Shown here: in pieces, positions 1 through 64,000 of the stretch | Position numbering within the stretch: the stretch's first letter is position 1 | How the letters are laid out: each line of letters begins with the position of its first letter | Source of the DNA: Bacillus sp. sid0103 | Lineage (GTDB): Bacteria; Bacillota; Bacilli; Bacillales_B; DSM-18226 | Reading direction: 5' to 3' | DNA: 64,000 nucleotides | Assembly: GCF_019219025.1 (NCBI RefSeq) | Contig: NZ_JAHUWN010000015.1 | Span: 62,001 to 126,000 of the forward strand | Notes under the pieces: model-generated | Databases searched by the model: none | Told to the model about the DNA's origin: nothing | The model's input: the letters and a program-made list of their open reading frames with translations, nothing else | Made by a program: the position numbers and the translations under genes

Positions 1-246
1 ATTTTCACCAATAAACGCTTAATCCTAGTGGATAAACAGGGATTAACGGGGAAAAAGGTAGAGTATCATTCTATTCCATATAAAAGCATTACTCATTTCA
101 GTATTGAAACCGCAGGTAACTTTGATTTAGATGCTGAATTGAAAATTTGGATATCTGGGAATGCATTGCCACTTCAAAAGCAATTTAATAAGAACTTGAA
201 CATCTATGAACTTCAAAGTGTTCTTGCGGAATATGTGCTAAAATAA
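1..246 (+). CDS. PH domain-containing protein, 5'-truncated
   Basis: The frame is open from base 1, so the gene begins outside the window. The visible part reads FTNKRLILVDKQG followed by strand-rich sequence (YKSITHFSIETAG, AELKIWISG), typical of bacterial PH-domain (bPH_1, DUF1696) proteins of Bacillus. The GTG at 28 is an internal Val codon and not a convincing start, because the family's FTNKRLIL strand lies before it. The C-terminus is about 80 residues and the stop is at 244-246. No membrane segment is visible. Function in the family is unknown. Confidence 0.7.
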   Translation: MFTNKRLILVDKQGLTGKKVEYHSIPYKSITHFSIETAGNFDLDAELKIWISGNALPLQKQFNKNLNIYELQSVLAEYVLK

Positions 247-296
247 GTTCAATACGCATGGGTTAAAATTATGCAATAAATTAGGGGTTAAAGACA

Positions 297-560
297 ATGA
301 GAAAAGAATTGCAGACGAATTTACAATATGTGGATATATTAAATGAGTGGGACCCATTCCGATTAACGAATGGTGGATATGACACAGAAATCGCTGATAC
401 GATTCAAGCGATCCATGAACTCGATGATTCTAATGAGTTGGCGAAAAGAATTCAAAGCATTTATGAATTTTCATTTGAAAAAATCATACCGATCGAAGAA
501 TGTTTAAAAATAGCCAAAGAATTATTAATGATAAAAACAAATGATGCTTGTTCCATTTAA
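297..560 (+). CDS. DUF1871 family protein (YugE-like)
   Basis: An 87-residue soluble acidic protein. The stretch WDPFRLTNGGYDTEIADTI, then QAIHELDD and IQSIYEFSFEK, resembles the DUF1871/YugE family of Bacillus, which has no known biochemical role. The ATG follows a modest AGGGG ribosome site. It lies in the same yug neighbourhood as in B. subtilis, which supports the assignment. A nested hairpin follows the stop. Confidence 0.7.
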   Translation: MRKELQTNLQYVDILNEWDPFRLTNGGYDTEIADTIQAIHELDDSNELAKRIQSIYEFSFEKIIPIEECLKIAKELLMIKTNDACSI

Positions 561-570
561 TAGTACAAGC

Positions 571-600
571 AAAAAAAGGACATTCCAATAATGAATGTCC
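571..600 (-). terminator. Rho-independent terminator on the minus strand
   Basis: An 8-bp perfect stem (578-585 with 593-600, loop 7) is followed on the minus strand by seven U residues. It most likely ends the transcript of the minus-strand XRE regulator at 717-917. Confidence 0.6.
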
Positions 601-613
601 ACTTCAAAAAGGG

Positions 614-660
614 GGAATACTAGAAAGCCTTATGATATAAGGTTAACCAGTATTCCTTTC
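614..660. terminator. Nested hairpin, probable terminator
   Basis: The outer stem GGAATACT (614-621) pairs with AGTATTCC (649-656), and an inner stem CCTTAT/ATAAGG lies within it. A T-rich tract follows on the plus strand. It sits between the convergent DUF1871 and XRE genes and may stop plus-strand transcription. Confidence 0.45.
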
Positions 661-716
661 TTTTATACAGTTGTGAACAGAAAAAATGATTTTTTTACCA
701 AATTATTTTTTTATCA

Positions 717-917
717 CTATTTCTGTTCTAATAATTCTGCAGCAGGAAGATCTAAAACAGTAGATAACTTTAACAATGTTTGTGTGCTTGGAACTTGTTC
801 CCCAGATTCGTACTTTTCAATGGTTTGGATTCCCACTCTTACCTTTTGTGCCAGCTCCTCCTGAGACATGTTGAGCATTTCGCGGGCATTTTTAATGGTT
901 TGGCCGATTGTATTCAA
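717..917 (-). CDS. XRE-family helix-turn-helix transcriptional regulator
   Basis: A 66-residue protein that is essentially one Cro/CI-type HTH domain. IGQTIKNAREMLNMSQEELAQKV forms the first helices, VGIQTIEKYESGEQVPS the recognition region, and LLKLSTVLDLPAAELL the last helices. The start is TTG at 917, eight bases after a strong GGAGAGG site. It has no sensor domain, so it may act as a small DNA-binding repressor. It stands alone on the minus strand between plus-strand genes and its target is unknown. Confidence 0.85.
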   Translation of the reverse strand: MNTIGQTIKNAREMLNMSQEELAQKVRVGIQTIEKYESGEQVPSTQTLLKLSTVLDLPAAELLEQK

Positions 918-1032
918 ACTGATTCACCTCTCCTTTAAAAATAGATTTCCTCACTATTAGTTTAACACGTTTGGTAAATCTTTCTTTCCTTTTCCTTGAA
1001 CAATCTGTTAAGAATTAACTTTTGAATTAATT

Positions 1033-1122
1033 TACTCCCTTTCCGTGGGATCGCCCGTTTGGCGCCTCCTCGGTCTTCCTCACTAAGGGGTTTCACCTGC
1101 TCAGTGCCCGCATGAGTCTCAA
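1033..1122 (-). repeat. Degenerate copy of a dispersed Bacillaceae intergenic repeat
   Basis: Read on the minus strand, this locally GC-rich stretch contains GAGACTCATGCGGG, CAGGTGAAACCCC, CGAGGAGGCGCC and CCACGGAAAGGGAG in that order. This is the order and spacing I recall for a GC-rich repeat scattered through intergenic DNA of many Bacillaceae. This copy has lost some pairing. It occupies much of the 336-base gap between the XRE gene and yugI; nothing else is evident there. Confidence 0.5.
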
Positions 1123-1253
1123 GAATTTTGCTAAATCATTCCTTTTGCAGGGAAGTTTATTCTCATTCCTTTTTGATTTAAGGGATTCTTTGTGATATAG
1201 TATTATAATGCGTATATAAGGGATAAAATAATTATTTAATTAGGAGTGTTTTC

Positions 1254-1640
1254 ATGTCAGAAAAGATCGAAACTGGAAGTATTTTAACAGGTAAGGTAAC
1301 AGGAATTCAACCATATGGAGCGTTTGTAGCGCTAGACGATAATACTCAAGGCCTTGTCCACATTTCTGAAATTACACATGGTTACGTTAAAGATATTAAT
1401 GACCACCTTAAAGTAGGGGACGAAATCAAGGTTAAAGTTTTATCAGTAGATGAAGGTGCAGGGAAAATTGGACTTTCCATCCGTGCCACAGAGGAAGCTC
1501 CTGTTCAACAGGCTGCTCCAAAAGCAAAGAAGCCTCGTAAACGCCAAGTGGCAGCGATTATTCCGGAAGTGGAAGGCCAACAAGGTTTTAACACATTAAA
1601 AGATAAACTGCAAGAATGGATTGACCAGTCACAACGATAA
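1254..1640 (+). CDS. yugI: S1 RNA-binding domain protein, general stress protein 13 (YugI)
   Basis: A 128-residue protein with one S1/OB-fold RNA-binding domain at residues 5-75 (GSILTGKVTGIQPYGAFVALD, GLVHISEI, HLKVGDEIKVKVL). A basic Ala/Lys linker (KAKKPRKRQ) and a short C-terminal helix follow. B. subtilis YugI is a ribosome-associated general stress protein of this size. The gene follows a GGAGTG site and is monocistronic, ended by a strong terminator. The yugI, alcohol dehydrogenase, pgi, yugN, yugO order is conserved with B. subtilis except for the rocD-gudB insertion. Confidence 0.9.
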   Translation: MSEKIETGSILTGKVTGIQPYGAFVALDDNTQGLVHISEITHGYVKDINDHLKVGDEIKVKVLSVDEGAGKIGLSIRATEEAPVQQAAPKAKKPRKRQVAAIIPEVEGQQGFNTLKDKLQEWIDQSQR

Positions 1641-1666
1641 GATTTAATAAAAAAATAATTTCAAGA

Positions 1667-1715
1667 GAAGCCTAGACCCAATGCGTTAATTTGCATGGGG
1701 CTAGGCTTTTTTTAT
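1667..1715 (+). terminator. Rho-independent terminator after yugI
   Basis: AGCCTAGACCC pairs imperfectly with GGGGCTAGGCT around an A/T-rich loop and is followed by a T-run. Confidence 0.85.
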
Positions 1716-1850
1716 TTTACAATTCCACAAAATATACAAAAACAGAGCCTTTTCCATTTATAAAGTTTTGCTGAGGTGTTCATTCTTTTTTCATGCTCGG
1801 CTACAATAGAACTATATGGTCATATTTTTTCGCTAAACGGAGGAGTTTTT

Positions 1851-3056
1851 ATGACAACCAATGTAAATACGAATGAAGTAATTGCTAAGACAGAGAAATA
1901 TGGAGCAAAAAATTATCATCCGCTCCCAATTGTGATTACTCGTGCAGAAGGTGTGTGGGTAGAGGATCCTGAAGGTAACAAATATATGGACATGCTTAGT
2001 GCCTATTCAGCTGTAAACCAAGGGCATCGTCACCCTAAAATTATTCAAGCATTAAAGGACCAAGCAGATAAAGTTACCTTAACTTCACGAGCCTTCCACA
2101 ATGACCAGCTTGGCCCATGGTATGAAAAAGTTTGTCAGTTGACGAAAAAAGATATGGTACTTCCAATGAATACTGGGGCAGAAGCAGTGGAGACGGCGGT
2201 GAAAGCAGCACGACGCTGGAGTTATGATGTCAAGGGTGTGGCAGAGAACCAAGCAGAAATTATTGCTTGTGTTGGAAACTTTCACGGCAGGACTATGACA
2301 GCTGTTTCCCTTTCATCCGACGAGGAATATAAACGCGGGTTTGGTCCGATGCTCCCAGGGATTGAACTGATCCCATATGGTGATTTAGCGGCATTAAAAG
2401 CGGCAATTTCGCCCAATACGGCTGCATTCTTAATTGAACCGATTCAGGGAGAGGCAGGAATTGTGATTCCGCCTGCAGGCTTCATGAAGGCTGCCTTTGA
2501 TTTATGTAAAGAAAACAATATTCTGTTTATTGCTGATGAAATCCAAGCTGGCTTGGCCCGGACTGGTAAAATGTTTGCTAGCGAGTGGGAAGGAATCGAA
2601 CCGGACATGTATATTCTCGGGAAAGCACTTGGCGGAGGCGTGTTCCCTATTTCGTGTGTAGTTGCTAACAAAGATATTCTAGGTGTGTTTAATCCGGGAT
2701 CGCATGGATCTACCTTTGGAGGAAATCCGATGGCATGTGCGGTTTCCATTGCGGCACTTGATGTGATTGTTGATGAAAAGCTTGCTGAAAAATCACTAGA
2801 ACTTGGTGAGTATTTTATTAACAAATTGAAAGAAATTAACAATCCGATGATTAAAGATATTCGTGGTCGAGGCTTATTTATCGGTGTAGAACTAACGCAG
2901 CCTGCCCGCAAATACTGTGAGCAATTAAAGGAGCAAGGGTTATTATGTAAAGAAACACATGATACAGTTATTCGTTTTGCACCGCCGCTTGTAATTACTA
3001 AAGAAGAATTGGATTGGGCAATAGAGAGGATCAACAACGTACTTGGAAATAGTTAA
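1851..3056 (+). CDS. rocD: Ornithine--oxo-acid aminotransferase
   Basis: A 401-residue class-III PLP aminotransferase. It transfers the delta-amino group of ornithine to 2-oxoglutarate, giving glutamate semialdehyde and glutamate (arginine/ornithine catabolism). [17 protein letters not shown], the [12 protein letters not shown] motif, the Asp of IADEIQ and the PLP lysine of [11 protein letters not shown] are present. I chose the ATG at 1851, preceded by AGGAG, over an upstream in-frame ATG at 1776 that would add a non-conserved 25-residue leader. No -24/-12 promoter is visible upstream, unlike the sigma-54-driven roc genes of B. subtilis. Glutamate dehydrogenase lies next, consistent with glutamate recycling. 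Confidence 0.93.
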
Positions 3057-3057
3057 A

Positions 3058-3219
3058 GCACTATTCGTAAACTTTGTGCTTTTGGATCTTAATAAGGATC
3101 ATTTACTAAGTTTCTAGGCAATCTTCGCAAATGTTCTTACGAAAAGATGCCACGAAGCATCTAGGTTTACGGGTTGATGAACTTATACGAAAAACAACAA
3201 TCTATGCGAAAATAGCCAT
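3058..3219. mobile_element. MITE-like non-coding element
   Basis: The 162-bp element fills most of the rocD-glutamate dehydrogenase gap. Its left end GCACTATTCGTAAACTTTG and the reverse complement of its right end (GGCTATTTTCGCATAGATTG) are imperfect terminal inverted repeats. It is flanked by identical 7-bp direct repeats AGTTAAA at 3051-3057 and 3220-3226, like a target duplication; the left copy includes the rocD stop. Internally AGATGC(3145)-6-GCATCT(3162) forms a hairpin. It has no coding capacity. Confidence 0.5.
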
Positions 3220-3242
3220 AGTTAAAAACCAGGGGTGCAAAA

Positions 3243-4526
3243 ATGGGGATATATGATGTAACAAATAGTGGTGGTGAAAAGGGAATAGAGAAATTAGACC
3301 TGCTCACATCAACACAAATTGTTATTCATGATGCATTAAAAAAGATGGGCTATAACGAAGAAATGTACGAATTATTGAAAGAACCATTACGAATGTCAGA
3401 TGTAAGAATTCCAGTGCGGATGGATGATGGTTCTACCAAAATATTTAACGGGTTTAGGGCCCAGCATAATGATGCGATTGGACCAACCATGGGCGGGGTC
3501 CGCTTTCATCCTCAAGTGACAGCGAATGATGTGAAGGCATTATCGATGTGGATGAGTTTAAAGTGTGGAATTGCCGATTTACCTTTTGGCGGGGGAAAAG
3601 GGGCGATTCTTTGTAACCCGCGAACGATGTCTTTTGGTGAACTTGAGCGATTAAGCCGAGGATATGTGCGAGCGATAAGTCAAATTGTTGGACCAACGAA
3701 GGATATCCCTGCACCCGATATGTACACCAATTCTCAGATTATGGCGTGGATGATGGATGAATACAGCCGTCTCCGCCAATTTGATTCTTCTGGCTTTATA
3801 ACAGGCAAACCACTTGTGTTAGGAGGTTCTGAAGGCCGTGAAAAGGCGGGAGCAAAGGGAGTAACCATTTGTATTAAAGAGGCAGCCAAAAAACGCGGCA
3901 TTAACATCAAAGGAGCCCGTGTGATTGTTCAAGGATTTGGGAACGCCGGCAGTTATATTGCCAAGTTTATGCATGATGCTGGAGCGATTGTAGTTGGAAT
4001 TTCTGATGTTTATGGTGCCCTTTATAATCCAGATGGATTAAATATAAATTATCTGCTCGACCGCCGTGACAGCTTTGGTACAATCACGACGCTTTTCGAG
4101 GGGACCATTACCAATCAGGAATTGCTCGAACAGGAATGTGATGTGTTGGTTCCTGCAGCAATTTCCAACCAAATTACTGTGCAGAATGTCCACAATATTA
4201 AGGCGAAAATTGTCGTGGAAGCTGCAAATGGGCCGACGTCGCTAGAGGCAACTTCTATTCTCACTGACCGCGGAATACTGCTCGTTCCAGATGTTTTGGC
4301 AGGAGCAGGCGGTGTGACTGTTTCCTATTTTGAATGGGTTCAAAATAAGCAAGGTTATTATTGGAGTGAAGAGGAAGTAGAAGTGAAATTGCATAATAAA
4401 CTGATAAAATCGTTCCATGATATTTACGAGCTGGCACAAACAAACAATGTAAATATGCGTTTAGCAGCATATATGATTGGTGTCAGAAAAATGGCAGAGG
4501 CATCATTATTTAGAGGCTGGGTATAA
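3243..4526 (+). CDS. gudB: NAD-specific glutamate dehydrogenase (GudB/RocG type)
   Basis: A 427-residue Glu/Leu/Phe/Val dehydrogenase that deaminates glutamate to 2-oxoglutarate. The N-terminal domain has GPTMGGVRFHP, the catalytic-lysine region MSLKCGIADLPFGGGKGAI and PAPDMYTNSQIMAWMMDEY. The C-terminal Rossmann domain has VIVQGFGNAGSYIAK. It ends ASLFRGWV, as in the family. It is a clear paralog of the sigma-54-linked enzyme at 57541. The name gudB rather than rocG is inferred from context. No inactivating duplication like that of B. subtilis gudB is seen. Confidence 0.85.
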   Translation: MGIYDVTNSGGEKGIEKLDLLTSTQIVIHDALKKMGYNEEMYELLKEPLRMSDVRIPVRMDDGSTKIFNGFRAQHNDAIGPTMGGVRFHPQVTANDVKALSMWMSLKCGIADLPFGGGKGAILCNPRTMSFGELERLSRGYVRAISQIVGPTKDIPAPDMYTNSQIMAWMMDEYSRLRQFDSSGFITGKPLVLGGSEGREKAGAKGVTICIKEAAKKRGINIKGARVIVQGFGNAGSYIAKFMHDAGAIVVGISDVYGALYNPDGLNINYLLDRRDSFGTITTLFEGTITNQELLEQECDVLVPAAISNQITVQNVHNIKAKIVVEAANGPTSLEATSILTDRGILLVPDVLAGAGGVTVSYFEWVQNKQGYYWSEEEVEVKLHNKLIKSFHDIYELAQTNNVNMRLAAYMIGVRKMAEASLFRGWV

Positions 4527-4567
4527 AAAAACTTCCTTGCATCATTACGATGTAAGGAAGTTTTTTT
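4527..4567 (+). terminator. Rho-independent terminator after gudB
   Basis: A long stem (AAACTTCCTTGCATC with GATGTAAGGAAGTTT, loop ATTAC) followed by a T-run directly after the stop. Confidence 0.9.
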
Positions 4568-4643
4568 ACGGTGAACTAAGCTAGTTTTTGCAAAATGAAC
4601 CATAATAACTAATAATGTATTAGGTAAAGGATGGTGAATGTTT

Positions 4644-5807
4644 ATGGAAAATTTTACTTTTTGGAATCCAACCAAATTAATCTTTGGAAAAGGGCAGTTG
4701 GACCAATTAAAAACAGAAGTACCCCGTTATGGTAAAAAGGTTTTGCTAGTCTATGGGGGCGGAAGTATTAAAAGAAGCGGTTTGTATGAAAAGGTGATCA
4801 ACTTATTAGCTGAAATCGGAGCAGAGGTTTTTGAACTTCCTGGAGTGGAACCAAACCCAAGGATTACTACTGCACGAAAAGGAATTGAAATCTGTAAACA
4901 AGAGGGAATAGAATTCTTGCTAGCGGTTGGCGGTGGAAGTGTCATTGATTGTACAAAGCTGATTGCTGCTGGTGCAAAATATGAGGGGGATGCCTGGGAT
5001 CTAGTTATTAAAAAGGCATTTGCAAAAGATGCACTTCCTTTTGGAACTGTGTTAACACTTGCGGCAACCGGGTCTGAAATGAATGCAGGCTCCGTTATTA
5101 CAAATTGGGAAACAAATGAAAAATACGGCTGGGGAAGTGCAGTTACCTACCCAAGATTTTCTATCTTAGACCCCGTTAACACATTTACCGTACCAAAGAA
5201 TCAAACGATTTATGGAATAGTCGATATGATGTCACATGTTCTTGAACATTATTTTCATCTAGAGGAAAATACGGATTATCAAGACCGCATGTGTGAGTCT
5301 TTATTAATCACGGTGATGGAAACGGCACCTAAGCTGCTTTCTGACCTAGAAAATTACCAGCACCGGGCAACCATTCTTTACTGCGGGACGATGGCTCTCA
5401 ATGGAATCTTGAATATGGGATACCGCGGCGATTGGGCTACACATAATCTTGAACACGCGGTATCAGCCGTTTATGATATTCCTCATGGCGGTGGGTTAGC
5501 TATCCTATTCCCACATTGGATGAGGCACAATCTAGCGGTGAAACCGGAACGCTTTAAGCAGCTTGCTGTTCGTGTGTTTAAAGTAAACGATGAAGGCAAG
5601 AGTGCAGAACAAACAGGGCTCGAAGGAATTCAGAAATTACGTGAGTTCTGGAATAGCATTGAAGCACCGGCACGGTTAGCTGATTATGATATTGATGATT
5701 CGAAACTAGAGTTAATGGCTGATAGAGCGATGGAAAACGGAGTGTTTGGAAACTTTAAAAAGTTAAATCGTGAGGATGTATTAGCCATTTATCGTGCATC
5801 ACTATAA
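4644..5807 (+). CDS. Iron-containing alcohol dehydrogenase (YugJ/YugK, NADH-dependent butanol dehydrogenase type)
   Basis: A group III iron-dependent alcohol dehydrogenase of about 387 residues. The N-terminal half has the nucleotide-binding GGGSIKRSG and [12 protein letters not shown] motifs. The C-terminal half carries the metal ligands in [10 protein letters not shown] and the [20 protein letters not shown] segment. It is expected to reduce aldehydes with NAD(P)H; the substrate is unknown. The second Met (4644) is preferred over 4638 because it gives better spacing to AAAGGATGG and matches the family start MENFTF. It occupies the yugJ/yugK position just upstream of pgi. Confidence 0.88.
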
Positions 5808-5827
5808 TGAAAGAAATTTGTCGAAAA

Positions 5828-5841
5828 TGGGTGCGCTTTCA
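5828..5841. promoter_or_regulatory. Candidate cre (CcpA) site upstream of pgi
   Basis: The reverse complement TGAAAGCGCACCCA matches 12 of 14 positions of the loose cre consensus TGWNANCGNTNWCA. It lies 77 bases before the pgi start. One weak match alone is not proof. Confidence 0.25.
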
Positions 5842-5917
5842 CTATTAGACCTTCCTTGATAATCAGCCCATCATTCGATAAAGTGGAATATGTAAATAAA
5901 ATTATGGAGGATCATGC

Positions 5918-7264
5918 ATGACACACGTTCGTTTTGATTACTCAAAAGCTTTAACCTTTTTTGGAGAACATGAACTTACATATCTACGTGATGCTGTAAA
6001 AGTTGCTCATCATTCCCTACATGAGCAAACAGGCGCGGGCAGTGACTTTTTAGGATGGATTGACCTGCCAACTAATTATGACAAGGAAGAATTTTCACGC
6101 ATTCAAAAATCAGCTGAAAAAATCAAAGCTGATTCTGATGTTCTTCTTGTTATTGGGATCGGCGGATCTTACCTTGGGGCAAGAGCGGCGATTGAAATGC
6201 TTCAGCATAGTTTTTACAACGTACTTCCAAAAGAAAAACGAAACACACCTCAAGTGATTTTTGTTGGTAATAACATTAGTTCTACTTATATGAGAGATTT
6301 AATCGACCTTCTTGATGGAAAGGACTTTTCTATCAATGTCATTTCTAAATCGGGAACAACTACTGAACCAGCTATTGCTTTCCGTATTTTCCGGAAGCTT
6401 CTCGAAGAAAAATACGGTCAAGATGAGGCGCGTAAACGAATTTATGCGACGACGGACAAAGCAAGAGGGGCGCTAAAGACCTTAGCAACAGAAGAAGGTT
6501 ATGAGACATTTGTGATTGCTGATGACATTGGCGGACGTTATTCAGTTCTTACAGCAGTCGGATTGCTTCCAATTGCAGTGAGCGGAGCAAACATTGAGAA
6601 AATCATGGAAGGTGCAAAGGAAGCACAAGCAGACTTTGGCCATTCCGAACTTGAAGATAATGCCGCTTATCAATATGCTGCCGTGAGAAATGTGTTATAC
6701 AATAAAGGCAAAACAATTGAAATGCTGATTAATTATGAGCCAGGCTTGCAATATTTCTCCGAATGGTGGAAACAGCTATTTGGTGAAAGTGAAGGAAAAG
6801 ACCAAAAAGGTATTTATCCTTCCTCAGCCAATTTTTCAACGGATCTTCACTCGCTTGGACAATATATTCAAGAAGGGCGCCGTGATTTGTTTGAAACGAT
6901 TATCAAGGTTGAAAGCCCTCGTCACGAATTAACAATTGAAGCTGTTGAAAATGATCTAGATGGCTTAAACTACCTTGCTGGCCAAACCGTTGACTTTGTT
7001 AATAATAAGGCATTTCAAGGGACCATGCTCGCACACACAGATGGCGGCGTTCCAAATCTAATTGTTACTATACCAGCGATGGACGAGTATACATTAGGGT
7101 ACCTGGTTTATTTCTTTGAAAAGGCCTGTGCCATGAGCGGATATTTACTTGGAGTAAATCCATTTGATCAGCCTGGTGTTGAGGCATATAAATTAAATAT
7201 GTTTGCCCTTTTAGGGAAACCAGGATATGAAGAGAAAAAAGCAGAATTAGAAAAACGATTATAA
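5918..7264 (+). CDS. pgi: Glucose-6-phosphate isomerase
   Basis: A 448-residue phosphoglucose isomerase that interconverts glucose-6-phosphate and fructose-6-phosphate in glycolysis. The first SIS domain shows [13 protein letters not shown] and [12 protein letters not shown]. The second includes the ISKSG-linked phosphate loop and the [14 protein letters not shown] signature. [10 protein letters not shown] near the C-terminus is the second PGI signature. Length is typical of the short Gram-positive form. A GGAGG site precedes the ATG. The position between the alcohol dehydrogenase and yugN is as in B. subtilis. Confidence 0.97.
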
Positions 7265-7270
7265 TTTCCA

Positions 7271-7310
7271 GAAAAGAGAACTGATTATTTGTATAACGGT
7301 TTCTCTTTTG
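7271..7310 (+). terminator. Hairpin after pgi, weak terminator
   Basis: GAAAAGAGAA pairs with TTCTCTTTT around a 20-base loop directly after pgi. It has no long T-run, so it may only stabilise the mRNA end. Confidence 0.4.
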
Positions 7311-7344
7311 GGAGAGAAAATATTAGAATAAATACTTGATTTGC

Positions 7345-7376
7345 AGACCAATTATCACCTAATTGGTCTTTTTTTG
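7345..7376 (+). terminator. Rho-independent terminator downstream of pgi
   Basis: A perfect 10-bp stem AGACCAATTA/TAATTGGTCT with a 5-base loop is followed by TTTTTTT. This is the main stop before the tandem repeat block. Confidence 0.9.
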
Positions 7377-7448
7377 TTGAGATAACAAAAGTTATTATTA
7401 AAATAACAACATTTTAAAACGTAAAAAATATAGTAAAACAATTTATTT

Positions 7449-7964
7449 TCCGAAACCTGTCCGAAGTGACCTCAGGTTCGGACTCAATGACCATTGATTT
7501 TCCGAAACCTGGTCCGAAGTACCCTCAGGTTCGGACTCGATGCCCATTGATTTTTCGAAACCTGTCCGAAGTGACCTTAGGTTCGGACTCGATGACCATT
7601 GATTTTCCGAAACCTGTCCGAAGTACCCTCAGGTTCGGACTTGATGACCATTGATTTTCCGAAACCTGTCCGAAGTACCCTCAGGTTCGGACTCGATGAT
7701 CATTGATTTTCCGAAACCTGTCCGAAGTGACCTCAGGCTCGGACTCGATGCCCATTGATTTTCCGAAACCTGTCCGAAGTACCCTCAGGTTCGGACTCGA
7801 TGCCCATTGATTTTTCGAAACCTGTCCGAAGTGACCTTAGGTTCGGACTCGATGACCATTGATTTTCCGAAACCTGTCCGAAGTGACCTCAGGTTCGGAC
7901 TCGCTTACCATTGACTTTCCGAAACCTGTCCGAAGTGACCTCAGGTTCGGACTCGCTTACCTTT
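7449..7964. repeat. Ten-copy 52-bp intergenic tandem repeat
   Basis: CGAAACCTG recurs at 7451, 7503, 7556, 7608, 7660, 7712, 7764, 7816, 7868 and 7920. The period is 52 bp, with one extra G in copy 2. Each unit holds the inverted repeat GTCCGAA-11-TTCGGAC, and an alternative stem CCGAA(A)CCTG/CAGGTTCGG. Units vary at GTGACCT versus GTACCCT. Copies 2-3 share their variant pattern with copies 7-8, indicating block duplication. A 52-bp period is not a multiple of three, so the block is non-coding. It lies between pgi and yugN. Confidence 0.95.
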
Positions 7965-8048
7965 AAAGAGAATCAGTTCTCTTTTTTTTATTGAAATGAA
8001 GGGATTTGGAGAAACTAATTGTATCGATGAATTAGGGGGTTAATGTTT

Positions 8049-8456
8049 ATGATTGAGTTACCATCCAAAGTAGAAGGTAAGCAGTTTGGTTTATTTGAAC
8101 TTGAACAAAAATTAAAACCAATCGGATATACGATTGGCGGAAACTGGGATTATGATCATGGTGCTTTTGACTATAAACTTAATGATGAGGATGGCTACCA
8201 GTTCATGCGTCTGCCATTTCAAGCAATCGATGGTCAGTTAGATGCTAACAATTGTACCGTTAAGCTAGGAAGACCATTCCTCTTGGCCCATATATATGAA
8301 GCAGGGCTTGATGACGAAGGGAGCACAGGTACCTTCTCAGGAACCCTAAATCAATTTCAAGAGCCAGTCGATAAGGATGCAAGCATTCCGGATAAATATC
8401 GAGAATCTGGGAAGGTATTGGTGCAAGAATTAGAAATGCTCCTCCTCACGGATTAA
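8049..8456 (+). CDS. yugN: YugN-like family protein
   Basis: A soluble acidic protein of about 135 residues with the profile of the YugN-like family (IELPSKVEGKQFGLFELEQKL, GGNWDYDHGAFDYKLN). It has no known activity. The gene lies between pgi and yugO as in B. subtilis. I prefer the ATG at 8049 because an AGGGGGT site ends nine bases before it; an in-frame ATG at 8043 is only three bases from that site. The 52-bp repeat array separates it from pgi. Confidence 0.85.
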   Translation: MIELPSKVEGKQFGLFELEQKLKPIGYTIGGNWDYDHGAFDYKLNDEDGYQFMRLPFQAIDGQLDANNCTVKLGRPFLLAHIYEAGLDDEGSTGTFSGTLNQFQEPVDKDASIPDKYRESGKVLVQELEMLLLTD

Positions 8457-8526
8457 CTTTTTGCTCTGTTAAAGTGAATATTGATTGAATTTTGCATAAA
8501 TCACCACTAGCGATTAACGGAGCCAA

Positions 8527-9552
8527 TTATTTAAAAATTAATAATTGATCGTTCTCTTCGATTGGCAAGGAGTGGGATGGATTCAGGAATGTTTCCTCCC
8601 CTCTTTGAATTCCAATTAAAAGGTAGCCCTTCTTTAATAATAAATGGCAAACATCGCTGAAGGGTTTTCCAATCTCTTTTTCCTCAGCTAAGTAAGACGA
8701 CAATTTACTTTCCTGCAGCTCATGGACAATGTTTGATAGCAGTCCATCCCCATTCGAATGCAAACTGTTTACCATAAATACACTTGTTAGTTTATTTGAT
8801 TGAATCACTTCATCTGCCCCGGCTCTATAGGCGTTAATTACTTGCTCTGCTGTTAAGATTTCAACGATGCATTTTACTTGCGCATAGATTCCTTTAATGG
8901 TGAGTAAGGTAAGAATGCTATTCATATCTGCTTGGAGTTCATCGTTTCCTCTATCCGCAGTAATTAACACCTTCTCCGCATTATGGATATCACTTTTGAC
9001 AATGGTATCATCAACATGACCTTTCCCTTGAATAAAGTGGACAAACCTTGATTTTACAGGGTTTGCTTCAAGTGTTTCATCAATTAAAACAACCATTTGT
9101 GGATAGTTGCAAGTAGTAAGTTTACTTATTAACTCTTTTGAGCGTTCATTCCAGCCGATAATGATGATATGCCCCGCACCTTTAAAAGGAATTCTCCCTT
9201 CAGAAAGGGCATCTTGTTTTGTGACGGCTGCTGCAGCTAATGTTCCAAAATAGGAAGAAACAAAGCCAACACCTAACAGGATTAAGAATAATGCTGTTAA
9301 CCTTCCTAAGAAGGAATGGGGGACATAATCGCCATATCCTACCGTAGATGCAGTAATAATAGCCCACCAGATGCCATCAAAAATGGTAGGGAAAGTGGTA
9401 GGTTCTAAAAAATGAATCGAGACTCCAAAAGAGAGAAACACAAGCAATGCGATTAATAGAATTCGAACGAGGAGAGGCAAACGCAAGAAACTGATATATA
9501 CTCTGTTCGGCACAATCGTCACCTCTTTCTTGTGTCTTTTTAGCTCCATCAC
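8527..9552 (-). CDS. yugO: Potassium channel with RCK/TrkA-N domain (YugO)
   Basis: A 341-residue two-TM K+ channel. TM1 is around residues 27-49, a pore loop carries the TVGYGD selectivity filter, and TM2 is around 84-108. A cytoplasmic Rossmann RCK domain (HIIIIGWNERSKELISKL) and a C-terminal TrkA-C-like segment follow. In B. subtilis, YugO releases K+ and underlies electrical signalling in biofilms. There the small gene mstX precedes yugO; no MstX-like gene is visible here upstream of 9552. The GTG at 9552 or the ATG at 9549 may be the start. Confidence 0.92.
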   Translation of the reverse strand: MMELKRHKKEVTIVPNRVYISFLRLPLLVRILLIALLVFLSFGVSIHFLEPTTFPTIFDGIWWAIITASTVGYGDYVPHSFLGRLTALFLILLGVGFVSSYFGTLAAAAVTKQDALSEGRIPFKGAGHIIIIGWNERSKELISKLTTCNYPQMVVLIDETLEANPVKSRFVHFIQGKGHVDDTIVKSDIHNAEKVLITADRGNDELQADMNSILTLLTIKGIYAQVKCIVEILTAEQVINAYRAGADEVIQSNKLTSVFMVNSLHSNGDGLLSNIVHELQESKLSSYLAEEKEIGKPFSDVCHLLLKKGYLLIGIQRGEETFLNPSHSLPIEENDQLLIFK

Positions 9553-9755
9553 TAAGATTTGGTGCGGAACCTATTATACCTATTATTGACGAAAATGAAT
9601 CAATCTAATAGACCGTTTGATAATTTTAACAATACGTCAATGTTCACAAAAGATACTAATATTTTTCTCGAAGAGACTTGTTTTTCATGCTTACAACTTA
9701 TAAATTATGGTTATTACCATTAATGTAGTTTCAACATAGAAAGAGGGTTGGTATC

Positions 9756-9917
9756 ATGGGGATTAGTTTGAACACGCTATTATCAAATATTGAAAAAACT
9801 AGGGTTGAAATGGTTGAACTAGCGCATCGTTACGGTTATTCTAATCCGAATGTAGTCCAATGCAGCCAGAAGCTCGATTCTCTATTAAATGTCTATGATA
9901 ATTTTGGAAAACTATAA
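9756..9917 (+). CDS. Spo0E-like aspartyl-phosphate phosphatase
   Basis: A 53-residue helical-hairpin protein with the Spo0E family pattern: IEKTRVEMVELAHRYGYSNPNVV, then the signature SQKLDSLLNVY. Family members dephosphorylate Spo0A~P and delay sporulation. The ATG follows an AGAGGG site and a terminator follows the stop. The gene stands alone between yugO and a regulator gene. Which response regulator it acts on is inferred only from the family. Confidence 0.88.
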   Translation: MGISLNTLLSNIEKTRVEMVELAHRYGYSNPNVVQCSQKLDSLLNVYDNFGKL

Positions 9918-9935
9918 TGTAAGTCCACACAATAA

Positions 9936-9966
9936 AACCTTCCGTTGATCCGGAAGGTTGTTTTTT
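9936..9966 (+). terminator. Rho-independent terminator after the Spo0E-like gene
   Basis: AACCTTCCG pairs with CGGAAGGTT (loop TTGATC) and is followed by GTTTTTT. Confidence 0.9.
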
Positions 9967-10006
9967 ATATCTGAACCGCATAGGCAGCTAAACGGGCGTT
10001 TTCCCT

Positions 10007-10594
10007 TTATTGTGCATCTTCCACACGGTAGCTTAACATGATATAGGCATATTTTGATTTTTTATTAAGTTCTTCTTCAGTTAGATGTGGGAGGCTTGAA
10101 TCCTCGAAACTTTCTTGTTCAGCTGTTTCTTCCCGAATCGCTTTCATCATTCGTCCTTGCGACGTTTTCCATTCTTTTCCGGTTAATGTCGGTAAACTAA
10201 TCATTAAATTTACTTGCTTTTCAAAGTCAGGCATGCCTTTTTGTAACTCAGATTCCAGCAGTTTTAACCCAGGTTGAAGTAGTTTCATGATTTCTTCCAT
10301 GACGGTCCCGTGATGTTCTTTTAGCAAGGATTCAGCTAATTCAAACCGATGCCCGGCTGATTCATTCCGTTTATAATATTTTTCGATTAAATTTCCATGC
10401 TGGCGCGTTTCCACTAACTCTAAAAGTCCAGCTTCTTCTAGTTTTTTCACATGGTAATATAGCCGTGATGGTTTTTCCTTCAGTTCTTCTGCCATTTTTC
10501 CTACGGTAACAGGTTCTTTGGCAATGTCTAAAATACTTCGTTTTCTTACATCCAGCATCATTTTTGCTATTTCAATATCATCAATCTTTTTCAC
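10007..10594 (-). CDS. ArsR-type winged-helix transcriptional regulator
   Basis: A 195-residue protein. The N-terminal winged HTH spans about residues 10-75 (RKRSILDIAKEPVTVGKMAEEL, RLYYHVKKLEEAGLLELVE), as in ArsR/HTH_20 proteins. A helical C-terminal region of unknown ligand specificity follows. No cysteine metal site is seen. It is 17 bases downstream of an MFS exporter gene on the same strand, so the two form an operon. It probably controls that operon and may sense the exported compound. Confidence 0.82.
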   Translation of the reverse strand: MKKIDDIEIAKMMLDVRKRSILDIAKEPVTVGKMAEELKEKPSRLYYHVKKLEEAGLLELVETRQHGNLIEKYYKRNESAGHRFELAESLLKEHHGTVMEEIMKLLQPGLKLLESELQKGMPDFEKQVNLMISLPTLTGKEWKTSQGRMMKAIREETAEQESFEDSSLPHLTEEELNKKSKYAYIMLSYRVEDAQ

Positions 10595-10611
10595 GATACG
10601 TTCCTCCAGAG

Positions 10612-11880
10612 TTAATTAGCTGCAACTGGCTGTTTTGAATCAGGCTCCATTTTTGTGCTGCGATTGTCAGACAAGCTTCGATATCCCTTCAACAACGGCA
10701 TTAATAGCGCTACGATTGTAAGAAGTGCCCCGGATAGAGCAGTCCCATATAAAACACCTACTTCTTTCGATAACCAGCCTCCTGCTAAAATTCCAATCAT
10801 GGAAGCAGTACTAGCGGTAATTCCTAATAAGGAAGAGCCTCTGCCCCTAAAGGCTGCTGGCGTTACTTTTAAAAATAAACTGTTAAGCGGAACATTTAAG
10901 AAGGCGTTTAGAATACCTACCATTATACTCCATATATAGACAGGAAGGATGCCATAAAGCACATGAAAACGATCTAAAGGGATAATTAAGATCATCCAAA
11001 GCCCAATTGAGGCAGTCCCTGTGAGAAATATCTTACTTGGCTTCACTTTTTTCATGGCAAAAGGTGCGGCTACACTAGCCCCAACAATCATACCGACTGC
11101 CGTTGCGGCTTCAATAAAGCCAAAGTGAAAGGCAGAAACTTTAAATTCATTGGTTAAAACCGCGATAAGGTTGGTGTTGAGGATCCCGCAAACTAGAGTA
11201 ATTGGAATGAGGAGAATTAATAAAAATCGTAATGCTGGCATTCCAATGACTTCTTTTACACCAGATTGAATGGAATTGAAATAGGACTCAGTAGAAACAT
11301 CTTTTGCAACATTTATTTTACCAAGATTTCGCAGCGAGAGGATGAAAAATGCAGATAAGGCAAAGGTCACAGCATCAATGGCAAAAATGACAGTGTAATT
11401 ATTCGCCATCATTAATAAAGCACCCACAGAAGGAGCGATGATATCCATTGCGGCTCTAGTAGATTGCGAGAGGGAAATGGCTGGCTGGATATTCTCCTCA
11501 CCAACAAGGTCTGGTATTGAGGATGAGCGGGCCGGGTCGAAAAGGGCAGAGCCAAGACTTTGAAAGGTGATTAAAATAATTAAGGCTGGAGCCGAATGAT
11601 GGAAGGGAATCATCAAAGCAACAATGACCATCCGGTAAAAATCAGCCCCGGCCATTAACCATTTCCGATTATATTTATCGGCAAGCGGGCCAAAGAAAAT
11701 CCCGAAAAAGGCAGTTGGAAGAAGTTGAGCAAAAATTACCAGTCCGATAGTGAGTGGATCTTTCGACAAGGTCGCCACTAGATAAACGATGGCAATTCGG
11801 GTGAAACCATCACCAAGGTGCGATATGATTTGACCTAGCCAAAAACGGAAAAAGGCCTGGTTATTAAGAACGTTAAACAT
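10612..11880 (-). CDS. MFS transporter (MFS_3 / EntS-like exporter)
   Basis: A protein of about 422 residues with roughly 12 membrane helices. The N-terminus FRFWLGQIISHLGDGFTRIA and the loop GPLADKYNRKWLMAGAD are typical of the MFS_3 group that includes enterobactin and macrolide exporters. The ATG at 11880 follows AGAGAGG by nine bases; the TTG at 11889 is too close to that site. It is first in an operon with the HTH regulator. The AT-rich upstream region contains an 8-bp inverted repeat GTTAAAAT/ATTTTAAC (11914-11921 and 11942-11949), a possible operator. The substrate is not evident. Confidence 0.85.
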   Translation of the reverse strand: MFNVLNNQAFFRFWLGQIISHLGDGFTRIAIVYLVATLSKDPLTIGLVIFAQLLPTAFFGIFFGPLADKYNRKWLMAGADFYRMVIVALMIPFHHSAPALIILITFQSLGSALFDPARSSSIPDLVGEENIQPAISLSQSTRAAMDIIAPSVGALLMMANNYTVIFAIDAVTFALSAFFILSLRNLGKINVAKDVSTESYFNSIQSGVKEVIGMPALRFLLILLIPITLVCGILNTNLIAVLTNEFKVSAFHFGFIEAATAVGMIVGASVAAPFAMKKVKPSKIFLTGTASIGLWMILIIPLDRFHVLYGILPVYIWSIMVGILNAFLNVPLNSLFLKVTPAAFRGRGSSLLGITASTASMIGILAGGWLSKEVGVLYGTALSGALLTIVALLMPLLKGYRSLSDNRSTKMEPDSKQPVAAN

Positions 11881-12138
11881 TATTATCAACCTCTCTTGAA
11901 AATTTATTTTATCGTTAAAATTATTTTTAATGGTTAAATTTATTTTAACAGCTTTTTTGTATTATGTAAATAATGGAAAGTGTCTAGTTTTGTCGAGATA
12001 TATAATCTTTAAATATAAGCATTGCCTTTTTTCAGGAATTGCCTTTATTTATGTATAAACGAGAATAATATTTTGCATAGATGCAAAGTTTAAAACCAAA
12101 TTGTCCCTTTTAAGTCTTGACCTATGAGGTGAAGAAAA

Positions 12139-13815
12139 GTGTGTATTGAAACCAAAAAAGAGCTAAAATTCATCATCTTTGCTTTGCTTGTAATAGCGGT
12201 CTATCTTTCTCCTCTATTTATTCTCCAGGAAAATGCTCATATACGTGTTCATGATAATCTGGATTCGAACCTGGCTTGGTATAAGGTTTTAGCGAGAAGT
12301 GGAGAAATGTTCGGCCCAGTTAATGCGACCATTCCCCAAATCATAAATGGACAATTATCGAGAAATGCCTTTGGAACCGAATACAGTATCATTGTCTGGC
12401 TGTACGCCCTTTTCCCAACAATGACTGCCTATGGCTTAAGTCAGGCTCTGACTAGAATAGTAGCCTTTTTTGGAATGTATTGGCTCTTAAAAAGACACTT
12501 TTTACCCGGTGAGAAGTGGTTATTCTTACAAATTGGAACTGCTCTTGCCTTTGCCTTGACCCCATTTTGGCCGTCAGGGATGTTGAGTACCATGGGGATG
12601 CCGCTTGCACTTTGGGCATTCCTTACTATTCGCAACGGAAAAGGGGGGTGGAAGGAATACTTGGTTCTCACCCTTTTGCCTTTTTATGCGAGTATTGTTT
12701 TAGGATTTTTCTTTTTTTTAACGGCCATGGGGTTCTTTTGGTTAACGGATGGTTTAAGAGGGAAGGGATGGAATCTTCGCTTTTTAGCAGCCATTATTTA
12801 TATGACCGTTATATTTATGTGTGTTGAATATCGGCTCATTTTTTCATTTCTATTAATCGATGAACCGAATAGTAGGGATGAATATTATTTTCCAATCTTG
12901 CCTTTTTGGAGATCGGTTAGGCTTACCTTTAAAAACTATCTGCTCGGTCACACCCATGTGATGACGGTTCATACGCTGTTTATTTTACCTGCAACCTTTA
13001 CCGCCATATGGATTGTTTTCAGAAAAAAGCTTTGGAAGCAGGAAAGGCTATTTGTTTTCTTATTCTCACTAAATATTGTGCTATCGATCTGGTATGCCTT
13101 TTGGTTTTATGAAGGATGGGCACCTATAGTCGAACGATTCCATTTTTTGGCAACTTTTAATTTCGCCCGCTATCACTTTTTACGTCCGATGGTAATTTAT
13201 GCAGGCTTTGCTCTTGCATTAAAGGTCCTTACTTTACAAGGGGAGGGATTTGCTAAAACAGCAAAATGGTATGCAGTTTTGCAGCTTCTCTTTTTGTGTT
13301 TATTTAATGATGAAATCATTTATCGAGAAAAACCCACGGTCAAACAATTTTATGCGGTGGAAATGTTCCGTGAAATAGAGGAGTATATCGCACTTCCAAA
13401 GGAAGAATATCGTGTTGCCAGTATTGGCATCCACCCATCCATCGCTCAATATAACGGGTTTGACACGCTGGATACCTATAATAATTTTTATCCATTAACC
13501 TATAAACATCAGTTTAGAAAAATAATTGAAAAGGAATTGGCAAAAAATAAAAAGGTTCGCAAATATTTTGATAAATGGGGTGGACGTTGTTACATTTTTA
13601 CCGCACAACTAGGAAAACATTATATGATCAAAAAAGATTCTAAACGTCATTTGAAAAATTTAGAGTTGAATACGGATGTCTTTAAAAAAATGGGCGGCCG
13701 TTATATTTTTTCGGCCCTGCCTATCGATAATGCCAAGAAAAACCGATTATTGTTAGTTAATGTATTCGAATCGAAAACATCAGCTTGGAAAATTTATTTA
13801 TATAAGACTTTGTAG
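12139..13815 (+). CDS. DUF6044 (YkoS-like) multi-spanning membrane protein
   Basis: A 558-residue protein with around ten hydrophobic segments in the first 400 residues and a soluble C-terminal domain of about 150 residues. The first extracytoplasmic loop has HIRVHDNLDSNLAWYKVL, an acidic motif reminiscent of GT-C and YfhO-type glycosyltransferases. The size, and pairing with a YkoT-like GT2 enzyme, match B. subtilis YkoS. The start is GTG at 12139 after GAGGTGAAG. It probably transfers sugars from a lipid carrier outside the membrane; this is inference. Confidence 0.7.
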   Translation: MCIETKKELKFIIFALLVIAVYLSPLFILQENAHIRVHDNLDSNLAWYKVLARSGEMFGPVNATIPQIINGQLSRNAFGTEYSIIVWLYALFPTMTAYGLSQALTRIVAFFGMYWLLKRHFLPGEKWLFLQIGTALAFALTPFWPSGMLSTMGMPLALWAFLTIRNGKGGWKEYLVLTLLPFYASIVLGFFFFLTAMGFFWLTDGLRGKGWNLRFLAAIIYMTVIFMCVEYRLIFSFLLIDEPNSRDEYYFPILPFWRSVRLTFKNYLLGHTHVMTVHTLFILPATFTAIWIVFRKKLWKQERLFVFLFSLNIVLSIWYAFWFYEGWAPIVERFHFLATFNFARYHFLRPMVIYAGFALALKVLTLQGEGFAKTAKWYAVLQLLFLCLFNDEIIYREKPTVKQFYAVEMFREIEEYIALPKEEYRVASIGIHPSIAQYNGFDTLDTYNNFYPLTYKHQFRKIIEKELAKNKKVRKYFDKWGGRCYIFTAQLGKHYMIKKDSKRHLKNLELNTDVFKKMGGRYIFSALPIDNAKKNRLLLVNVFESKTSAWKIYLYKTL

Positions 13816-13835
13816 ACAGCGGGGGGTTTAAACAG

Positions 13836-14876
13836 ATGATGGAACCAGTTCTTACGATTGTTGTGCCTTGCTATAACGAGGTGGATGTTTTACCTGTTAC
13901 CATTGTTCAACTTCAGCAATTGTTGAAGGAGCTGATTAACGATAGTCTTGTTTCTACACAAAGCAAAATCTTGTTTGTAGATGACGGAAGTCAGGACCGA
14001 ACATGGGAATTGATATATAAAGAAGGATTAAGAAATGAATTTGTTCGAGGCTTAAAGTTATCCAAAAACGTAGGCCACCAAAATGCATTACTTGCAGGTT
14101 TATTTACAGCCAAGGAACTGTCTGACTGCATTGTATCCATCGATGCAGATTTACAGGATGATATTAAAGTAATCCGTGAGTTTATCCTAAAGTTCCATGA
14201 AGGCTATGAAATTGTTTATGGTGTTCGGAAGGGGCGTGACACTGATACTTTCTTTAAACGAAGTACTGCCCAAGGATTTTATAAGTTCATGGAAAAGATG
14301 GGGGTTGACCTCGTTTATAATCATGCTGATTTCCGATTAATGAGTAAACGAGCAGTGCAGGAGTTAGAACGATTTAGCGAAGTAAATTTATTTTTACGGG
14401 GCATTGTTCCTCTCCTCGGCTTTCGCTCGGATGTAGTTTATTATGACAGGCTAGAGAGGAAAGCGGGTGAATCGAAATATCCTTTAAAAAAGATGCTTGC
14501 CTTTGCTTTTGACGGGATTACCTCCTTTTCTGTTTCACCTATACGCTTTGTTTTAGTAATAGGATTGGTTTCTTTTTGGTTGAGTCTAATCTTTGGAATC
14601 TATTTTTTAACGCTAAAGTTTTTTGGGAATACCGAGACAGGCTGGACGTCGCTGATTACTTCGATTTGGCTTATTGGCGGCTTGCAGTTAATTGCGATCG
14701 GATTGATCGGAGAATATATTGGGAAAATTTATAAAGAATCAAAACAGCGTCCAAAGTATATTGTTGATATTGATTCCTTTAATCTGCCAAAACCAAGGAA
14801 CCATTTGCTTAATCAAACAGTAGAGGATGAGTTTTATAATCTTGAGCTTAGACAAATATCTGAAACCAACAACTAA
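13836..14876 (+). CDS. GT2 family glycosyltransferase (YkoT/DPM1-like)
   Basis: A 346-residue enzyme. The N-terminal GT-A domain has LTIVVPCYNEVDVLP, the nucleotide-binding VDDGSQDRTW and the metal-binding SIDADLQDD. Two membrane helices follow at about residues 235-260 and 270-295, as in polyprenyl-phosphate sugar synthases. It should load a sugar from a nucleotide donor onto undecaprenyl phosphate. It lies 20 bases after the DUF6044 gene and overlaps the GtrA gene. Together the three genes look like a lipid-carrier-dependent surface glycosylation module. Confidence 0.88.
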   Translation: MMEPVLTIVVPCYNEVDVLPVTIVQLQQLLKELINDSLVSTQSKILFVDDGSQDRTWELIYKEGLRNEFVRGLKLSKNVGHQNALLAGLFTAKELSDCIVSIDADLQDDIKVIREFILKFHEGYEIVYGVRKGRDTDTFFKRSTAQGFYKFMEKMGVDLVYNHADFRLMSKRAVQELERFSEVNLFLRGIVPLLGFRSDVVYYDRLERKAGESKYPLKKMLAFAFDGITSFSVSPIRFVLVIGLVSFWLSLIFGIYFLTLKFFGNTETGWTSLITSIWLIGGLQLIAIGLIGEYIGKIYKESKQRPKYIVDIDSFNLPKPRNHLLNQTVEDEFYNLELRQISETNN

Positions 14877-15276
14877 CCCACTTGTCCGCTTTATCCTTGT
14901 GGGGATTATGAACACATTTATTGGTTTAGTTTGTATGTTCTTTTTTCTTAATGTTGCGGGGATTTCCTACTGGATATCCACGTTTACAGGAAATGTAATA
15001 GGGGCATGTTTCAGCTTTTTATTAAATAGGACCTTTACTTTTAAAAGTAATGTTTCTTTCCATAAAGGTCTGCCAAAGTTTTTTGCTACTATTTTTATTT
15101 GTTATTTTTTAGCTTATTTCTGTAGTGAGAAATTGATTGAGTGGACCAATCAATTTCATCCTTTTAGTACGTCTATTGAGGAAAATGCATCGGTTCTTTT
15201 AGGTAGTACTCTGTATACAATAGCCAATTATCTTGGACAAAAGTATTTTGTCTTCAAAAACATAAAAACAGCGTAA
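14827..15276 (+). CDS. GtrA family membrane protein
   Basis: A 149-residue protein with four membrane helices and the GtrA core LVRFILVGIMNTFIGLVCMFF, GNVIGACFSFLLNRTFTFK and a C-terminal NYLGQKYFVFK. GtrA proteins are thought to flip or help deliver polyprenyl-phosphate-linked sugars. The ATG at 14827 overlaps the glycosyltransferase gene by 50 bases; an internal start is possible. It is the third gene of the glycosylation module. Confidence 0.85.
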   Translation: MSFIILSLDKYLKPTTNPLVRFILVGIMNTFIGLVCMFFFLNVAGISYWISTFTGNVIGACFSFLLNRTFTFKSNVSFHKGLPKFFATIFICYFLAYFCSEKLIEWTNQFHPFSTSIEENASVLLGSTLYTIANYLGQKYFVFKNIKTA

Positions 15277-15388
15277 TAATTTACCTGAAAATCTAGGCTG
15301 CTCATTTTATTTTTTTGTAGTACGAACCTATTTCTCTGAATAAAAATGAATAGACAAGCTTCTACTCATTTATTAGGGAGAGATATGG

Positions 15389-16015
15389 ATGAATGTATTT
15401 TTGAGCTATATACTATTAGGTTTATCGCTGGCAGCGCCAATAGGTCCAATTAATGCCGCACAAATTGACCGGGGCATACGGAATGGCTTTATGAATTCGT
15501 GGCTTATTGGGGTAGGGGCTGTCATTGCTGATGGTGTTTATATGCTTGTTGTTTATATAGGGGTTGTCCAGTTTCTTGAAACGGCATTTATGCAAACGTT
15601 TCTTTGGTTTTTTGGCTGTTTTGTCCTGATGTATACAGGAATAGAAACCTTTATGAATGCAGGAAAGATCCATTTAGAGCATTCCAGGGGGAAGGAACCA
15701 CTGATAAAATCATTCTTTTCAGGATTTCTCATGTCGATCTCTAATCCATTAACGATCCTTTTTTGGCTAGGGATTTATGGGTCAGTTCTTGCGAAAACGG
15801 CGGCAACGTCTAATCCAAGCCAATTAGTCCTTTATAGCAGTGCGATTTTCATCGGGTTGTTGATATGGGATATTGCAATGGCAAGTGTATCTAGCAGTTT
15901 TCGTAAGTTTTTAACTCCTCATGTACTTGTAGTGATTTCTTGCGTGTCTGGCCTTTCTTTAATTGGTTTTGGAATTTATTTCGGAATGCAAGCATTTAAT
16001 CTGTTATTTCGGTAA
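15389..16015 (+). CDS. LysE family amino acid exporter
   Basis: A 208-residue protein with six hydrophobic segments. The N-terminus LLGLSLAAPIGPINAAQIDRGIRNGF is the LysE/RhtB signature. ISNPLTILFWLGIYG in the middle is also typical. It is expected to export an amino acid or related solute. A GGGAGAG site precedes the start. It is monocistronic and shares a bidirectional terminator with the convergent permease gene. Confidence 0.9.
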   Translation: MNVFLSYILLGLSLAAPIGPINAAQIDRGIRNGFMNSWLIGVGAVIADGVYMLVVYIGVVQFLETAFMQTFLWFFGCFVLMYTGIETFMNAGKIHLEHSRGKEPLIKSFFSGFLMSISNPLTILFWLGIYGSVLAKTAATSNPSQLVLYSSAIFIGLLIWDIAMASVSSSFRKFLTPHVLVVISCVSGLSLIGFGIYFGMQAFNLLFR

Positions 16016-16017
16016 AA

Positions 16018-16048
16018 AAAAACCAGCAAAAAAGCTCGCTGGTTTTTC
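16018..16048. terminator. Bidirectional Rho-independent terminator
   Basis: AAACCAGC/GCTGGTTT stem with A-run before and T-run after, between the convergent lysE-like and permease genes. Confidence 0.88.
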
Positions 16049-17404
16049 TTATGCTGTTGGCCAAGGGCTAAGAACTTTTTTCTTAGACTTTTTCCATTTA
16101 ACCTGCATGATTAAGGTAATCAGCCCAATGATGCCAAGAAAGGCCAAGCTAATAAAAAAGCCTGGTCTGCTTGTTTTGTGAAAAAGTGTTCCGCTGACGG
16201 CAATTAAAATAAAAAGGGCGCCAATTGAGTACATAATTTTTTCCTTCAGTTTTAGCTCTAAGATTTTGCGAGAGGATGCCAGAATAAAAAGCCAATTATA
16301 AAGAAGCATTAATGCGGCACCAGTGGTAACCCACTCGTAAATTTTATTAGGCAGCACCAGGGCTGAAACAATAGAAGCCATAATACCAAGCATGGTGATA
16401 ATTAGCGCGGCAAGGGGGACCTTCAATTTACCTTTCTTAGCAAAACTTACTGGCGCATCGCCCTCTTCACCAAGTGTCACAAGGACGCTTGTCACACCAT
16501 AAAGTGAGGCTGTCATGGTAGAAAAACCTGCAATAATGAGTGTTGCATTAAAAATGTGTGGAACAAAAGCAAGATGGTAAGCATTTAAGGCGACAACGAA
16601 GGTACTTTCCTTCGTGTTAAACTGATTCCAAGGGACAATAATGACTGCCAGTCCAATCGAGACAATATAGATGACCATCAGGGTAAACAGCATCACCTTC
16701 CCCGCTTTTGGCGCCTCTTTTGGATCCTTCAATTTTGTTGCCATTAACCCTAAAATCTCAATCCCACCAAAGGCATAAAAAGCAAAAATAACAGACGGCC
16801 ATAAGCCTTTCATGCCATGGGGAATAATATCCTTCCGGCTATTCGGATACTGAATGGCACGATCGCCGTCTATCACACCAAAAATAGCTAAGAGGGCTAT
16901 TACGATAAACATTACTATCGCTGAGATTTTTAAAATTGCTAGAATGTTTTCGAGCTTGTTTAATACTTTTACACCGATTAAAATCACTGCTAACCCTAAA
17001 ACCGCATAAATAGTCGCAAATATCCATAATGGTACTTTTGGCAGCCAAAAACGGGAAAAAATCGAGAGCGCCGTCATCTGGCTTCCCATGATTAGCACCT
17101 CTGAGGACCAGTAGACCCAGCCGCTGCTAAAACCTGCCCACCTGCCATAGGCTTTCTTTGCATATGATCTAAACCCGCCCTGTAAAGGTTGTTGGGACGT
17201 CATTTTGGATAAAGCATCATAAACGAAATACGTACCAAGGGCAGCCATCATAAACGCAACTAAAATAGATGGACCTGTCATCTTAATCGCAATTCCTGAG
17301 CCAAGGAAGAATCCTGTTCCAATGGTACAGCCTACTCCAAATAAGGAAAGCTGCCACCATTTCATGTTGTTTTTCTCGTCCCCGCCGGATTTGGATGTAC
17401 TCAT
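16049..17404 (-). CDS. APC superfamily amino acid permease
   Basis: A protein of about 451 residues with 12 predicted helices. The first helix region WQLSLFGVGCTIGTGFFLGSG contains the conserved APC substrate-binding glycine motif, and FAFYAFGGIEILGL matches the helix-6 motif. The start is ATG at 17404 after AAAGGAG; a TTG directly upstream is unlikely. The substrate cannot be named. It follows a 53-residue hydrophilic gene by 16 bases and the two probably share one mRNA. Confidence 0.88.
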   Translation of the reverse strand: MSTSKSGGDEKNNMKWWQLSLFGVGCTIGTGFFLGSGIAIKMTGPSILVAFMMAALGTYFVYDALSKMTSQQPLQGGFRSYAKKAYGRWAGFSSGWVYWSSEVLIMGSQMTALSIFSRFWLPKVPLWIFATIYAVLGLAVILIGVKVLNKLENILAILKISAIVMFIVIALLAIFGVIDGDRAIQYPNSRKDIIPHGMKGLWPSVIFAFYAFGGIEILGLMATKLKDPKEAPKAGKVMLFTLMVIYIVSIGLAVIIVPWNQFNTKESTFVVALNAYHLAFVPHIFNATLIIAGFSTMTASLYGVTSVLVTLGEEGDAPVSFAKKGKLKVPLAALIITMLGIMASIVSALVLPNKIYEWVTTGAALMLLYNWLFILASSRKILELKLKEKIMYSIGALFILIAVSGTLFHKTSRPGFFISLAFLGIIGLITLIMQVKWKKSKKKVLSPWPTA

Positions 17405-17420
17405 CAATATTCTCCTTTAA

Positions 17421-17582
17421 TTAAAGATCTCGTCCGGTCGCCCCTGGCGATTTGTCGGTATTATCTTGATTATTATATTCTGGGTCGTTGAGCCCAGGCT
17501 TTTGGTTTCTGTTTCCGCCTAAATATTCCGCACGATGCTCCTTTTGCTCTTGTCTAAATTTGTCAAAGTTTTCATTTACCAT
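17421..17582 (-). CDS. Small hydrophilic protein, unknown
   Basis: A 53-residue charged, Asn-rich protein (starts MVNENFDKFRQEQKEHR, contains GGNRNQKPGLNDPEYNN). It has a strong GAGGAG site and a good start. No hydrophobic segment or domain is recognised. It lies directly upstream of the APC permease and is probably co-transcribed. I do not know its function. Confidence 0.65.
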   Translation of the reverse strand: MVNENFDKFRQEQKEHRAEYLGGNRNQKPGLNDPEYNNQDNTDKSPGATGRDL

Positions 17583-17645
17583 AAAATCTCCTCTTTTCAC
17601 CTAGTTTTTGATATTTCTTAAGATACTCGCCTGAACAATTCTTAT

Positions 17646-17663
17646 GCAGTGAAAATTCACTGC
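17646..17663. promoter_or_regulatory. 18-bp perfect dyad upstream of the small gene-permease operon
   Basis: GCAGTGAA-AA-TTCACTGC is a perfect inverted repeat 64 bases upstream of the start at 17582. It lacks a T-run on the strand that would need one, so an operator is more likely than a terminator. The binding protein is unknown. Confidence 0.35.
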
Positions 17664-17817
17664 AAAAAGATAAGGTTTTTGATGGAATTAAATTTTCATT
17701 ACATAATCAACCGTGAAAAAAATGAAAATATAAAGGAACTATAAATACAACAAAATTTTAATGGTGAAATAGATTGAGCAATAAACATAGCGCTTTTCAT
17801 TGAAAGGGGTATATCAC

Positions 17818-18573
17818 ATGTTATCAACACAGCAGTTAGCTGAGTTACGTTTACAATTGTTAAAAGAAAAGAGTGAGGTAAAAGAACATATAGAACAAAA
17901 TGACCATTTTGGTTTAGAAAGAGGTCATTTTCATGAGTCGATGGGGGAGTTATCCAGCTATGATAACCATCCAGCTGATGAAGGAACAGAATTATTTGAG
18001 CGTGAGAAAGATATTGCTTTAAATGAACATTATCAATTTGAAATTAGAAATATAGATCACGCATTAGAAGCAATGGAAAATGGTACGTATGGAATCTGTG
18101 AGGTGTGCGGAAAGGAAATTCCACTAGAGCGTTTACAGGCATTACCAAATACAACCTATTGTATCGAGCACAGCCCCGATCAGGTTACTTCCCACAAACG
18201 ACCGGTTGAAGAAGGAGTCCTCATGCCTCCATTTGGTAAATTTGATATGGATGAAAAGGATGAGAACGTGGCATTCGATGCAGAGGATTCCTGGCAGACT
18301 GTGGCCGCGTGGGGCACATCCGAAACGCCATCTGATTTAGCTTTTCCTCAGGATGATTATAATGAAATTTACACCGAAGCCGATGAAAATCTTGGCTATG
18401 TCGAGGATTATGAAAATTTTGTCGGCAATGACATGTATGGAAATAACATTAAGGTCTATCCAAATCCGAAGCATGAGCATTATGAAGATTCCCTCGATGA
18501 GGAAGGAATCATGACTAGTTTTGGGGATTTACCAGCGTTTGAACATGATCCTTATGTTGATGATGATAAATAA
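17818..18573 (+). CDS. yteA: YteA family regulatory protein with DksA/TraR zinc finger
   Basis: A 251-residue acidic protein. The N-terminal coiled coil (LAELRLQLLKEKSEVKEHIE) is followed by the TraR/DksA motif ALEAMENGTYGICEVCGKEI with Cys-X2-Cys and a downstream Cys-X2-His (TYCIEH). A long acidic C-terminal half is typical of the YteA sporulation-associated family. I chose ATG 17818 after AAAGGGG over the upstream TTG 17800. It is monocistronic, with a terminator shared with a convergent small gene. Confidence 0.88.
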   Translation: MLSTQQLAELRLQLLKEKSEVKEHIEQNDHFGLERGHFHESMGELSSYDNHPADEGTELFEREKDIALNEHYQFEIRNIDHALEAMENGTYGICEVCGKEIPLERLQALPNTTYCIEHSPDQVTSHKRPVEEGVLMPPFGKFDMDEKDENVAFDAEDSWQTVAAWGTSETPSDLAFPQDDYNEIYTEADENLGYVEDYENFVGNDMYGNNIKVYPNPKHEHYEDSLDEEGIMTSFGDLPAFEHDPYVDDDK

Positions 18574-18587
18574 TGAGGACAAAAAAA

Positions 18588-18617
18588 GAAAACAGCTTTC
18601 GAGTGAGAGCTGTTTTC
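18588..18617. terminator. Bidirectional terminator between yteA and the DUF4025 gene
   Basis: GAAAACAGCTTTC pairs with GAGAGCTGTTTTC around a short loop, with A and T runs on the two sides. Confidence 0.85.
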
Positions 18618-18627
18618 TCTGATTTAA

Positions 18628-18834
18628 TTATTTATCGTGTGGAATGGGGATATCTTCCCCGTTTGCATTATCAATCACTGCACCAATTTCGCCTTCTGTA
18701 TACGTATCGCTAGCTTGCTCATGCGTAGTTGCAATCCCGGCAGATAGGTCATCGGTTTCTTGATAATAGCTTGGATGATAGAAACTGCCAGCCACTTCTT
18801 TCTTTGGATTTGCTTTCTGATTCTTATTGTCCAT
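18628..18834 (-). CDS. DUF4025 (YozQ-like) small protein
   Basis: A 68-residue hydrophilic protein. The stretch AGSFYHPSYYQETDDLSAG followed by IATTHEQASDTYTEG is, as far as I recall, the signature of the DUF4025/YozQ family in Bacillus. Its function is unknown. It has a good ribosome site and a terminator shared with yteA. Confidence 0.75.
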   Translation of the reverse strand: MDNKNQKANPKKEVAGSFYHPSYYQETDDLSAGIATTHEQASDTYTEGEIGAVIDNANGEDIPIPHDK

Positions 18835-18934
18835 CTGTAATCCACCCTTTCATTGTTTGATACAAGGGTATTTTTTTCTTTTTTGAACAGGATTACTCCT
18901 AATAAAAAATAAATCTCAGGAAGGAGGTATCATA

Positions 18935-19072
18935 ATGAACAAGAAAAATGAGTTTCCATCTCAGGAAGAATTAGATAAGGCTTTTCACTTCCTCCATGAC
19001 CAAATTAATAAAATTTCTGTAATAGAAGAAGTTGAAATGGTTAAAGAAGAAATTGATGGCCATGAAGGATAA
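18935..19072 (+). CDS. Small acidic protein, unknown
   Basis: A 45-residue charged protein (begins MNKKNEFPSQEELDKAF, ends EEIDGHEG) with a perfect AAGGAGG site eight bases before the ATG. It has no membrane segment and is probably helical. No family is recognised. The strong ribosome site is the main evidence that it is real. Confidence 0.6.
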   Translation: MNKKNEFPSQEELDKAFHFLHDQINKISVIEEVEMVKEEIDGHEG

Positions 19073-19189
19073 GTTTTACATATTTTGCACACCGTCAACA
19101 TAACTTGAAGCGGGCAAGACTTTTTCTCTAGACCCATCTAGGTTACGTTTGCTATGATTTCTAGAGGTATTTTTAAAGGTGGTTTACTT

Positions 19190-20086
19190 ATGGAAATGAG
19201 AGAAACTCTGGCTAAAAAAGTGGCCTGGATTAGTGTAATCAGTAACATTTTTCTTACATTAGGGAAAATAATCATTGGTTGGGTTGGCAATAGTGACGCG
19301 GTGTTCGCGGATGGGATCCATTCAGCAGCAGATGTCTTTGCCTCCGTGATTGTCCTGCTAGTAATAAAAATCGCTAATAAACCAGCCGATAATGAACATC
19401 CCTATGGGCATGGAAAAGCAGAAGTCATTGTTTCTGGAATTATCGGGATCTTGCTTTTTCTTGTCGCCATTTATGTGGTTTATGAAGGCATTAGCGGTTT
19501 CTTTCACGAAGTCGAATCACCAAGTTTACTGGCAATGTGGATTGCCCTATTCTCATTTGTAACGAAGATAATTTTATATCGAAGTTCGTTAAAGGTAGCA
19601 AAACAACATAACAGTAAGGCCATAGAGGCGATAGCATTTGATCATAAGGCAGATATTGTGGCCTCCATTGCGGCAGCCATCGGGGTGATCCTTTCCGTTG
19701 CCGGCAGCCGCTTTGATATTCATTTCTTACTATACGGTGATAAGGCAGCCAGTATTTTTGTCGCTTATTTAATTTTTAAAATTGCAAAAGAAATGTTAAC
19801 CGAGGCTTTTGATATCCTACTTGAACGTAACATTAATACAGAAACACTTCAGGAATACATTGCCATTGTAAAGGGATTTAACGAAGTAAAGCGAATTGAC
19901 CGGATTAGGGCAAGAGAGCTTGGGCATTATGTAGTGGTGGATTTACGGATTTCGATTGATCACTATAAAACCATTAAGCAGGGGCACGACCTGGCAAAAG
20001 CGATTAAACAAAAACTTATGGATAAAAACGATAACATTCAAGAAGTTTTAATTCATTTTAATCCCTTTTTTGCAGAAGATGAATAA
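19190..20086 (+). CDS. Cation diffusion facilitator (CDF) family transporter
   Basis: A protein of about 298 residues with six membrane helices. The DGIHSAADVF motif in helix 2 and AFDHKADIVASIAA in helix 5 supply the paired Asp/His metal ligands of the CDF family. A C-terminal cytoplasmic domain (residues about 210-298) follows. The DxxxD arrangement and size resemble the manganese exporters MneP/MneS of B. subtilis; Zn2+ or Fe2+ export is also possible. I chose ATG 19190 after AAAGGTGG over 19154. Confidence 0.88.
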   Translation: MEMRETLAKKVAWISVISNIFLTLGKIIIGWVGNSDAVFADGIHSAADVFASVIVLLVIKIANKPADNEHPYGHGKAEVIVSGIIGILLFLVAIYVVYEGISGFFHEVESPSLLAMWIALFSFVTKIILYRSSLKVAKQHNSKAIEAIAFDHKADIVASIAAAIGVILSVAGSRFDIHFLLYGDKAASIFVAYLIFKIAKEMLTEAFDILLERNINTETLQEYIAIVKGFNEVKRIDRIRARELGHYVVVDLRISIDHYKTIKQGHDLAKAIKQKLMDKNDNIQEVLIHFNPFFAEDE

Positions 20087-20102
20087 ATCCAAAAAAACTC
20101 CT

Positions 20103-20131
20103 TTGTACTTTAGGGGATTTGGGTTTATGAT
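20103..20131 (+). promoter_or_regulatory. Candidate sigma-A promoter for corA
   Basis: TTGTAC (20103-20108) and TATGAT (20126-20131) are 17 bases apart, placing transcription start near 20138, before the structured corA leader. Confidence 0.5.
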
Positions 20132-20149
20132 AAGATAGGAAATATAAAA

Positions 20150-20315
20150 AGTTAGAGGGAGTTGATATTTTTGTGTTATTCCGTAGACCCGGACCCAAGT
20201 AGTAGGCGAGGGGAAGTCAATGTGATCTTTGAATGGATTGAATTGAATATCAAGAATATCAACTCTAGAAAAGGTTGTTGGCTTCCTCGAACAAAGTGAG
20301 TGAGGAGGTTAAATC
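20150..20315 (+). promoter_or_regulatory. Structured corA leader with SD-sequestering switch
   Basis: GAGTTGATATT (20159-20169) pairs perfectly with AATATCAACTC (20255-20265). CTTCCTC (20282-20288) can pair with GAGGAGG (20302-20308), the corA Shine-Dalgarno. The same CTTCCTCG (20282-20289) can instead pair with CGAGGGGAAG (20207-20216), allowing a two-base bulge, which would free the site. These exclusive pairings suggest control of corA translation. I do not recognise it as the ykoK M-box or another named riboswitch. A short ORF runs through it. Confidence 0.6.
20171..20299 (+). CDS. Putative corA leader peptide with DPDP motif
   Basis: A 42-codon ORF from TTG 20171, preceded by AGAGGGAG about ten bases upstream (an in-frame TTG at 20162 is too close). 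It begins MCYSVDPDPSSRRGEV and stops at 20297-20299, 16 bases before the corA ATG. The acidic-proline run DPDP followed by RR resembles the Mg2+-sensing leader peptide MgtL of enterobacteria (EPDP), where such codons destabilise ribosomes at low Mg2+. The TTG start and small size make this tentative. Confidence 0.45.
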   Translation: MCYSVDPDPSSRRGEVNVIFEWIELNIKNINSRKGCWLPRTK

Positions 20316-21254
20316 ATGCTGGAAATTTTTAAAAGTACAGAGACAAAAGTTTTAGAAAAGGTAGATGTAATTTCAAAAGGGTGCTGGGTTAATATGTATG
20401 CCCCAACACAAGATGAGATCAATAAGGTATCAATGGAAGCTCAAGTCGATGTAGATATCATTAAGGATGCTCTCGATGATGAAGAACGTCCGAGGATTGA
20501 ACGAGATGATGGCCGAGTCTATATCATTGTCGACTTTCCCTATATCGTTCATGATGAAAATGGTTTTGCTGGGTATGAAACGATTCCAATTGGCATTATT
20601 CTTACAGATGAATGTATCATTACCGTTTCCTTAAAAGATACCCCAATTTTAGAGGAATTCCGAAAAAACAGGGTAAAAGAGTTTTTTACATTTAAAAAGA
20701 CCCGTTTTGCGTTGCAAATATTGTTCGTTATTTCTTCGTTTTATCTACGTTACTTAAAACAAATTAACAAGAAGACTAATGAAATTGAACATGTCGTTCA
20801 TCAATCATTGAAAAATAAAGAGTTGTTCGCCTTTCTGGCATTAGAAAAAAGTTTGGTTTACTTTACGACTTCGTTAAAGTCGAACAAGGTTGTCCTCGAT
20901 AAGATCCTTCGTTTTAACTATTTAAAAATGTATGAAGAAGACAAGGACTTATTAGAAGACGTTATTATTGAAAAAACACAGGCGATTGAAATGGCCGAAA
21001 CCTATCGCTCGATTTTAACAGGAATGATGAATGCCTTCGCATCCATTATTTCAAATAACTTAAACATCGTAATGAAGTTCTTAACTTCGATTACCATTAT
21101 TCTATCCTTCCCAACGATGGTGGCGAGTTTTTACGGGATGAATGTGGATATTCCCTTTCAGCATGCTACCCATTCCTATGCGATACCACTAGTAATCTCA
21201 GCATTTTTAACGAGTTTAACAGCTTTTGTTTTTTGGAAAAAGAAATATTTTTAG
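20316..21254 (+). CDS. corA: CorA family magnesium/divalent cation transporter
   Basis: A 312-residue CorA protein. It has a large cytoplasmic N-terminal domain, a long stalk helix (about residues 170-245) and two C-terminal membrane helices. The pore signature YGMNV is present at the end of the first helix and the C-terminus is the basic KKKYF. It imports Mg2+ and possibly Co2+/Ni2+ as a pentamer. The start follows GAGGAGG. An unusual 165-base leader with a short ORF precedes it. B. subtilis YfjQ is the likely ortholog. Confidence 0.93.
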   Translation: MLEIFKSTETKVLEKVDVISKGCWVNMYAPTQDEINKVSMEAQVDVDIIKDALDDEERPRIERDDGRVYIIVDFPYIVHDENGFAGYETIPIGIILTDECIITVSLKDTPILEEFRKNRVKEFFTFKKTRFALQILFVISSFYLRYLKQINKKTNEIEHVVHQSLKNKELFAFLALEKSLVYFTTSLKSNKVVLDKILRFNYLKMYEEDKDLLEDVIIEKTQAIEMAETYRSILTGMMNAFASIISNNLNIVMKFLTSITIILSFPTMVASFYGMNVDIPFQHATHSYAIPLVISAFLTSLTAFVFWKKKYF

Positions 21255-21255
21255 A

Positions 21256-21287
21256 AACCAGTCTATTTAAAGGCTGGTTTTTTCATG
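21256..21287 (+). terminator. Rho-independent terminator after corA
   Basis: AAACCAG pairs with CTGGTTT and is followed by a T-run, directly after the corA stop. Confidence 0.85.
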
Positions 21288-21296
21288 AGTTTTACA

Positions 21297-21311
21297 ATTT
21301 TTCTGAAAATT
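21297..21311. promoter_or_regulatory. CodY-like box upstream of the subtilisin gene
   Basis: ATTTTTCTGAAAATT matches the CodY consensus AATTTTCWGAAAATT at 14 of 15 positions, about 105 bases before the protease start. CodY represses extracellular protease genes in nutrient-rich Bacillus cells. Confidence 0.5.
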
Positions 21312-21414
21312 TTCCCAACTTTATTCAGCGTACAAATTGATATTTAACCTTGATTTTTTGAATAGGCTTAAATATCAGCGTAAGGGCTGTAATTAAGTTG
21401 AGGGGAGTTTCTTG

Positions 21415-22677
21415 ATGAAAAAAAGGAGAATTCTTGGTTCAGCATTACTTAGTCTTGTAATGGGTGTTTCAATGTTTGCAACCGCAGCATTTGGACAGCA
21501 AACAAACAATCAGGAAACATATCGGGTGTTAATTCAAGGCCCAGTCCATGAAAAGGCAAAAGTGAAAGTGAGCCTAGGGGTCCGCTGGGACTTTGAAAGC
21601 AAGGGTTTTACAACCACTGTTAATGCACATCAATATCAAGCACTATTAAACAACAAGAATTTAACCATTGAGAGATTACCAGAATTGCAGCTGGTCACTA
21701 TCCCAGATCTGGCAGCGAAACCAGGTGGCACAACTGGTTCAGTACCTAGTGATCAAACTCCCTGGGGTATTCAAGCCATTTATAATGATCCAGCGATAGC
21801 AAAAACTTCGGGTGGAAGCGGAATAAGGGTAGCGGTCCTGGATACTGGTGTGAATGTTAGTCATGCAGATTTAACTAGCAATGTAGAACAATGTAAGGAT
21901 TTTTCCCAAAGCAAGATTTCTTTGGTTGAGGGAAGCTGCTCCGATGGCAATGGTCACGGAACACATGTCTCCGGAACAGTTCTTGCCAACGGCGGAAGCA
22001 ATGGCCAGGGCATTTACGGGGTAGCACCAGAAGCAAAACTTTGGTCCTATAAAGTGTTAAACAACCGGGGCAGCGGTTATTCCGATGATATTGCTGCAGC
22101 CATTCGAAAAGCAGCTGATGAAACAACAAGGACTGGATCCCATGTGATTATTTCGATGTCGCTTGGGTCAAGCGTAAAGGATTCGCTCATATCAAGTGCT
22201 GTTGATTATGCCTATAGTAAAGGTGTACTAGTTGTCGCAGCTGCCGGTAATGATGGTCCAACTAGCAACACTATAGGCTATCCTGGGGCACTAGAAAATG
22301 TTATAGCAGTTGCTGCTTTAGAAAACGTCATAGAAAATGGCACCTATCGTGTAGCTGATTTTTCATCGCGAGGGAATCCAAGCACCGATGGTGACTATGT
22401 GATAAAAGAGCGTGATGTAGAAGTTTCGGCACCTGGAAGAGCGATTGAATCAACATGGAAGGACGGAGGGTATAACACCATTAGTGGAACATCAATGGCG
22501 ACACCGCATGTATCAGGGCTTGCAGCAAAGATTTGGGCAGCCAATCCATCCTGGTCGAATTTACAGCTTCGGTCAGTACTTCAAAATCGTGCAAAGAATA
22601 ATGACATTAAGGGAGGATCAGGATCAGCAACGGGCGATGATTACGCATCAGGATTTGGTTTTCCGAGGGCTCAGTAA
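21415..22677 (+). CDS. Secreted subtilisin-like serine protease (S8 family)
   Basis: A pre-pro-protease of about 420 residues. The N-terminus MKKRRILGSALLSLVMGV is a signal peptide. An inhibitor-I9-like prodomain spans about residues 35-105 and the S8 catalytic domain follows. The catalytic triad is visible: Asp in VAVLDTGVN, His in GNGHGTHVSGT, Ser in SGTSMATPHVSG, with the oxyanion Asn in AAAGNDGP. Two Cys (EQCKDF, EGSCSDG) near the His could form a disulphide, as in some cold- or thermo-adapted subtilases. ATG 21415 follows GAGGGGAG. An NprR-like quorum-sensing pair is immediately downstream. Confidence 0.93.
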   Translation: MKKRRILGSALLSLVMGVSMFATAAFGQQTNNQETYRVLIQGPVHEKAKVKVSLGVRWDFESKGFTTTVNAHQYQALLNNKNLTIERLPELQLVTIPDLAAKPGGTTGSVPSDQTPWGIQAIYNDPAIAKTSGGSGIRVAVLDTGVNVSHADLTSNVEQCKDFSQSKISLVEGSCSDGNGHGTHVSGTVLANGGSNGQGIYGVAPEAKLWSYKVLNNRGSGYSDDIAAAIRKAADETTRTGSHVIISMSLGSSVKDSLISSAVDYAYSKGVLVVAAAGNDGPTSNTIGYPGALENVIAVAALENVIENGTYRVADFSSRGNPSTDGDYVIKERDVEVSAPGRAIESTWKDGGYNTISGTSMATPHVSGLAAKIWAANPSWSNLQLRSVLQNRAKNNDIKGGSGSATGDDYASGFGFPRAQ

Positions 22678-22684
22678 TACTTTT

Positions 22685-22722
22685 AAAGGTTATCAGGCCA
22701 TTGTGCCTTGATGACCTTTTGT
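22685..22722 (+). terminator. Rho-independent terminator after the protease gene
   Basis: AAAGGTTATCAGGC pairs with GCCTTGATGACCTTT (imperfect, small loop) and is followed by a short T-run. Confidence 0.75.
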
Positions 22723-22821
22723 GTATAAAGTCGAAATTATTAAAATGATAAGAAAAATAATGTCAGGAGAACACTGTTTGATGTAAAATAAGGTAAAAAG
22801 AAAGGTTAGTCTGGTGGCAAT

Positions 22822-24042
22822 ATGGAATATGGAGCCCTGATTAAATTCTACCGAACTCAAAGAGGAATAACACAAGCAGAGCTTTCAAAGGGAATTTGCT
22901 CTGTCCCGCATTTAAGTAAGATTGAGAATAACTCAAAAGAAGCAAACGAAGCGACAATCGCTCTTTTACTCAAGCGGTTAAATATCGGCCTTGAAGAGAT
23001 GGAGGAAAAGGAAGAAGAAATTAAAAGTTTACTAAAGAGGTTAGACGAGAAGATAAACTTTTATCTAAGTGATGAAATCGAAGAAAATTATCAAAAACTT
23101 GTGGAAATTGAACACCTGATCCCATTTTCTCACTATATTTATATTTACGAGCTATACAAGTTGCGATACTTAATTTTTAAAGGACAAATTGATGAGGCCG
23201 ATGGGCAACGAGCACTTTTATATAAGCAAAAGAAAAATTTTTCCCAACATGAAGACTATTTATTTCGCTACTATAATGCGATATTCTTAATGTGGAAGGG
23301 TCAATATCAACAAGCAGATGATATCCTCGATGCCTTACATACAGAAAACAATAAAGAAACGACGAGCGGGGAATTTCTTTACCATCGTTCACTGGTAAAA
23401 AGTTCACTAGAGCAATCAGGACATGCTATCCATTTTGGAAAAATGGCACTTCACATATTCATGAATCAGCACAACTTCATTAGAATTCTTCATACCCTTA
23501 TGCTGCTAGGCATTAATTTTACCCATTCCAATATTTACGAAGAAGCACAAGAGTGTTTTCAACATTTAATCCGTAATGCAGAATTACTAAGAAAAGAAAA
23601 ACTACTTCCCCAAATCTATCACAATATGGGCCATTTGCAATTTAAAATGAAGAATGCAAAGGAAGCGCTCTACTATTATGAAAAAAGTTTGGCCCTGCAG
23701 CCAAACAAAAACCAGCACTACCTAGTTACTTTATATGCGATCGGGGAGCTTCACCATTCTCATAAATCATTAGAGAAAGCGAAGCTTTGTTTCCAAGAAG
23801 TGAACTTGTTGTCAAAAGAACTATCCGTAAAAAAATATCGCATCTTAGCTGACTTTTATCTTCTTCTCCTATCATCACCTGTAAAAGCTTTCAAATATTT
23901 GGAGGCAAAAGTCATTCCTTACTTTGAAGAGGAAAACGAACATAGTGATGACTTAACCCATTTTTATAAAATGCTTGCAGAATATTACAGTCAAAAGGGT
24001 ATGGTTATCGATGCAGTAAAATATTTAAATAAAATAATCTAA
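22822..24042 (+). CDS. NprR/PlcR-like (RRNPP) quorum-sensing transcriptional regulator
   Basis: A 406-residue protein. The N-terminal XRE HTH (residues 5-60: IKFYRTQRGITQAELSKG, VPHLSKIEN) is followed by about 340 residues of TPR-like helical repeats (for example IYHNMGHLQFKMKNAKEALYYYEKSLAL). This is the architecture of RRNPP regulators that bind re-imported peptides. A small exported peptide gene begins 19 bases downstream and a secreted protease lies upstream, as in nprR-nprX-nprA of the B. cereus group. The target genes are inferred, not shown. Confidence 0.85.
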   Translation: MEYGALIKFYRTQRGITQAELSKGICSVPHLSKIENNSKEANEATIALLLKRLNIGLEEMEEKEEEIKSLLKRLDEKINFYLSDEIEENYQKLVEIEHLIPFSHYIYIYELYKLRYLIFKGQIDEADGQRALLYKQKKNFSQHEDYLFRYYNAIFLMWKGQYQQADDILDALHTENNKETTSGEFLYHRSLVKSSLEQSGHAIHFGKMALHIFMNQHNFIRILHTLMLLGINFTHSNIYEEAQECFQHLIRNAELLRKEKLLPQIYHNMGHLQFKMKNAKEALYYYEKSLALQPNKNQHYLVTLYAIGELHHSHKSLEKAKLCFQEVNLLSKELSVKKYRILADFYLLLLSSPVKAFKYLEAKVIPYFEEENEHSDDLTHFYKMLAEYYSQKGMVIDAVKYLNKII

Positions 24043-24061
24043 GAATAAGGAGGCATTTTTC

Positions 24062-24214
24062 ATGAAAAAGTTTGTTATCCTATTGTTTTCAATTTCACTG
24101 ATTACACTTTTCACCACAACAAAAGATGTGAAAGTGTCACCGTCAGTGTATACTCTGGCCAGTTCAATTGATGATAATGTGAACAATCATCCGATTCAAC
24201 CACCGATTGGCTGA
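24062..24214 (+). CDS. NprX-like secreted signalling propeptide
   Basis: A 50-residue protein with a signal-type N-terminus (MKKFVILLFSISLITLF) and a short hydrophilic tail ending NNHPIQPPIG. The tail resembles the layout of NprX, whose C-terminal SKPDIVG peptide activates NprR; here the mature peptide may be a form of HPIQPPIG. An AAGGAGG site precedes the ATG. Its position directly after the TPR regulator is the main support. The exact processed peptide is unknown. Confidence 0.75.
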   Translation: MKKFVILLFSISLITLFTTTKDVKVSPSVYTLASSIDDNVNNHPIQPPIG

Positions 24215-24219
24215 TTGTA

Positions 24220-24249
24220 AATCCCTGAACCTATCAGGGATTTTTTTTT
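24220..24249 (+). terminator. Rho-independent terminator after the peptide gene
   Basis: AATCCCTGA pairs with TCAGGGATT (loop ACCTA) followed by nine T. Confidence 0.93.
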
Positions 24250-24319
24250 GAAGATTTGAATGTTAATCAATAATTACGCAGACAATACTAGGAAAATATG
24301 ATTATGAAAGGTGATTAGT

Positions 24320-24487
24320 ATGAAAAAAGCAGTTAAGAAGCAAGCTCTGAGGGAAATTGAAAGTAAATCTACCCAAGACCTTTATGGAATTGAGCCAAAA
24401 ATGAGTTTACAGTCGGTTAATTTTGCTCCAAGTGAAAATACATACCTAAATGAGCATTTTGATGGAGAAGATAAGCAATGTGATTAA
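24320..24487 (+). CDS. Small protein, unknown
   Basis: A 55-residue protein beginning MKKAVKKQALREIESKS, basic at the N-terminus and acidic at the C-terminus (HFDGEDKQCD). It has an AAAGGTGAT ribosome site. It lies just beyond the quorum-sensing pair but behind a strong terminator, so it has its own promoter or is expressed by readthrough. No family is recognised. Confidence 0.5.
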   Translation: MKKAVKKQALREIESKSTQDLYGIEPKMSLQSVNFAPSENTYLNEHFDGEDKQCD

Positions 24488-24537
24488 TGCCGTTTTTTAT
24501 TTTGAGAATAGAAGGAATGAAACCAGCAGGAAGTAGG

Positions 24538-24563
24538 GCATGCTAAAAGCATGTGTTTTTTAT
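24538..24563 (+). terminator. Short terminator hairpin
   Basis: GCATGC-TAAAA-GCATGT followed by TTTTTT, downstream of the 55-residue gene. The stem is only six pairs. Confidence 0.5.
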
Positions 24564-24589
24564 TACGGAAAAGTTTTAAGGAGGAAATC

Positions 24590-24988
24590 ATGAAATCATT
24601 TGTAGTCGGATTCCATCAAGAAGATAATGTCGATAGCATGCAAATTCAAAAACTTAGCCAGGACGATTTTACGAAAGCAACAGAAGGTGGAACAAGGCAC
24701 TTATTCGAGCTCGACACAAACATTGGTTTTTTTGTGTTTTTTGATGGAGAAGATGTGGACGGAGACCTCTCATACATGGTTTTGCATTATGAAGAAGACA
24801 ATGAAGATCCTGTCGGCTGCTACTCCTTCCAATTGAAGGACTTCTACGAATTTATGGCATTGTTCTTAAATGACATGGAATTTAATGAAGAACCAGACGA
24901 TGAAGACCAAGAAGAATACGGACCGATTCACCACTTAGCCCATCTCTTGTTCCATATCGTCGCAGAAGGAAAGGACTTAGAAGCGTAA
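24590..24988 (+). CDS. Acidic conserved-type hypothetical protein
   Basis: A soluble, very acidic protein of 132 residues (EEPDDEDQEEYG near the C-terminus). I chose the ATG at 24590, preceded by AAGGAGG, over 24551. It has no membrane segment and no motif I can name. Codon use and the strong ribosome site support a real gene. Confidence 0.7.
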   Translation: MKSFVVGFHQEDNVDSMQIQKLSQDDFTKATEGGTRHLFELDTNIGFFVFFDGEDVDGDLSYMVLHYEEDNEDPVGCYSFQLKDFYEFMALFLNDMEFNEEPDDEDQEEYGPIHHLAHLLFHIVAEGKDLEA

Positions 24989-25115
24989 AAAGCAGTCAGA
25001 TTTGGGTCGGTTTATGTGAAATGAATGGTTGAGGACACCTAATTTAGGTGTCCTTTATTGGTTTGGGCGCTTTTTTTCTCATATGTGTAATTCTGACGGA
25101 GTATTTGGTGAATTA

Positions 25116-25210
25116 ATGGGCGAATTTTCAGCATGAAATGAGCGAATTTTTATGTTCAATGGGCGAATATCGAAGTTTAATGGGCGAATTATAGAACCTT
25201 ATGGGCGAAT
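25116..25210. repeat. Five-copy 21-bp direct repeat, array A
   Basis: ATGRGCGAAT recurs at 25116, 25138, 25159, 25180 and 25201, a 21-22 bp period with variable 11-base fillers. It lies just beyond the 3' end of the NERD gene. An equivalent array B lies beyond its 5' end. Confidence 0.9.
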
Positions 25211-25244
25211 GCAGTTTTACCCTATAAAAAATAGAAATTAAAAC

Positions 25245-26228
25245 TCACCATGGGAACTTCCTTGGGGCATAGGACCAGGATCTGTATTTCCCCATGCATT
25301 GAAGGTCACAAGATAACAGTATTCTTTTCGCAACATCCCGAGACTTCAAGTGAGCAAATTCCCGAAACTGCTTATTAGTAATAGTCGAGTCAAACAGTAG
25401 AAAATAATCCTTCAGTGCATTAATATGTGCATCCTTTGAAAAAGTATTGCAGGAAGGGCAGTACCAATTTTGGTTTTTACGAATTAGGGAATGATTAGAG
25501 TTGGAAGGGCAGTGGACACCTGTTATTAGTTCAGATCTTTGAATTCCGTATTTTTTCAATACATAGCTCGTCGGCAGGGTATTCAATTTCACGAGGAGAC
25601 GGCAAAACTTTCGGAGGTCTTTGGCGGTCAGCAACGGCTTCGAATATTGTTTCTCTAAATAAGTAATTTTGTTTAAGAAGGCGTCAGCCTTACAAACTCG
25701 TGGTTTAACTTTGTGGGAGTTTCTTCCTGTAATTGCATAGGAAGTATGCCCATTACTGATCACCACTAAATATTCGACTGGTACAGGAGGGAAATGATGG
25801 GCAGCAAGAAGTTTTTGCAAGTATTGCTGATGCCTTTTGGCCTGAGCAATCGGATCGGGGTATCCTTTTTCAGTTCCATTATTGATTTGGATAAATTGTT
25901 CATTTTCGGTATCAAATATTAACTTTCCAGCCATATTTTTCACGTCAATCGCTAAGGCAAATTCAGGTGTTAAAAGTAGGGTATCAATTTGGCAGTTGTA
26001 GTCACCATCTGGAAGGTTTAAATCGTGGAGGATCATATATTTTTGATACGGAAGCTCACGATAATAGTAATCGAGCGATTTCTCACCCAGGTATCCGGCC
26101 AACCGCCTTCCATGTTCTTCTACAATCTGTTGATACTTTTGGTGACTGTAGGGAAGACGCCGCAGTAAAGCTTCTAAAATAAGCAAAATTAATGGCTTTG
26201 TCCTTTCTTTAATTACCAAAATCATCAC
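25245..26228 (-). CDS. NERD domain-containing protein
   Basis: A protein of about 327 residues. The N-terminal NERD (nuclease-related) domain spans roughly residues 40-160, with GEKSLDYYY, the acidic Asp in DYNCQIDTLLL and the FALAIDVKNMAGKLIF strand, matching the D-x(n)-(E/D)-x-K restriction-like core. The C-terminal part has four Cys in a zinc-ribbon pattern (HCPSN.., WYCPSCNTF). Similar Bacillus proteins are common and uncharacterised; some NERD proteins are linked to DNA processing or defence. The exact start (26228, 26225 or TTG 26219) is unclear because GAGGAG sits very close to the first codons. Confidence 0.85.
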   Translation of the reverse strand: MMILVIKERTKPLILLILEALLRRLPYSHQKYQQIVEEHGRRLAGYLGEKSLDYYYRELPYQKYMILHDLNLPDGDYNCQIDTLLLTPEFALAIDVKNMAGKLIFDTENEQFIQINNGTEKGYPDPIAQAKRHQQYLQKLLAAHHFPPVPVEYLVVISNGHTSYAITGRNSHKVKPRVCKADAFLNKITYLEKQYSKPLLTAKDLRKFCRLLVKLNTLPTSYVLKKYGIQRSELITGVHCPSNSNHSLIRKNQNWYCPSCNTFSKDAHINALKDYFLLFDSTITNKQFREFAHLKSRDVAKRILLSCDLQCMGKYRSWSYAPRKFPW

Positions 26229-26342
26229 TCCTCTCGTTTTAAAAATAAAATTCTAATAAAAGGACTGAAATTCCTGCCGAATTTTATCGATTCTTGTAAA
26301 ATATTTTCGGGATATAATTTTTTCAGTAGATGTGTAGTTTCA

Positions 26343-26437
26343 ATGGGCGAATTTGGGTGTTTAATGAGCGAATTTCGTCCTTCAATGGGCGAATTACCAA
26401 GGGAAATGAGCGAATTCCAGCTTTCAATGAGCGAATC
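26343..26437. repeat. Five-copy 21-bp direct repeat, array B
   Basis: ATGRGCGAAT recurs at 26343, 26364, 26385, 26406 and 26427, an exact 21-bp period, in the same orientation as array A. It lies about 115 bases upstream of the NERD gene start. The rest of the 353-base gap holds only the exporter gene's terminator. Confidence 0.92.
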
Positions 26438-26503
26438 CCCATTTTCGCTAAGACAGGCTTACCGTGACTACATGGCCGGTAAGTTTGCAGAATAACAAAA
26501 ATA

Positions 26504-26532
26504 AGCACTTGGGATACGTAAGCCCAAGTGCT
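26504..26532 (-). terminator. Terminator of the DHA2 exporter gene
   Basis: AGCACTTGGG pairs with CCCAAGTGCT. On the minus strand the stem is followed by a T-rich tract. Confidence 0.7.
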
Positions 26533-26581
26533 TTTAATAGTGTAATAATATAAGTTGAAGCTAAACGGGAGCCCCCGCTTA

Positions 26582-28093
26582 TTATCCTTTTGCAGATTTC
26601 TTACTCACTACGACCCGGGCATTGCCCATGAATAAGATCGTAATCGCTGCAATCCCAATCGGAATCAGGGTTAGTAAAAAGGTATGTGTAATCGAAGCGG
26701 ACATTGCATGTATAATTTTATCCAAAATAAAATCTGGAATTTTTGAGCGTTCACTTGCTTGGAAGATTTGGCGCGGATCCCCCATTTTAAAATTTCCTGC
26801 CCCTTGCATGCCTTGAAACGCATCTTTCAATTTATCTGTAAACAAGTTGTTCTGCAGGGAGCCATAGATCGTTACTCCAAGTGTCATGCCAAAAGACCGT
26901 AAAAAGGAATTCGTCGAGTTGGCTGTACCGCGGTATTGCGGTTCCAAATTGTGCATGGAAGCAGTTGGCAGCAAGGAGAATGAAAAACCAACCCCAAAGC
27001 CGACCAATATCATATAGATTGTCAGCAGCCAGCGCGCCGTATCAACCGTCAACGTGCCAAGGAAGTACATACCTAGAACATATGAAATAATCGAAACAAT
27101 CATCAAATTACGGTAGGACGTTTTCGTTAAGAAAATCCCGCCGACAGAACTTCCAGCAACAGAACCAAGCATCATTGGTGTCAAAATCAATCCGGCATTC
27201 TTAGCCGACCCACCGTAGACCGCTTGAACGAAGATAGGTATAAATACGGTTAAAATAATAAACGTTCCTCCATACAAAAATGACAAGATTTGCGAGGTGG
27301 CAAACAAGCGTCTTTTGAACAGCCAAAGTGGTAAAATCGGTTCAGCAGCCTTTATTTCAGCAATGAAAAACGCTACAAAAAAGACGAAGAAACTGGCAAA
27401 TAAACCGATGATTGGAGTTGAGTCCCAGGCGTATTCTTTCCCGCCTAGTTCAAGCCCAAACATTAAGCTTACAACCGAAATGACCAGTGTAATCGCCCCA
27501 AGCCAATCAACTTTTTGCTTGGAATGCTCTAATGATTCATGATAATAACGAACAATTAAAAAGATCGACACAATTCCAATTGGTACGTTTACATAGAAAA
27601 CCCAATGCCAACTAATATAATCGGTAATGTATGCACCAAGTAATGGTCCTAATACACTTGAGGCCCCAAAGACAGCTCCAAGTAAACCGGTCATTTTCCC
27701 ACGGTTTTCGGGTGGGAAAATATCAAAAACGATGGTAAAGGCAATTGGCATCAGAGCCCCGCCGCCGATTCCCTGAATCGCTCGATAAATGCTAAGCTGG
27801 ATGATATTTTGGGCTACACCACATAATGCCGAGCCAATCAGGAAGACGATTAATCCAAACATAAAAAAACGTTTCCGTCCGTACATATCGGAAAGTTTAC
27901 CGAAAATAGGCATTCCTGCCATTACCGCAACCATATAGGCTGAGGTAACCCAAATAAATTTATCAAACCCGCCTAGATCTGCCACAATAGTAGCCATCGC
28001 CGTAGCTACAATCGTATTGTCCATCGCTGCCATTAAAATTGCTAACAATAAACCTGCTACAACCGGTTTAAGATTCGTGTCTTTTTTGATCAT
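26582..28093 (-). CDS. DHA2 family MFS multidrug exporter (14 TM)
   Basis: A 503-residue protein with 14 predicted helices, the size of the EmrB/QacA (DHA2) family. Visible motifs are LDNTIV-like MAAMDNTIVATAMATI in helix 1, GKLSDMYGRKR (motif A) in the first cytoplasmic loop and FGASSVLGPLLGAYI (motif C, an antiporter signature). It exports drugs or dyes using the proton gradient. No regulator gene is adjacent. Confidence 0.9.
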   Translation of the reverse strand: MIKKDTNLKPVVAGLLLAILMAAMDNTIVATAMATIVADLGGFDKFIWVTSAYMVAVMAGMPIFGKLSDMYGRKRFFMFGLIVFLIGSALCGVAQNIIQLSIYRAIQGIGGGALMPIAFTIVFDIFPPENRGKMTGLLGAVFGASSVLGPLLGAYITDYISWHWVFYVNVPIGIVSIFLIVRYYHESLEHSKQKVDWLGAITLVISVVSLMFGLELGGKEYAWDSTPIIGLFASFFVFFVAFFIAEIKAAEPILPLWLFKRRLFATSQILSFLYGGTFIILTVFIPIFVQAVYGGSAKNAGLILTPMMLGSVAGSSVGGIFLTKTSYRNLMIVSIISYVLGMYFLGTLTVDTARWLLTIYMILVGFGVGFSFSLLPTASMHNLEPQYRGTANSTNSFLRSFGMTLGVTIYGSLQNNLFTDKLKDAFQGMQGAGNFKMGDPRQIFQASERSKIPDFILDKIIHAMSASITHTFLLTLIPIGIAAITILFMGNARVVVSKKSAKG

Positions 28094-28270
28094 AAAATTT
28101 CCCCTTACTCAAGTAAAATAATTTGTAAAGTAAACGCTCCTTCGATGAATTTTAAAATCGTTAGAAAGAATTAACAATGCTATTGATAATCAAACTAAAC
28201 CAATTTAATAGGAAGGATTTAGACTGTAAATTTTTACATAAAAGCCGTCTTGCAGTCATAAAGGGAAGAA

Positions 28271-28295
28271 AAGGGACTCAGCCGCTGAGTCCCTT
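28271..28295. terminator. Terminator downstream of the glyoxalase-like gene
   Basis: AAGGGACTCAG pairs with CTGAGTCCCTT around a 3-base loop. It lies between two convergent-side ends and mainly serves the minus-strand flavoprotein/VOC transcript. Confidence 0.75.
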
Positions 28296-28316
28296 CGTTT
28301 AGTTTCCTATGAACGC

Positions 28317-28700
28317 TTACCGTTGGAAAAACTCGACCTTTTCACCATCGGGGCCTAGTACAAAGAAATTTCGATAGCCGTTCGGAAGTGTCACAATCTC
28401 ATCACTAAAGAAAACTACATTGACACCCTTTAATCGGCCGAATTCCTCTTCAATATCGTCCACCAAGAAGGCAACGTGATTGACTTTACCTTCAGCTGGA
28501 AAATCAGGATTACCACCAGTCACTAATTCCAATTCTGTTTCGTCAGACCCATTAAACCCAAGGAAGGCTAACGTTCTTGTACCGTTTGCAATCGTAAATT
28601 GGTCTTTTAACTCCATCCCAACCACTTTTTGATAAAAAAGAAGTGAGGCATCAAGTTCGCTTACCATTACGCCAACATGGTCCATTTTCCTAACAGCCAT
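28317..28700 (-). CDS. VOC (glyoxalase/bleomycin resistance) family protein
   Basis: A 127-residue protein with the paired beta-alpha-beta-beta-beta layout. KMDHVGVMVSELDASLLFY and VNHVAFLVDDIEEEF give the two metal-binding His regions, with Glu in ELELVT and VEFFQR. It probably binds a divalent metal; the substrate is unknown. It lies 26 bases after the flavoprotein gene, likely in the same transcript. Confidence 0.85.
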   Translation of the reverse strand: MAVRKMDHVGVMVSELDASLLFYQKVVGMELKDQFTIANGTRTLAFLGFNGSDETELELVTGGNPDFPAEGKVNHVAFLVDDIEEEFGRLKGVNVVFFSDEIVTLPNGYRNFFVLGPDGEKVEFFQR

Positions 28701-28726
28701 TTGGTTTCCCCCTTATATGTACCCTG

Positions 28727-29290
28727 TTACGCTTTTAAAACATCATGGTCAACATAGCGTTCACCATTTATTTCACTGATTACATTGATTGCGACTTTAG
28801 CACCATCGCCAGCCGTAATAATGGTGTGCATACTTACACCAGCAACTGTTCCCGCAGCCCAAATGCCGTCAATATTTGTTTTCCCAGCAGCATCAACATT
28901 AAATACAGTCTTGATTCTTGGCTCTGTACCTGGCTTGGTTTGTAAACCTGCAGATTCAGCTAGATCAACAGACATACCTGTAGCGAGGATAACATGTTTA
29001 GCTTCATATTCACCTTGGTCGGTTTCAACTTTAAATCCAGCTTCCGTTTTGCTAATAGTGGATACAGAAGCTTGGACAATTTCAGCACCAAATTTGCTTG
29101 CTTGTTTTTTCCCAGTTTCAACAAGATCTGGTCCAGTAATTTCTGCAACCCCATAGTGATTTTCAATCCATGCCCTCTTCGTCACACTCTTATCATTATC
29201 GATAACCACAGTTTTCTTTCCAGCTTTCGCAGTAAAAAGGGCTGCACTTGCGCCAGTAGGTCCAGCGCCAACAATTAATACATCAAACAT
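28727..29290 (-). CDS. Compact FAD-dependent oxidoreductase (thioredoxin reductase-like)
   Basis: A 187-residue flavoprotein. The N-terminus has FDVLIVGAGPTGASAALF (Rossmann FAD), an internal HVILATGM, and a C-terminal NIDGIWAAGTVAG FAD motif. This joins the two halves of the FAD domain but lacks the roughly 120-residue NAD(P)H domain and the CxxC of thioredoxin reductases; there are no cysteines at all. ATG 29290 follows GGAGG by nine bases. Similar short proteins exist in Bacillus. Function unknown. Confidence 0.8.
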   Translation of the reverse strand: MFDVLIVGAGPTGASAALFTAKAGKKTVVIDNDKSVTKRAWIENHYGVAEITGPDLVETGKKQASKFGAEIVQASVSTISKTEAGFKVETDQGEYEAKHVILATGMSVDLAESAGLQTKPGTEPRIKTVFNVDAAGKTNIDGIWAAGTVAGVSMHTIITAGDGAKVAINVISEINGERYVDHDVLKA

Positions 29291-29456
29291 AATTGTAACC
29301 TCCAATATATAGAAAATTTGATTTCAAAATAAGATTAGCGCAAATAGAAACATAAGTAAAATCAACTGCCCTTTATTTTGAAAAATATTTGAATTTTTAT
29401 AATAAACAAATTACGCTAGAATAAGCAGCAAAAAAAGATATAGGAGATCGATAGGA

Positions 29457-30191
29457 ATGGATATTCAGCCATTAGGTGATTTAGCAATTCGAATTTGTTT
29501 TGGGGATGGAATCAATGAAATGATTCATGAGCGAGTTCAATACTTTACTTCTATGCTTCATTGCTCGAACATCCCCGGTATCATTGAATGGGTACCTGCC
29601 TATAATACGATCGCCATCTATTATCGGCCTGAAATTATTAGCTACAATAAATTAGTAGAGACAGTAGAAAAGCTTTATCACACATCTGCTGCCGCAAAAC
29701 CGCGTCAACCTATTGTTTATGAGATTCCCGTTTATTATGGTGGAGAAACAGGTCTGGATCTGCCTTTTATTGCACAGTATCACAAACTCAGTGAGGAAGA
29801 AGTTATTTCACTGCATACTGATAAGGAATACTTAATTTATATGGTTGGCTTTGTTCCTGGTTTTCCCTATCTCGGCGGACTTTCGCCACAGTTAGCGGTC
29901 CCAAGGCTTGAACATCCTCGTCCAAGAGTGCCAGCGGGCACAGTCGGAATTGGGGGAGAACAAACAGGTATATATCCATCAGAGGTACCTTCTGGATGGC
30001 GGATTATTGGGATTACACCTGTTAAGCTTTTCGAGATTGAAAAACCAAACCCTTGTTTATTTTCTGCAGGAGACTATATTAAGTTTTTCCCAATTAATGG
30101 GGATGAATATCAACGGATAAAGAAGTTAGTAGAGGAAAATAAATACAAACTGTCTCAATATGTAAAAAGGGAGGTTGACGTTGACAGATGA
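29457..30191 (+). CDS. pxpB: 5-oxoprolinase subunit PxpB (KipI-like)
   Basis: A 244-residue protein of the KipI/PxpB family. The C-terminal cyclophilin-like domain has [16 protein letters not shown] and [19 protein letters not shown]. With PxpA and PxpC it forms the ATP-dependent enzyme that opens 5-oxoproline to glutamate. In B. subtilis KipI also inhibits the sporulation kinase KinA. It overlaps pxpA by four bases. A GGAGA site precedes the ATG. Confidence 0.93.
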
Positions 30192-30952
30192 ATATCGTTG
30201 ATTTAAACAGTGATCTTGGTGAGAGTTATGGTGTATATTCCATCGGCAATGATCAAGAAGTATTAAAATACATTTCTTCCGCCAATATTGCCTGTGGTTA
30301 TCATGCGGGTGATCATAATGTCATGTTCGAAACGGTAAGGCTGGCGAAAAAATATCGAGTGCAAATTGGAGCACATCCTGGCTTACCAGACATTCCTGGT
30401 TTCGGAAGAAGGGAAATGTACCTCTCACCGCGCGAGATTTACAACCTAGTTATCTATCAAATTGGCTCGTTAGCAGCAGTCTGTAAGGTGAACGGAACCA
30501 CCCTTTCACATGTGAAGCCACACGGTGCTTTGTATAATATGGCCGCTAAGAATCTACAAATTGCCAAAGCAATTGCAGAAGCAATTGTTGATTTCGATCC
30601 TACGCTAGTTTTATTTGGGTTATCAGGAAGTGAATTGGTGAAGGCAGGGGAAGAAAAAGGACTGTTTGTTGCACACGAGGTTTTTGCGGATCGGACTTAC
30701 CAGCCTGATGGAACCTTAACTTTAAGGTCGAAAGAGAATGCGTTGATCCATGACACACACGTTGCGATTAACAGAGTTATCCGGATGATTAAGGAAGGGA
30801 AAGTGACTGCTGTTGATGGGACGGATATTATGATTAAAGCAGATACGATTTGTGTTCATGGGGATAGTCCAAAGGCATTGGAGTTCGTAACAGAATTAAA
30901 GCATGCCCTCATCCGAGAAAAAATTTCAATTGGAAAGAGCTGGCGCAAGTAA
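30188..30952 (+). CDS. pxpA: 5-oxoprolinase subunit PxpA (LamB/YcsF family)
   Basis: A 254-residue protein with the LamB/YcsF signatures [39 protein letters not shown] and [12 protein letters not shown]. It is the catalytic subunit of 5-oxoprolinase. Its start overlaps the end of pxpB and its stop overlaps the start of pxpC (ATGA-like coupling), indicating translational coupling within the complex. Confidence 0.95.
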
Positions 30953-31896
30953 TGAAAATGCCTGTTTTTAGAGTCATCAAACCGGGATTGCAAACAACCG
31001 TCCAAGATTTAGGGAGATATGGATATCAACAATTCGGAATCAGTCCTTCAGGGGCAATGGACCCTTACTCAATGCAGTTGGCTAATATACTTGTAGGGAA
31101 TGATCCAGGGGAGGCCGTACTAGAAGCATCCTTTTTAGGACCTGTTTTAGAAGCTGTTAGTGACATGGTCATAGCCATTTGTGGCGGGAATTTTTCTCCG
31201 GAGATAGGTAACCGCGAAGCTCCTATGTGGAAGAGTTTTCTTTTAAAAAAAGGGGAGATCCTTTCTATAGGTTCATATAAGCAAGGTGCCAGGGCCTATC
31301 TTGCCATGAAGGGTGGAATCGATGTTCCTGTTGTCTTAAAAAGCAAAGCCACCTCTTTAAATGGAGGCTTTGGAGGGTATGAAGGACGTCCATTGCAAAA
31401 AGGTGATCTTTTATACGGTAACCCGGTAATTAAGAAGCCGTGGAAGTCATTGCATCCAGAGTTAATTCCGCAATTTAATAAACAGCTTACTGTCAGGGTT
31501 ATTCTTGGTCCCCATCAACAAATGTTTACTGAAAAGAGCATCGAGCAATTTCTTTTCGAAAAATATGTCGTGACACCACAGTCTAATCGAATGGGCTACC
31601 AACTAAGGGGGCAGAAACTGGAGCACACACTAAGTCCGGATATCATCTCAGATCCCATTCCTCTCGGTGGAATCCAGGTATCTGCTAACGGACAGCCCAT
31701 CATTCTCATGGCAGACCGGCAAACAACCGGCGGTTACACAAGAATAGGTACCGTTATTTCAGTCGATATTCCGCTGCTTGCTCAAGCGGTACCTGACACC
31801 ACTATTAGCTTCACTGAGGTTTCACTTGAGGAAGCACAAAGATTGTATTTAGAGAGACTGAAGTTTATTAAGCTATTGAAGGTTGCTGCTAAATAA
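30952..31896 (+). CDS. pxpC: 5-oxoprolinase subunit PxpC (KipA-like)
   Basis: A 314-residue biotin-dependent carboxyltransferase/KipA-family protein. GLQTTVQDLGRYGYQQFGIS and GAMDPYSMQLANILVGN open the domain; GGIQVSANGQPIILMADRQTTGGYTRIG is the family's late signature. It completes the PxpABC complex. It is followed by a 211-base gap before a peptide-binding lipoprotein gene. Confidence 0.94.
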   Translation: MKMPVFRVIKPGLQTTVQDLGRYGYQQFGISPSGAMDPYSMQLANILVGNDPGEAVLEASFLGPVLEAVSDMVIAICGGNFSPEIGNREAPMWKSFLLKKGEILSIGSYKQGARAYLAMKGGIDVPVVLKSKATSLNGGFGGYEGRPLQKGDLLYGNPVIKKPWKSLHPELIPQFNKQLTVRVILGPHQQMFTEKSIEQFLFEKYVVTPQSNRMGYQLRGQKLEHTLSPDIISDPIPLGGIQVSANGQPIILMADRQTTGGYTRIGTVISVDIPLLAQAVPDTTISFTEVSLEEAQRLYLERLKFIKLLKVAAK

Positions 31897-32020
31897 TAAG
31901 TGCTTTTTTACAATCCTGTGTCGAATCGTTTGTATACTGAAGTTAATGGACTGTACTGTGTGGATTTATTATTTACTATTATAAGGCTATCATGTAAAAT
32001 GGTTACTTGTAATACAGATA

Positions 32021-32065
32021 AGATTAGTAGGAATTAAAAGCATTACATTAAACTGCTACTAATCT
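32021..32065 (+). promoter_or_regulatory. 10-bp inverted repeat before the peptide-binding gene
   Basis: AGATTAGTAG (32021-32030) and CTACTAATCT (32056-32065) are perfect inverted repeats with a 25-base spacer, about 43 bases before the SBP start. No T-run follows. It may be an operator or mRNA leader stem. Confidence 0.35.
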
Positions 32066-32107
32066 AATTCTCTTTAAAATAAATATTTAGTGTAGGGGGA
32101 AGACAAA

Positions 32108-33685
32108 TTGGTTCGTAACAATGTAAATATTCTTGTAGCCATCTTATTAAGTATCTTTCTAGTTCTTGCTGGCTGTTCTTCAAAATCGACAGATAAGTCA
32201 AGCACTAAAAATGAAGGAACTAATAAACCAGATACCTTTATTTACGGAATTGACGGAGATCCAGGGAACGCCGTTAACGTAATCACGACCGGAGACCGTT
32301 ATGGTCTAATGGAAATTAAAACTCTTTATTCTCCATTGTATATGTATAACGGGAAAGATAATATTAAGTACTTCTTGGCGGAAAGTATGACACCATCAAA
32401 AGATTTCTTAACGTATACAGCAAAATTAAGAAAAGGCGTAAAGTGGCATGATGGCCAGTCATTTACTGCTGATGATGTGGTATTCACTTATGAGCAAATG
32501 TTAAAAGAAGAAAATGGTGGCTGGGCAAGAAGCCAGCTATTATTTAATAATCAACCAGTTAAAGTCGAAAAAGTAGATGACTATACAGTGAAATTCACGT
32601 TACCAACAGTTAGCATGGGGGCAATGGAAGCATTAGGTAATATTTTCATTATGCCGAAACATGTTTACGACGGGGAAACAAACATTGCGAATAGCACAAA
32701 GAATGCTACTCCGGTAGGTACTGGTCCTTATAAATTAAAAGAATATAAAGCTGGGGAAAGTGTTACCTTTGAAAAGAATGATGATTATTTCTTAGGTGCA
32801 CCAAAGATTGCAAAAGTTGTTTACCGTATTATTATGGATCCGAATACAGCCACAATGGCTCTCCAAAAAGGAGAAATTAATGCTTTAGCTATTCAGCCTT
32901 CAGATTCAAGCAAATTTAAAGGGTCAAATGTGACCATAAAACCATATGATGAGGGTCGAATTGGTTATTTAGCTTTTAACTTAAGCTCAAAAGCAGTACA
33001 GAAAAAAGAGGTAAGACAGGCAATTGCTTTCGGATTAAATCGTGATGAAATCAATACAGCAAGTTATGTATCTACCGATTATTCTAAGCCTGCCTATTCT
33101 TTCTTACCAAAGAAAGCAACCTATTTTACTGACAAAGTAGAAAAACATAAATTTGATACAAAAAAAGCGAAAGACTTACTTTCAAAAGCAGGAGCTTCTA
33201 ATCTAAAATTAAAACTTGCGTTTATTGCCAATAATCCAATCCAGCAAAAGCAAGCCGCTGTCATTCAACAAAACTTAAAAGCTGCAGGGATTTCGGTTGA
33301 GTTGGTAGGAATGGATGCTACTGCGCTAAGCAAGAAACTTCAAAGCGTGCAAACTGACTTTGATATGTATCTTAGCGGCTACATCATGGGAATTGACCCA
33401 GACACCTTTAATTCCTTGTTTGTATCGAATGGCGAAGCAAACTACATGCATTACAGCAATACAAAAGTGGATGAATTATTTAATCAAGGCCGTGTAGAGA
33501 AAGACGAAGCTAAGCGTAAAGCTATTTATGAAGAAATTCAGAAACTCATTATCGAGGATGCTGCCTTCTATCCACTAACAGAAAACAAACGAATTCTTGC
33601 AATTGATTCTAGAATCAAAGGCATTGAAGAAGCGGGTCTAGTACCAGTTTACACATTCGAGGATATGTCGAAGCTATCTTACTAA
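32108..33685 (+). CDS. Oligopeptide ABC transporter substrate-binding lipoprotein
   Basis: A 525-residue SBP_bac_5 family protein. The signal ends with the lipobox LVLAGCSS, so it is a membrane-anchored lipoprotein. MVRNN begins at a TTG after GGGGGAAG. The fold shows LRKGVKWHDGQSFTADDVVFTYE and GTGPYKLKEYKAGESVTFEKN, standard for Dpp/Opp binding proteins. It is the first gene of a five-gene transporter and is separated from the permeases by a leaky terminator-like hairpin. Confidence 0.93.
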   Translation: MVRNNVNILVAILLSIFLVLAGCSSKSTDKSSTKNEGTNKPDTFIYGIDGDPGNAVNVITTGDRYGLMEIKTLYSPLYMYNGKDNIKYFLAESMTPSKDFLTYTAKLRKGVKWHDGQSFTADDVVFTYEQMLKEENGGWARSQLLFNNQPVKVEKVDDYTVKFTLPTVSMGAMEALGNIFIMPKHVYDGETNIANSTKNATPVGTGPYKLKEYKAGESVTFEKNDDYFLGAPKIAKVVYRIIMDPNTATMALQKGEINALAIQPSDSSKFKGSNVTIKPYDEGRIGYLAFNLSSKAVQKKEVRQAIAFGLNRDEINTASYVSTDYSKPAYSFLPKKATYFTDKVEKHKFDTKKAKDLLSKAGASNLKLKLAFIANNPIQQKQAAVIQQNLKAAGISVELVGMDATALSKKLQSVQTDFDMYLSGYIMGIDPDTFNSLFVSNGEANYMHYSNTKVDELFNQGRVEKDEAKRKAIYEEIQKLIIEDAAFYPLTENKRILAIDSRIKGIEEAGLVPVYTFEDMSKLSY

Positions 33686-33702
33686 TAATATGGCTCATTT
33701 GA

Positions 33703-33742
33703 AGATAAAGATAAACAGTCCGCTGTTTATCTTTATTTTTTA
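33703..33742 (+). terminator. Hairpin between the SBP and permease genes
   Basis: AAGATAAACAG pairs with CTGTTTATCTT (loop TCCG) and is followed by a T-run. It likely attenuates the transcript so the binding protein is made in excess. Confidence 0.8.
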
Positions 33743-33828
33743 ACCCCAAAAGTAATAGAATGGTAGAGTAGAATTCGTTTCCAGTAGACTCGCCCTCTAT
33801 AAGTGAAGCGTAAGGAGTGGAATTATTT

Positions 33829-34785
33829 TTGTTAAAGTATATTTTTAAAAGGATTTTACAGGCAATCCCTTTACTATTCATTATTTCAATCATTTGCTTT
33901 ACCCTTATACAATTGGCTCCATATGATGCGGTGGATGCAATGACGACACCGAACATGACGAAGAAAACCGTCGAACTGATCAAAGCCAGATATGGATTAG
34001 ACAAGCCTGCCTATTTGCAATACTTTTATTGGGTTAAAGGGATTTTAAGCGGTGAATGGGGATATTCCATTGTCACGCATGAAAATATAACAAATGATCT
34101 TACAGCTAGAATACCAAATACTATTCTCCTAGTTTTTCCCGCTTACATCGTTGCCTTGTTTCTTTCCATTCTTCTTGGACTAGTTGCTGGTGCTAACAAG
34201 GGGAAATTAGCGGATAAAATCATTGATGGACTAAGTTCATTTGGGATAGCCATTCCTAGCTTTTGGATGGCGATGATACTCGTGTTTATTTTTGGCCATC
34301 GTCTAAATATTTTTCCAATCCTTGGAATGCACACCATTGGGAACGAAGAATCTTTTATCGATCTTCTCAGTCATATGGTGCTACCATGTACTGTATTAAT
34401 GCTTTCATTCATACCGGAGCTAGTTCGTTATGTCCGTTCATCTACAATTGGACAGCTATCCGAAGATTATGTCATGGTTCAACAGGCATATGGAGCAAAT
34501 CCAACATGGATTTTATTTAAACATGTACTGAGAAACGTTCTGCTTCCTATCATTACTATTGTAGGGATGAGCCTTCCAATGTTAGTAACCGGGGCAGTCG
34601 TAACAGAAACAGTTTTTGGTTGGCCGGGAATAGGGACGTATTTTGTAAAAGCGATTCAAGGGTTTGATTATCCAGTGGTCATGGCCATCATGTTGCTTTC
34701 AGCAAGTCTTGTCATTATTGGGAATTTGGTATCCGACATTTTATATAGTATTGTCGACCCAAGAATAAAGGGAATGGGGGAATAG
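33829..34785 (+). CDS. Peptide ABC transporter permease (DppB type)
   Basis: A protein of about 318 residues with six membrane helices. The N-terminus KYIFKRILQAIPLLFIISIICF and the EAA loop (YGANPTWILFKHVLRNVLLP) followed by VTGAVVTETVFGWPGIG are typical of DppB/OppB. I prefer TTG 33829, nine bases after AAGGAGTGG, over GTG 33817, which abuts that site. It pairs with the next permease. Confidence 0.88.
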   Translation: MLKYIFKRILQAIPLLFIISIICFTLIQLAPYDAVDAMTTPNMTKKTVELIKARYGLDKPAYLQYFYWVKGILSGEWGYSIVTHENITNDLTARIPNTILLVFPAYIVALFLSILLGLVAGANKGKLADKIIDGLSSFGIAIPSFWMAMILVFIFGHRLNIFPILGMHTIGNEESFIDLLSHMVLPCTVLMLSFIPELVRYVRSSTIGQLSEDYVMVQQAYGANPTWILFKHVLRNVLLPIITIVGMSLPMLVTGAVVTETVFGWPGIGTYFVKAIQGFDYPVVMAIMLLSASLVIIGNLVSDILYSIVDPRIKGMGE

Positions 34786-34788
34786 AAG

Positions 34789-35643
34789 TTGGCCGGAAAG
34801 AAAAATAGAAGAACGCAACAGTTTAAAAAAGAACTTAAACGCAATAAAACGGCGGCCATTGCCCTCATTTTCCTTACTCTTATCTTATTCATATCTATCT
34901 TCGCCTTTTTGTCTCCGTATCCACCGGATAAGGTGGATGTAACAAGTGTTCTTGAAGGACCAAGTGCGAAGCATTGGTTTGGTACCGACGAGCTTGGCAG
35001 AGATTATCTAACAAGAGCCTTATACGGTGGGCGAATTTCCCTCACAGTTGGGATTTTAGCAATGCTTATTTCTACTAGTATTGGAGTATTAATAGGGACA
35101 ATAAGCGGCTATTTTGGCGGCCGGGTCGATAACTTTTTAATGAGAACAGTTGATGTGATTTCTTCCATTCCATGGATGATTCTTGTGACAGTTGTAAGTA
35201 TTTACCTTACACCAGGTTTAAAAGCTATTATTCTTGTTATTGGTCTTTTTACATGGATGAGCACGGCTAGGTTAGTTCGTGCTGAGACCCTCTCGATAAA
35301 AGAAAGAGAATATGTTTTATATGCTAAATCATCGGGACAATCATTGAAAAAAGTAATTTTGAAGCATATTATTCCAGCCGTTTTTCCAACATTCATCGTG
35401 GCATCTACAGTAAGTATTGCCAATGCAATATTAATGGAATCAGCCCTAAGCTTTCTTGGGCTCGGGATTCAACAGCCATTATCTTCATGGGGGAGCATGC
35501 TTCAAAATGCACAGGGAAACTTAGGAAATGCACCCTATATGGCAATACTACCTGGACTTCTCATCGTACTAACCGTTTATTCTTTTAATAGACTCGGTGA
35601 TATTCTTCGGGCTGTTGTCGAGCCAAAGACGAGTGGGAAATAA
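34789..35643 (+). CDS. Peptide ABC transporter permease (DppC type)
   Basis: A 284-residue membrane protein. After a basic cytoplasmic N-terminus and one helix come HWFGTDELGRDYLTRALYGG and the EAA motif, ending SALSFLGLGIQQPLSSWG, the DppC/OppC signature. TTG start, three bases after the previous stop. It forms the channel with the DppB-type subunit. Confidence 0.92.
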   Translation: MAGKKNRRTQQFKKELKRNKTAAIALIFLTLILFISIFAFLSPYPPDKVDVTSVLEGPSAKHWFGTDELGRDYLTRALYGGRISLTVGILAMLISTSIGVLIGTISGYFGGRVDNFLMRTVDVISSIPWMILVTVVSIYLTPGLKAIILVIGLFTWMSTARLVRAETLSIKEREYVLYAKSSGQSLKKVILKHIIPAVFPTFIVASTVSIANAILMESALSFLGLGIQQPLSSWGSMLQNAQGNLGNAPYMAILPGLLIVLTVYSFNRLGDILRAVVEPKTSGK

Positions 35644-35661
35644 ATAGGAGGCCTAGCTGTA

Positions 35662-36666
35662 ATGAGCAATAACGAAAAGAATAAAAATAATTTACTAGAT
35701 GTTAATAACCTCCGTACAAGCTTTTACAACGGCAATTCGAAAACGGAGGTGGTCCGTGGCATAGACTTTACTGTTCAAAAGGGTGAAATACTAGGGATTG
35801 TCGGTGAATCAGGGAGCGGAAAAAGTATCTTGGTTAAATCGATTCTAGGTATTATCCCTAGTAATGCAAAAATCGATGCAGGAGAAATCATATTAGATGG
35901 GAAGAATTTCGAAAGCCTATCTAAAAAAGAAAAAAGGGCCATAAGGGGTCGCGATATCGCGATGATTTTTCAAGATCCAATGACAGCTCTTAATCCATTA
36001 AAAAAAGCAGGAGATCATCTTGTTGAATTACTAATAAGAGTTAGAGGTATGAACAAGAGAGAAGCTAAGCTCGAGGCTGTTGAACTGTTGAGAATGGTAG
36101 GAATTCCTTCACCTGAAACAAGAGTTAATCAATACCCCCATGAATTTTCAGGTGGAATGAGACAAAGGGTATTAATTGCTATGGCGTTAGCTTGTAATCC
36201 CAAGCTATTAATTGCAGATGAACCAACGACTGCCCTTGACGTCACCATCCAAGCACAAATTCTAGAACTGTTAAAAAAGCTGCAACAAGAAAACGATATG
36301 TCGGTTGTGTTCATTACACATGATCTTGGAGTTGTGGCGACCATATGCAGCCGCATTTTAGTTATGTATGCAGGAATGGTGATGGAAGAGGGGCTCGCCC
36401 ATGAAATATTTTATTCACCCAAACATCCATATACAAAAGCGTTATTGAATTCCATTCCAAGAGTGGACGGAGAAAAAACGAGATTAAAACCCATAAAAGG
36501 TGCAGCACCATCGCTTCAAAGTATAAAGAGCGGTTGTCCCTTTGCCGAACGATGCGAGTATGCTATGGATAAATGTTTCATGGAGATACCAGAATACAAA
36601 AATTTCTCAGCAACGCAGAAAAGTATGTGCTTCTTAGTAGGGGAAGGAGATCAACTAGATGACTGA
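35662..36666 (+). CDS. Peptide ABC transporter ATP-binding protein (DppD type)
   Basis: A 334-residue ATPase. Walker [10 protein letters not shown]-loop [12 protein letters not shown], signature [15 protein letters not shown], Walker [13 protein letters not shown] and the switch His of [10 protein letters not shown] are all visible. The C-terminal oligopeptide extension carries Cys residues ([15 protein letters not shown]) that bind an iron-sulphur cluster in some homologs. It overlaps the next gene by eight bases. Confidence 0.95.
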
Positions 36667-37639
36667 GACACAGGAAAAACTCATTGAAGTAAAAAATCTA
36701 AAGAAATACTTCCCATTAAAAACTTCTATGTTCAGCAAAAGCAAACCAGTTGTGAAGGCTGTAGATGATGTCTCTTTTCATATTTATAAAGGGGAAACAT
36801 TTGGTCTAGTCGGAGAATCGGGGTGCGGTAAGTCAACATTGGGGAGAACTCTTAATCGCTTGTATGATCCGACGGAGGGAGAAATCCTTTTTGATGGTAA
36901 GGATATTGCGAAATTAAAGAGTAAAGAACTTCATCCGTATCGAAAAAGAATGCAGATGATTTTTCAGGATCCGTACTCCTCACTTAACCCCTATATGAAT
37001 GTGGAAGAAATCATCGATGAACCGCTGGAAATTCATACCTCTCTTTCGAAAAATGAAAGAAGAGAAGTTATTATTGATATGCTTGAAAAGGTGGGCCTGA
37101 AAAAGGACGATTTAGAAAAATTTCCGCACGAATTTAGTGGCGGTCAGCGTCAAAGAATTGGTATTGCCCGGGCGTTAGCGATAAATCCTGATTTCATTCT
37201 ATGTGATGAGGCTATTTCTGCACTGGATGTTTCCATACAAGCACAAGTAATTAATATGTTAGAAGATTTGCAGATTGAGATGAACCTAACTTATTTATTC
37301 GTGGCACATGATTTATCCATGGTCCGCCACATCTCTGATCGGATTGGTGTCATGTATCTCGGTAAAATGGTTGAGATATCCAAGAGTGAGGAGCTATACG
37401 ATAAACCGTTGCATCCATATACGCAAGCTTTATTGTCTGCGATTCCAATACCGGATCCAATCAAGGCGCAGAATAGCATGCGAGAAATAATAACAGGGGA
37501 GCTTCCAAGCCCAATTGAGATGGAAACTGGCTGCCGTTTTCGATCGCGCTGTCCATTTGCTAAACCAATCTGTGCAGAAGTGGACCCACAGCTAAGAGAA
37601 GTAGATGGTGAGCATCTCGTTGCTTGTCACTTATATTAA
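36659..37639 (+). CDS. Peptide ABC transporter ATP-binding protein (DppF type)
   Basis: A 326-residue ATPase with Walker [10 protein letters not shown]-loop [12 protein letters not shown], signature [15 protein letters not shown], Walker [12 protein letters not shown] and the switch FVAHDLSMV. The C-terminal oligopeptide domain has [15 protein letters not shown]. It is the second ATPase of the transporter. Complete motifs indicate an intact system. Confidence 0.95.
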
Positions 37640-37656
37640 AAAGGCGGACGGATAAA

Positions 37657-38121
37657 ATGGAAAAGGTAAAGTTAGCGTTAAATTATGCTCTTATGCTTGA
37701 AATGATGAAAGCAAAAGGATTTAATAATCCAACTATCGTTGCCCTTTTGAATGAGGGAAATGAAGAATTACTTGAGAGTTTGGGGGAAGGGATTCCTTCT
37801 TGGCAAGCGCTGGTCGACTTTTATCACTTGAATAAAGAGAAATGTCACCAGGCAATCAAGGAGGGGTATGAAATTTCTTTTTTGACAAAGGGTGCACTTA
37901 AAACCTTGTTAGCCATTAAGTTTGGAATGAAGGAAGGCGAGGATTTCGTTGATACTGGAGAGTTTCTAGATACTGTTAAAATGACTGCCGATAATCTTCA
38001 GACACTCCGAAACATGATAGCGAAAAACTGGACGGTCGTCTTGCAAGAAGAAGACAAGGATCATGACATGTATTTGCTTAAAATTGAGCTAACATATAAA
38101 CCGAATTTCAAGTTAAATTAA
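37657..38121 (+). CDS. Hypothetical protein in the peptide-transporter operon
   Basis: A soluble protein of 154 residues beginning MEKVKLALNYALMLEMMKAKG. It is mostly helical and contains no motif I recognise. I chose ATG 37657, after AAGGCGG, over the upstream in-frame start at 37624 that overlaps the ATPase gene. The 17-base spacing to the ATPase suggests co-transcription with pxp/transporter genes. A role in peptide or pyroglutamate use is only inferred from position. Confidence 0.65.
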   Translation: MEKVKLALNYALMLEMMKAKGFNNPTIVALLNEGNEELLESLGEGIPSWQALVDFYHLNKEKCHQAIKEGYEISFLTKGALKTLLAIKFGMKEGEDFVDTGEFLDTVKMTADNLQTLRNMIAKNWTVVLQEEDKDHDMYLLKIELTYKPNFKLN

Positions 38122-38321
38122 CAGACAAAATAAAAAGAACCATCATTTCCGTCCCGGGATTGATGGTTCTTATGTTTAAATTGGTATAAATGGTCCTTTT
38201 TCGTTTTTGTTGTCCTTGATCTCATGTCTGTAAAGACAAATGGGCTTCGTTTTTCTGCTGGATTCATTCGACCTTCACGGGTCAGTTTTTCGCGTAACTT
38301 TTTGGCTTTAGATTTTGCCAT
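38118..38321 (-). CDS. Small basic protein, unknown
   Basis: A 67-residue Lys/Arg-rich protein beginning MAKSKAKKLREKLTREGR, with a GAGGAG site before ATG 38321. The first ~50 residues look like a small basic Bacillus protein. The last ~16 codons run through a hairpin with a downstream T-run on this strand, so the true end may be earlier in related genes. It overlaps the stop of the convergent gene by four bases. Confidence 0.55.
   Translation of the reverse strand: MAKSKAKKLREKLTREGRMNPAEKRSPFVFTDMRSRTTKTKKDHLYQFKHKNHQSRDGNDGSFYFVC
38130..38172 (-). terminator. Terminator hairpin inside the end of the small basic gene
   Basis: AAGAACCATCA (38135-38145) and TGATGGTTCTT (38161-38171) form an 11-bp stem, followed on the minus strand by TTTTATTTT. 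It also lies just after the plus-strand hypothetical gene. Confidence 0.75.
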
Positions 38322-38438
38322 TCCTATCACTCCTCTAATCATCGTTAGAGTTCCATTATATAACAATACATATCAAATCGTACACTCCCCCTTTAAAATG
38401 GGTGGAAAAGGTATCCATATTTAAAGGGAGAGGAATTG

Positions 38439-39650
38439 TTAAGAGTTAACGTTAGTTAACTCTGTTTGGTTCTGTTCTTTAATCGATGCTTGTTTTCGGG
38501 CATGAAGAAAATAATAGAGAACAATCCCAATTAGAACATAGAAGGAACATAAGAAATAGAGAGAGCTATAATTCATTTTTGCCGCCGCTAAGCCTACTAC
38601 AAATGAACCCAAGGCAATGCCAATATCATAGATTGATAGGAAAGTAGCAGTAGCTAATCCTCGTTTTCGAGGGGCAGCATCTTGAATGGCGATTGTTTGA
38701 AAGGTTGGAAAAAGCGTTCCCCAGCCTAAACCAATCATTCCTGCTGAAAGAAGAAAGCTGACCACACCGTGGCTTTGACTTAAGAAAAACATTCCAATGG
38801 CAAACAATACGATGGATGGATAGACAATCACGTTGGGACCATAAAGGTCTAACCACTTTCCAGTAAATGGTCTGGAAATTAATAAAACAATTGCGTAGAC
38901 CACAAAGAAAAGAGAGGAAACCTCTGTAAGGTTTATTTCCGTTGCATAGACTGAAACGAAAGAAAGAAGGGCGGAATAGACAATTGCTAGAAAGCAGCCG
39001 ACAATCGCGATTGGAACGGCGGAAGCCTCGAAAAAGTTTCGAAATGAAAAGGAAGAATGTACAACCGGATGGTCAGCGTCCTCTGTTTCTTTAATCTTTA
39101 CGCTTAACCCGGTAATCAAGGCCCCAATCGCGACTATGACACTAATGATGAACAGTGTTTCCGGGCCCCACTGCTGGATTGCCGTTAAGCCGATAAAGGG
39201 TCCTAACACCATCGCCATATTCGTCGACATAATAAAATAACCCATTCCTTCACCGCGGCGTGAGATCGGAATGAGGTCCGCCACGATCGCCCCTGCAGCT
39301 GTAGTCGCCATCCCAAAACCAACACCATGTAACAAACGAATGACCAAAAATCCAATGATTGTTTTTGGGAAAAAATATAACAGTGAGGCGCCTGAGAAAA
39401 TAATCAGTGCCGTAAGCAGTACCTTTTTATGACTTGTTTTTTCAAGCCATTGACCAGCAAGAGGGCGGGAGATAATCGCCGAAATCAAAAACACGGTTGT
39501 CATTAATCCTGCTTCAGATGCATTGCTGTGAAATTCCTGTATCGCATAAATAGGAAGTGTGACGAGTAAAACATAAAAGGTTAAAAACAGAAAGAAGTTA
39601 CTTAAAGAAATGCTGATAAAACTCCTCGTCCATAATTTAGGTTTATTCAT
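38439..39650 (-). CDS. MFS transporter (drug efflux type, 12 TM)
   Basis: A 403-residue protein with about 12 helices. Helix 2-3 loop has RPLAGQWLEKTSHKK (motif A-like), and a typical RLLHGVGFGMATTAAGAIVADL follows. It is expected to export a small toxic compound. Its start is five bases after the marR-like gene's stop, so both are in one operon controlled by the MarR protein. Confidence 0.88.
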   Translation of the reverse strand: MNKPKLWTRSFISISLSNFFLFLTFYVLLVTLPIYAIQEFHSNASEAGLMTTVFLISAIISRPLAGQWLEKTSHKKVLLTALIIFSGASLLYFFPKTIIGFLVIRLLHGVGFGMATTAAGAIVADLIPISRRGEGMGYFIMSTNMAMVLGPFIGLTAIQQWGPETLFIISVIVAIGALITGLSVKIKETEDADHPVVHSSFSFRNFFEASAVPIAIVGCFLAIVYSALLSFVSVYATEINLTEVSSLFFVVYAIVLLISRPFTGKWLDLYGPNVIVYPSIVLFAIGMFFLSQSHGVVSFLLSAGMIGLGWGTLFPTFQTIAIQDAAPRKRGLATATFLSIYDIGIALGSFVVGLAAAKMNYSSLYFLCSFYVLIGIVLYYFLHARKQASIKEQNQTELTNVNS

Positions 39651-39655
39651 TTGAT

Positions 39656-40078
39656 CTACTCCTTTAATAAAAGCTGTTGCAACCAGCTATTTTGTAAATG
39701 AAATAGCTCCTCCTGGGTTGTCTCTGGAAGGTGCTTTAGTAATGACTGATTTGTTTCAAAGACAGTGCTTTCCCACTCGGGGAATAACGTTAAGGCCAGA
39801 TCTGTTAACTCAATAAGTTTCTCACGTTTGTCTTTGCCTGTGACCTGCCGTACGTAGCCTTGTTTGACCAGCCGTTGAATCGTGCGTGTCATGGGGGGAG
39901 CCTCAACGAATAAATAATCACAAAGTTCCTTTTGGGTTAAGGTGCCTTTCGTTTTTAAGACGTAAATGACGGCCCACTGTGATCCGTATAAACCTAAAGG
40001 CTTCAATGCTTCATTAAGTGTATTGGTCAGATGGCGTGAAAGCTGATGGAGCGTATGGAATAATTCGTGGCTATTCAT
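39656..40078 (-). CDS. MarR family transcriptional regulator
   Basis: A 140-residue winged-helix protein: GLYGSQWAVIYVLKTKGTLTQKELCDYL, then the recognition helix region PPMTRTIQRLVKQGYVRQVTG and DKREKLIELTD in the wing. MarR proteins bind palindromes and release them on binding small ligands. A perfect 18-bp palindrome overlaps its own promoter, so autoregulation is likely. It controls the downstream MFS exporter. Confidence 0.93.
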   Translation of the reverse strand: MNSHELFHTLHQLSRHLTNTLNEALKPLGLYGSQWAVIYVLKTKGTLTQKELCDYLFVEAPPMTRTIQRLVKQGYVRQVTGKDKREKLIELTDLALTLFPEWESTVFETNQSLLKHLPETTQEELFHLQNSWLQQLLLKE

Positions 40079-40111
40079 TTATGTAGCACACCTCAAACTT
40101 CTTTCTAAAAT

Positions 40112-40129
40112 TAGTTACCTAGGTAACTA
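40112..40129. promoter_or_regulatory. MarR operator, perfect 18-bp palindrome
   Basis: TAGTTACCTAGGTAACTA is fully self-complementary and overlaps the -10 element of the marR promoter, 34 bases before the marR start. Confidence 0.8.
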
Positions 40130-40154
40130 TAGTGGTTTTATTGGAAAATGTCAA
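40126..40154 (-). promoter_or_regulatory. Sigma-A promoter of the marR-MFS operon
   Basis: On the minus strand, TTGACA (40154-40149), 17-base spacer, TATAGT (40131-40126). A near-consensus promoter overlapped by the operator. Confidence 0.85.
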
Positions 40155-40262
40155 GTAAGATTCCCGAATGGGGGGCTGATGCTATACTCACGTAATACTT
40201 TAATATTTGGTGGAATTTTAGTCGAGAGTCCGGGGAATTATCATGGAAACGGGCGGAATAAA

Positions 40263-40303
40263 AAAAATCCGCGGAATCCAAAACAGCCGAATTCCGCGGA
40301 TTT
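40263..40303 (-). terminator. Terminator of the met operon
   Basis: AATCCGCGGAAT/ATTCCGCGGATT stem; the minus-strand side is followed by a T-run just after the metH stop. Confidence 0.88.
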
Positions 40304-40316
40304 ATTTTAAAAATCC

Positions 40317-43300
40317 TTATCTTAACACATTAAAATATCTAGCTTCTGGATGGGCAAACACCATCGCCGAAACCGAGGCTTCCGGTTCCATCATACAGCC
40401 CTCTGTTAGTTGAATTCCGATTTCTTCCGGCTGGATCAACTTAAATAGCTTTTTCTGATCCTCTAAATCAGGGCAGGCTGGGTATCCGAAGGAGAAACGC
40501 TGTCCCTGATAGTGGGCGGCAAAACGGTCCTGCATGGTAAAATCGAGTGGATCTGGAAATCCCCAACGATCGCGCATTTGCCGGTGAATTAATTCCGCAA
40601 AGCCTTCCGCTGTTTCCAGTGCCAATGATTGAAGAGCATGGCTCTCTAGAAAACGTCCTTCAGCTTTGAATTGGTCTGCTTTTTGACGGATTCCTTTTCC
40701 AGCTGTCACGGTAAAGAAACCTACATAATCTTTCACGCCACTGTCAATCGATTTAACAAAATCAGCTAAACAAAGAAATGGTGCTGATTCCTGACGCGGG
40801 AAATCAAACGTTTCAATCACCTGGTCTGGATTTTCAGGATCAAATATAATCACTTTGTTTCCATCCGATTGAGCAGGGAAAAACTGATAAGCGGCAGCTG
40901 GAGTAATCCATTTGTTAATGCGAGCGTCTTCTACCAATTGATCCACCACTTCTTTTACCTTTAACGCTTTTTCATTCTTCTCGGCGAGCAATTTAGATAG
41001 TTTACCCTTTACACCTAGATGGTGCCCAATCAGCATTTGCATATTGATATACGGTTCAATATGGGAAAGGGAGTATGATCTTAAAATATGTCTCTTCGTA
41101 TCCATTGGAGTAAAAACAGGAACTTCTGTAGAAACGGTAGACCTTGGTTTTACTGCCACAGACACAGCCGAACGGCTTGGTAACTCTCTTGGAACGTCTA
41201 AAGATGCCAACTTTTCCATTTTATCATTAAGAAGTTTTTGATGTTCCTCAGGTGATCCAAGTTGATTAGCAATGGATAAGCCTGTCATCGCATCCTTTGC
41301 GTAGAGGACGAGTCCATCGTATTCCTTAGCTATTTTTGTATCGGTAAACTTTCGGGAAAGGGCAGCTCCTCCAACCAAAATAGGCAATGAAATTCCTGCT
41401 GCTTTCATGTCCTGTGCTGTTAATACCATTTGCTGTGCCGATTTAACCAGCAATCCGGATAAACCAACCATATCTGGTTTTTCTTTCTGAATGGCTTGAA
41501 CTAAATCGGTTGGGTTCACTTTTATCCCTAGGTCGATCACGTTATAGCCATTATTGCTAAGAATAATATCGACTAGATTCTTACCAATATCATGGACATC
41601 GCCTTTTACGGTAGCCAAAATGACTTTTCCTTTCGAAGCAGAAACATCGCCTTTTTCCATATGAGGCTCTAAATGAGACACTGACGCTTTCATTACCTCT
41701 GCGCTTTGCAGAACTTCGGCAACAATTAATTGATTATCATTAAATAAACGGCCCACTTCCTTCATGCCATTCATTAAAGGTCCGTTAATAATATCAAGTG
41801 GAGCAGGATAGGTTTCAAGTGCTAGATCCAAATCCGGCAGCAAGCCTTCTTTTGTACCCTCAACCACATAATAAGCGAGTCGTTCTTCAAGACTCATATT
41901 TGGAACAGTTACTTTCGCTTCTTTCTTTTTACCTCGATAAAATTCAGTAAAGGTAGCTAAGGTTTCATCTGTCGTATCAAATAAAAGGGCTTCTGCTAAC
42001 TGGACTTCTTCTTTGGATATGGAAGCAAACCTCTCTAGTTTTTCAGTATTAACGATCGCATAATCAAGCCCGGCATGAGTACAATGGTAAAGAAACACAG
42101 AATTTAAAACTTCTCTTCCGACAGGAGGAAGACCGAAAGACACGTTACTTATTCCGAGAATAGTTTGGGTTTCCGGTAGATGTTCTTTGATTAATTTAAT
42201 TCCCTCGACCGTTGCCTTAGCAGAGCCTATATATTGTTCATCCCCTGTACCAACTGGAAAAACCAGCGGGTCAAAAATAAGATCTTGTGGTTTAAGCTTA
42301 TATTTGTTTACTAATAGGTCATAGGAACGTTTGGCAATGGTTAATTTTTGCTCTGCTGTAACGCCCATACCCTCTTCATCAATAGTTCCTACTACTACGG
42401 CACCACCGTATCGGTGAATTAAAGGAACGATTGCTTCAAATCTTTCTTCGCCATCCTCTAGGTTAATTGAATTAATAATCGCTTTACCTTGCGAATATTT
42501 GAGTGCCTTTTCAATGACTTTCTCGTCAGTTGAATCAATGACAAGTGGCACCTTGACTTTCTTAACCACTTCTTGAATGAAATTTTCCATATCGATAATC
42601 TCTTCGCGGTCTGGGTCTGCAAGACAAATATCGATTACATGTGCTCCACCCTTAACCTGTGCTCGGGCAATTTCAGAAGCTTCTTCAAATTTTCCTTCAG
42701 TTATTAAACGTTTGAATTTGCGCGATCCAATAACGTTCGTGCGTTCGCCAACCATAATCGGCCTTAAAGTCGGATCATCGTAAACAAATGGCTCAATACC
42801 TGAAACCATATGAACAGTGGATTGCTTGGTTTCTCGTGGTTTAAAGTTTTTCATGGCTTCAGATATTGCGCTAATATGATCAGGAGTTGTCCCGCAACAT
42901 CCGCCAACAATATTTAGCCAACCATGAGCCGCAAAATCAGAAAGCTTTTTCGCAAGAATTTCTGGTGATTCATGATAGTGCCCTTCTTCATCAGGCAAAC
43001 CAGCATTCGGATAACAACTTACTGCTGTTGTTGCAAGATCGGAAAGGGAACGTATATGGTCTTGCATAAATTCTGGACCCGTAGCACAGTTAAGTCCAAC
43101 AGCCACGGGATTCATATGCTCAACGGAAATATAGAACGATTCGATGGACTGTCCGGCAAGAGTTGTGCCCATTGGTTCAATGGTTCCGGATATCACTATT
43201 GGAAGTGTGGTTCCAGTTTTTGAAAAAGCACTTTGAATGCCTGAGAAACCAGCTTTTACATTCAACATATCCTGGCTCGTTTCAAGTAGAAGAAGGTCGA

Positions 43301-43766
43301 CGCCACCGTCAATTAAGCCAAGCGCTTGTTCCTCGTAGCTGGCCGCAAGTGCATCAAAGGTTGTTCCGCCCGTCACACTTAGTGTTTTCGTTGTCGGACC
43401 CATAGAACCAGCTACAAAACGTGGCCATCCGTCGGTATAAACCTTTTGGACTTCGCCTATTGCGATCATCGCAGCGATTTTATTGATTTCATAGGCTTTG
43501 TAGCCGAGACCATACTCATCAAGGACAATGCTTGTAGCTCCAAACGTATTGGTTTCGATAATGTCTGCTCCAGCTTCTAAATATTCACGGTGAATATTAG
43601 CAATAACAGAGGGAGCCGTTAAATTAAGGTGTTCGTTACAGCCATCATATTCTTCGCCGCCAAAATCGTCAGCGGTAAGGTTTACTCGTTGAAGCATCGT
43701 TCCCATTGCTCCGTCCATAACGAGGATTCGTTTCTTTAACTGATCAGTAAATGATGTTTTCAGCAA
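40317..43766 (-). CDS. metH: Cobalamin-dependent methionine synthase
   Basis: A 1149-residue MetH that methylates homocysteine using methyl-THF and B12. Domains in order: homocysteine (to ~310, zinc Cys in GLNCATG and [10 protein letters not shown]), pterin-binding (~340-600, [12 protein letters not shown]), cap (~640-730), B12-binding (DVHDIGKN, His ligand), SAM activation (~890-1149, ending ARYFNVLR). The start is TTG 43766 after GAGGGGG, overlapping yitJ by 23 bases. It is the last gene of the SAM-regulated operon. B. subtilis itself relies on cobalamin-independent MetE, so this is a difference. Confidence 0.96.
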
Positions 43767-45609
43767 TGTTGTTCCCCCTCACTTCACTTGCACGCTGGCG
43801 CGTGTATAGAGCCAGCTCAGCTGTTAGTTCATAGCGTAAAAATGGTGTAATCAAATAAATACCGTTAAATAAATCAAGTGCGGTATCTATTAATGATTTT
43901 GTAATTTCAATTCCTTCCCGTGCGGCTTGAAGGGGATTGTCGTTTAAGCTTGCCATTCGGTTTCGAATGGAATCAGCAATTTTGATCCCCGGCACTTCAT
44001 TATGAAGGAACTCGGCATTTTTACTGCTTGTCAGCGGCATAAGGCCAATATAAATTGGTGCATCAAGATGTTTGGTATTTTCATAGACTTCGATTAATTT
44101 TTCCTCCGAAAAAACAGGCTGGGAGATAAAGTAATCTGCTCCGTATTGTATCTTTTTCTCCAACCTCTTTACAGCTTTTTCAACTGAACGGACATTTGGG
44201 TTGAAGGCAGCGGCAATGCTAAAAGCGGTTTTTTGTCCCAAATCTTTTCCGGAAAAAGATAAACCTTCATTCAATTGCTTAATCATCTGGATTAATTCAA
44301 AAGAAGACACATCGTAAACAGAAGAAGCTCCCGGAAAATCGCCTACTCTTGCAGGGTCACCAGTGATCGCTAAGACATCATTCATCCCAAGCGTATGAAG
44401 ACCCATTAAATGGGACTGTAAGCCAATAATATTGCGGTCACGGCAGGCAATATGAATCAGCGGCCGCATTCCTAATTTCTCTTTTACCAAATATCCTAAA
44501 GATTCATTGGATATCCGCACCGTAGCAAGAGAATTATCCGCTAAAGTAATGGAGTCAATACCTGCTTCTTTTAGGGCTTTGGCTCCTTCGAAGAACTTTG
44601 TCGTGTCTAGTTTTCTAGGTGGGTCTAATTCTACGATCACCGAGGGTCTTTCCTTCACAATTTCCTGAAGGGGAGCGAACTCCCTTTGTGGAGTAAGGCG
44701 ATCAACAATGATGCTCTTTGGTTTTAATTTTACTATTTTTTCAGTAATTGGGAAACTATTCTTTAATTCAGCAGCAAAGGCTTTAATGTGGTCTGGCGTT
44801 GTACCGCAGCAGCCCCCAAGTAACCGAACACCTTGGTTCCGGAAAGCTCTTGCTGAATTTCGAAAATAATCAGCATCTCCCTCGTAATGAAATTTACCGT
44901 CCGTATAAGCAGGGAGACTAGCGTTTGGATAAGCAGATAAGAAAGCATGTTCAGGTAATTCGATTTGTTCCAAGGCTAATAGCATATGATGGGGACCTAG
45001 ACGGCAATTAAGTCCTACTACATCAGCCCCGAGCGCTTCCAGTCGTTTTAAGGCGTCATTGACAGGTGTACGATCTTGTAAAAATCCTGGTTCCTGATGG
45101 GAGACCTGAGCGATGATTGGCAGTTTTGTTTCCTTTCTGGCAATGGTTAGAATGGTCTCGAGTTCTTCAAGATCGTAAAAGGTTTCAAGCAATAGGCCAT
45201 CTACTCCTTCTAGGAGGAGACAATACAATTGTTCACGAAAACTTCGTTTTAATTCTTCTATAGAAATGGAATCGGGTTTTATTCCTCGATTGCCTCCAAT
45301 AGTTCCAAGGACGTACGTATTAGTTTGAGAAGCTGCCTTTTTAGCTAATCGGACGGCTTCACTGTTAATTTCCTTTACGGAATCCTCTAAACCATACCGC
45401 TGCAGCTTTAGGTAGTTTGCCGCATAGGTATTGGTTTGAATAACATCTGCTCCCGCATCAATATAGGTTTTATGGATCGATTGGATGTGGTTTGGCTGGG
45501 AAAGATTCAATTCCTCCAAACAGCTATCCTTACCGTAGGAATACAAGAGAGTACCCATTGCACCATCTGCAATTAAGATTTGATTTTGTAATTTTTCTAA
45601 AAAGCTCAT
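43744..45609 (-). CDS. yitJ: Bifunctional homocysteine S-methyltransferase / methylenetetrahydrofolate reductase
   Basis: A 621-residue fusion. Residues 1-300 are a homocysteine methyltransferase-type domain ([21 protein letters not shown] zinc Cys). Residues ~320-610 are a MetF-type flavin reductase ([30 protein letters not shown]). It supplies methyl-THF to MetH. In B. subtilis YitJ is the same fusion and is also S-box controlled. It overlaps both neighbours, indicating coupling. Confidence 0.94.
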
Positions 45610-46799
45610 GATGATTCTCCTTGATGTAATACCAAATGTTTATCGCGAACTTGCTCAAGTGCCTGTGAAAAATCCTTAATCAAATCATCCGGATTTTCGA
45701 GCCCAACCGATAAGCGAACTAGGCTATTTGTAATCCCACGCTTTTCTCTCTCCTCTTGAGGCATTGCCGCATGGGACATTTTCGATGGATAGGAAAGAAT
45801 GGATTCAACTGCTCCGAGGCTGACAGCAAATACAGGTATTTTTACGTTTGCAAGAAAGGTTCGAAGCGCATCTTCATTCGCCAATTCAAATGATAAGACT
45901 GCTCCAGGACCAGCTGCTTGCTCTTTCTGAATTTGATATTGCGGGTGACTTTCGAGCCCCGGATAATGAACCTTATCAACAAGCGGGTGAGCATCTAAAT
46001 ATTCCGCAAGTTTAATAGCTGATTTTTGTGATTGTTCCAATCGAACGTGAAGCGTCTTGATCCCTCTTAAAACGAGCCATGCATCTTGAACACCTAAGAT
46101 GGCCCCAAACCCATTTTGTAAAAAGCCTAATCTTTTCGCCAAGTCTTCGTCATTAACGACAGCAAGTCCAGCAACCACATCACTATGACCGGATAGGAAT
46201 TTCGTAGCACTATGCAGGACAACATCTGCTCCTAACTCCAATGGCTTTTGGTGGGAAGGTGTGAGGAATGTGTTATCAACAAAGGTTAGTGCGCCCGTCT
46301 CCTTAGCGAGATTGCTTATCGCATGTATGTCCGTTACTTTCATTAAAGGATTCGAAGGAGTTTCCACATAAAACGCCTTCGTATTCGGCTGAATCGCTTG
46401 TTTTACTTCCTCTAGATTAGTCATATCGACAAAGGTATGTTCGATTCCGAGCCGAGTGAGGACCTGAGTAACCATCCGAAATGTACCCCCATAGACATCC
46501 TCGGTTATTACAATATGATCACCTGCAGAAAGCAAGAGGAAGGATGTTGAAATCGCAGCCATACCAGATGAAAAGGCAAATCCTTTTAATCCGCCTTCGA
46601 GTTCTGCAATGACATCTTCAAGTGCTTCTCTTGTCGGATTTAAACTCCGGCCATAATCGTACTTGCCAAACTGATCGAAATCAGATTGGTGGAAGGTAGA
46701 TGCATGCTGAATGGGTACACTAACGGCTCCAGTTGTGGGATCAATTTTGTGCTTATTATGAAGGAGCCTGGTTTCAAACGTATATTCATCGTGTGCCAT
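45606..46799 (-). CDS. metC: Cystathionine beta-lyase
   Basis: A 397-residue Cys/Met-metabolism PLP enzyme. It cleaves cystathionine to homocysteine, pyruvate and ammonia. Motifs: [28 protein letters not shown], the PLP lysine in [16 protein letters not shown], and [12 protein letters not shown] near the end. The gene order metI-metC matches B. subtilis. It starts at the last base of metI's stop. Confidence 0.9.
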
Positions 46800-47911
46800 T
46801 ATGCAATCACTCCTTCTTGGACATGGGCAAAAGCTTTTTCCAAATCTTCAATTATGTCTTGTGAATCCTCAAGTCCAACGGAAAAACGTAATAAACGATT
46901 GCAAACGCCTGCTTGAATGCGAATCTCTTCTGGGATATCCATATGTGTTTGCGTTGCTGGATAAGTAATGAAGCTTTCTGTTCCACCTAAGCTTTCTGCA
47001 AAACTGATTAAATTTAAATTCTGTAAAAATGGATTCACCCAAGCTTCGTCTTTTATTCTAAAAGAAACCATTCCACCACGTCCCGGGTAAAGGACATCTG
47101 TTACGGCATCATGCTGAGCAAGGAATTCGACAATCGCCTTTGCATTTTTTTCATGGCGTTCCATTCGTAGTGACAATGTTTTCATTCCGCGCATTAATAG
47201 CCAAGAATCAAATGGACTTAAGACCGCTCCGGCACCGTTATGATGGAAGGCCAATGCTTCACAAAGTTCTTTTCCTTTTGCCACAACGAGCCCGGCTAGG
47301 ACATCATTATGGCCTCCAAGGTATTTTGTTGCACTGTGAATGACAATATCAGCACCTAGAGCTATTGGCTGCTGTAATAGTGGTGTATAGAATGTGTTGT
47401 CGACAATTAGCAAAAGGCCATGTTCCTTGGCAATCTTTGATACAGCGGCAATATCGGATTCCTGCATTAAAGGATTAGTGGGTGTCTCTAGGAAAATAGC
47501 TTTCGTTTGCGAAGTAATTTTCTTTTCAATTTCTACCGGACAACAGGTATTGACATATTGACTCTTCAAGCCCCATTTTTGATAGCCTTTTTCTAATAGA
47601 CGGTAGGTTCCTCCATATAAATCTTCGCTAACAAGCCATTCATCACCGGATTCAAATAATGAAAGAATCGTTAAAATAGCTGACATACCAGAGCTACAGG
47701 CAAAACCTTGATCTCCGCCTTCTAAATCCGCAATTGTTTTTTCTAGAAGTTGGCGGGTTGGATTCCCTGTTCGGATATAATCAAAACCAGTTGATTGGCC
47801 AATTCCCTCATGGCGAAAGGCCGTTGAAAAGTATACAGGCGGATTAACGGTTCCAGTAGTTGTTTCACTGCGGTTTCCAATTTGGGCAAGTTTCGTATCA
47901 ATTTTGTACAT
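46799..47911 (-). CDS. metI: Cystathionine gamma-synthase / O-acetylhomoserine thiolyase
   Basis: A 370-residue PLP enzyme of the Cys/Met family, paralogous to MetC. It joins O-acetylhomoserine with cysteine or sulphide. Motifs: YIRTGNPTRQLLEKTI, CSSGMSAILTIL, PLP lysine in HSATKYLGGHNDVLAG, and SLGGTESFITYPATQTH. It is first in the operon, directly behind the SAM-I riboswitch. Confidence 0.92.
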   Translation of the reverse strand: MYKIDTKLAQIGNRSETTTGTVNPPVYFSTAFRHEGIGQSTGFDYIRTGNPTRQLLEKTIADLEGGDQGFACSSGMSAILTILSLFESGDEWLVSEDLYGGTYRLLEKGYQKWGLKSQYVNTCCPVEIEKKITSQTKAIFLETPTNPLMQESDIAAVSKIAKEHGLLLIVDNTFYTPLLQQPIALGADIVIHSATKYLGGHNDVLAGLVVAKGKELCEALAFHHNGAGAVLSPFDSWLLMRGMKTLSLRMERHEKNAKAIVEFLAQHDAVTDVLYPGRGGMVSFRIKDEAWVNPFLQNLNLISFAESLGGTESFITYPATQTHMDIPEEIRIQAGVCNRLLRFSVGLEDSQDIIEDLEKAFAHVQEGVIA

Positions 47912-47937
47912 AATGCACTCTCCTTGTTTTATAAAAA

Positions 47938-48108
47938 TAAAAAAAGCCTTCTATAAGAAGAAGACTTTTGTAAGTACGACCAAAGCGTCATTCTTCTTAT
48001 CTCGCAAATTAGAAAATAATTTGCAGGACTTAGCACCTTTTCAATGGCGAGCCATTGATGGTTGCTGAGGTGTCGCAGGGCCATTCCCTCAACCTCTCTT
48101 GATAAGAA
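47938..48108 (-). promoter_or_regulatory. SAM-I (S-box) riboswitch
   Basis: On the minus strand the aptamer reads CTTATCAAGAGAGGTTGAGG, GGCCCTGCGACACCTCAGC and AACC, then AAGGTGCTAAGTCCTGCAA, the SAM-I core. Downstream, AGTCTTCTTCTTATAGAAG with GGCTTTTTTT provides the terminator; its 5' arm can pair with the aptamer's TTATC/AAGAAG segment in the antiterminated state. High SAM should stop transcription of metI-metC-yitJ-metH. Confidence 0.95.
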
Positions 48109-48128
48109 AACAATATTTAGATTATTTA

Positions 48129-48161
48129 TAAAATTTACTACAACTGTATAGGTGGAGTCAA
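48129..48161 (-). promoter_or_regulatory. Candidate promoter of the met operon
   Basis: TTGACT (48161-48156 on the minus strand), followed at 18 bases by TAAATT, lies just upstream of the riboswitch. Confidence 0.4.
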
Positions 48162-48199
48162 TAGTTTTTTTATGTCAACATGATCAGTTGATACCTTTC

Positions 48200-48913
48200 T
48201 TATTTAAATAAAAAAACTTGGATGTTATTTTGGCTGTCGATTGTGCAGAGCAATACGTTACTTATTTCAACCTTATGAAAGTTGACAAGTGTATTAACAA
48301 GCCAGTCTTCCATTACGTTTATTTCTTTTAGGGCAGAATAATCTATCTTGCCCTCTCGTATCACCGTTTTGGGGAGATCAAATGGCTCTACGGTCATTTG
48401 ATAATTTGCCGGTGTCAAAGCCACATATTGTGGATCCAAAAATATTGAGATCTTGCCATCTGATTCCCACAATGCCAAAGCGACTTTTTTCAGATCTTCT
48501 ACTTTTTCTTTGCGTAACTCTGCTAATAAATGATCAATAGAAATTCTCGCTTTCTTTAAGCCTTTATAGTTGATTTCACCATTTTTTATAAGCGGATATG
48601 GTGCTGGATCCAAGAACTTTTCAATACGGTTCGATTTTAGGCTGATGAATAAACTTGCTGTGTACAAGACCACCAATACAATGGTTGAAATCATCGAACC
48701 CTTCATTCCAAGCCGTTGATCTGATAATGGATGAGCAATGATATTACCGAGGACTAATGTGATAACAAAATCTAATAATCTTAATTGGGAAATAGCACGT
48801 TGGCCCATGACTTTTGCAACAATCAGCAAAAAGAAGAACGCAATAATAGATCTTAATATCCACTCAATAGAACTAAGTGTTTCTTGGCTATGAAAAAAAT
48901 CCAATGAAGACAC
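48200..48913 (-). CDS. YetF-like DUF421 membrane protein
   Basis: A 237-residue protein with three N-terminal membrane helices (residues ~18-90) and a soluble C-terminal DUF421 domain. The motif LLIVAKVMGQRAISQLRLLDFVITLVLGN in the membrane part is characteristic, as is the YPLIKNGEINYKGLKKARIS strand-helix that follows. The GTG start lies after AAAAGGAT. B. subtilis YetF and relatives are sporulation-linked; exact role unknown. Confidence 0.85.
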   Translation of the reverse strand: MSSLDFFHSQETLSSIEWILRSIIAFFFLLIVAKVMGQRAISQLRLLDFVITLVLGNIIAHPLSDQRLGMKGSMISTIVLVVLYTASLFISLKSNRIEKFLDPAPYPLIKNGEINYKGLKKARISIDHLLAELRKEKVEDLKKVALALWESDGKISIFLDPQYVALTPANYQMTVEPFDLPKTVIREGKIDYSALKEINVMEDWLVNTLVNFHKVEISNVLLCTIDSQNNIQVFLFK

Positions 48914-48990
48914 ATCCTTTTCATAAAAAACATCTCACTTAGTATTGGCACAGTTCATCAATTTTCTACCTTTGTTCGGTAAAAAAACAA

Positions 48991-49020
48991 AAACAGGATA
49001 AGCTCATCGCTAATCCTGTC
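48991..49020 (-). terminator. Terminator after the lactonase gene
   Basis: ACAGGATTAG/TTATCCTGT stem on the minus strand followed by a T-rich tract, immediately downstream of the stop. Confidence 0.8.
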
Positions 49021-49026
49021 TTGATA

Positions 49027-50079
49027 TTACACATGTAAGAATTTGATACAAACGGGATGCGGCACTTCGATATCCGACAGTAATAATGTAAGTTTTCCGG
49101 TATTCAGATCCCGTGAAAACAACACAATATTGCTGGACTCTTGATTGGAAGCAATGATGAATTTCTCGGTTGGGTCTAACATAAAGTCTCTCGGCCAGTC
49201 ACCTTCAGTAGATGTACGCTCAACAAAGCTTAGTTCGCCGGTTTCTTGATCAACACGGAACACTGCAATACTGTTATGGCCGCGGTTACCAGCGTATACA
49301 AACCGTCCATCAGAAGAAATATGAATCGCACTTCCTTGGTTATTCTCGTTAAAATCGTCAGGAAGAGTAGAAATATATTGTCTCTCTGTGAAATGGCCAT
49401 TTTCTGGGTGGTAGGTTAAAACAATCACTTCGGAACTAAACTCGGTCATGATGTAAGCAAGGTTTTTGGTTGGATGGTAAGTAAGATGTCTTGGTCCGCT
49501 GCCGCCTTTTAATGGTAAGCGGCTAACCTCTTCAAGAGAGCCATCATCGCCAATTTGATAGGTAATCAAACAGTCGATTCCTAACTCAACTACTGCAACG
49601 TACTTTTCGTCTGGTGTGACCCCTGCAAAATGAGTATGTGGTTTTTCTTGTCTAGGATCTGGTCCGGCCCCCTCGTGTTTCATAATTGAAACGGGGGGAT
49701 TAAGTGCCCCTGTAGTTGGATTTAGTAAATAGGATTCAACCGAGCCCTTGTGGTAATTTGAACTGAATAAATACTTCCTGGTTGAATCTAAACTAACATG
49801 ACAAGGGGATGATCCTGGTAATAGCTGTTTGTTAATCGGTGTTAGTTCTCCTGACGTTTTATTAATCGAATACGCTGCGACACCGCCCTCGTCTCCTTCT
49901 TTCATTACCGCGTAAAGATACTGATTGTCCTTACTAATGGTTACATATGTAGGATTTTCTAAGTTTGCCACGGCTTTAATATCCGATATTTTTGCGGAAT
50001 CAGTGTCAAAAGAAAACGAGTAAACCCCTTTACTGTCTCCTTTTGTGTACGTTCCTATGTAGCCAAAAAATTTGGTCAT
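49027..50079 (-). CDS. Lactonase family protein (6-phosphogluconolactonase, Pgl/YkgB-like)
   Basis: A 350-residue seven-bladed beta-propeller. Repeats such as ENPTYVTISKDNQYLYAV, GPRHLTYHPTKNLAYIM and SAIHISSDGRFVYAGNRG are typical blade motifs. Hydrolysis of 6-phosphogluconolactone in the pentose phosphate pathway is the likely role, as for B. subtilis Pgl (YkgB). It is monocistronic. Confidence 0.88.
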   Translation of the reverse strand: MTKFFGYIGTYTKGDSKGVYSFSFDTDSAKISDIKAVANLENPTYVTISKDNQYLYAVMKEGDEGGVAAYSINKTSGELTPINKQLLPGSSPCHVSLDSTRKYLFSSNYHKGSVESYLLNPTTGALNPPVSIMKHEGAGPDPRQEKPHTHFAGVTPDEKYVAVVELGIDCLITYQIGDDGSLEEVSRLPLKGGSGPRHLTYHPTKNLAYIMTEFSSEVIVLTYHPENGHFTERQYISTLPDDFNENNQGSAIHISSDGRFVYAGNRGHNSIAVFRVDQETGELSFVERTSTEGDWPRDFMLDPTEKFIIASNQESSNIVLFSRDLNTGKLTLLLSDIEVPHPVCIKFLHV

Positions 50080-50368
50080 AATGAATTAGCTCCTTGTATT
50101 CAAAATTAGTTCCTTTCTATTTTAACAAAAGATGGGAAGATTATTTATTATAACGACTTCTGCTAAGATAGAAGCAAAAAATAAAGCATCTTAAAATGTT
50201 TCTTGTTTTTAAATAAATTTCTAGACATTTGATGAAATGATAGTATAAAAAAGTTGTAACTCAACGTGGTTAAAACTATGATGGGATTGAAGAAATCAAT
50301 GAAAAAAAGGCAAGTCTTATAATTGGAACTCAATCTATTATAAATTCATGAAAAGAGGCGAAGAATAC

Positions 50369-51361
50369 ATGGTTTATGAAGCAGCAGAAAATCGTTATGA
50401 ATCAATGAAATATAATCGCAGTGGACGTTCAGGGTTAATACTACCAGCCGTTTCACTTGGACTATGGCATAACTTTGGCGGAGTCGACACCTATGAAAAT
50501 GGCCGGGCAATGCTGAGAAGGGCGTTTGATTTAGGAATTACTCATTTTGATTTGGCCAACAATTATGGCCCGCCAGCGGGGTCTGCTGAAGAAATGTTCG
50601 GTAGAATCTTAAAGACAGACTTTGCTCCCTACCGAGATGAAATGATTATTTCTACCAAAGCTGGCTACTACATGTGGCCAGGACCGTATGGAGATTGGGG
50701 TTCAAGAAAATACTTGGTTTCAAGTCTAGATCAGAGTCTAAAACGATTGGGACTTGATTATGTCGATATTTTCTATTCTCACCGTCCAGATCCAAATACA
50801 CCGCTTGAGGAAACCATGGGAGCATTAGATTCAATTGTTCGTCAAGGTAAAGCGTTGTATGTTGGGATCTCCAATTATAGTGCTGAGCAAACAGCTGAAG
50901 CAATTAAAATCTTAAATGAGCTAGGTACACCATTGTTGATCCACCAGCCAAAATATTCCATGTTTAACCGCTGGATTGAGGACGGCTTGCAGGACGTTCT
51001 GCAGGAAAACGGTGTAGGTTCGATTGCCTTTAGTCCATTAGCACAAGGTTTATTAACCAATAAATACCTAACAGGGATCCCAGCAGATTCTCGTGCAGCA
51101 AAACCAACTGGGTTCCTAAGTAAGGATCATGTAACAACTGAGGTTGTGGAGCGTGTTCAAAAGTTAAATGAAATAGCAGTTGAGCGCGGACAAAGTCTCT
51201 CTCAAATGGCTCTTGCCTGGGTTTTACGCAAAGGAATGGTTACTTCTGTCCTAATTGGTGCAAGCAGAGTGAGTCAAATTGAGGAAAATGTTGCTGCAGT
51301 GAATAACCTTGATTTTTCTGATCAAGAATTAGCAAGGATTGAGGATATTCTTAATAGCTAG
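50369..51361 (+). CDS. Aldo/keto reductase (YghZ/L-glyceraldehyde-3-phosphate reductase-like)
   Basis: A 330-residue TIM-barrel reductase. Catalytic Asp and Tyr are in FDLANNYGPP, Lys in ISTKAGYY and His in FYSHRPDP. GSRKYLVSSLDQSLKRLGLDYVD and the NADPH-binding end VLIGASRVSQIEENVAAV match the YghZ subgroup, which reduces L-glyceraldehyde 3-phosphate and methylglyoxal. I prefer ATG 50369 over 50348 on ribosome-site spacing. The 289-base gap upstream shows no other feature. Confidence 0.88.
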   Translation: MVYEAAENRYESMKYNRSGRSGLILPAVSLGLWHNFGGVDTYENGRAMLRRAFDLGITHFDLANNYGPPAGSAEEMFGRILKTDFAPYRDEMIISTKAGYYMWPGPYGDWGSRKYLVSSLDQSLKRLGLDYVDIFYSHRPDPNTPLEETMGALDSIVRQGKALYVGISNYSAEQTAEAIKILNELGTPLLIHQPKYSMFNRWIEDGLQDVLQENGVGSIAFSPLAQGLLTNKYLTGIPADSRAAKPTGFLSKDHVTTEVVERVQKLNEIAVERGQSLSQMALAWVLRKGMVTSVLIGASRVSQIEENVAAVNNLDFSDQELARIEDILNS

Positions 51362-51376
51362 TGTAGATAAAGTTTA

Positions 51377-51405
51377 AAAATGCCATTTTAAAAATGGCAT
51401 TTTTC
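51377..51405 (+). terminator. Terminator after the aldo/keto reductase
   Basis: AAAATGCCATTTT/AAAATGGCATTTTT stem and T-run. Confidence 0.88.
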
Positions 51406-51500
51406 TTATATAATGGAGGTTCTTTTATTTGCATTATTCAGGCGGATAAGTGATATTTATACTATCTACGAAAACGCGCATCTATAAAAAGGAGACTATC

Positions 51501-52205
51501 ATGGCAAAAAATAATAACAATAGGAAAAAAGAAGCAAAATCATCATCTGCCTTTACTTTTTGGATGATTGGATTGGTTGCGGTTTTTATTTTAGGATTCA
51601 TTTTTTTAGGCAATCATTCCAAACAAGAAGATAAAACTACAGCAATAAAAATTGATTATAGCAATCAGCCATACAAAGGTAAGGAATCAGCTCCTGTTTC
51701 GATCATTGAATTCGGTGATTATAAATGCCCGAATTGCAAAAACTTTGCTAATGATGTAGTACCAATTATCGAGAAAGAACTAGTTGATACTGGGAAAGCA
51801 AAATTTTACTTTATGAATGATTCGTTTATTAACGTGGACTCTACACGATCTGCTAAATTTGCAGAATCAGTATTCCAAGAGCTTGGCAATGAAACGTTTT
51901 GGAAATTCCATGAACTTTTATATGAAAAGCAGCCAGTAGACACCAAGTATGAAAAAATAGATTTGTTTACTGAAGAATTCCTCGTAGATACATTGAAGGA
52001 AGTTGCTAGCGGTAGTGACGTCGATAAGGTTGTGAAAAACTTCCAAGCAAAGAAGTCTGATAATGCGTGGAACAAAGATATGGATTACGCTGAAAAACTA
52101 GGTGTTACAGGAACCCCAACCATCTTCGTTAATGGGGAAAAGTTTGATGGACAAACTATTGATGACTTAAAAGACATGGTAGAAAAAGCCGCAAAGGGTG
52201 AATAA
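51501..52205 (+). CDS. bdbD: Thiol-disulfide oxidoreductase BdbD (DsbA-like)
   Basis: A 234-residue membrane-anchored thioredoxin-fold protein. One N-terminal helix (residues ~15-40) anchors it outside the cell. The active site is CPNC in FGDYKCPNCKNFA and the cis-Pro loop is GVTGTPTIFVNG. It oxidises secreted proteins' cysteines; the partner BdbC re-oxidises it. ATG 51501 follows AAAGGAG. It is three bases before bdbC. Confidence 0.93.
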   Translation: MAKNNNNRKKEAKSSSAFTFWMIGLVAVFILGFIFLGNHSKQEDKTTAIKIDYSNQPYKGKESAPVSIIEFGDYKCPNCKNFANDVVPIIEKELVDTGKAKFYFMNDSFINVDSTRSAKFAESVFQELGNETFWKFHELLYEKQPVDTKYEKIDLFTEEFLVDTLKEVASGSDVDKVVKNFQAKKSDNAWNKDMDYAEKLGVTGTPTIFVNGEKFDGQTIDDLKDMVEKAAKGE

Positions 52206-52207
52206 GT

Positions 52208-52612
52208 ATGAATAAATCCTTACTTCTCGCCTGGATTGCTGCCATCATTGCCACACTAGGTAGTCTATATTTTAGTGAGGTTATGCACTACATTCCATGT
52301 ACACTTTGTTGGTACCAACGAATATTCATGTATCCACTAGCCATTATCCTGGGAGTGGCGGTTTACCGGAATGATAAAGGCATCTATAAATATGCGCTAC
52401 CATTATCCATTATTGGCCTCTTAATTGCTGGATACCATACGTTATTACAAAAAATTCCGTATTTACAGCAGTTTGAAATGTGTACAACGGGTGTACCCTG
52501 TTCCAAGGATTACATTAACTGGCTTGGTTTTGTTACCATTCCGTTATTAGCTTTTATTGCATTTACGATTATTACTGTCTGCTTAATCATAATCTCGCGT
52601 GACAAAAAGTAA
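52208..52612 (+). CDS. bdbC: Disulfide bond formation protein BdbC (DsbB-like)
   Basis: A 134-residue four-helix membrane protein. The first loop carries CTLC (HYIPCTLCWYQR), and the second extracytoplasmic loop has the Cys pair in EMCTTGVPCSKDY. It passes electrons from BdbD to quinones. It forms an operon with bdbD and is followed by a terminator. The tandem pair is required for competence pilus and other exported disulphide proteins in Bacillus. Confidence 0.95.
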   Translation: MNKSLLLAWIAAIIATLGSLYFSEVMHYIPCTLCWYQRIFMYPLAIILGVAVYRNDKGIYKYALPLSIIGLLIAGYHTLLQKIPYLQQFEMCTTGVPCSKDYINWLGFVTIPLLAFIAFTIITVCLIIISRDKK

Positions 52613-52628
52613 AGAATTTATCAATTAT

Positions 52629-52665
52629 AAAGAGCGGTGAAACCAATAGGTTTACCGCTCTTTTC
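52629..52665 (+). terminator. Terminator after bdbC
   Basis: AAGAGCGGTGAAACC pairs with GGTTTACCGCTCTT around a 4-base loop, then TTTT. Confidence 0.9.
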
Positions 52666-52726
52666 TGTTGAAAGCCTTTGTTAAATCTACCAATGTTAAT
52701 TATTGGTAAATTTAGTAGATTACCAA

Positions 52727-52813
52727 TTAGAACATAAAGGATGCTCCAACAATGATCAATAAAATAAACAACACAACAACTAACGCGAAGCTGCTGCTAC
52801 TTCCATGTCCCAT
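52727..52813 (-). CDS. YjcZ family sporulation protein
   Basis: A 28-residue peptide MGHGSSSSFALVVVLFILLI plus VGASFMF: a Gly/Ser head and one hydrophobic helix, the YjcZ-family pattern. A strong GAGGAGGTG site precedes the ATG at 52813. Family members are small sporulation-associated membrane peptides. This gene is too short for most gene callers. Confidence 0.9.
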   Translation of the reverse strand: MGHGSSSSFALVVVLFILLIIVGASFMF

Positions 52814-52967
52814 AAAAATCACCTCCTCTTCTGAATTATTACAATGTATGCTTGAAGGGGGTGAGATGAAACGGACAAACGTTGACTAAAAGAAAAAATA
52901 TAGGTCAAATTATTATTGGAAAGACGGTTTGAAGAATTTTAATAAATAAATAATTTTATAGAACATA

Positions 52968-52984
52968 TTATTATAGTATAATAA
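52968..52984. promoter_or_regulatory. 17-bp perfect palindrome upstream of the hydroxyacid dehydrogenase
   Basis: TTATTATA-G-TATAATAA is perfectly symmetrical around one base, 60 bases before the start at 53044. It resembles the 7-1-7 style of PerR/Fur boxes in symmetry, not in exact sequence, and may simply be an AT-rich promoter region. Confidence 0.35.
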
Positions 52985-53043
52985 AATACAGTTATTTGGA
53001 TTAATGGAAAAGACAGTCATTTTACTTGAAGAGGTGTTAGGCA

Positions 53044-54027
53044 ATGGCAAAAATTTTAGTAGCAGGTGAGATCCCGCAAAAGGGATTAGAGATGTTATTA
53101 GAAGATCACGAGGTGGAAGTATTTACAGGAGTGAAATTGATTACTGAAACTGAATTAAAAGAGCGAATCCAAGATAAGGATGCTCTTCTAAGCTTATTAT
53201 CTACCCCAGTATCAAAAGAAGTAATTGACCAGGCCCCTCATTTAAAAATCATTGCAAACTATGGAGCTGGTTTTAATAATATTGATTTTGAACATGCAGC
53301 ATCTAAAGGAATTCCAACCACCAATACACCAATCGCATCAACTGCGGCAACGGCTGACCTTACGATTGCACTTTTATTAGCTGCAGCAAGAAGAGTAGCC
53401 GAAGGGGATGAAGTCTGTCGTACGGTTGGTTTTAATGGGTGGGCTCCCCTTTATTTTCGAGGACGTGAAGTAACAGGAAAAACGATCGGGGTCGTTGGAT
53501 TTGGTCAAATTGGACAAGCTGTTGCGAAACGAGCGGCTGCCTTTGACATGAAGGTTTTATATACGGGTCCAAACCGAAAAAGTCCTCAAGTTGAACAGTC
53601 ACTTAACGCGACATACGTATCTTTTGATGAATTAGTTGCTGAATCCGATTTTATTACGATTAATTGTGCGTATAATCCAACGATGAAACACATGTTCAGC
53701 ACGAAGCAATTCGAAATGATGAAACCTACAGCCTATTTGATTAACTGTGCTCGAGGGCCAATTGTGGATGAAGCTGCATTGATATCGGCATTGGAAGGGA
53801 ATCAGATTGAGGGAGCCGGCATTGACGTATTTGAATTCGAACCGGAAATTAGTGACGGTTTGAAAAAATTGAAAAACGTTGTATTAACACCACATATCGG
53901 TAATGCAACTTATGAAGCACGTGATGCCATGGCGATTATGGCGGCAGGGAACATTGTTAAGGTGTTAAGAGGCGAGGCCCCTTCATATGTGATTAATGGG
54001 GTTAAGAAAGAACCCATTCTCGTCTAA
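53044..54027 (+). CDS. D-2-hydroxyacid dehydrogenase (glyoxylate/hydroxypyruvate reductase-like)
   Basis: A 327-residue NAD(P)-dependent enzyme. The Rossmann motif is GKTIGVVGFGQIGQAVA. Catalytic Arg is in INCARGPIVDE, Glu in DVFEFEPEI and His in LTPHIGNATYEARDAM. It reduces 2-oxoacids such as glyoxylate; the substrate is not resolved. It is monocistronic with a terminator. Confidence 0.9.
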   Translation: MAKILVAGEIPQKGLEMLLEDHEVEVFTGVKLITETELKERIQDKDALLSLLSTPVSKEVIDQAPHLKIIANYGAGFNNIDFEHAASKGIPTTNTPIASTAATADLTIALLLAAARRVAEGDEVCRTVGFNGWAPLYFRGREVTGKTIGVVGFGQIGQAVAKRAAAFDMKVLYTGPNRKSPQVEQSLNATYVSFDELVAESDFITINCAYNPTMKHMFSTKQFEMMKPTAYLINCARGPIVDEAALISALEGNQIEGAGIDVFEFEPEISDGLKKLKNVVLTPHIGNATYEARDAMAIMAAGNIVKVLRGEAPSYVINGVKKEPILV

Positions 54028-54048
54028 ATCGTATATGAACTGAAAAAA

Positions 54049-54070
54049 AGACGGCAGGTGCCGTCTTTTC
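54049..54070 (+). terminator. Terminator after the hydroxyacid dehydrogenase
   Basis: AAGACGGCA-GG-TGCCGTCTT stem followed by T residues. Confidence 0.9.
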
Positions 54071-54156
54071 TTATGAATATTGGGGACGAAGTTTAGCTCG
54101 TTTATTGACATCCTGTTCGGCACTAAGAGCTGCATTTGCCCCGTCAGCTGCAGAAT

Positions 54157-54603
54157 TTAAACAGATCTGCCCAAGAATGCCGTTAGCATCCATACATGCT
54201 TCTCAAGTTCAGAGTGAATGGCGAGCAGCATGTCTCCAGTCGTTTCATCATTTTTTTCTTCCGCATAGCTCATACCTTCTTTAAGTTCGCCAATGATTAT
54301 AGAGAAGTCGTTGATCACTGATTCCACCATTTCCACCGTGGATTCATTACCTGAAGCTTCCTTAATAGAAGATATTTCAAGATACTCTTTCATTGTCGCT
54401 GCCGGTTTTCCTCCGATTGCTAGCAACCGTTCTGCTAATTCATCGACATGAAGACCAGCCTCATTATAAAACTCTTCAAATTTGACATGTAAGGTAAAGA
54501 ATTGCTCCCCTTTCACATACCAATGATAGTTATGTAACTTCGTATACAAGACAGACCAGTTTGCAATTTGTTTGTTAAGTACACTCACTAACTGATTTTC
54601 CAT
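54157..54603 (-). CDS. Dps-like ferritin family DNA-protection protein
   Basis: A 148-residue four-helix protein. [29 protein letters not shown] holds the inter-subunit ferroxidase His/Asp/Glu residues of Dps, and [16 protein letters not shown] completes the site. It oxidises and stores iron and can protect DNA; B. subtilis has MrgA and Dps of this kind. An AGGAGG site precedes the start. No clear PerR box was found upstream. The 368-base gap beyond its start (to 54971) shows nothing else I can support. Confidence 0.9.
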
Positions 54604-54971
54604 AATAATATAGCCTCCTTTTTCACTTCACTTATATTATTACCAAAGTTTGACTTGAAATCCTGTATGATTTTAAGGAATTTGTTGTCAATTTAGTGAA
54701 AAATCGTGGATTTAAAGAGTGAATAGCTCAATTAGGATGTTACATGCATGAAACAATATGTAATAATTTGTCCTATCCTATCCATACCAACCATTTAGTG
54801 GGATTTACTAATAAAAAGAAGATATTTCCATTTAATAGATAAATCCCTTCATAGTGGGCGCCATCTCAGCCTATTTGCTGTTACCACTTTTTGGCTAATG
54901 AATTGGAATGTTACAACTGATAGCCTTAAGAGTATAGACAAGCGAGGAACAAAAATTGGAGGTAATAAATA

Positions 54972-55574
54972 ATGAATAAATTTAAAAAACTACTAATTGC
55001 TACCGGACTTATCTTATCGATGTCAGCTTTTACGTTAAATGGAACAACTGAAGCAGCAACAACAACACATAAAGTACAATCAGGTGAAACCTATTGGAAA
55101 ATTGCCGCAAAGTACGGTGTTACTGTTAATAGTCTATTAAAAGCAAACAACAAAACTAGTAATCTCCTTTATGCGGGAACAAATCTAGTTATTCCAAATT
55201 CTACGATTACAGCAGCAGAAAAAGACTTAATGGCCCGTCTTGTTCGCGCTGAAGCAGTGGGTGAGCCGTATGCAGGGAAAGTAGCTGTTGCGACAGTAAT
55301 TCTGAACCGAGTTGCAAGCCCTGATTTCCCGAATACTGTTAAGGGTGTTGTCTATCAAAAGTCTAATGGTTATTTTGCATTCACGCCTGTAAAAAATGGT
55401 ACGATTAACCAACCTGCTGATGCTGCTTCAAAAAGAGCTGTAAATGAAGCGCTTGCCTTCAGAGGGCAAGGCAAAGGATCATTATTCTTCTATAATCCAA
55501 AAACAGCTGTAAGTAAGTGGATCTTTTCACGTGAAGTAACGGTAACGATTGGTAACCACCGTTTCGCGAAGTAA
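54972..55574 (+). CDS. LysM-SleB family cell wall hydrolase (YkvT-like)
   Basis: A 200-residue exported enzyme. A signal peptide (residues 1-28) is followed by one LysM domain (HKVQSGETYWKIAAKYGVTVNSLL, ~32-75) and a SleB/CwlJ-type hydrolase domain (~80-200) with the catalytic-Glu region LVRAEAVGEPYAGKVAVATVILNRV and FYNPKTAVS. It is expected to cleave spore cortex or cell wall peptidoglycan. Architecture and size match B. subtilis YkvT. Confidence 0.9.
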   Translation: MNKFKKLLIATGLILSMSAFTLNGTTEAATTTHKVQSGETYWKIAAKYGVTVNSLLKANNKTSNLLYAGTNLVIPNSTITAAEKDLMARLVRAEAVGEPYAGKVAVATVILNRVASPDFPNTVKGVVYQKSNGYFAFTPVKNGTINQPADAASKRAVNEALAFRGQGKGSLFFYNPKTAVSKWIFSREVTVTIGNHRFAK

Positions 55575-55623
55575 ACGTCTAGTGTAATGATAGTATTTCA
55601 AGAACCTAAAAAAATAAACATAG

Positions 55624-55662
55624 AAGCAGTGAATTCCTATAAATGGATTCACTGCTTTTTTG
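55624..55662 (+). terminator. Terminator after the cell wall hydrolase
   Basis: AGCAGTGAATTC pairs with GGATTCACTGCT, followed by TTTTTT. The sigma-54 activator site lies just beyond it. Confidence 0.88.
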
Positions 55663-55681
55663 TTATGCAAAAAAGAGTAGG

Positions 55682-55699
55682 TTATGCAAAATTACATAA
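55682..55699. promoter_or_regulatory. Candidate activator site (UAS) for the permease gene
   Basis: TTATGCAAAATTACATAA is a near-perfect 18-bp dyad about 80 bases upstream of the -24 element. A half copy TTATGCAA lies at 55663-55670. Closely related 18-mers precede the other two sigma-54 promoters in this window. Confidence 0.6.
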
Positions 55700-55769
55700 A
55701 AATCAAAGTTTAAAGGTTGAAAAAAGTTAAAAAAGTAATAGAAAAGCACCTAAATTCTATAAAAAAAAC

Positions 55770-55785
55770 TGGCATGAAAATTGCA
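55770..55785 (+). promoter_or_regulatory. Sigma-54 (SigL) promoter of the permease gene
   Basis: TGGCAT-N5-TTGCA matches the -24/-12 consensus TGGCAC-N5-TTGCW at all but one position. Transcription would start near 55797. Confidence 0.8.
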
Positions 55786-55873
55786 ATTATTTAAAATAGT
55801 AAGATTTTTAAGTAAAATGGAAGGAGGCTCTCTACTGGTTAAAAATTAGTACTCCATCAATGCTCGAACAAAA

Positions 55874-55887
55874 TGTAAATGCTTACA
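55874..55887. promoter_or_regulatory. Candidate cre (CcpA) site in the permease leader
   Basis: TGTAAATGCTTACA matches the cre consensus TGWNANCGNTNWCA at 13 of 14 positions. It lies downstream of the predicted start of transcription, where CcpA could act as a roadblock. Confidence 0.45.
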
Positions 55888-55937
55888 ATTGCTTGTTAAT
55901 AAACGAATAACCGGATATAAAAGGAGAGATGGTTGAA

Positions 55938-57290
55938 TTGGAGAATACTACTCTTAAGCGCTCACTTGGATTATGGGCGATTGTTATGCTCGGATTGGGT
56001 TATATGACACCAACCATAGTGTTTGATACGTTTGGAATTGTCTCTGAAGAAACAAATGGTGTTGTCCCACTTGCATACCTTGCAGCATTAGTTGTTATGT
56101 TATTTACCGCTATTAGTTATGGAAAAATGGTAAAGGTATTTCCGAGTGCTGGTTCGGCCTATACGTATACCCGCGAGACCATGAGCCCGCATCTCGGATT
56201 CATAGTCGGCTGGGCAGCGTTGCTTGATTATATATTGCTTCCTATGGTAAATGCATTGATTATTCGTATCTACATGGTATCTGTATTTCCGGAAGTGCCA
56301 GCCTGGATTTGGGTTGTCGCGTATGTTACGATCGTCACTGCCATTAATGCTTGGAGCATGGGGAAAACATCCAATTTAAATGCATTGCTCGTTATTTTTG
56401 AAGTGGTCTTAATTGCCGCATTTATTGTCCTTGCTTTTGTCCAGCTTTCAAAAGGAATGGGGCAAGGGACGATTTTCACAACGGAACCGCTCTTCCATTC
56501 CAATATCCAACTAGGTGCAGTTTTGACGGGGGCAACCGTAGTTTGTTTCTCCTTCATTGGGTTTGATGCAGTAACCATGTATGCAGAGGAAGCCATTGAC
56601 CAAAAAACGATGCCTAGAGCGATTATGTTGACGGTCTTTATTGGCGGTGCCATCTTTTTCCTTTGTAGTTATTTCGCCCAAGCCTTATTTCCAGATATTT
56701 CAGGTTTCAAGGTAACCGATGATACATTACCTGAAATCGGCTTGTTTGTGGGTGGGACTTTTTTTAAACTGATTTTCCTTTCAGGTGCTTTTGCAGCAAC
56801 CGTAGCTTCTGGACTTGCCTCACACGCAAGTGTATCAAGGCTTTTGTACGTTATGGGACGTAATGGTGTCCTACCAAAAAAGGCATTTGGTTATGTCCAT
56901 CCCAAATTCCGGACACCAGTTTTTAATGTCATCTTGGTGGGGGTGGTATCCTTGCTTGCAATTTCTCCAAGCTTAGAGCTAATTTCTTCCTTTATTAATT
57001 TTGGCGCATTAATTGCGTTTACATTCGTCAACTTATCGGTCATTGTTCATTTCGTCTTTCGCCAAAAGAGATATAAAACCGCTAAAGATATTTTATCTTA
57101 TTTAATAATGCCGGTCATTGGGGCTGGATTAACGGGAATTTTGTGGGCCAACTTACAATTTGATGCGCTCATTGGCGGGATCGTTTGGATTGTAATTGGT
57201 GTGGTCTATATGCTATTCCAAACAAGATTCTTTAAAATCAAAATTGCTGACTTAAATATTGATGACGCGGAAAGGACCTCTTCCCTTTAA
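55938..57290 (+). CDS. APC family amino acid/polyamine permease (PuuP-like)
   Basis: A protein of about 450 residues with 12 helices. The N-terminus LKRSLGLWAIVMLGLGYMTPTIVFDTFG is the APC helix-1 region, and FSFIGFDAVTMYAEE the helix-6 motif, similar to putrescine importers. TTG 55938 is spaced 11 bases from AAGGAG; ATG 55929 abuts that site. A sigma-54 promoter and a shared activator site precede it. Putrescine is suggested by the downstream putrescine-type aminotransferase; this is inferred. Confidence 0.82.
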   Translation: MENTTLKRSLGLWAIVMLGLGYMTPTIVFDTFGIVSEETNGVVPLAYLAALVVMLFTAISYGKMVKVFPSAGSAYTYTRETMSPHLGFIVGWAALLDYILLPMVNALIIRIYMVSVFPEVPAWIWVVAYVTIVTAINAWSMGKTSNLNALLVIFEVVLIAAFIVLAFVQLSKGMGQGTIFTTEPLFHSNIQLGAVLTGATVVCFSFIGFDAVTMYAEEAIDQKTMPRAIMLTVFIGGAIFFLCSYFAQALFPDISGFKVTDDTLPEIGLFVGGTFFKLIFLSGAFAATVASGLASHASVSRLLYVMGRNGVLPKKAFGYVHPKFRTPVFNVILVGVVSLLAISPSLELISSFINFGALIAFTFVNLSVIVHFVFRQKRYKTAKDILSYLIMPVIGAGLTGILWANLQFDALIGGIVWIVIGVVYMLFQTRFFKIKIADLNIDDAERTSSL

Positions 57291-57320
57291 GGAGGAAAAT
57301 ACACAAAGAAAAGTTACTTG

Positions 57321-57346
57321 AGCCAGGCTAATAGCCTGGCTTTTTG
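57321..57346 (+). terminator. Terminator after the permease
   Basis: AGCCAGGCT-AAT-AGCCTGGCT followed by TTTTT. Confidence 0.92.
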
Positions 57347-57402
57347 CTTATTTAAAAGGGTTGTTTGAAAGGCTGGGTGTGTATTACATTGGGAATTTAA
57401 AT

Positions 57403-57420
57403 GTATGCAGAATTGAATAA
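57403..57420. promoter_or_regulatory. Candidate activator site (UAS) for rocG
   Basis: GTATGCAGAATTGAATAA matches the UAS upstream of the aldehyde dehydrogenase at most positions, about 81 bases before the rocG -24 element. Confidence 0.55.
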
Positions 57421-57433
57421 TTCAATCATTTCT

Positions 57434-57447
57434 TCATAGCGCTTACC
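57434..57447. promoter_or_regulatory. Candidate cre site upstream of rocG
   Basis: The reverse complement GGTAAGCGCTATGA matches 12 of 14 cre positions. It lies between the UAS and the sigma-54 promoter. CcpA represses rocG in B. subtilis, though the site there is located differently. Confidence 0.35.
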
Positions 57448-57489
57448 TCATTTTTACTAAATCACCATACAAAACCGCTACTTAATAAT

Positions 57490-57505
57490 TGGCACGAAAC
57501 TTGCT
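57490..57505 (+). promoter_or_regulatory. Sigma-54 promoter of rocG
   Basis: TGGCAC-N5-TTGCT is a full match to the -24/-12 consensus TGGCAC-N5-TTGCW, 36 bases before the start codon. Confidence 0.88.
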
Positions 57506-57540
57506 TTATTCATAGTAACAAAAAAAAATGAGGTGTTAGA

Positions 57541-58827
57541 ATGGCAGTCGAATCTCTAGACATGAAGAATACGATAGAAACCGTGCAGGATAATTCCCTT
57601 CTTGAGTTTCAAGAAACGTTAAAGGAATCTGTTAACATCCTGAACTACCCACCCCAAGTATTCGAATTTCTAAAGAAGCCGATGAGATTTTTAGAAGTGA
57701 GTATCCCTGTGCGTCTGGACAACGGGCAAACAGAAATATTCCAGGGTTACAGGGCTCAGCATAATGATGCCTCTGGTCCGACGAAAGGTGGAATTCGATT
57801 TCATCCAGACGTCACTCCTGATGAGGTTAAGGCGTTGGCAGGCTGGATGAGCTTGAAATGCGGTATTACCGACCTGCCATATGGCGGTGCAAAAGGCGGG
57901 ATTATCTGTGATCCTCGTCAAATGAGTTTAGATGAATTGGAGAGATTGAGCCGGGGTTACGTAAGAGCAGTTAGTCAGCTTGTTGGACCAACAAAAGATA
58001 TTCCAGCGCCTGATATGTATACGAACTCGCAAATTATGGCGTGGATGCTCGATGAATATGACCATATCCGTGAATTTGACTCCCCGGGTTTTATCACAGG
58101 TAAGCCAATTGCACTTGGTGGATCGAAGGGCAGGGAAACAGCTACATCAAAAGGAGTTTTATATACGCTGCAAATGGTATGTGAATTGAGGGAAATGCAT
58201 TTAAAAGATACCCGTGTCATCATCCAAGGGTTTGGAAATGTCGGCAGTTACCTTGCCCAGTATCTATATGAGATTGGCGCTAAAGTAATTGGTATTGGTG
58301 ATATGCTTGGTGGTTTATATGATGAAAATGGGCTAGATATACCCTATCTTCTGGAAAATAGAGATTCCTTTGGCATTGTTTCAAATCGCTTTAAAAGCTC
58401 GATATCGAACCAAGAATTATTAGAAAAAGAATGTGATATCCTCATTCCAGCAGCAATTTCCGGGGTTATTAATAAATATAATGCAAGTAAAGTTAACTGC
58501 AATATTATCATTGAAGCTGCAAATGGACCTACCACAAAGGTTGCGCTAAAAATACTTGATGAACGCGAGATCCTTGTTGTCCCTGACATTCTTGCCAATT
58601 CCGGCGGCGTTATTGTCTCTTATTTTGAATGGTGTCAAAACAACCAAGGCTATTATTGGACCGAGGAAACAGTAGATGAGCGGCTCAAGGAAAAAATAAC
58701 TGCCAGCTTTTTAAAGGTTTATCAGACCTCCAAAAGGTATGGTGTAAATATGAAAATTGCTGCTTATATTGAAGGAATCCAAAAGCTATCAGAGGCCTCA
58801 AGGCTTAGAGGATGGTTGAAATATTAA
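57541..58827 (+). CDS. rocG: NAD-dependent glutamate dehydrogenase (RocG type)
   Basis: A 428-residue enzyme clearly paralogous to the one at 3243. GPTKGGIRFHPDV, catalytic MSLKCGITDLPYGGAKGGI and Rossmann VIIQGFGNVGSYLAQ are intact; it ends ASRLRGWLKY. Expression from a sigma-54 promoter, as in B. subtilis rocG, supports the name. It converts glutamate from transamination to 2-oxoglutarate and ammonia. Two small genes follow in the same apparent transcript. Confidence 0.9.
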   Translation: MAVESLDMKNTIETVQDNSLLEFQETLKESVNILNYPPQVFEFLKKPMRFLEVSIPVRLDNGQTEIFQGYRAQHNDASGPTKGGIRFHPDVTPDEVKALAGWMSLKCGITDLPYGGAKGGIICDPRQMSLDELERLSRGYVRAVSQLVGPTKDIPAPDMYTNSQIMAWMLDEYDHIREFDSPGFITGKPIALGGSKGRETATSKGVLYTLQMVCELREMHLKDTRVIIQGFGNVGSYLAQYLYEIGAKVIGIGDMLGGLYDENGLDIPYLLENRDSFGIVSNRFKSSISNQELLEKECDILIPAAISGVINKYNASKVNCNIIIEAANGPTTKVALKILDEREILVVPDILANSGGVIVSYFEWCQNNQGYYWTEETVDERLKEKITASFLKVYQTSKRYGVNMKIAAYIEGIQKLSEASRLRGWLKY

Positions 58828-58861
58828 AAAATTCATCGAAAAAAAGAGGAGGAAGTGTGGT

Positions 58862-59152
58862 ATGACACTAGATATATTATCTGAACAAAAAGAACAGCAG
58901 CTGTTACACTACTTTTGTTTAATTTCAACTAACCATCGCTATGATTTGACAATTGGTTATTCAAAGCTGTTTTTTGGAAAAGCGATGGTCACTTCGATTC
59001 AGTCTGGGAAAATGGTATTACTTTGTCAAGAAGATACCTATTTAGACCATCATTGGGCAGAAAAACTGGGGATCGAAGCAGAGGATATTCTGGATTTTCA
59101 AGAATTCTTTAGTTCAGTATTACAAAGACGGCCTTTTCAGGAGCAGTATTAA
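58862..59152 (+). CDS. DUF3055/SAV0927-like small protein
   Basis: A 96-residue soluble protein. The stretch STNHRYDLTIGYSKLFFGKAMV with QSGKMVLLCQEDT resembles the SAV0927/DUF3055 family, as far as I recall; I am not certain. An AGGAGGAAG site precedes the ATG, 34 bases after rocG. It is followed by a lipoyl-like gene and a terminator. A role in the amine/glutamate pathway is inferred only from position. Confidence 0.6.
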   Translation: MTLDILSEQKEQQLLHYFCLISTNHRYDLTIGYSKLFFGKAMVTSIQSGKMVLLCQEDTYLDHHWAEKLGIEAEDILDFQEFFSSVLQRRPFQEQY

Positions 59153-59174
59153 ACGTAAAAGAAGGGTGATGTGC

Positions 59175-59423
59175 ATGTACTATGGTGTAGTTCTTAGCCC
59201 GTGTTATGGGAAAGTGGAAAGGATTTCGATTAAGAGTGAGTCAAGAATTTATGAGTGGGAAACCTTATTTATCATTAAATCACAATCAGGCAAGGTCGAA
59301 ACGGTTCAGACTAGTTTGAGTGGCGAAGTCGAATCGCTAGAAGTTCAGGAAGGGGATTATGTTATTCCCGGGATGGTTCTCGCCTATATAAAGGAAGATT
59401 TATTTGTTACCGGCAGCGATTAA
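59175..59423 (+). CDS. Small biotin/lipoyl-like domain protein
   Basis: An 82-residue stand-alone beta-rich domain. YGVVLSPCYGKVERISI and SGEVESLEVQEGDYVIPGMVLAYI match the two halves of the biotinyl/lipoyl hammerhead fold. The MKM/DKA lysine that would carry biotin or lipoate is absent; the corresponding turn reads TSLSGEV. It may be a structural or membrane-fusion-type remnant domain. It lies between rocG and the sigma-54 activator. Confidence 0.65.
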   Translation: MYYGVVLSPCYGKVERISIKSESRIYEWETLFIIKSQSGKVETVQTSLSGEVESLEVQEGDYVIPGMVLAYIKEDLFVTGSD

Positions 59424-59436
59424 ATCCAAGAGAAAA

Positions 59437-59465
59437 GAAGATGGGGGCACACATCTTCTTTTTTT
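59437..59465 (+). terminator. Terminator after the lipoyl-like gene
   Basis: AAGAAGATG pairs with CATCTTCTT and is followed by TTTTT. Confidence 0.9.
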
Positions 59466-59541
59466 GTGCCATAATTAAATTAAAATATTTCTAATAAAGT
59501 GATAGTATAAGGTAGATAAGGTGTTAAGGGGGAAGTAAACG

Positions 59542-61665
59542 ATGTTTTCCGTTGCAAAAGAAAAAGTGAAACCGATAATTTCAGTAGACGTGGATGAAAG
59601 TGAAGAAGTTTTTCGATCAACCTTATATAACCTTAAAGAACCCTTTTTATTTTTAAAAAGCCAAGATCACCTATATGCCTATGTAATGATCGATAACCAA
59701 AAAAAAGAGACTGCATCGATGGAGGCTCTGCTTGAAGATGCGAAATCGCTAGACAGTATCTGTCACCTTAGCGAACAGATTTCCTTGCCTGTTTTATTCC
59801 AAATTATTGGTGAACCCTTTGCTATTATTAGAGGTGAGGATGATAAACCTGCTGGCTATATTCGCAGAGAAGACGTTCTGGCCGAGTTGTTTAAACAGGA
59901 AAATAAAAGTGTCGATTTACTTAAGGTGATTCTAACCTCGATTCCAATGGGGATTTTTGTTTTAGATAAAGAAAAACGTATTATTAATTATAATGAAGCA
60001 GGTTTAAAAATGATTAGATCAACAGCTGATAAAGTTATGAATCTTCCTGCTGGAGAAATTTTTAGTCGTACCCATCTTGAAAAGGTATTTGCTACTGGTA
60101 AGACTCTTCTAAATCATCTAGTAATCAAGAATGAGATCGGGATTCTCGTCGATTATAGCCCCATTTTAAATTATGAGAATGAAGTCGATGGCATCATCAT
60201 TGTTGCCCAGGATTTGCCTATGGTCGAAGAAATGGCCATGGAAATTGAATATATTAAGGACTTAAATAAGGACCTACATGCAATATTGTCCAGCATATAT
60301 GATGAAATTCTCGTGGTGAACAACAAAGGGGAACTCATCAGATTCAGTGAAAACATTATTCGAGATTTCTGGAAAGTAGATTTAAAAGAACTAATTGGAA
60401 AAAATATTCTCGAACTTGAGGACCAAGGGCTGTTCACACCTTCGGTCACAAGACTTGTTTTAGAAAAAGGAAAGAAGGTCTCAGTTGTCCAAGAAACTAA
60501 AGCCGGAAGAAAAATTCTTGCCGTCGGAAATCCGGTCTTTAATGAAAAGAATGAACTCGACCGGATTATTGTTGCTTCGCGCGATATTACTGAAACCACA
60601 CGCCTTAAAAGTGAACTGCAGGAAATGAAAAAGATATCGGAACAATATAAGAAGGAATTAGATGATTTTAAAAGTAAGGATCGTTTTTTGAAAAAACTCA
60701 TATATTGTAGTCCGAAAATGGAGAAAGTTATTAGTCAGGCTAAGAAAATTGCTGACTTTTCCTCGACAGTCCTTCTTCACGGAGAATCTGGGGTCGGAAA
60801 AGAGGTAATTGCTCAAGCAATCCACCAATTAGGCAGACGCTCGACAAAGCCATTTCTGAAATTAAATTGCGGAGCTATCCCGGAAAATTTACTCGAAAGC
60901 GAACTATTCGGTTATGCGAAAGGGGCTTTTACCGGTGCAGATAAGAATGGAAAAGAAGGCTACTTTAAACAAGCAGATAGCGGAATTTTATTTCTAGACG
61001 AAATAGGTGAAATGCCGGTCCATTTGCAGGTGAAACTTTTACGTGTACTTCAGGAGCAGGAAGTCATTCCGATTGGAAGTACTACCCCGATTAAAGTGAA
61101 TGTACAGATCATTGCGGCAACGAATAAAAAGTTAGAAAAAATGGTCGAGGAAGGTACCTTCCGTGAAGATTTATTCTATCGCCTAAATGTCATCCCGATA
61201 CATATTCCGCCATTACGAGAGCGAACTGAGGACATTTCGCTGCTCGCCTTTCATTTCTTGCAGCAATTAAATGAGAAATACGAGCGGAATTATCATCTAA
61301 CACCTGATGCTATTAATGTACTTGAGTTTTATCCATGGCCTGGTAACGTTAGAGAACTGCAAAACATTGTGGAAAGATTAGTTGTCACTGCCGACCATCC
61401 GGCAATTGATGCAGAGTTTGTCAGCCAATTTTTATCGTTAGGCTATCAGCATAAAAAGATGAAGCCTGTTATATCGAGGGTCATTCCCTTGCAGGAAGCC
61501 ATCGATCATGTGGAGGAGCAGTTGATAGTTATGGCGATGAACCAATACAAAACCACCACAAAAGCAGCCAAAGCATTAGGTATCAGCCAATCATCAGTTA
61601 GCAGAAAGTATCAAAAAATAGTAACAGAGAAAAATATTAAAATGGACAACATAACTACCTTCTAA
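59542..61665 (+). CDS. Sigma-54-dependent PAS-AAA+ transcriptional activator
   Basis: A 707-residue activator. Residues ~1-120 form an N-terminal sensory region (CBS/PAS-like), then two PAS domains (~125-235 and ~245-350) and a coiled linker. The AAA+ domain (~385-620) has Walker A GESGVGKE, the sigma-54-contacting GAFTGA, and Walker B LFLDEIGE. A TyrR/Fis-type HTH ends the protein (TKAAKALGISQSSVSRKYQK). It sits among three sigma-54 promoters and probably activates all of them in response to a small amine or metabolite. RocR and other Bacillus members have fewer sensory domains. Confidence 0.93.
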   Translation: MFSVAKEKVKPIISVDVDESEEVFRSTLYNLKEPFLFLKSQDHLYAYVMIDNQKKETASMEALLEDAKSLDSICHLSEQISLPVLFQIIGEPFAIIRGEDDKPAGYIRREDVLAELFKQENKSVDLLKVILTSIPMGIFVLDKEKRIINYNEAGLKMIRSTADKVMNLPAGEIFSRTHLEKVFATGKTLLNHLVIKNEIGILVDYSPILNYENEVDGIIIVAQDLPMVEEMAMEIEYIKDLNKDLHAILSSIYDEILVVNNKGELIRFSENIIRDFWKVDLKELIGKNILELEDQGLFTPSVTRLVLEKGKKVSVVQETKAGRKILAVGNPVFNEKNELDRIIVASRDITETTRLKSELQEMKKISEQYKKELDDFKSKDRFLKKLIYCSPKMEKVISQAKKIADFSSTVLLHGESGVGKEVIAQAIHQLGRRSTKPFLKLNCGAIPENLLESELFGYAKGAFTGADKNGKEGYFKQADSGILFLDEIGEMPVHLQVKLLRVLQEQEVIPIGSTTPIKVNVQIIAATNKKLEKMVEEGTFREDLFYRLNVIPIHIPPLRERTEDISLLAFHFLQQLNEKYERNYHLTPDAINVLEFYPWPGNVRELQNIVERLVVTADHPAIDAEFVSQFLSLGYQHKKMKPVISRVIPLQEAIDHVEEQLIVMAMNQYKTTTKAAKALGISQSSVSRKYQKIVTEKNIKMDNITTF

Positions 61666-61668
61666 TGA

Positions 61669-61710
61669 AAAGCTGTTTTAGATCTCATAGATCTGAAGCA
61701 GCTTTTTTTT
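61669..61710 (+). terminator. Terminator after the activator gene
   Basis: AAGCTGTTTTAGATCT pairs with AGATCTGAAGCAGCTT, then eight T. A half UAS (TTATGCAA, 61709-61716) starts at its end. Confidence 0.9.
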
Positions 61711-61728
61711 ATGCAATAAATCATAGGG

Positions 61729-61746
61729 TTATGCAAATTTGAATAG
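61729..61746. promoter_or_regulatory. Candidate activator site (UAS) for the aldehyde dehydrogenase operon
   Basis: TTATGCAAATTTGAATAG shares the pattern TATGCARAWTTRMATA with the sites at 55682 and 57403. It is about 60 bases upstream of the -24 element; a further half-site lies 20 bases before it. Confidence 0.6.
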
Positions 61747-61796
61747 TCTTTAAAAGAATAGTTGGAAAGATAACTATTATGGTAGGTTTTATTCTT

Positions 61797-61812
61797 TGGC
61801 ACGGTTCTTGCA
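61797..61812 (+). promoter_or_regulatory. Sigma-54 promoter of the aldehyde dehydrogenase-aminotransferase operon
   Basis: TGGCAC-N5-TTGCA is a perfect match to the -24/-12 consensus. Confidence 0.92.
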
Positions 61813-61850
61813 ATATTAGTTATTGAGGGTGAATAAAGGAGGAATAAAAA

Positions 61851-63344
61851 ATGGCCGAAATAAAAAACCGAGTTGTAAACCTTAAGATGTTTATTGATGG
61901 TGAGTGGAAAGATGCCGAAAATCAAGAAACACGCCCAGTTATTAATCCGGCAAATGGTGGGGTTATTTCATATGCCCCTGAAGGAACAGTCGCTGATGCT
62001 CGTGATGCAATTTATGCAGCGCGAAGAGCTTTTGAAGAAGGTGTTTGGTCAGGGATTTCGGCTCAGGAACGAGCTTCCTATTTATTAAAAATTGCTGACA
62101 AAATTGATGAATATGCCAATGAATTAACCCAGCTTGAAACGATGGATAACGGGAAACCATTAAGAGAAGCAGGCTTTGATGTCGGGGATGCAGCCGCCTG
62201 TTTCCGTTATTATGCTGGACTGATTACAAAGCCTGATGGACAGACCTATCATGTCGCCGATCCAATGCAAGCCATGGTTGTCCGTGAACCGGTGGGAGTT
62301 TGCGGCTTGATTGTCCCGTGGAATTATCCGCTGTTAATGAGTGTTTGGAAGATTGCCCCTGCCTTAGCCGCGGGGAATACAATTGTCTTTAAACCGTCCG
62401 AAGTGACACCAGTTACTCCGAAAAAACTTTTTGAAATTTTTGAAGAAGTAGGCTTACCAAAAGGGGTGGCCAATATGGTGATGGGATCTGGCGCCATTGT
62501 TGGAAATGAAATTGCTTCCCACCCTGAGGTCGATATGGTCTCGTTCACCGGCGGTACGAAAACAGGAAAGCATATAATGAAAACGGCAGCTGACACGATG
62601 AAAAAGGTTTCTTTAGAGTTAGGCGGCAAATCACCGAATATCATTTTTGCCGATGCTGATTTTGAAACAGCAGTCGATTATGCCCTATTTGGCATCTATG
62701 CTGGTTCCGGTCAGGTATGTTCAGCGGGTTCAAGAATTCTTGTCGAAGAAAGCATTTATGATAAATTCGTGCATCGTTTTGTTGAACGGACCAAGCAAAT
62801 TCAAGTAGGACCTGGTGATGACCCTGAAACAGAGATGGGCCCGCTTGTTAGTCAGGAGCATTTAGAAAAAGTCCTTTCCTACATTGAAATAGGCAAACAG
62901 GAAAGTGCGACAGTTGCTTGCGGCGGAAATCGGATTGTAAGCAACGGACTAGATAAAGGCTACTTTGTTGAACCAACTGTGTTTGTTGATGTGAACCAAG
63001 AGATGAGAATTGTCCAGGAGGAAATCTTCGGTCCCGTCGTAGTAATCCAAAAGTTCAAGGACGAATCGGAAGCTATTAAACTTGCGAATGGTACAGTTTA
63101 TGGCTTAGCCGGAGGTGTATTTACCAATAATGGTGCTAAGGGTTTACGGGTTATTAAAAAGCTGCGTGCTGGAATTACTTGGGTGAATTCCTACCATCCT
63201 ACTTATAATGAAGCTCCATGGGGCGGGTATAAGCAAAGTGGAATTGGCCGTAGTCTTGGAACGTTTGGGCTCGAAGAATTTCAAGAAATTAAACAGATTA
63301 ATATCAATTTACAGGTTGAGCCAATTGGCTGGTTTTCTAACTAA
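61851..63344 (+). CDS. NAD-dependent aldehyde dehydrogenase (aminobutyraldehyde/betaine aldehyde type)
   Basis: A 497-residue ALDH. Active-site Glu is in SLELGGKSPNIIF and the nucleophile Cys in GSGQVCSAGSRI; the NAD-binding VPWNYPLLMSVWKIAPALAAGNT and SFTGGTKTGKHIM are intact. Closest families include BetB, DhaS and PatD-type 4-aminobutyraldehyde dehydrogenases. Oxidation of 4-aminobutyraldehyde to GABA is suggested by the putrescine-type aminotransferase gene 24 bases downstream. Driven by a perfect sigma-54 promoter. Confidence 0.9.
   Translation: MAEIKNRVVNLKMFIDGEWKDAENQETRPVINPANGGVISYAPEGTVADARDAIYAARRAFEEGVWSGISAQERASYLLKIADKIDEYANELTQLETMDNGKPLREAGFDVGDAAACFRYYAGLITKPDGQTYHVADPMQAMVVREPVGVCGLIVPWNYPLLMSVWKIAPALAAGNTIVFKPSEVTPVTPKKLFEIFEEVGLPKGVANMVMGSGAIVGNEIASHPEVDMVSFTGGTKTGKHIMKTAADTMKKVSLELGGKSPNIIFADADFETAVDYALFGIYAGSGQVCSAGSRILVEESIYDKFVHRFVERTKQIQVGPGDDPETEMGPLVSQEHLEKVLSYIEIGKQESATVACGGNRIVSNGLDKGYFVEPTVFVDVNQEMRIVQEEIFGPVVVIQKFKDESEAIKLANGTVYGLAGGVFTNNGAKGLRVIKKLRAGITWVNSYHPTYNEAPWGGYKQSGIGRSLGTFGLEEFQEIKQININLQVEPIGWFSN

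Positions 63345-64000
<656 letters not shown>

Follow-up and report, generated by a model that had tools for sequence, protein, structure and literature searches.

The corA leader and its surroundings

The stretch of DNA analysed here, called the window, comprises 64,000 nucleotides of a contig of Bacillus sp. sid0103. It contains a leader region which is located between the gene of a transporter of the CDF family and corA, and not in an mgtC-mgtB operon. In an earlier note, made from the sequence alone, three elements had been described in this region: a 42-codon reading frame which runs across the leader and stops 16 bases 5' of corA, an 11-bp helix over the start of this frame, and a CTTCCTC element able to pair with the Shine-Dalgarno sequence GAGGAGG of corA. 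The coordinates of all three were confirmed from the sequence (Table 1). The TTG start codon follows nine bases after a Shine-Dalgarno sequence, AGAGGGAG, the GGAG-like core of which is mostly kept across alignment A1, and the helix, named P1 here, overlaps this site and lies just 5' of the TTG. The note had further suggested that the anti-Shine-Dalgarno strand can pair alternatively with a stretch behind the DPDP codons. This alternative pairing exists, but the register originally chosen for it (CGAGGGGAAG, 20207-20216) is surpassed by one in which GGGGAAGTCAA pairs with TTGGCTTCCTC. The resulting helix P2 comprises 11 base pairs including G-U, and since it shares the anti-Shine-Dalgarno strand with helix P3, which closes the ribosome binding site of corA, the two helices are mutually exclusive.

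Boxes like those of the candidate promoter were seen by eye 5' of many homologous leaders among those listed, while a promoter scan of the window gave no flag at these positions, and a scan of 19900-20400 revealed no intrinsic terminator-like site around the leader. Folding of 20138-20340 yielded -50.7 kcal/mol as compared to a shuffled mean of -40.15 (z -2.68), four of 200 shuffles being equally good. The product of corA matches CorA chains in the PDB. Its score with TIGR00383 (136.6 bits) is below the equivalog cut-off of 200.75 for Mg/Co transporters, and Mg2+ can therefore be regarded as a putative substrate only.

Table 1. Features of the corA leader in the window and of M-box-bearing loci in relatives
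Feature	Position	Strand	Details and basis
CDF-family cation efflux gene	19154-20086	+	directly 5' of the corA leader
Candidate corA promoter	20103-20131	+	TTGTAC 20103-20108, 17-base spacer, TATGAT 20126-20131; seen directly in the sequence
Leader ORF Shine-Dalgarno AGAGGGAG	20154-20161	+	from the sequence; partly within helix P1
P1 5' strand	20159-20169	+	covers the leader ribosome site; covariation, duplex z, cis versus trans pairing
Leader ORF	20171-20299	+	TTG start 20171, 42 codons plus stop TGA 20297-20299; peptide LCYSVDPDPSSRRGEVNVIFEWIELNIKNINSRKGCWLPRTK
DPDP codons GAC CCG GAC CCA	20186-20197	+	residues 6-9 of the leader ORF
P2 5' strand (anti-anti-SD) GGGGAAGTCAA	20210-20220	+	spacing in 74 leaders; duplex energies; covariation
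P1 3' strand	20255-20265	+	covariation, duplex z, cis versus trans pairing
Anti-SD TTGGCTTCCTC (P2 3' strand, also P3 5' strand)	20278-20288	+	part pairing in P3: CTTCCTC 20282-20288
corA Shine-Dalgarno GAGGAGG (P3 3' strand)	20302-20308	+	sequence, covariation
corA-family transporter gene	20316-21254	+	ATG 20316, 312 aa; PF01544 188.5 bits
M-box before CorA homolog, no DPDP leader	L203:131-295
M-box before CorA homolog, no DPDP leader	L205:274-437	-
M-box before CorA homolog, no DPDP leader	L206:281-446	-
M-box before CorA homolog, no DPDP leader	L211:322-489	-
Tandem M-box, hairpin and EPDP leader	L130:1282-1679
Tandem M-box, hairpin and EPDP leader	L132, M-box 1731-1899	-

Conservation of the leader peptide

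Eighty CorA loci were fetched from records mostly named Neobacillus, Mesobacillus, Peribacillus, Cytobacillus or Bacillus. An open reading frame with an acidic-proline motif is found 5' of corA in 77 of these (75 with strict [DE]P[DE]P, two with DPEG), and L076, L079 and L080 carry no motif-bearing leader frame. On both strands of the same loci, 1.08 Mb of related sequences, a single further frame with the motif is located more than 260 bases away from corA, and its peptide turned out to be the displaced corA leader of locus L021 itself. When the 191 upstream regions up to L198 were pooled and duplicates removed, 118 of the 170 unique regions contained the strict motif, at residues 6-8 of a frame which starts 118-162 bases 5' of corA and in most cases has a length of about 30-47 codons. 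The tetrapeptide is DPDP in 55 of these leaders, EPEP in 26, EPDP in 21 and DPEP in 16, encoded by 37 different 12-mers. L021 is counted among the remaining 52 only because an insertion shifts its DPDP frame further 5'.

Comparison of 74 distinct leaders, including that of the window, yielded a pN/pS of 0.07 for the motif (pS 0.620, pN 0.046); the leaders had been picked by the motif pattern, which may bias pN downwards, though this selection lost only three leaderless loci besides four duplicates. The four codons before the motif have a ratio of 0.49, and a stretch located 3' of P2, aligned without gaps in 40 leaders, has one of 0.83. The codons of the motif are under purifying selection at the level of the amino acids. 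The C-terminal part of the peptide varies in frame, length and sequence between relatives, with stop codons found from 47 bases 5' of the corA start to beyond that start. Across the 74 leaders the anti-Shine-Dalgarno strand has no fixed reading frame: 34, 15 and 4 leaders translate it in one of the three frames each, and in 21 it is located 3' of the stop codon. Selection on this strand therefore acts on the RNA.

The distance from the first base of the motif to the 5' strand of P2 is kept at 21 bases in 57 and at 24 bases in 14 of the 74 leaders, the window having 24. The P2 strand in these 71 leaders is situated just ahead of the front edge (about +18, judged by footprint size) which a ribosome would have when it holds the first proline of the motif in its P site. 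According to passages of PMC11282234, this is the state in which EttA-EQ2 traps ribosomes on MgtL.

Two deviating forms of the leader were encountered. In L142, L151, L155, L164, L175, L187, L190 and L195 the tetrad reads KPDP, QPDP, NPGP or KPGP, such that the prolines stay and the first acidic residue is lost. The leader of L021 (2715-3009) exceeds that of L018 by about 126 bases due to an insertion with inverted arms, as judged by eye, between the P2 5' and the P1 3' strands, and this insertion preserves the reading frame as well as both pairing regions.

Conservation of the RNA helices

For the pairing analysis 75 chosen sources, all of which were matched and kept, were arranged to alignment A3, which was fitted to P1 and P3 and not to P2. 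It includes L138, which is not located before corA; L135, L137 and L138 are without letters at P2. Pair counts were taken from A3 because A1 sets the anti-Shine-Dalgarno of Peribacillus one column off. P1 and P3 together had 95.7% of cells paired (47-68% in slid registers) and two-sided changes in 10 of 18 pairs (shuffled mean 5.4), and on all five measures none of 500 shuffles was as high, figures which, like all others given below for the helices, are optimistic as the sequences are related. For P2, 90.0% of cells were paired, a value reached by six of 500 shuffles (slid registers 28-62%). Two-sided changes occurred in five of its 11 pairs, which was reached by 15 of 500 shuffles when pairs and by 29 of 500 when cells were counted. 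No shuffle out of 500 was as high as P2 in the covariation score, 110 of 500 were so in further pair types, and the outermost pair was unpaired in 42 of 72 cells. The covariation of P2 is weaker than that of P1.

Duplex energies were compared with those of shuffled sequences in 39 representatives less than 80% identical to each other. P1 had a mean z of -3.30, with 30 of the 39 representatives reached by at most five of 100 shuffles, and by the same measure 31 representatives passed for P2. For P3, windows set on the Shine-Dalgarno sequence gave a mean z of -2.25 and 24 of 39 at no more than 10 of 200 shuffles; the windows used first, which clipped short hairpins, had given -1.25 and 13 of 39 at no more than five of 100. 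Among the eight representatives not matched by R1, a covariance model built on 28 sequences for P1 and P3, five passed for P1, five for P2 and two for P3. CTTCCTC is present in 24 of the 39, where 0.45 would be expected. Foreign strands beat a leader's own 5' strand in 16.9% of comparisons for P1 and 27.9% for P2 (50% expected), with the own strand being the best of all partners in just four (P1) and two (P2) of the 39 leaders. The earlier note had proposed to weigh conserved codons against conserved base pairs across corA leaders. Both are kept, the motif codons being selected and both exclusive pairings covarying.

Occurrence in the order and class

All genome-wide statements rest on relatives of the window strain. 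R1 matched in 50 of 397 genomes of the order to which the Neobacillus drentensis genome G001 belongs, in 48 of these before CorA, and at the wider level of the class in five of 299 genomes, with two false matches among them; these counts are lower bounds because R1 missed the EPDP leader of L201. The false matches, L139 and L140, were the sole new ones at class level and are GAGG-rich hairpins without corA downstream. Also rejected were L085-L088, further matches in four genomes, which are weak (E 0.007-0.58) and on contigs different from that of the corA match; L136 has no CorA alongside.

The CorA protein of this type (E <= 1e-70) is found in 105 of the 397 order genomes. The sample drawn from these contains 108 upstream regions, i.e., all rows but the partial G231; R1 matches 50 of them and misses the other 58. 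A strict [DE]P[DE]P leader is present in 59 of the 108, namely in 39 of the 50 and in 20 of the 58. Of the 49 others, 21 fit a looser acidic/proline pattern, and by eye about eight have a reading frame without the motif and about 20 are leaderless; they include a KPGP/NPGP/KPDP group without an acidic first residue and MDSDAHP leaders without the alternation. Leaders not matched by R1 such as L141 (EPEP) are unlike the others in sequence, yet by eye have the same order of start, motif and anti-Shine-Dalgarno. At class level, where 28 regions were fetched out of 67 new rows, only L201 (GEPDPD) has this leader by eye.

The match L138 in genome G299 (minus strand, 1501-1612) is the sole one seen with P2- and P3-like parts, GAGGAAGTC, GACTTCCTC and GAGGAGG, before a gene other than corA. 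It contains a short reading frame (MSSPSIGESDKSSTPEEV...) and precedes a DUF1003 (PF06210) protein. The records of L015 and L047 bear the names Paenibacillus sp. BSR1-1 and Chryseobacterium sp. ISL-80, but CorA and leader in them are as in Neobacillus and Mesobacillus, which points to misnamed or contaminated records.

Relation to the M-box riboswitch

A known riboswitch, had it been found over the leader, would have spoken against the reading of the earlier note. No Rfam family matched over the leader itself at gathering score in the window and 36 leader-bearing loci, and three sub-threshold matches near or over the window leader looked like chance. The Mg2+-sensing M-box (RF00380) did not match over the DPDP leader in the same set; in L130 and L132 it lies 5' of the leader. 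In these two loci, from genomes G061 and G015, the order is M-box (160.7 and 160.1 bits), G+C-rich hairpin, EPDP leader and corA, with the R1 match of the leader situated 50-51 bases 3' of the M-box. At class level an M-box was detected 200-260 bases before a CorA homolog with 46-55% identity in four of the 23 regions scanned out of the 28 fetched. A reading frame with TDDPAIG, noted by eye in L203, L205 and L206, was considered as another acidic leader and dismissed, as the M-box matches there make an expression platform likelier.

Five leader-bearing genomes tested genome-wide (G001, G003, G004, G016 and G206) are devoid of an M-box. Seven others (G065, G100, G189, G302, G343, G350 and G363) have one elsewhere in the genome, and a scan of 19 order regions without a leader found no M-box at corA, so that the one does not simply stand in for the other. 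An M-box is present in 13 of the 105 genomes which have this CorA, a lower share than among those lacking it (91 of 292; Fisher p 1.5e-4, uncorrected for shared ancestry).

Comparison with known leaders

By motif, the corA leader appears closest to MgtL, the leader of mgtA in E. coli and Salmonella. In both cases a short reading frame with an N-terminal acidic-proline tetrad precedes the gene of a transporter, here of the CorA family and putatively for Mg2+, and EPDP itself occurs in 21 of the 118 strict leaders. The EPDP of MgtL is described in passages of PMC11282234 as a ribosome-destabilising motif on which EttA acts, and high Mg2+ suppresses such abortion of translation in E. coli according to a part of PMC9718836. 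Mutually exclusive RNA folds are another common trait (passages of PMC11282234 and PMC11552253). As described there, MgtL acts on transcription termination. Here the anti-Shine-Dalgarno is predicted to pair with the ribosome site of corA, and the covarying pairs reach the corA Shine-Dalgarno. With no Rfam match at gathering score over the leader in the window and 36 further loci, the RNA was not seen to resemble that of enterobacteria in fold or sequence. Rfam includes an mgtA-leader family. The concept of ribosome destabilisation reportedly goes back to Chadani et al. 2017.

By function the closest counterpart would be mgtQ, a reading frame before mgtB of Salmonella, for which passages of PMC8092293 describe the same switch logic on the mgtB ribosome site. 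The same passages report acidic residues near the N-terminus of the short frame and exclusive stems (1:2/3:4 versus 2:3), one of which closes the ribosome site of the transporter, an arrangement found in the corA leader by covariation and folding. They also report that translation of the leader and its start codon are needed for the ON state and that completed translation is unfavourable. As described there, mgtQ differs in having eight codons, in its location within the mgtCBRU operon, and in its Asp2 and Glu5 without an EPDP tetrad; the corA leader has mostly about 30-47 codons, precedes corA and occurs in Gram-positive hosts. CorL of gammaproteobacteria, according to passages of PMC11552253, is likewise a short frame in a corA leader with its Shine-Dalgarno in a stem and an inverse relation of corA expression to leader translation, but it has a single proline in its conserved N-terminus and its output is via Rho. 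A gammaproteobacterial corA motif was described by Stav et al. with 325 representatives from gammaproteobacteria and metagenomes (in the part of PMC6429828 at hand). The window leader had no match in Rfam, which may not include that motif. The M-box confers on transporter genes the Mg2+ control which is proposed for the corA leader, but is a direct Mg2+ aptamer.

The earlier note had known of no such leader before a Gram-positive corA, and a literature search with most subscription journals outside its reach found no Gram-positive leader like MgtL or CorL; passages of PMC8632094 and PMC12810186 mention none either.

Ribosome-masked folding and a possible mechanism

Folding was performed with ribosome-covered bases masked and pseudoknots ignored in the 39 representatives. 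The mean accessibility of the corA Shine-Dalgarno was 0.07 in the free RNA, 0.26 with a ribosome at the start, 0.12 with one paused at the motif alone, 0.39 when the region from start to motif was covered, and 0.04 with a ribosome past the motif; with a ribosome at the stop codon it was 0.44 in 22 leaders. In the window the values were 0.00 (free), 0.03 (start), 0.00 (motif pause), 0.72 (start to motif) and 0.00 (past). In 31 of the 39 leaders, covering start to motif gave an accessibility more than 0.05 above that of the past state, and in eight it did not; the reverse was seen in none. After shuffling of the region from motif to Shine-Dalgarno, the mean difference between the held and the past state was -0.05 (15 sets, -0.10 to -0.005) as compared to 0.35 in the real leaders. 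In shuffled leaders the site stays half accessible wherever the ribosome is placed (0.32 held, 0.37 past) and also without one (0.35 free), and the predicted ON state with its 0.39 is no more accessible than these. What the real leaders contribute is therefore a tight closure which is relieved by a ribosome held upstream. A further 23 leaders, 22 without strict motif plus L201, had means of 0.39 held, 0.05 past and 0.08 free, with seven of them remaining below 0.10 when held.

Computation thus establishes a reading frame with codon-level selection on its motif, covarying helices P1 and P3, a conserved P2, and a folding logic, and from sequence comparison the corA leader appears to be a real, conserved regulatory leader of two layers, peptide and RNA. 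An MgtL-type motif in an RNA switch before a gene of the corA family suggests Mg2+ sensing via ribosome stability here too. The best account, to which we assign a probability of roughly 70%, is a translation-abort leader which controls the translation of corA, with Mg2+ as the likely signal. Abortion of ribosomes at the motif in these bacteria, Mg2+ as the signal and the direction of control in the cell are parts of this account that we infer. Ribosomes would initiate at TTG 20171, and the nascent acidic-proline chain would destabilise the ribosome (intrinsic ribosome destabilisation), more strongly at low free Mg2+. Repeated aborted rounds would hold the start region single-stranded with P1 open and never cover GGGGAAGTCAA, so that P2 could form and capture the anti-Shine-Dalgarno, setting the corA Shine-Dalgarno free for synthesis of the transporter. 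With ample Mg2+ ribosomes would continue beyond the motif and across the 5' strand of P2, P3 would form and the corA site would be closed, as it would likewise be if the leader is not translated and P1 and P3 form together.

The reading of the earlier note as an MgtL-like Mg2+ sensor is upheld in part, as to the conserved codons and the exclusive, covarying pairings, but has to be modified in its mechanism. It had proposed that loss of the ribosome at DPDP unmasks the corA site. Plain loss is predicted to yield P1 plus P3 and hence the OFF state (0.07; 0.00 in the window), and it is the repeated abortive translation which would yield ON (0.39; 0.72). Pausing at the motif alone is predicted by the model to be insufficient for ON. 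A pseudoknot of P1 and P2 would make ribosome loss itself the ON state.

Alternative explanations

The same motif and RNA switch could respond to another signal, such as charged tRNA-Pro, the activity of EF-P or an ABCF protein, or ribosome stability in connection with bL31 and zinc. Both prolines occur throughout the strict set, though the set was itself defined by them. In Salmonella, charged tRNA-Pro is the signal for mgtP and L31 that for mgtQ (passages of PMC8092293), and the action of EttA on the EPDP of MgtL (passages of PMC11282234) would fit as well. This option is nevertheless considered unlikely, as the acidic positions alternate between D and E without losing their charge, there are just two proline codons, and the gene controlled is a CorA-family transporter, homologs of which are preceded by an M-box in four relatives and by the tandem arrangement twice. 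Ordinary translational coupling, in which ribosomes that reach the end of the leader disrupt P3 and make way for translation of corA, with DPDP tuning the flow and corA being expressed highest when the leader is well translated, appears improbable. It can draw on the accessibility of 0.44 computed for a terminating ribosome in those 22 of the 39 leaders which allowed this test, and on the 21 of 74 leaders with the stop codon before the anti-Shine-Dalgarno, but the wide range of stop positions is not tied to P3, and the P2 strand after the motif, conserved and pairing as it is, would have no role.

A riboswitch for a metal or metabolite with the reading frame as a bystander might be imagined from the covarying structure and from the M-box before the CorA homolog of some relatives. 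The leader proper of the window and of 36 further loci matches no Rfam family at gathering score, the motif is selected for its amino acids, and the leaders without R1 match keep the order of parts and by eye show no aptamer-like core, all of which makes this very improbable. Hardly credible, finally, is a leader frame which encodes a working small protein: it persists at about 30-47 codons in most strict leaders, yet its C-terminal half is free to vary in frame, length and sequence, in line with the pN/pS found after P2.

Implications of the translation-abort reading

If the translation-abort account applies, many relatives of Bacillus may measure Mg2+ by the firmness of their ribosomes. The evidence tips slightly in favour of Gram-positives owning a separate, widespread class of ribosome-stability Mg2+ sensors, in which the RNA has been rebuilt across lineages while the tetrapeptide and the three-helix logic were kept. 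Mg2+ sensing by nascent-chain ribosome destabilisation would then not be an enterobacterial peculiarity but operate in Gram-positives too, at the ribosome site of corA, and the EPDP held in common with enterobacteria would be a convergence on a physical property of ribosomes. In some lineages such a leader would be a main Mg2+ sensor in place of a riboswitch, as in the five leader genomes tested without M-box, and in the two genomes with the tandem arrangement a single transcript would be controlled first by a riboswitch and then by a ribosome-stability sensor. These two tandem leaders make a riboswitch and a ribosome-based sensor, plausibly for the same ion, comparable before one gene. Mg2+-dependent abortion of Bacillaceae ribosomes at EPDP-like sequences becomes testable, and the 37 distinct motif 12-mers with their matched RNA switches constitute a natural library.

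Other riboswitches in the sequences scanned

Apart from the corA leader, the window contains a SAM riboswitch (RF00162) at 47994-48108 on the minus strand with 93.9 bits. Among the other loci, a c-di-GMP-I riboswitch was observed at L128:1018-1104, a fluoride riboswitch at L111:436-495 on the minus strand, and a T-box at L058:6439-6655.
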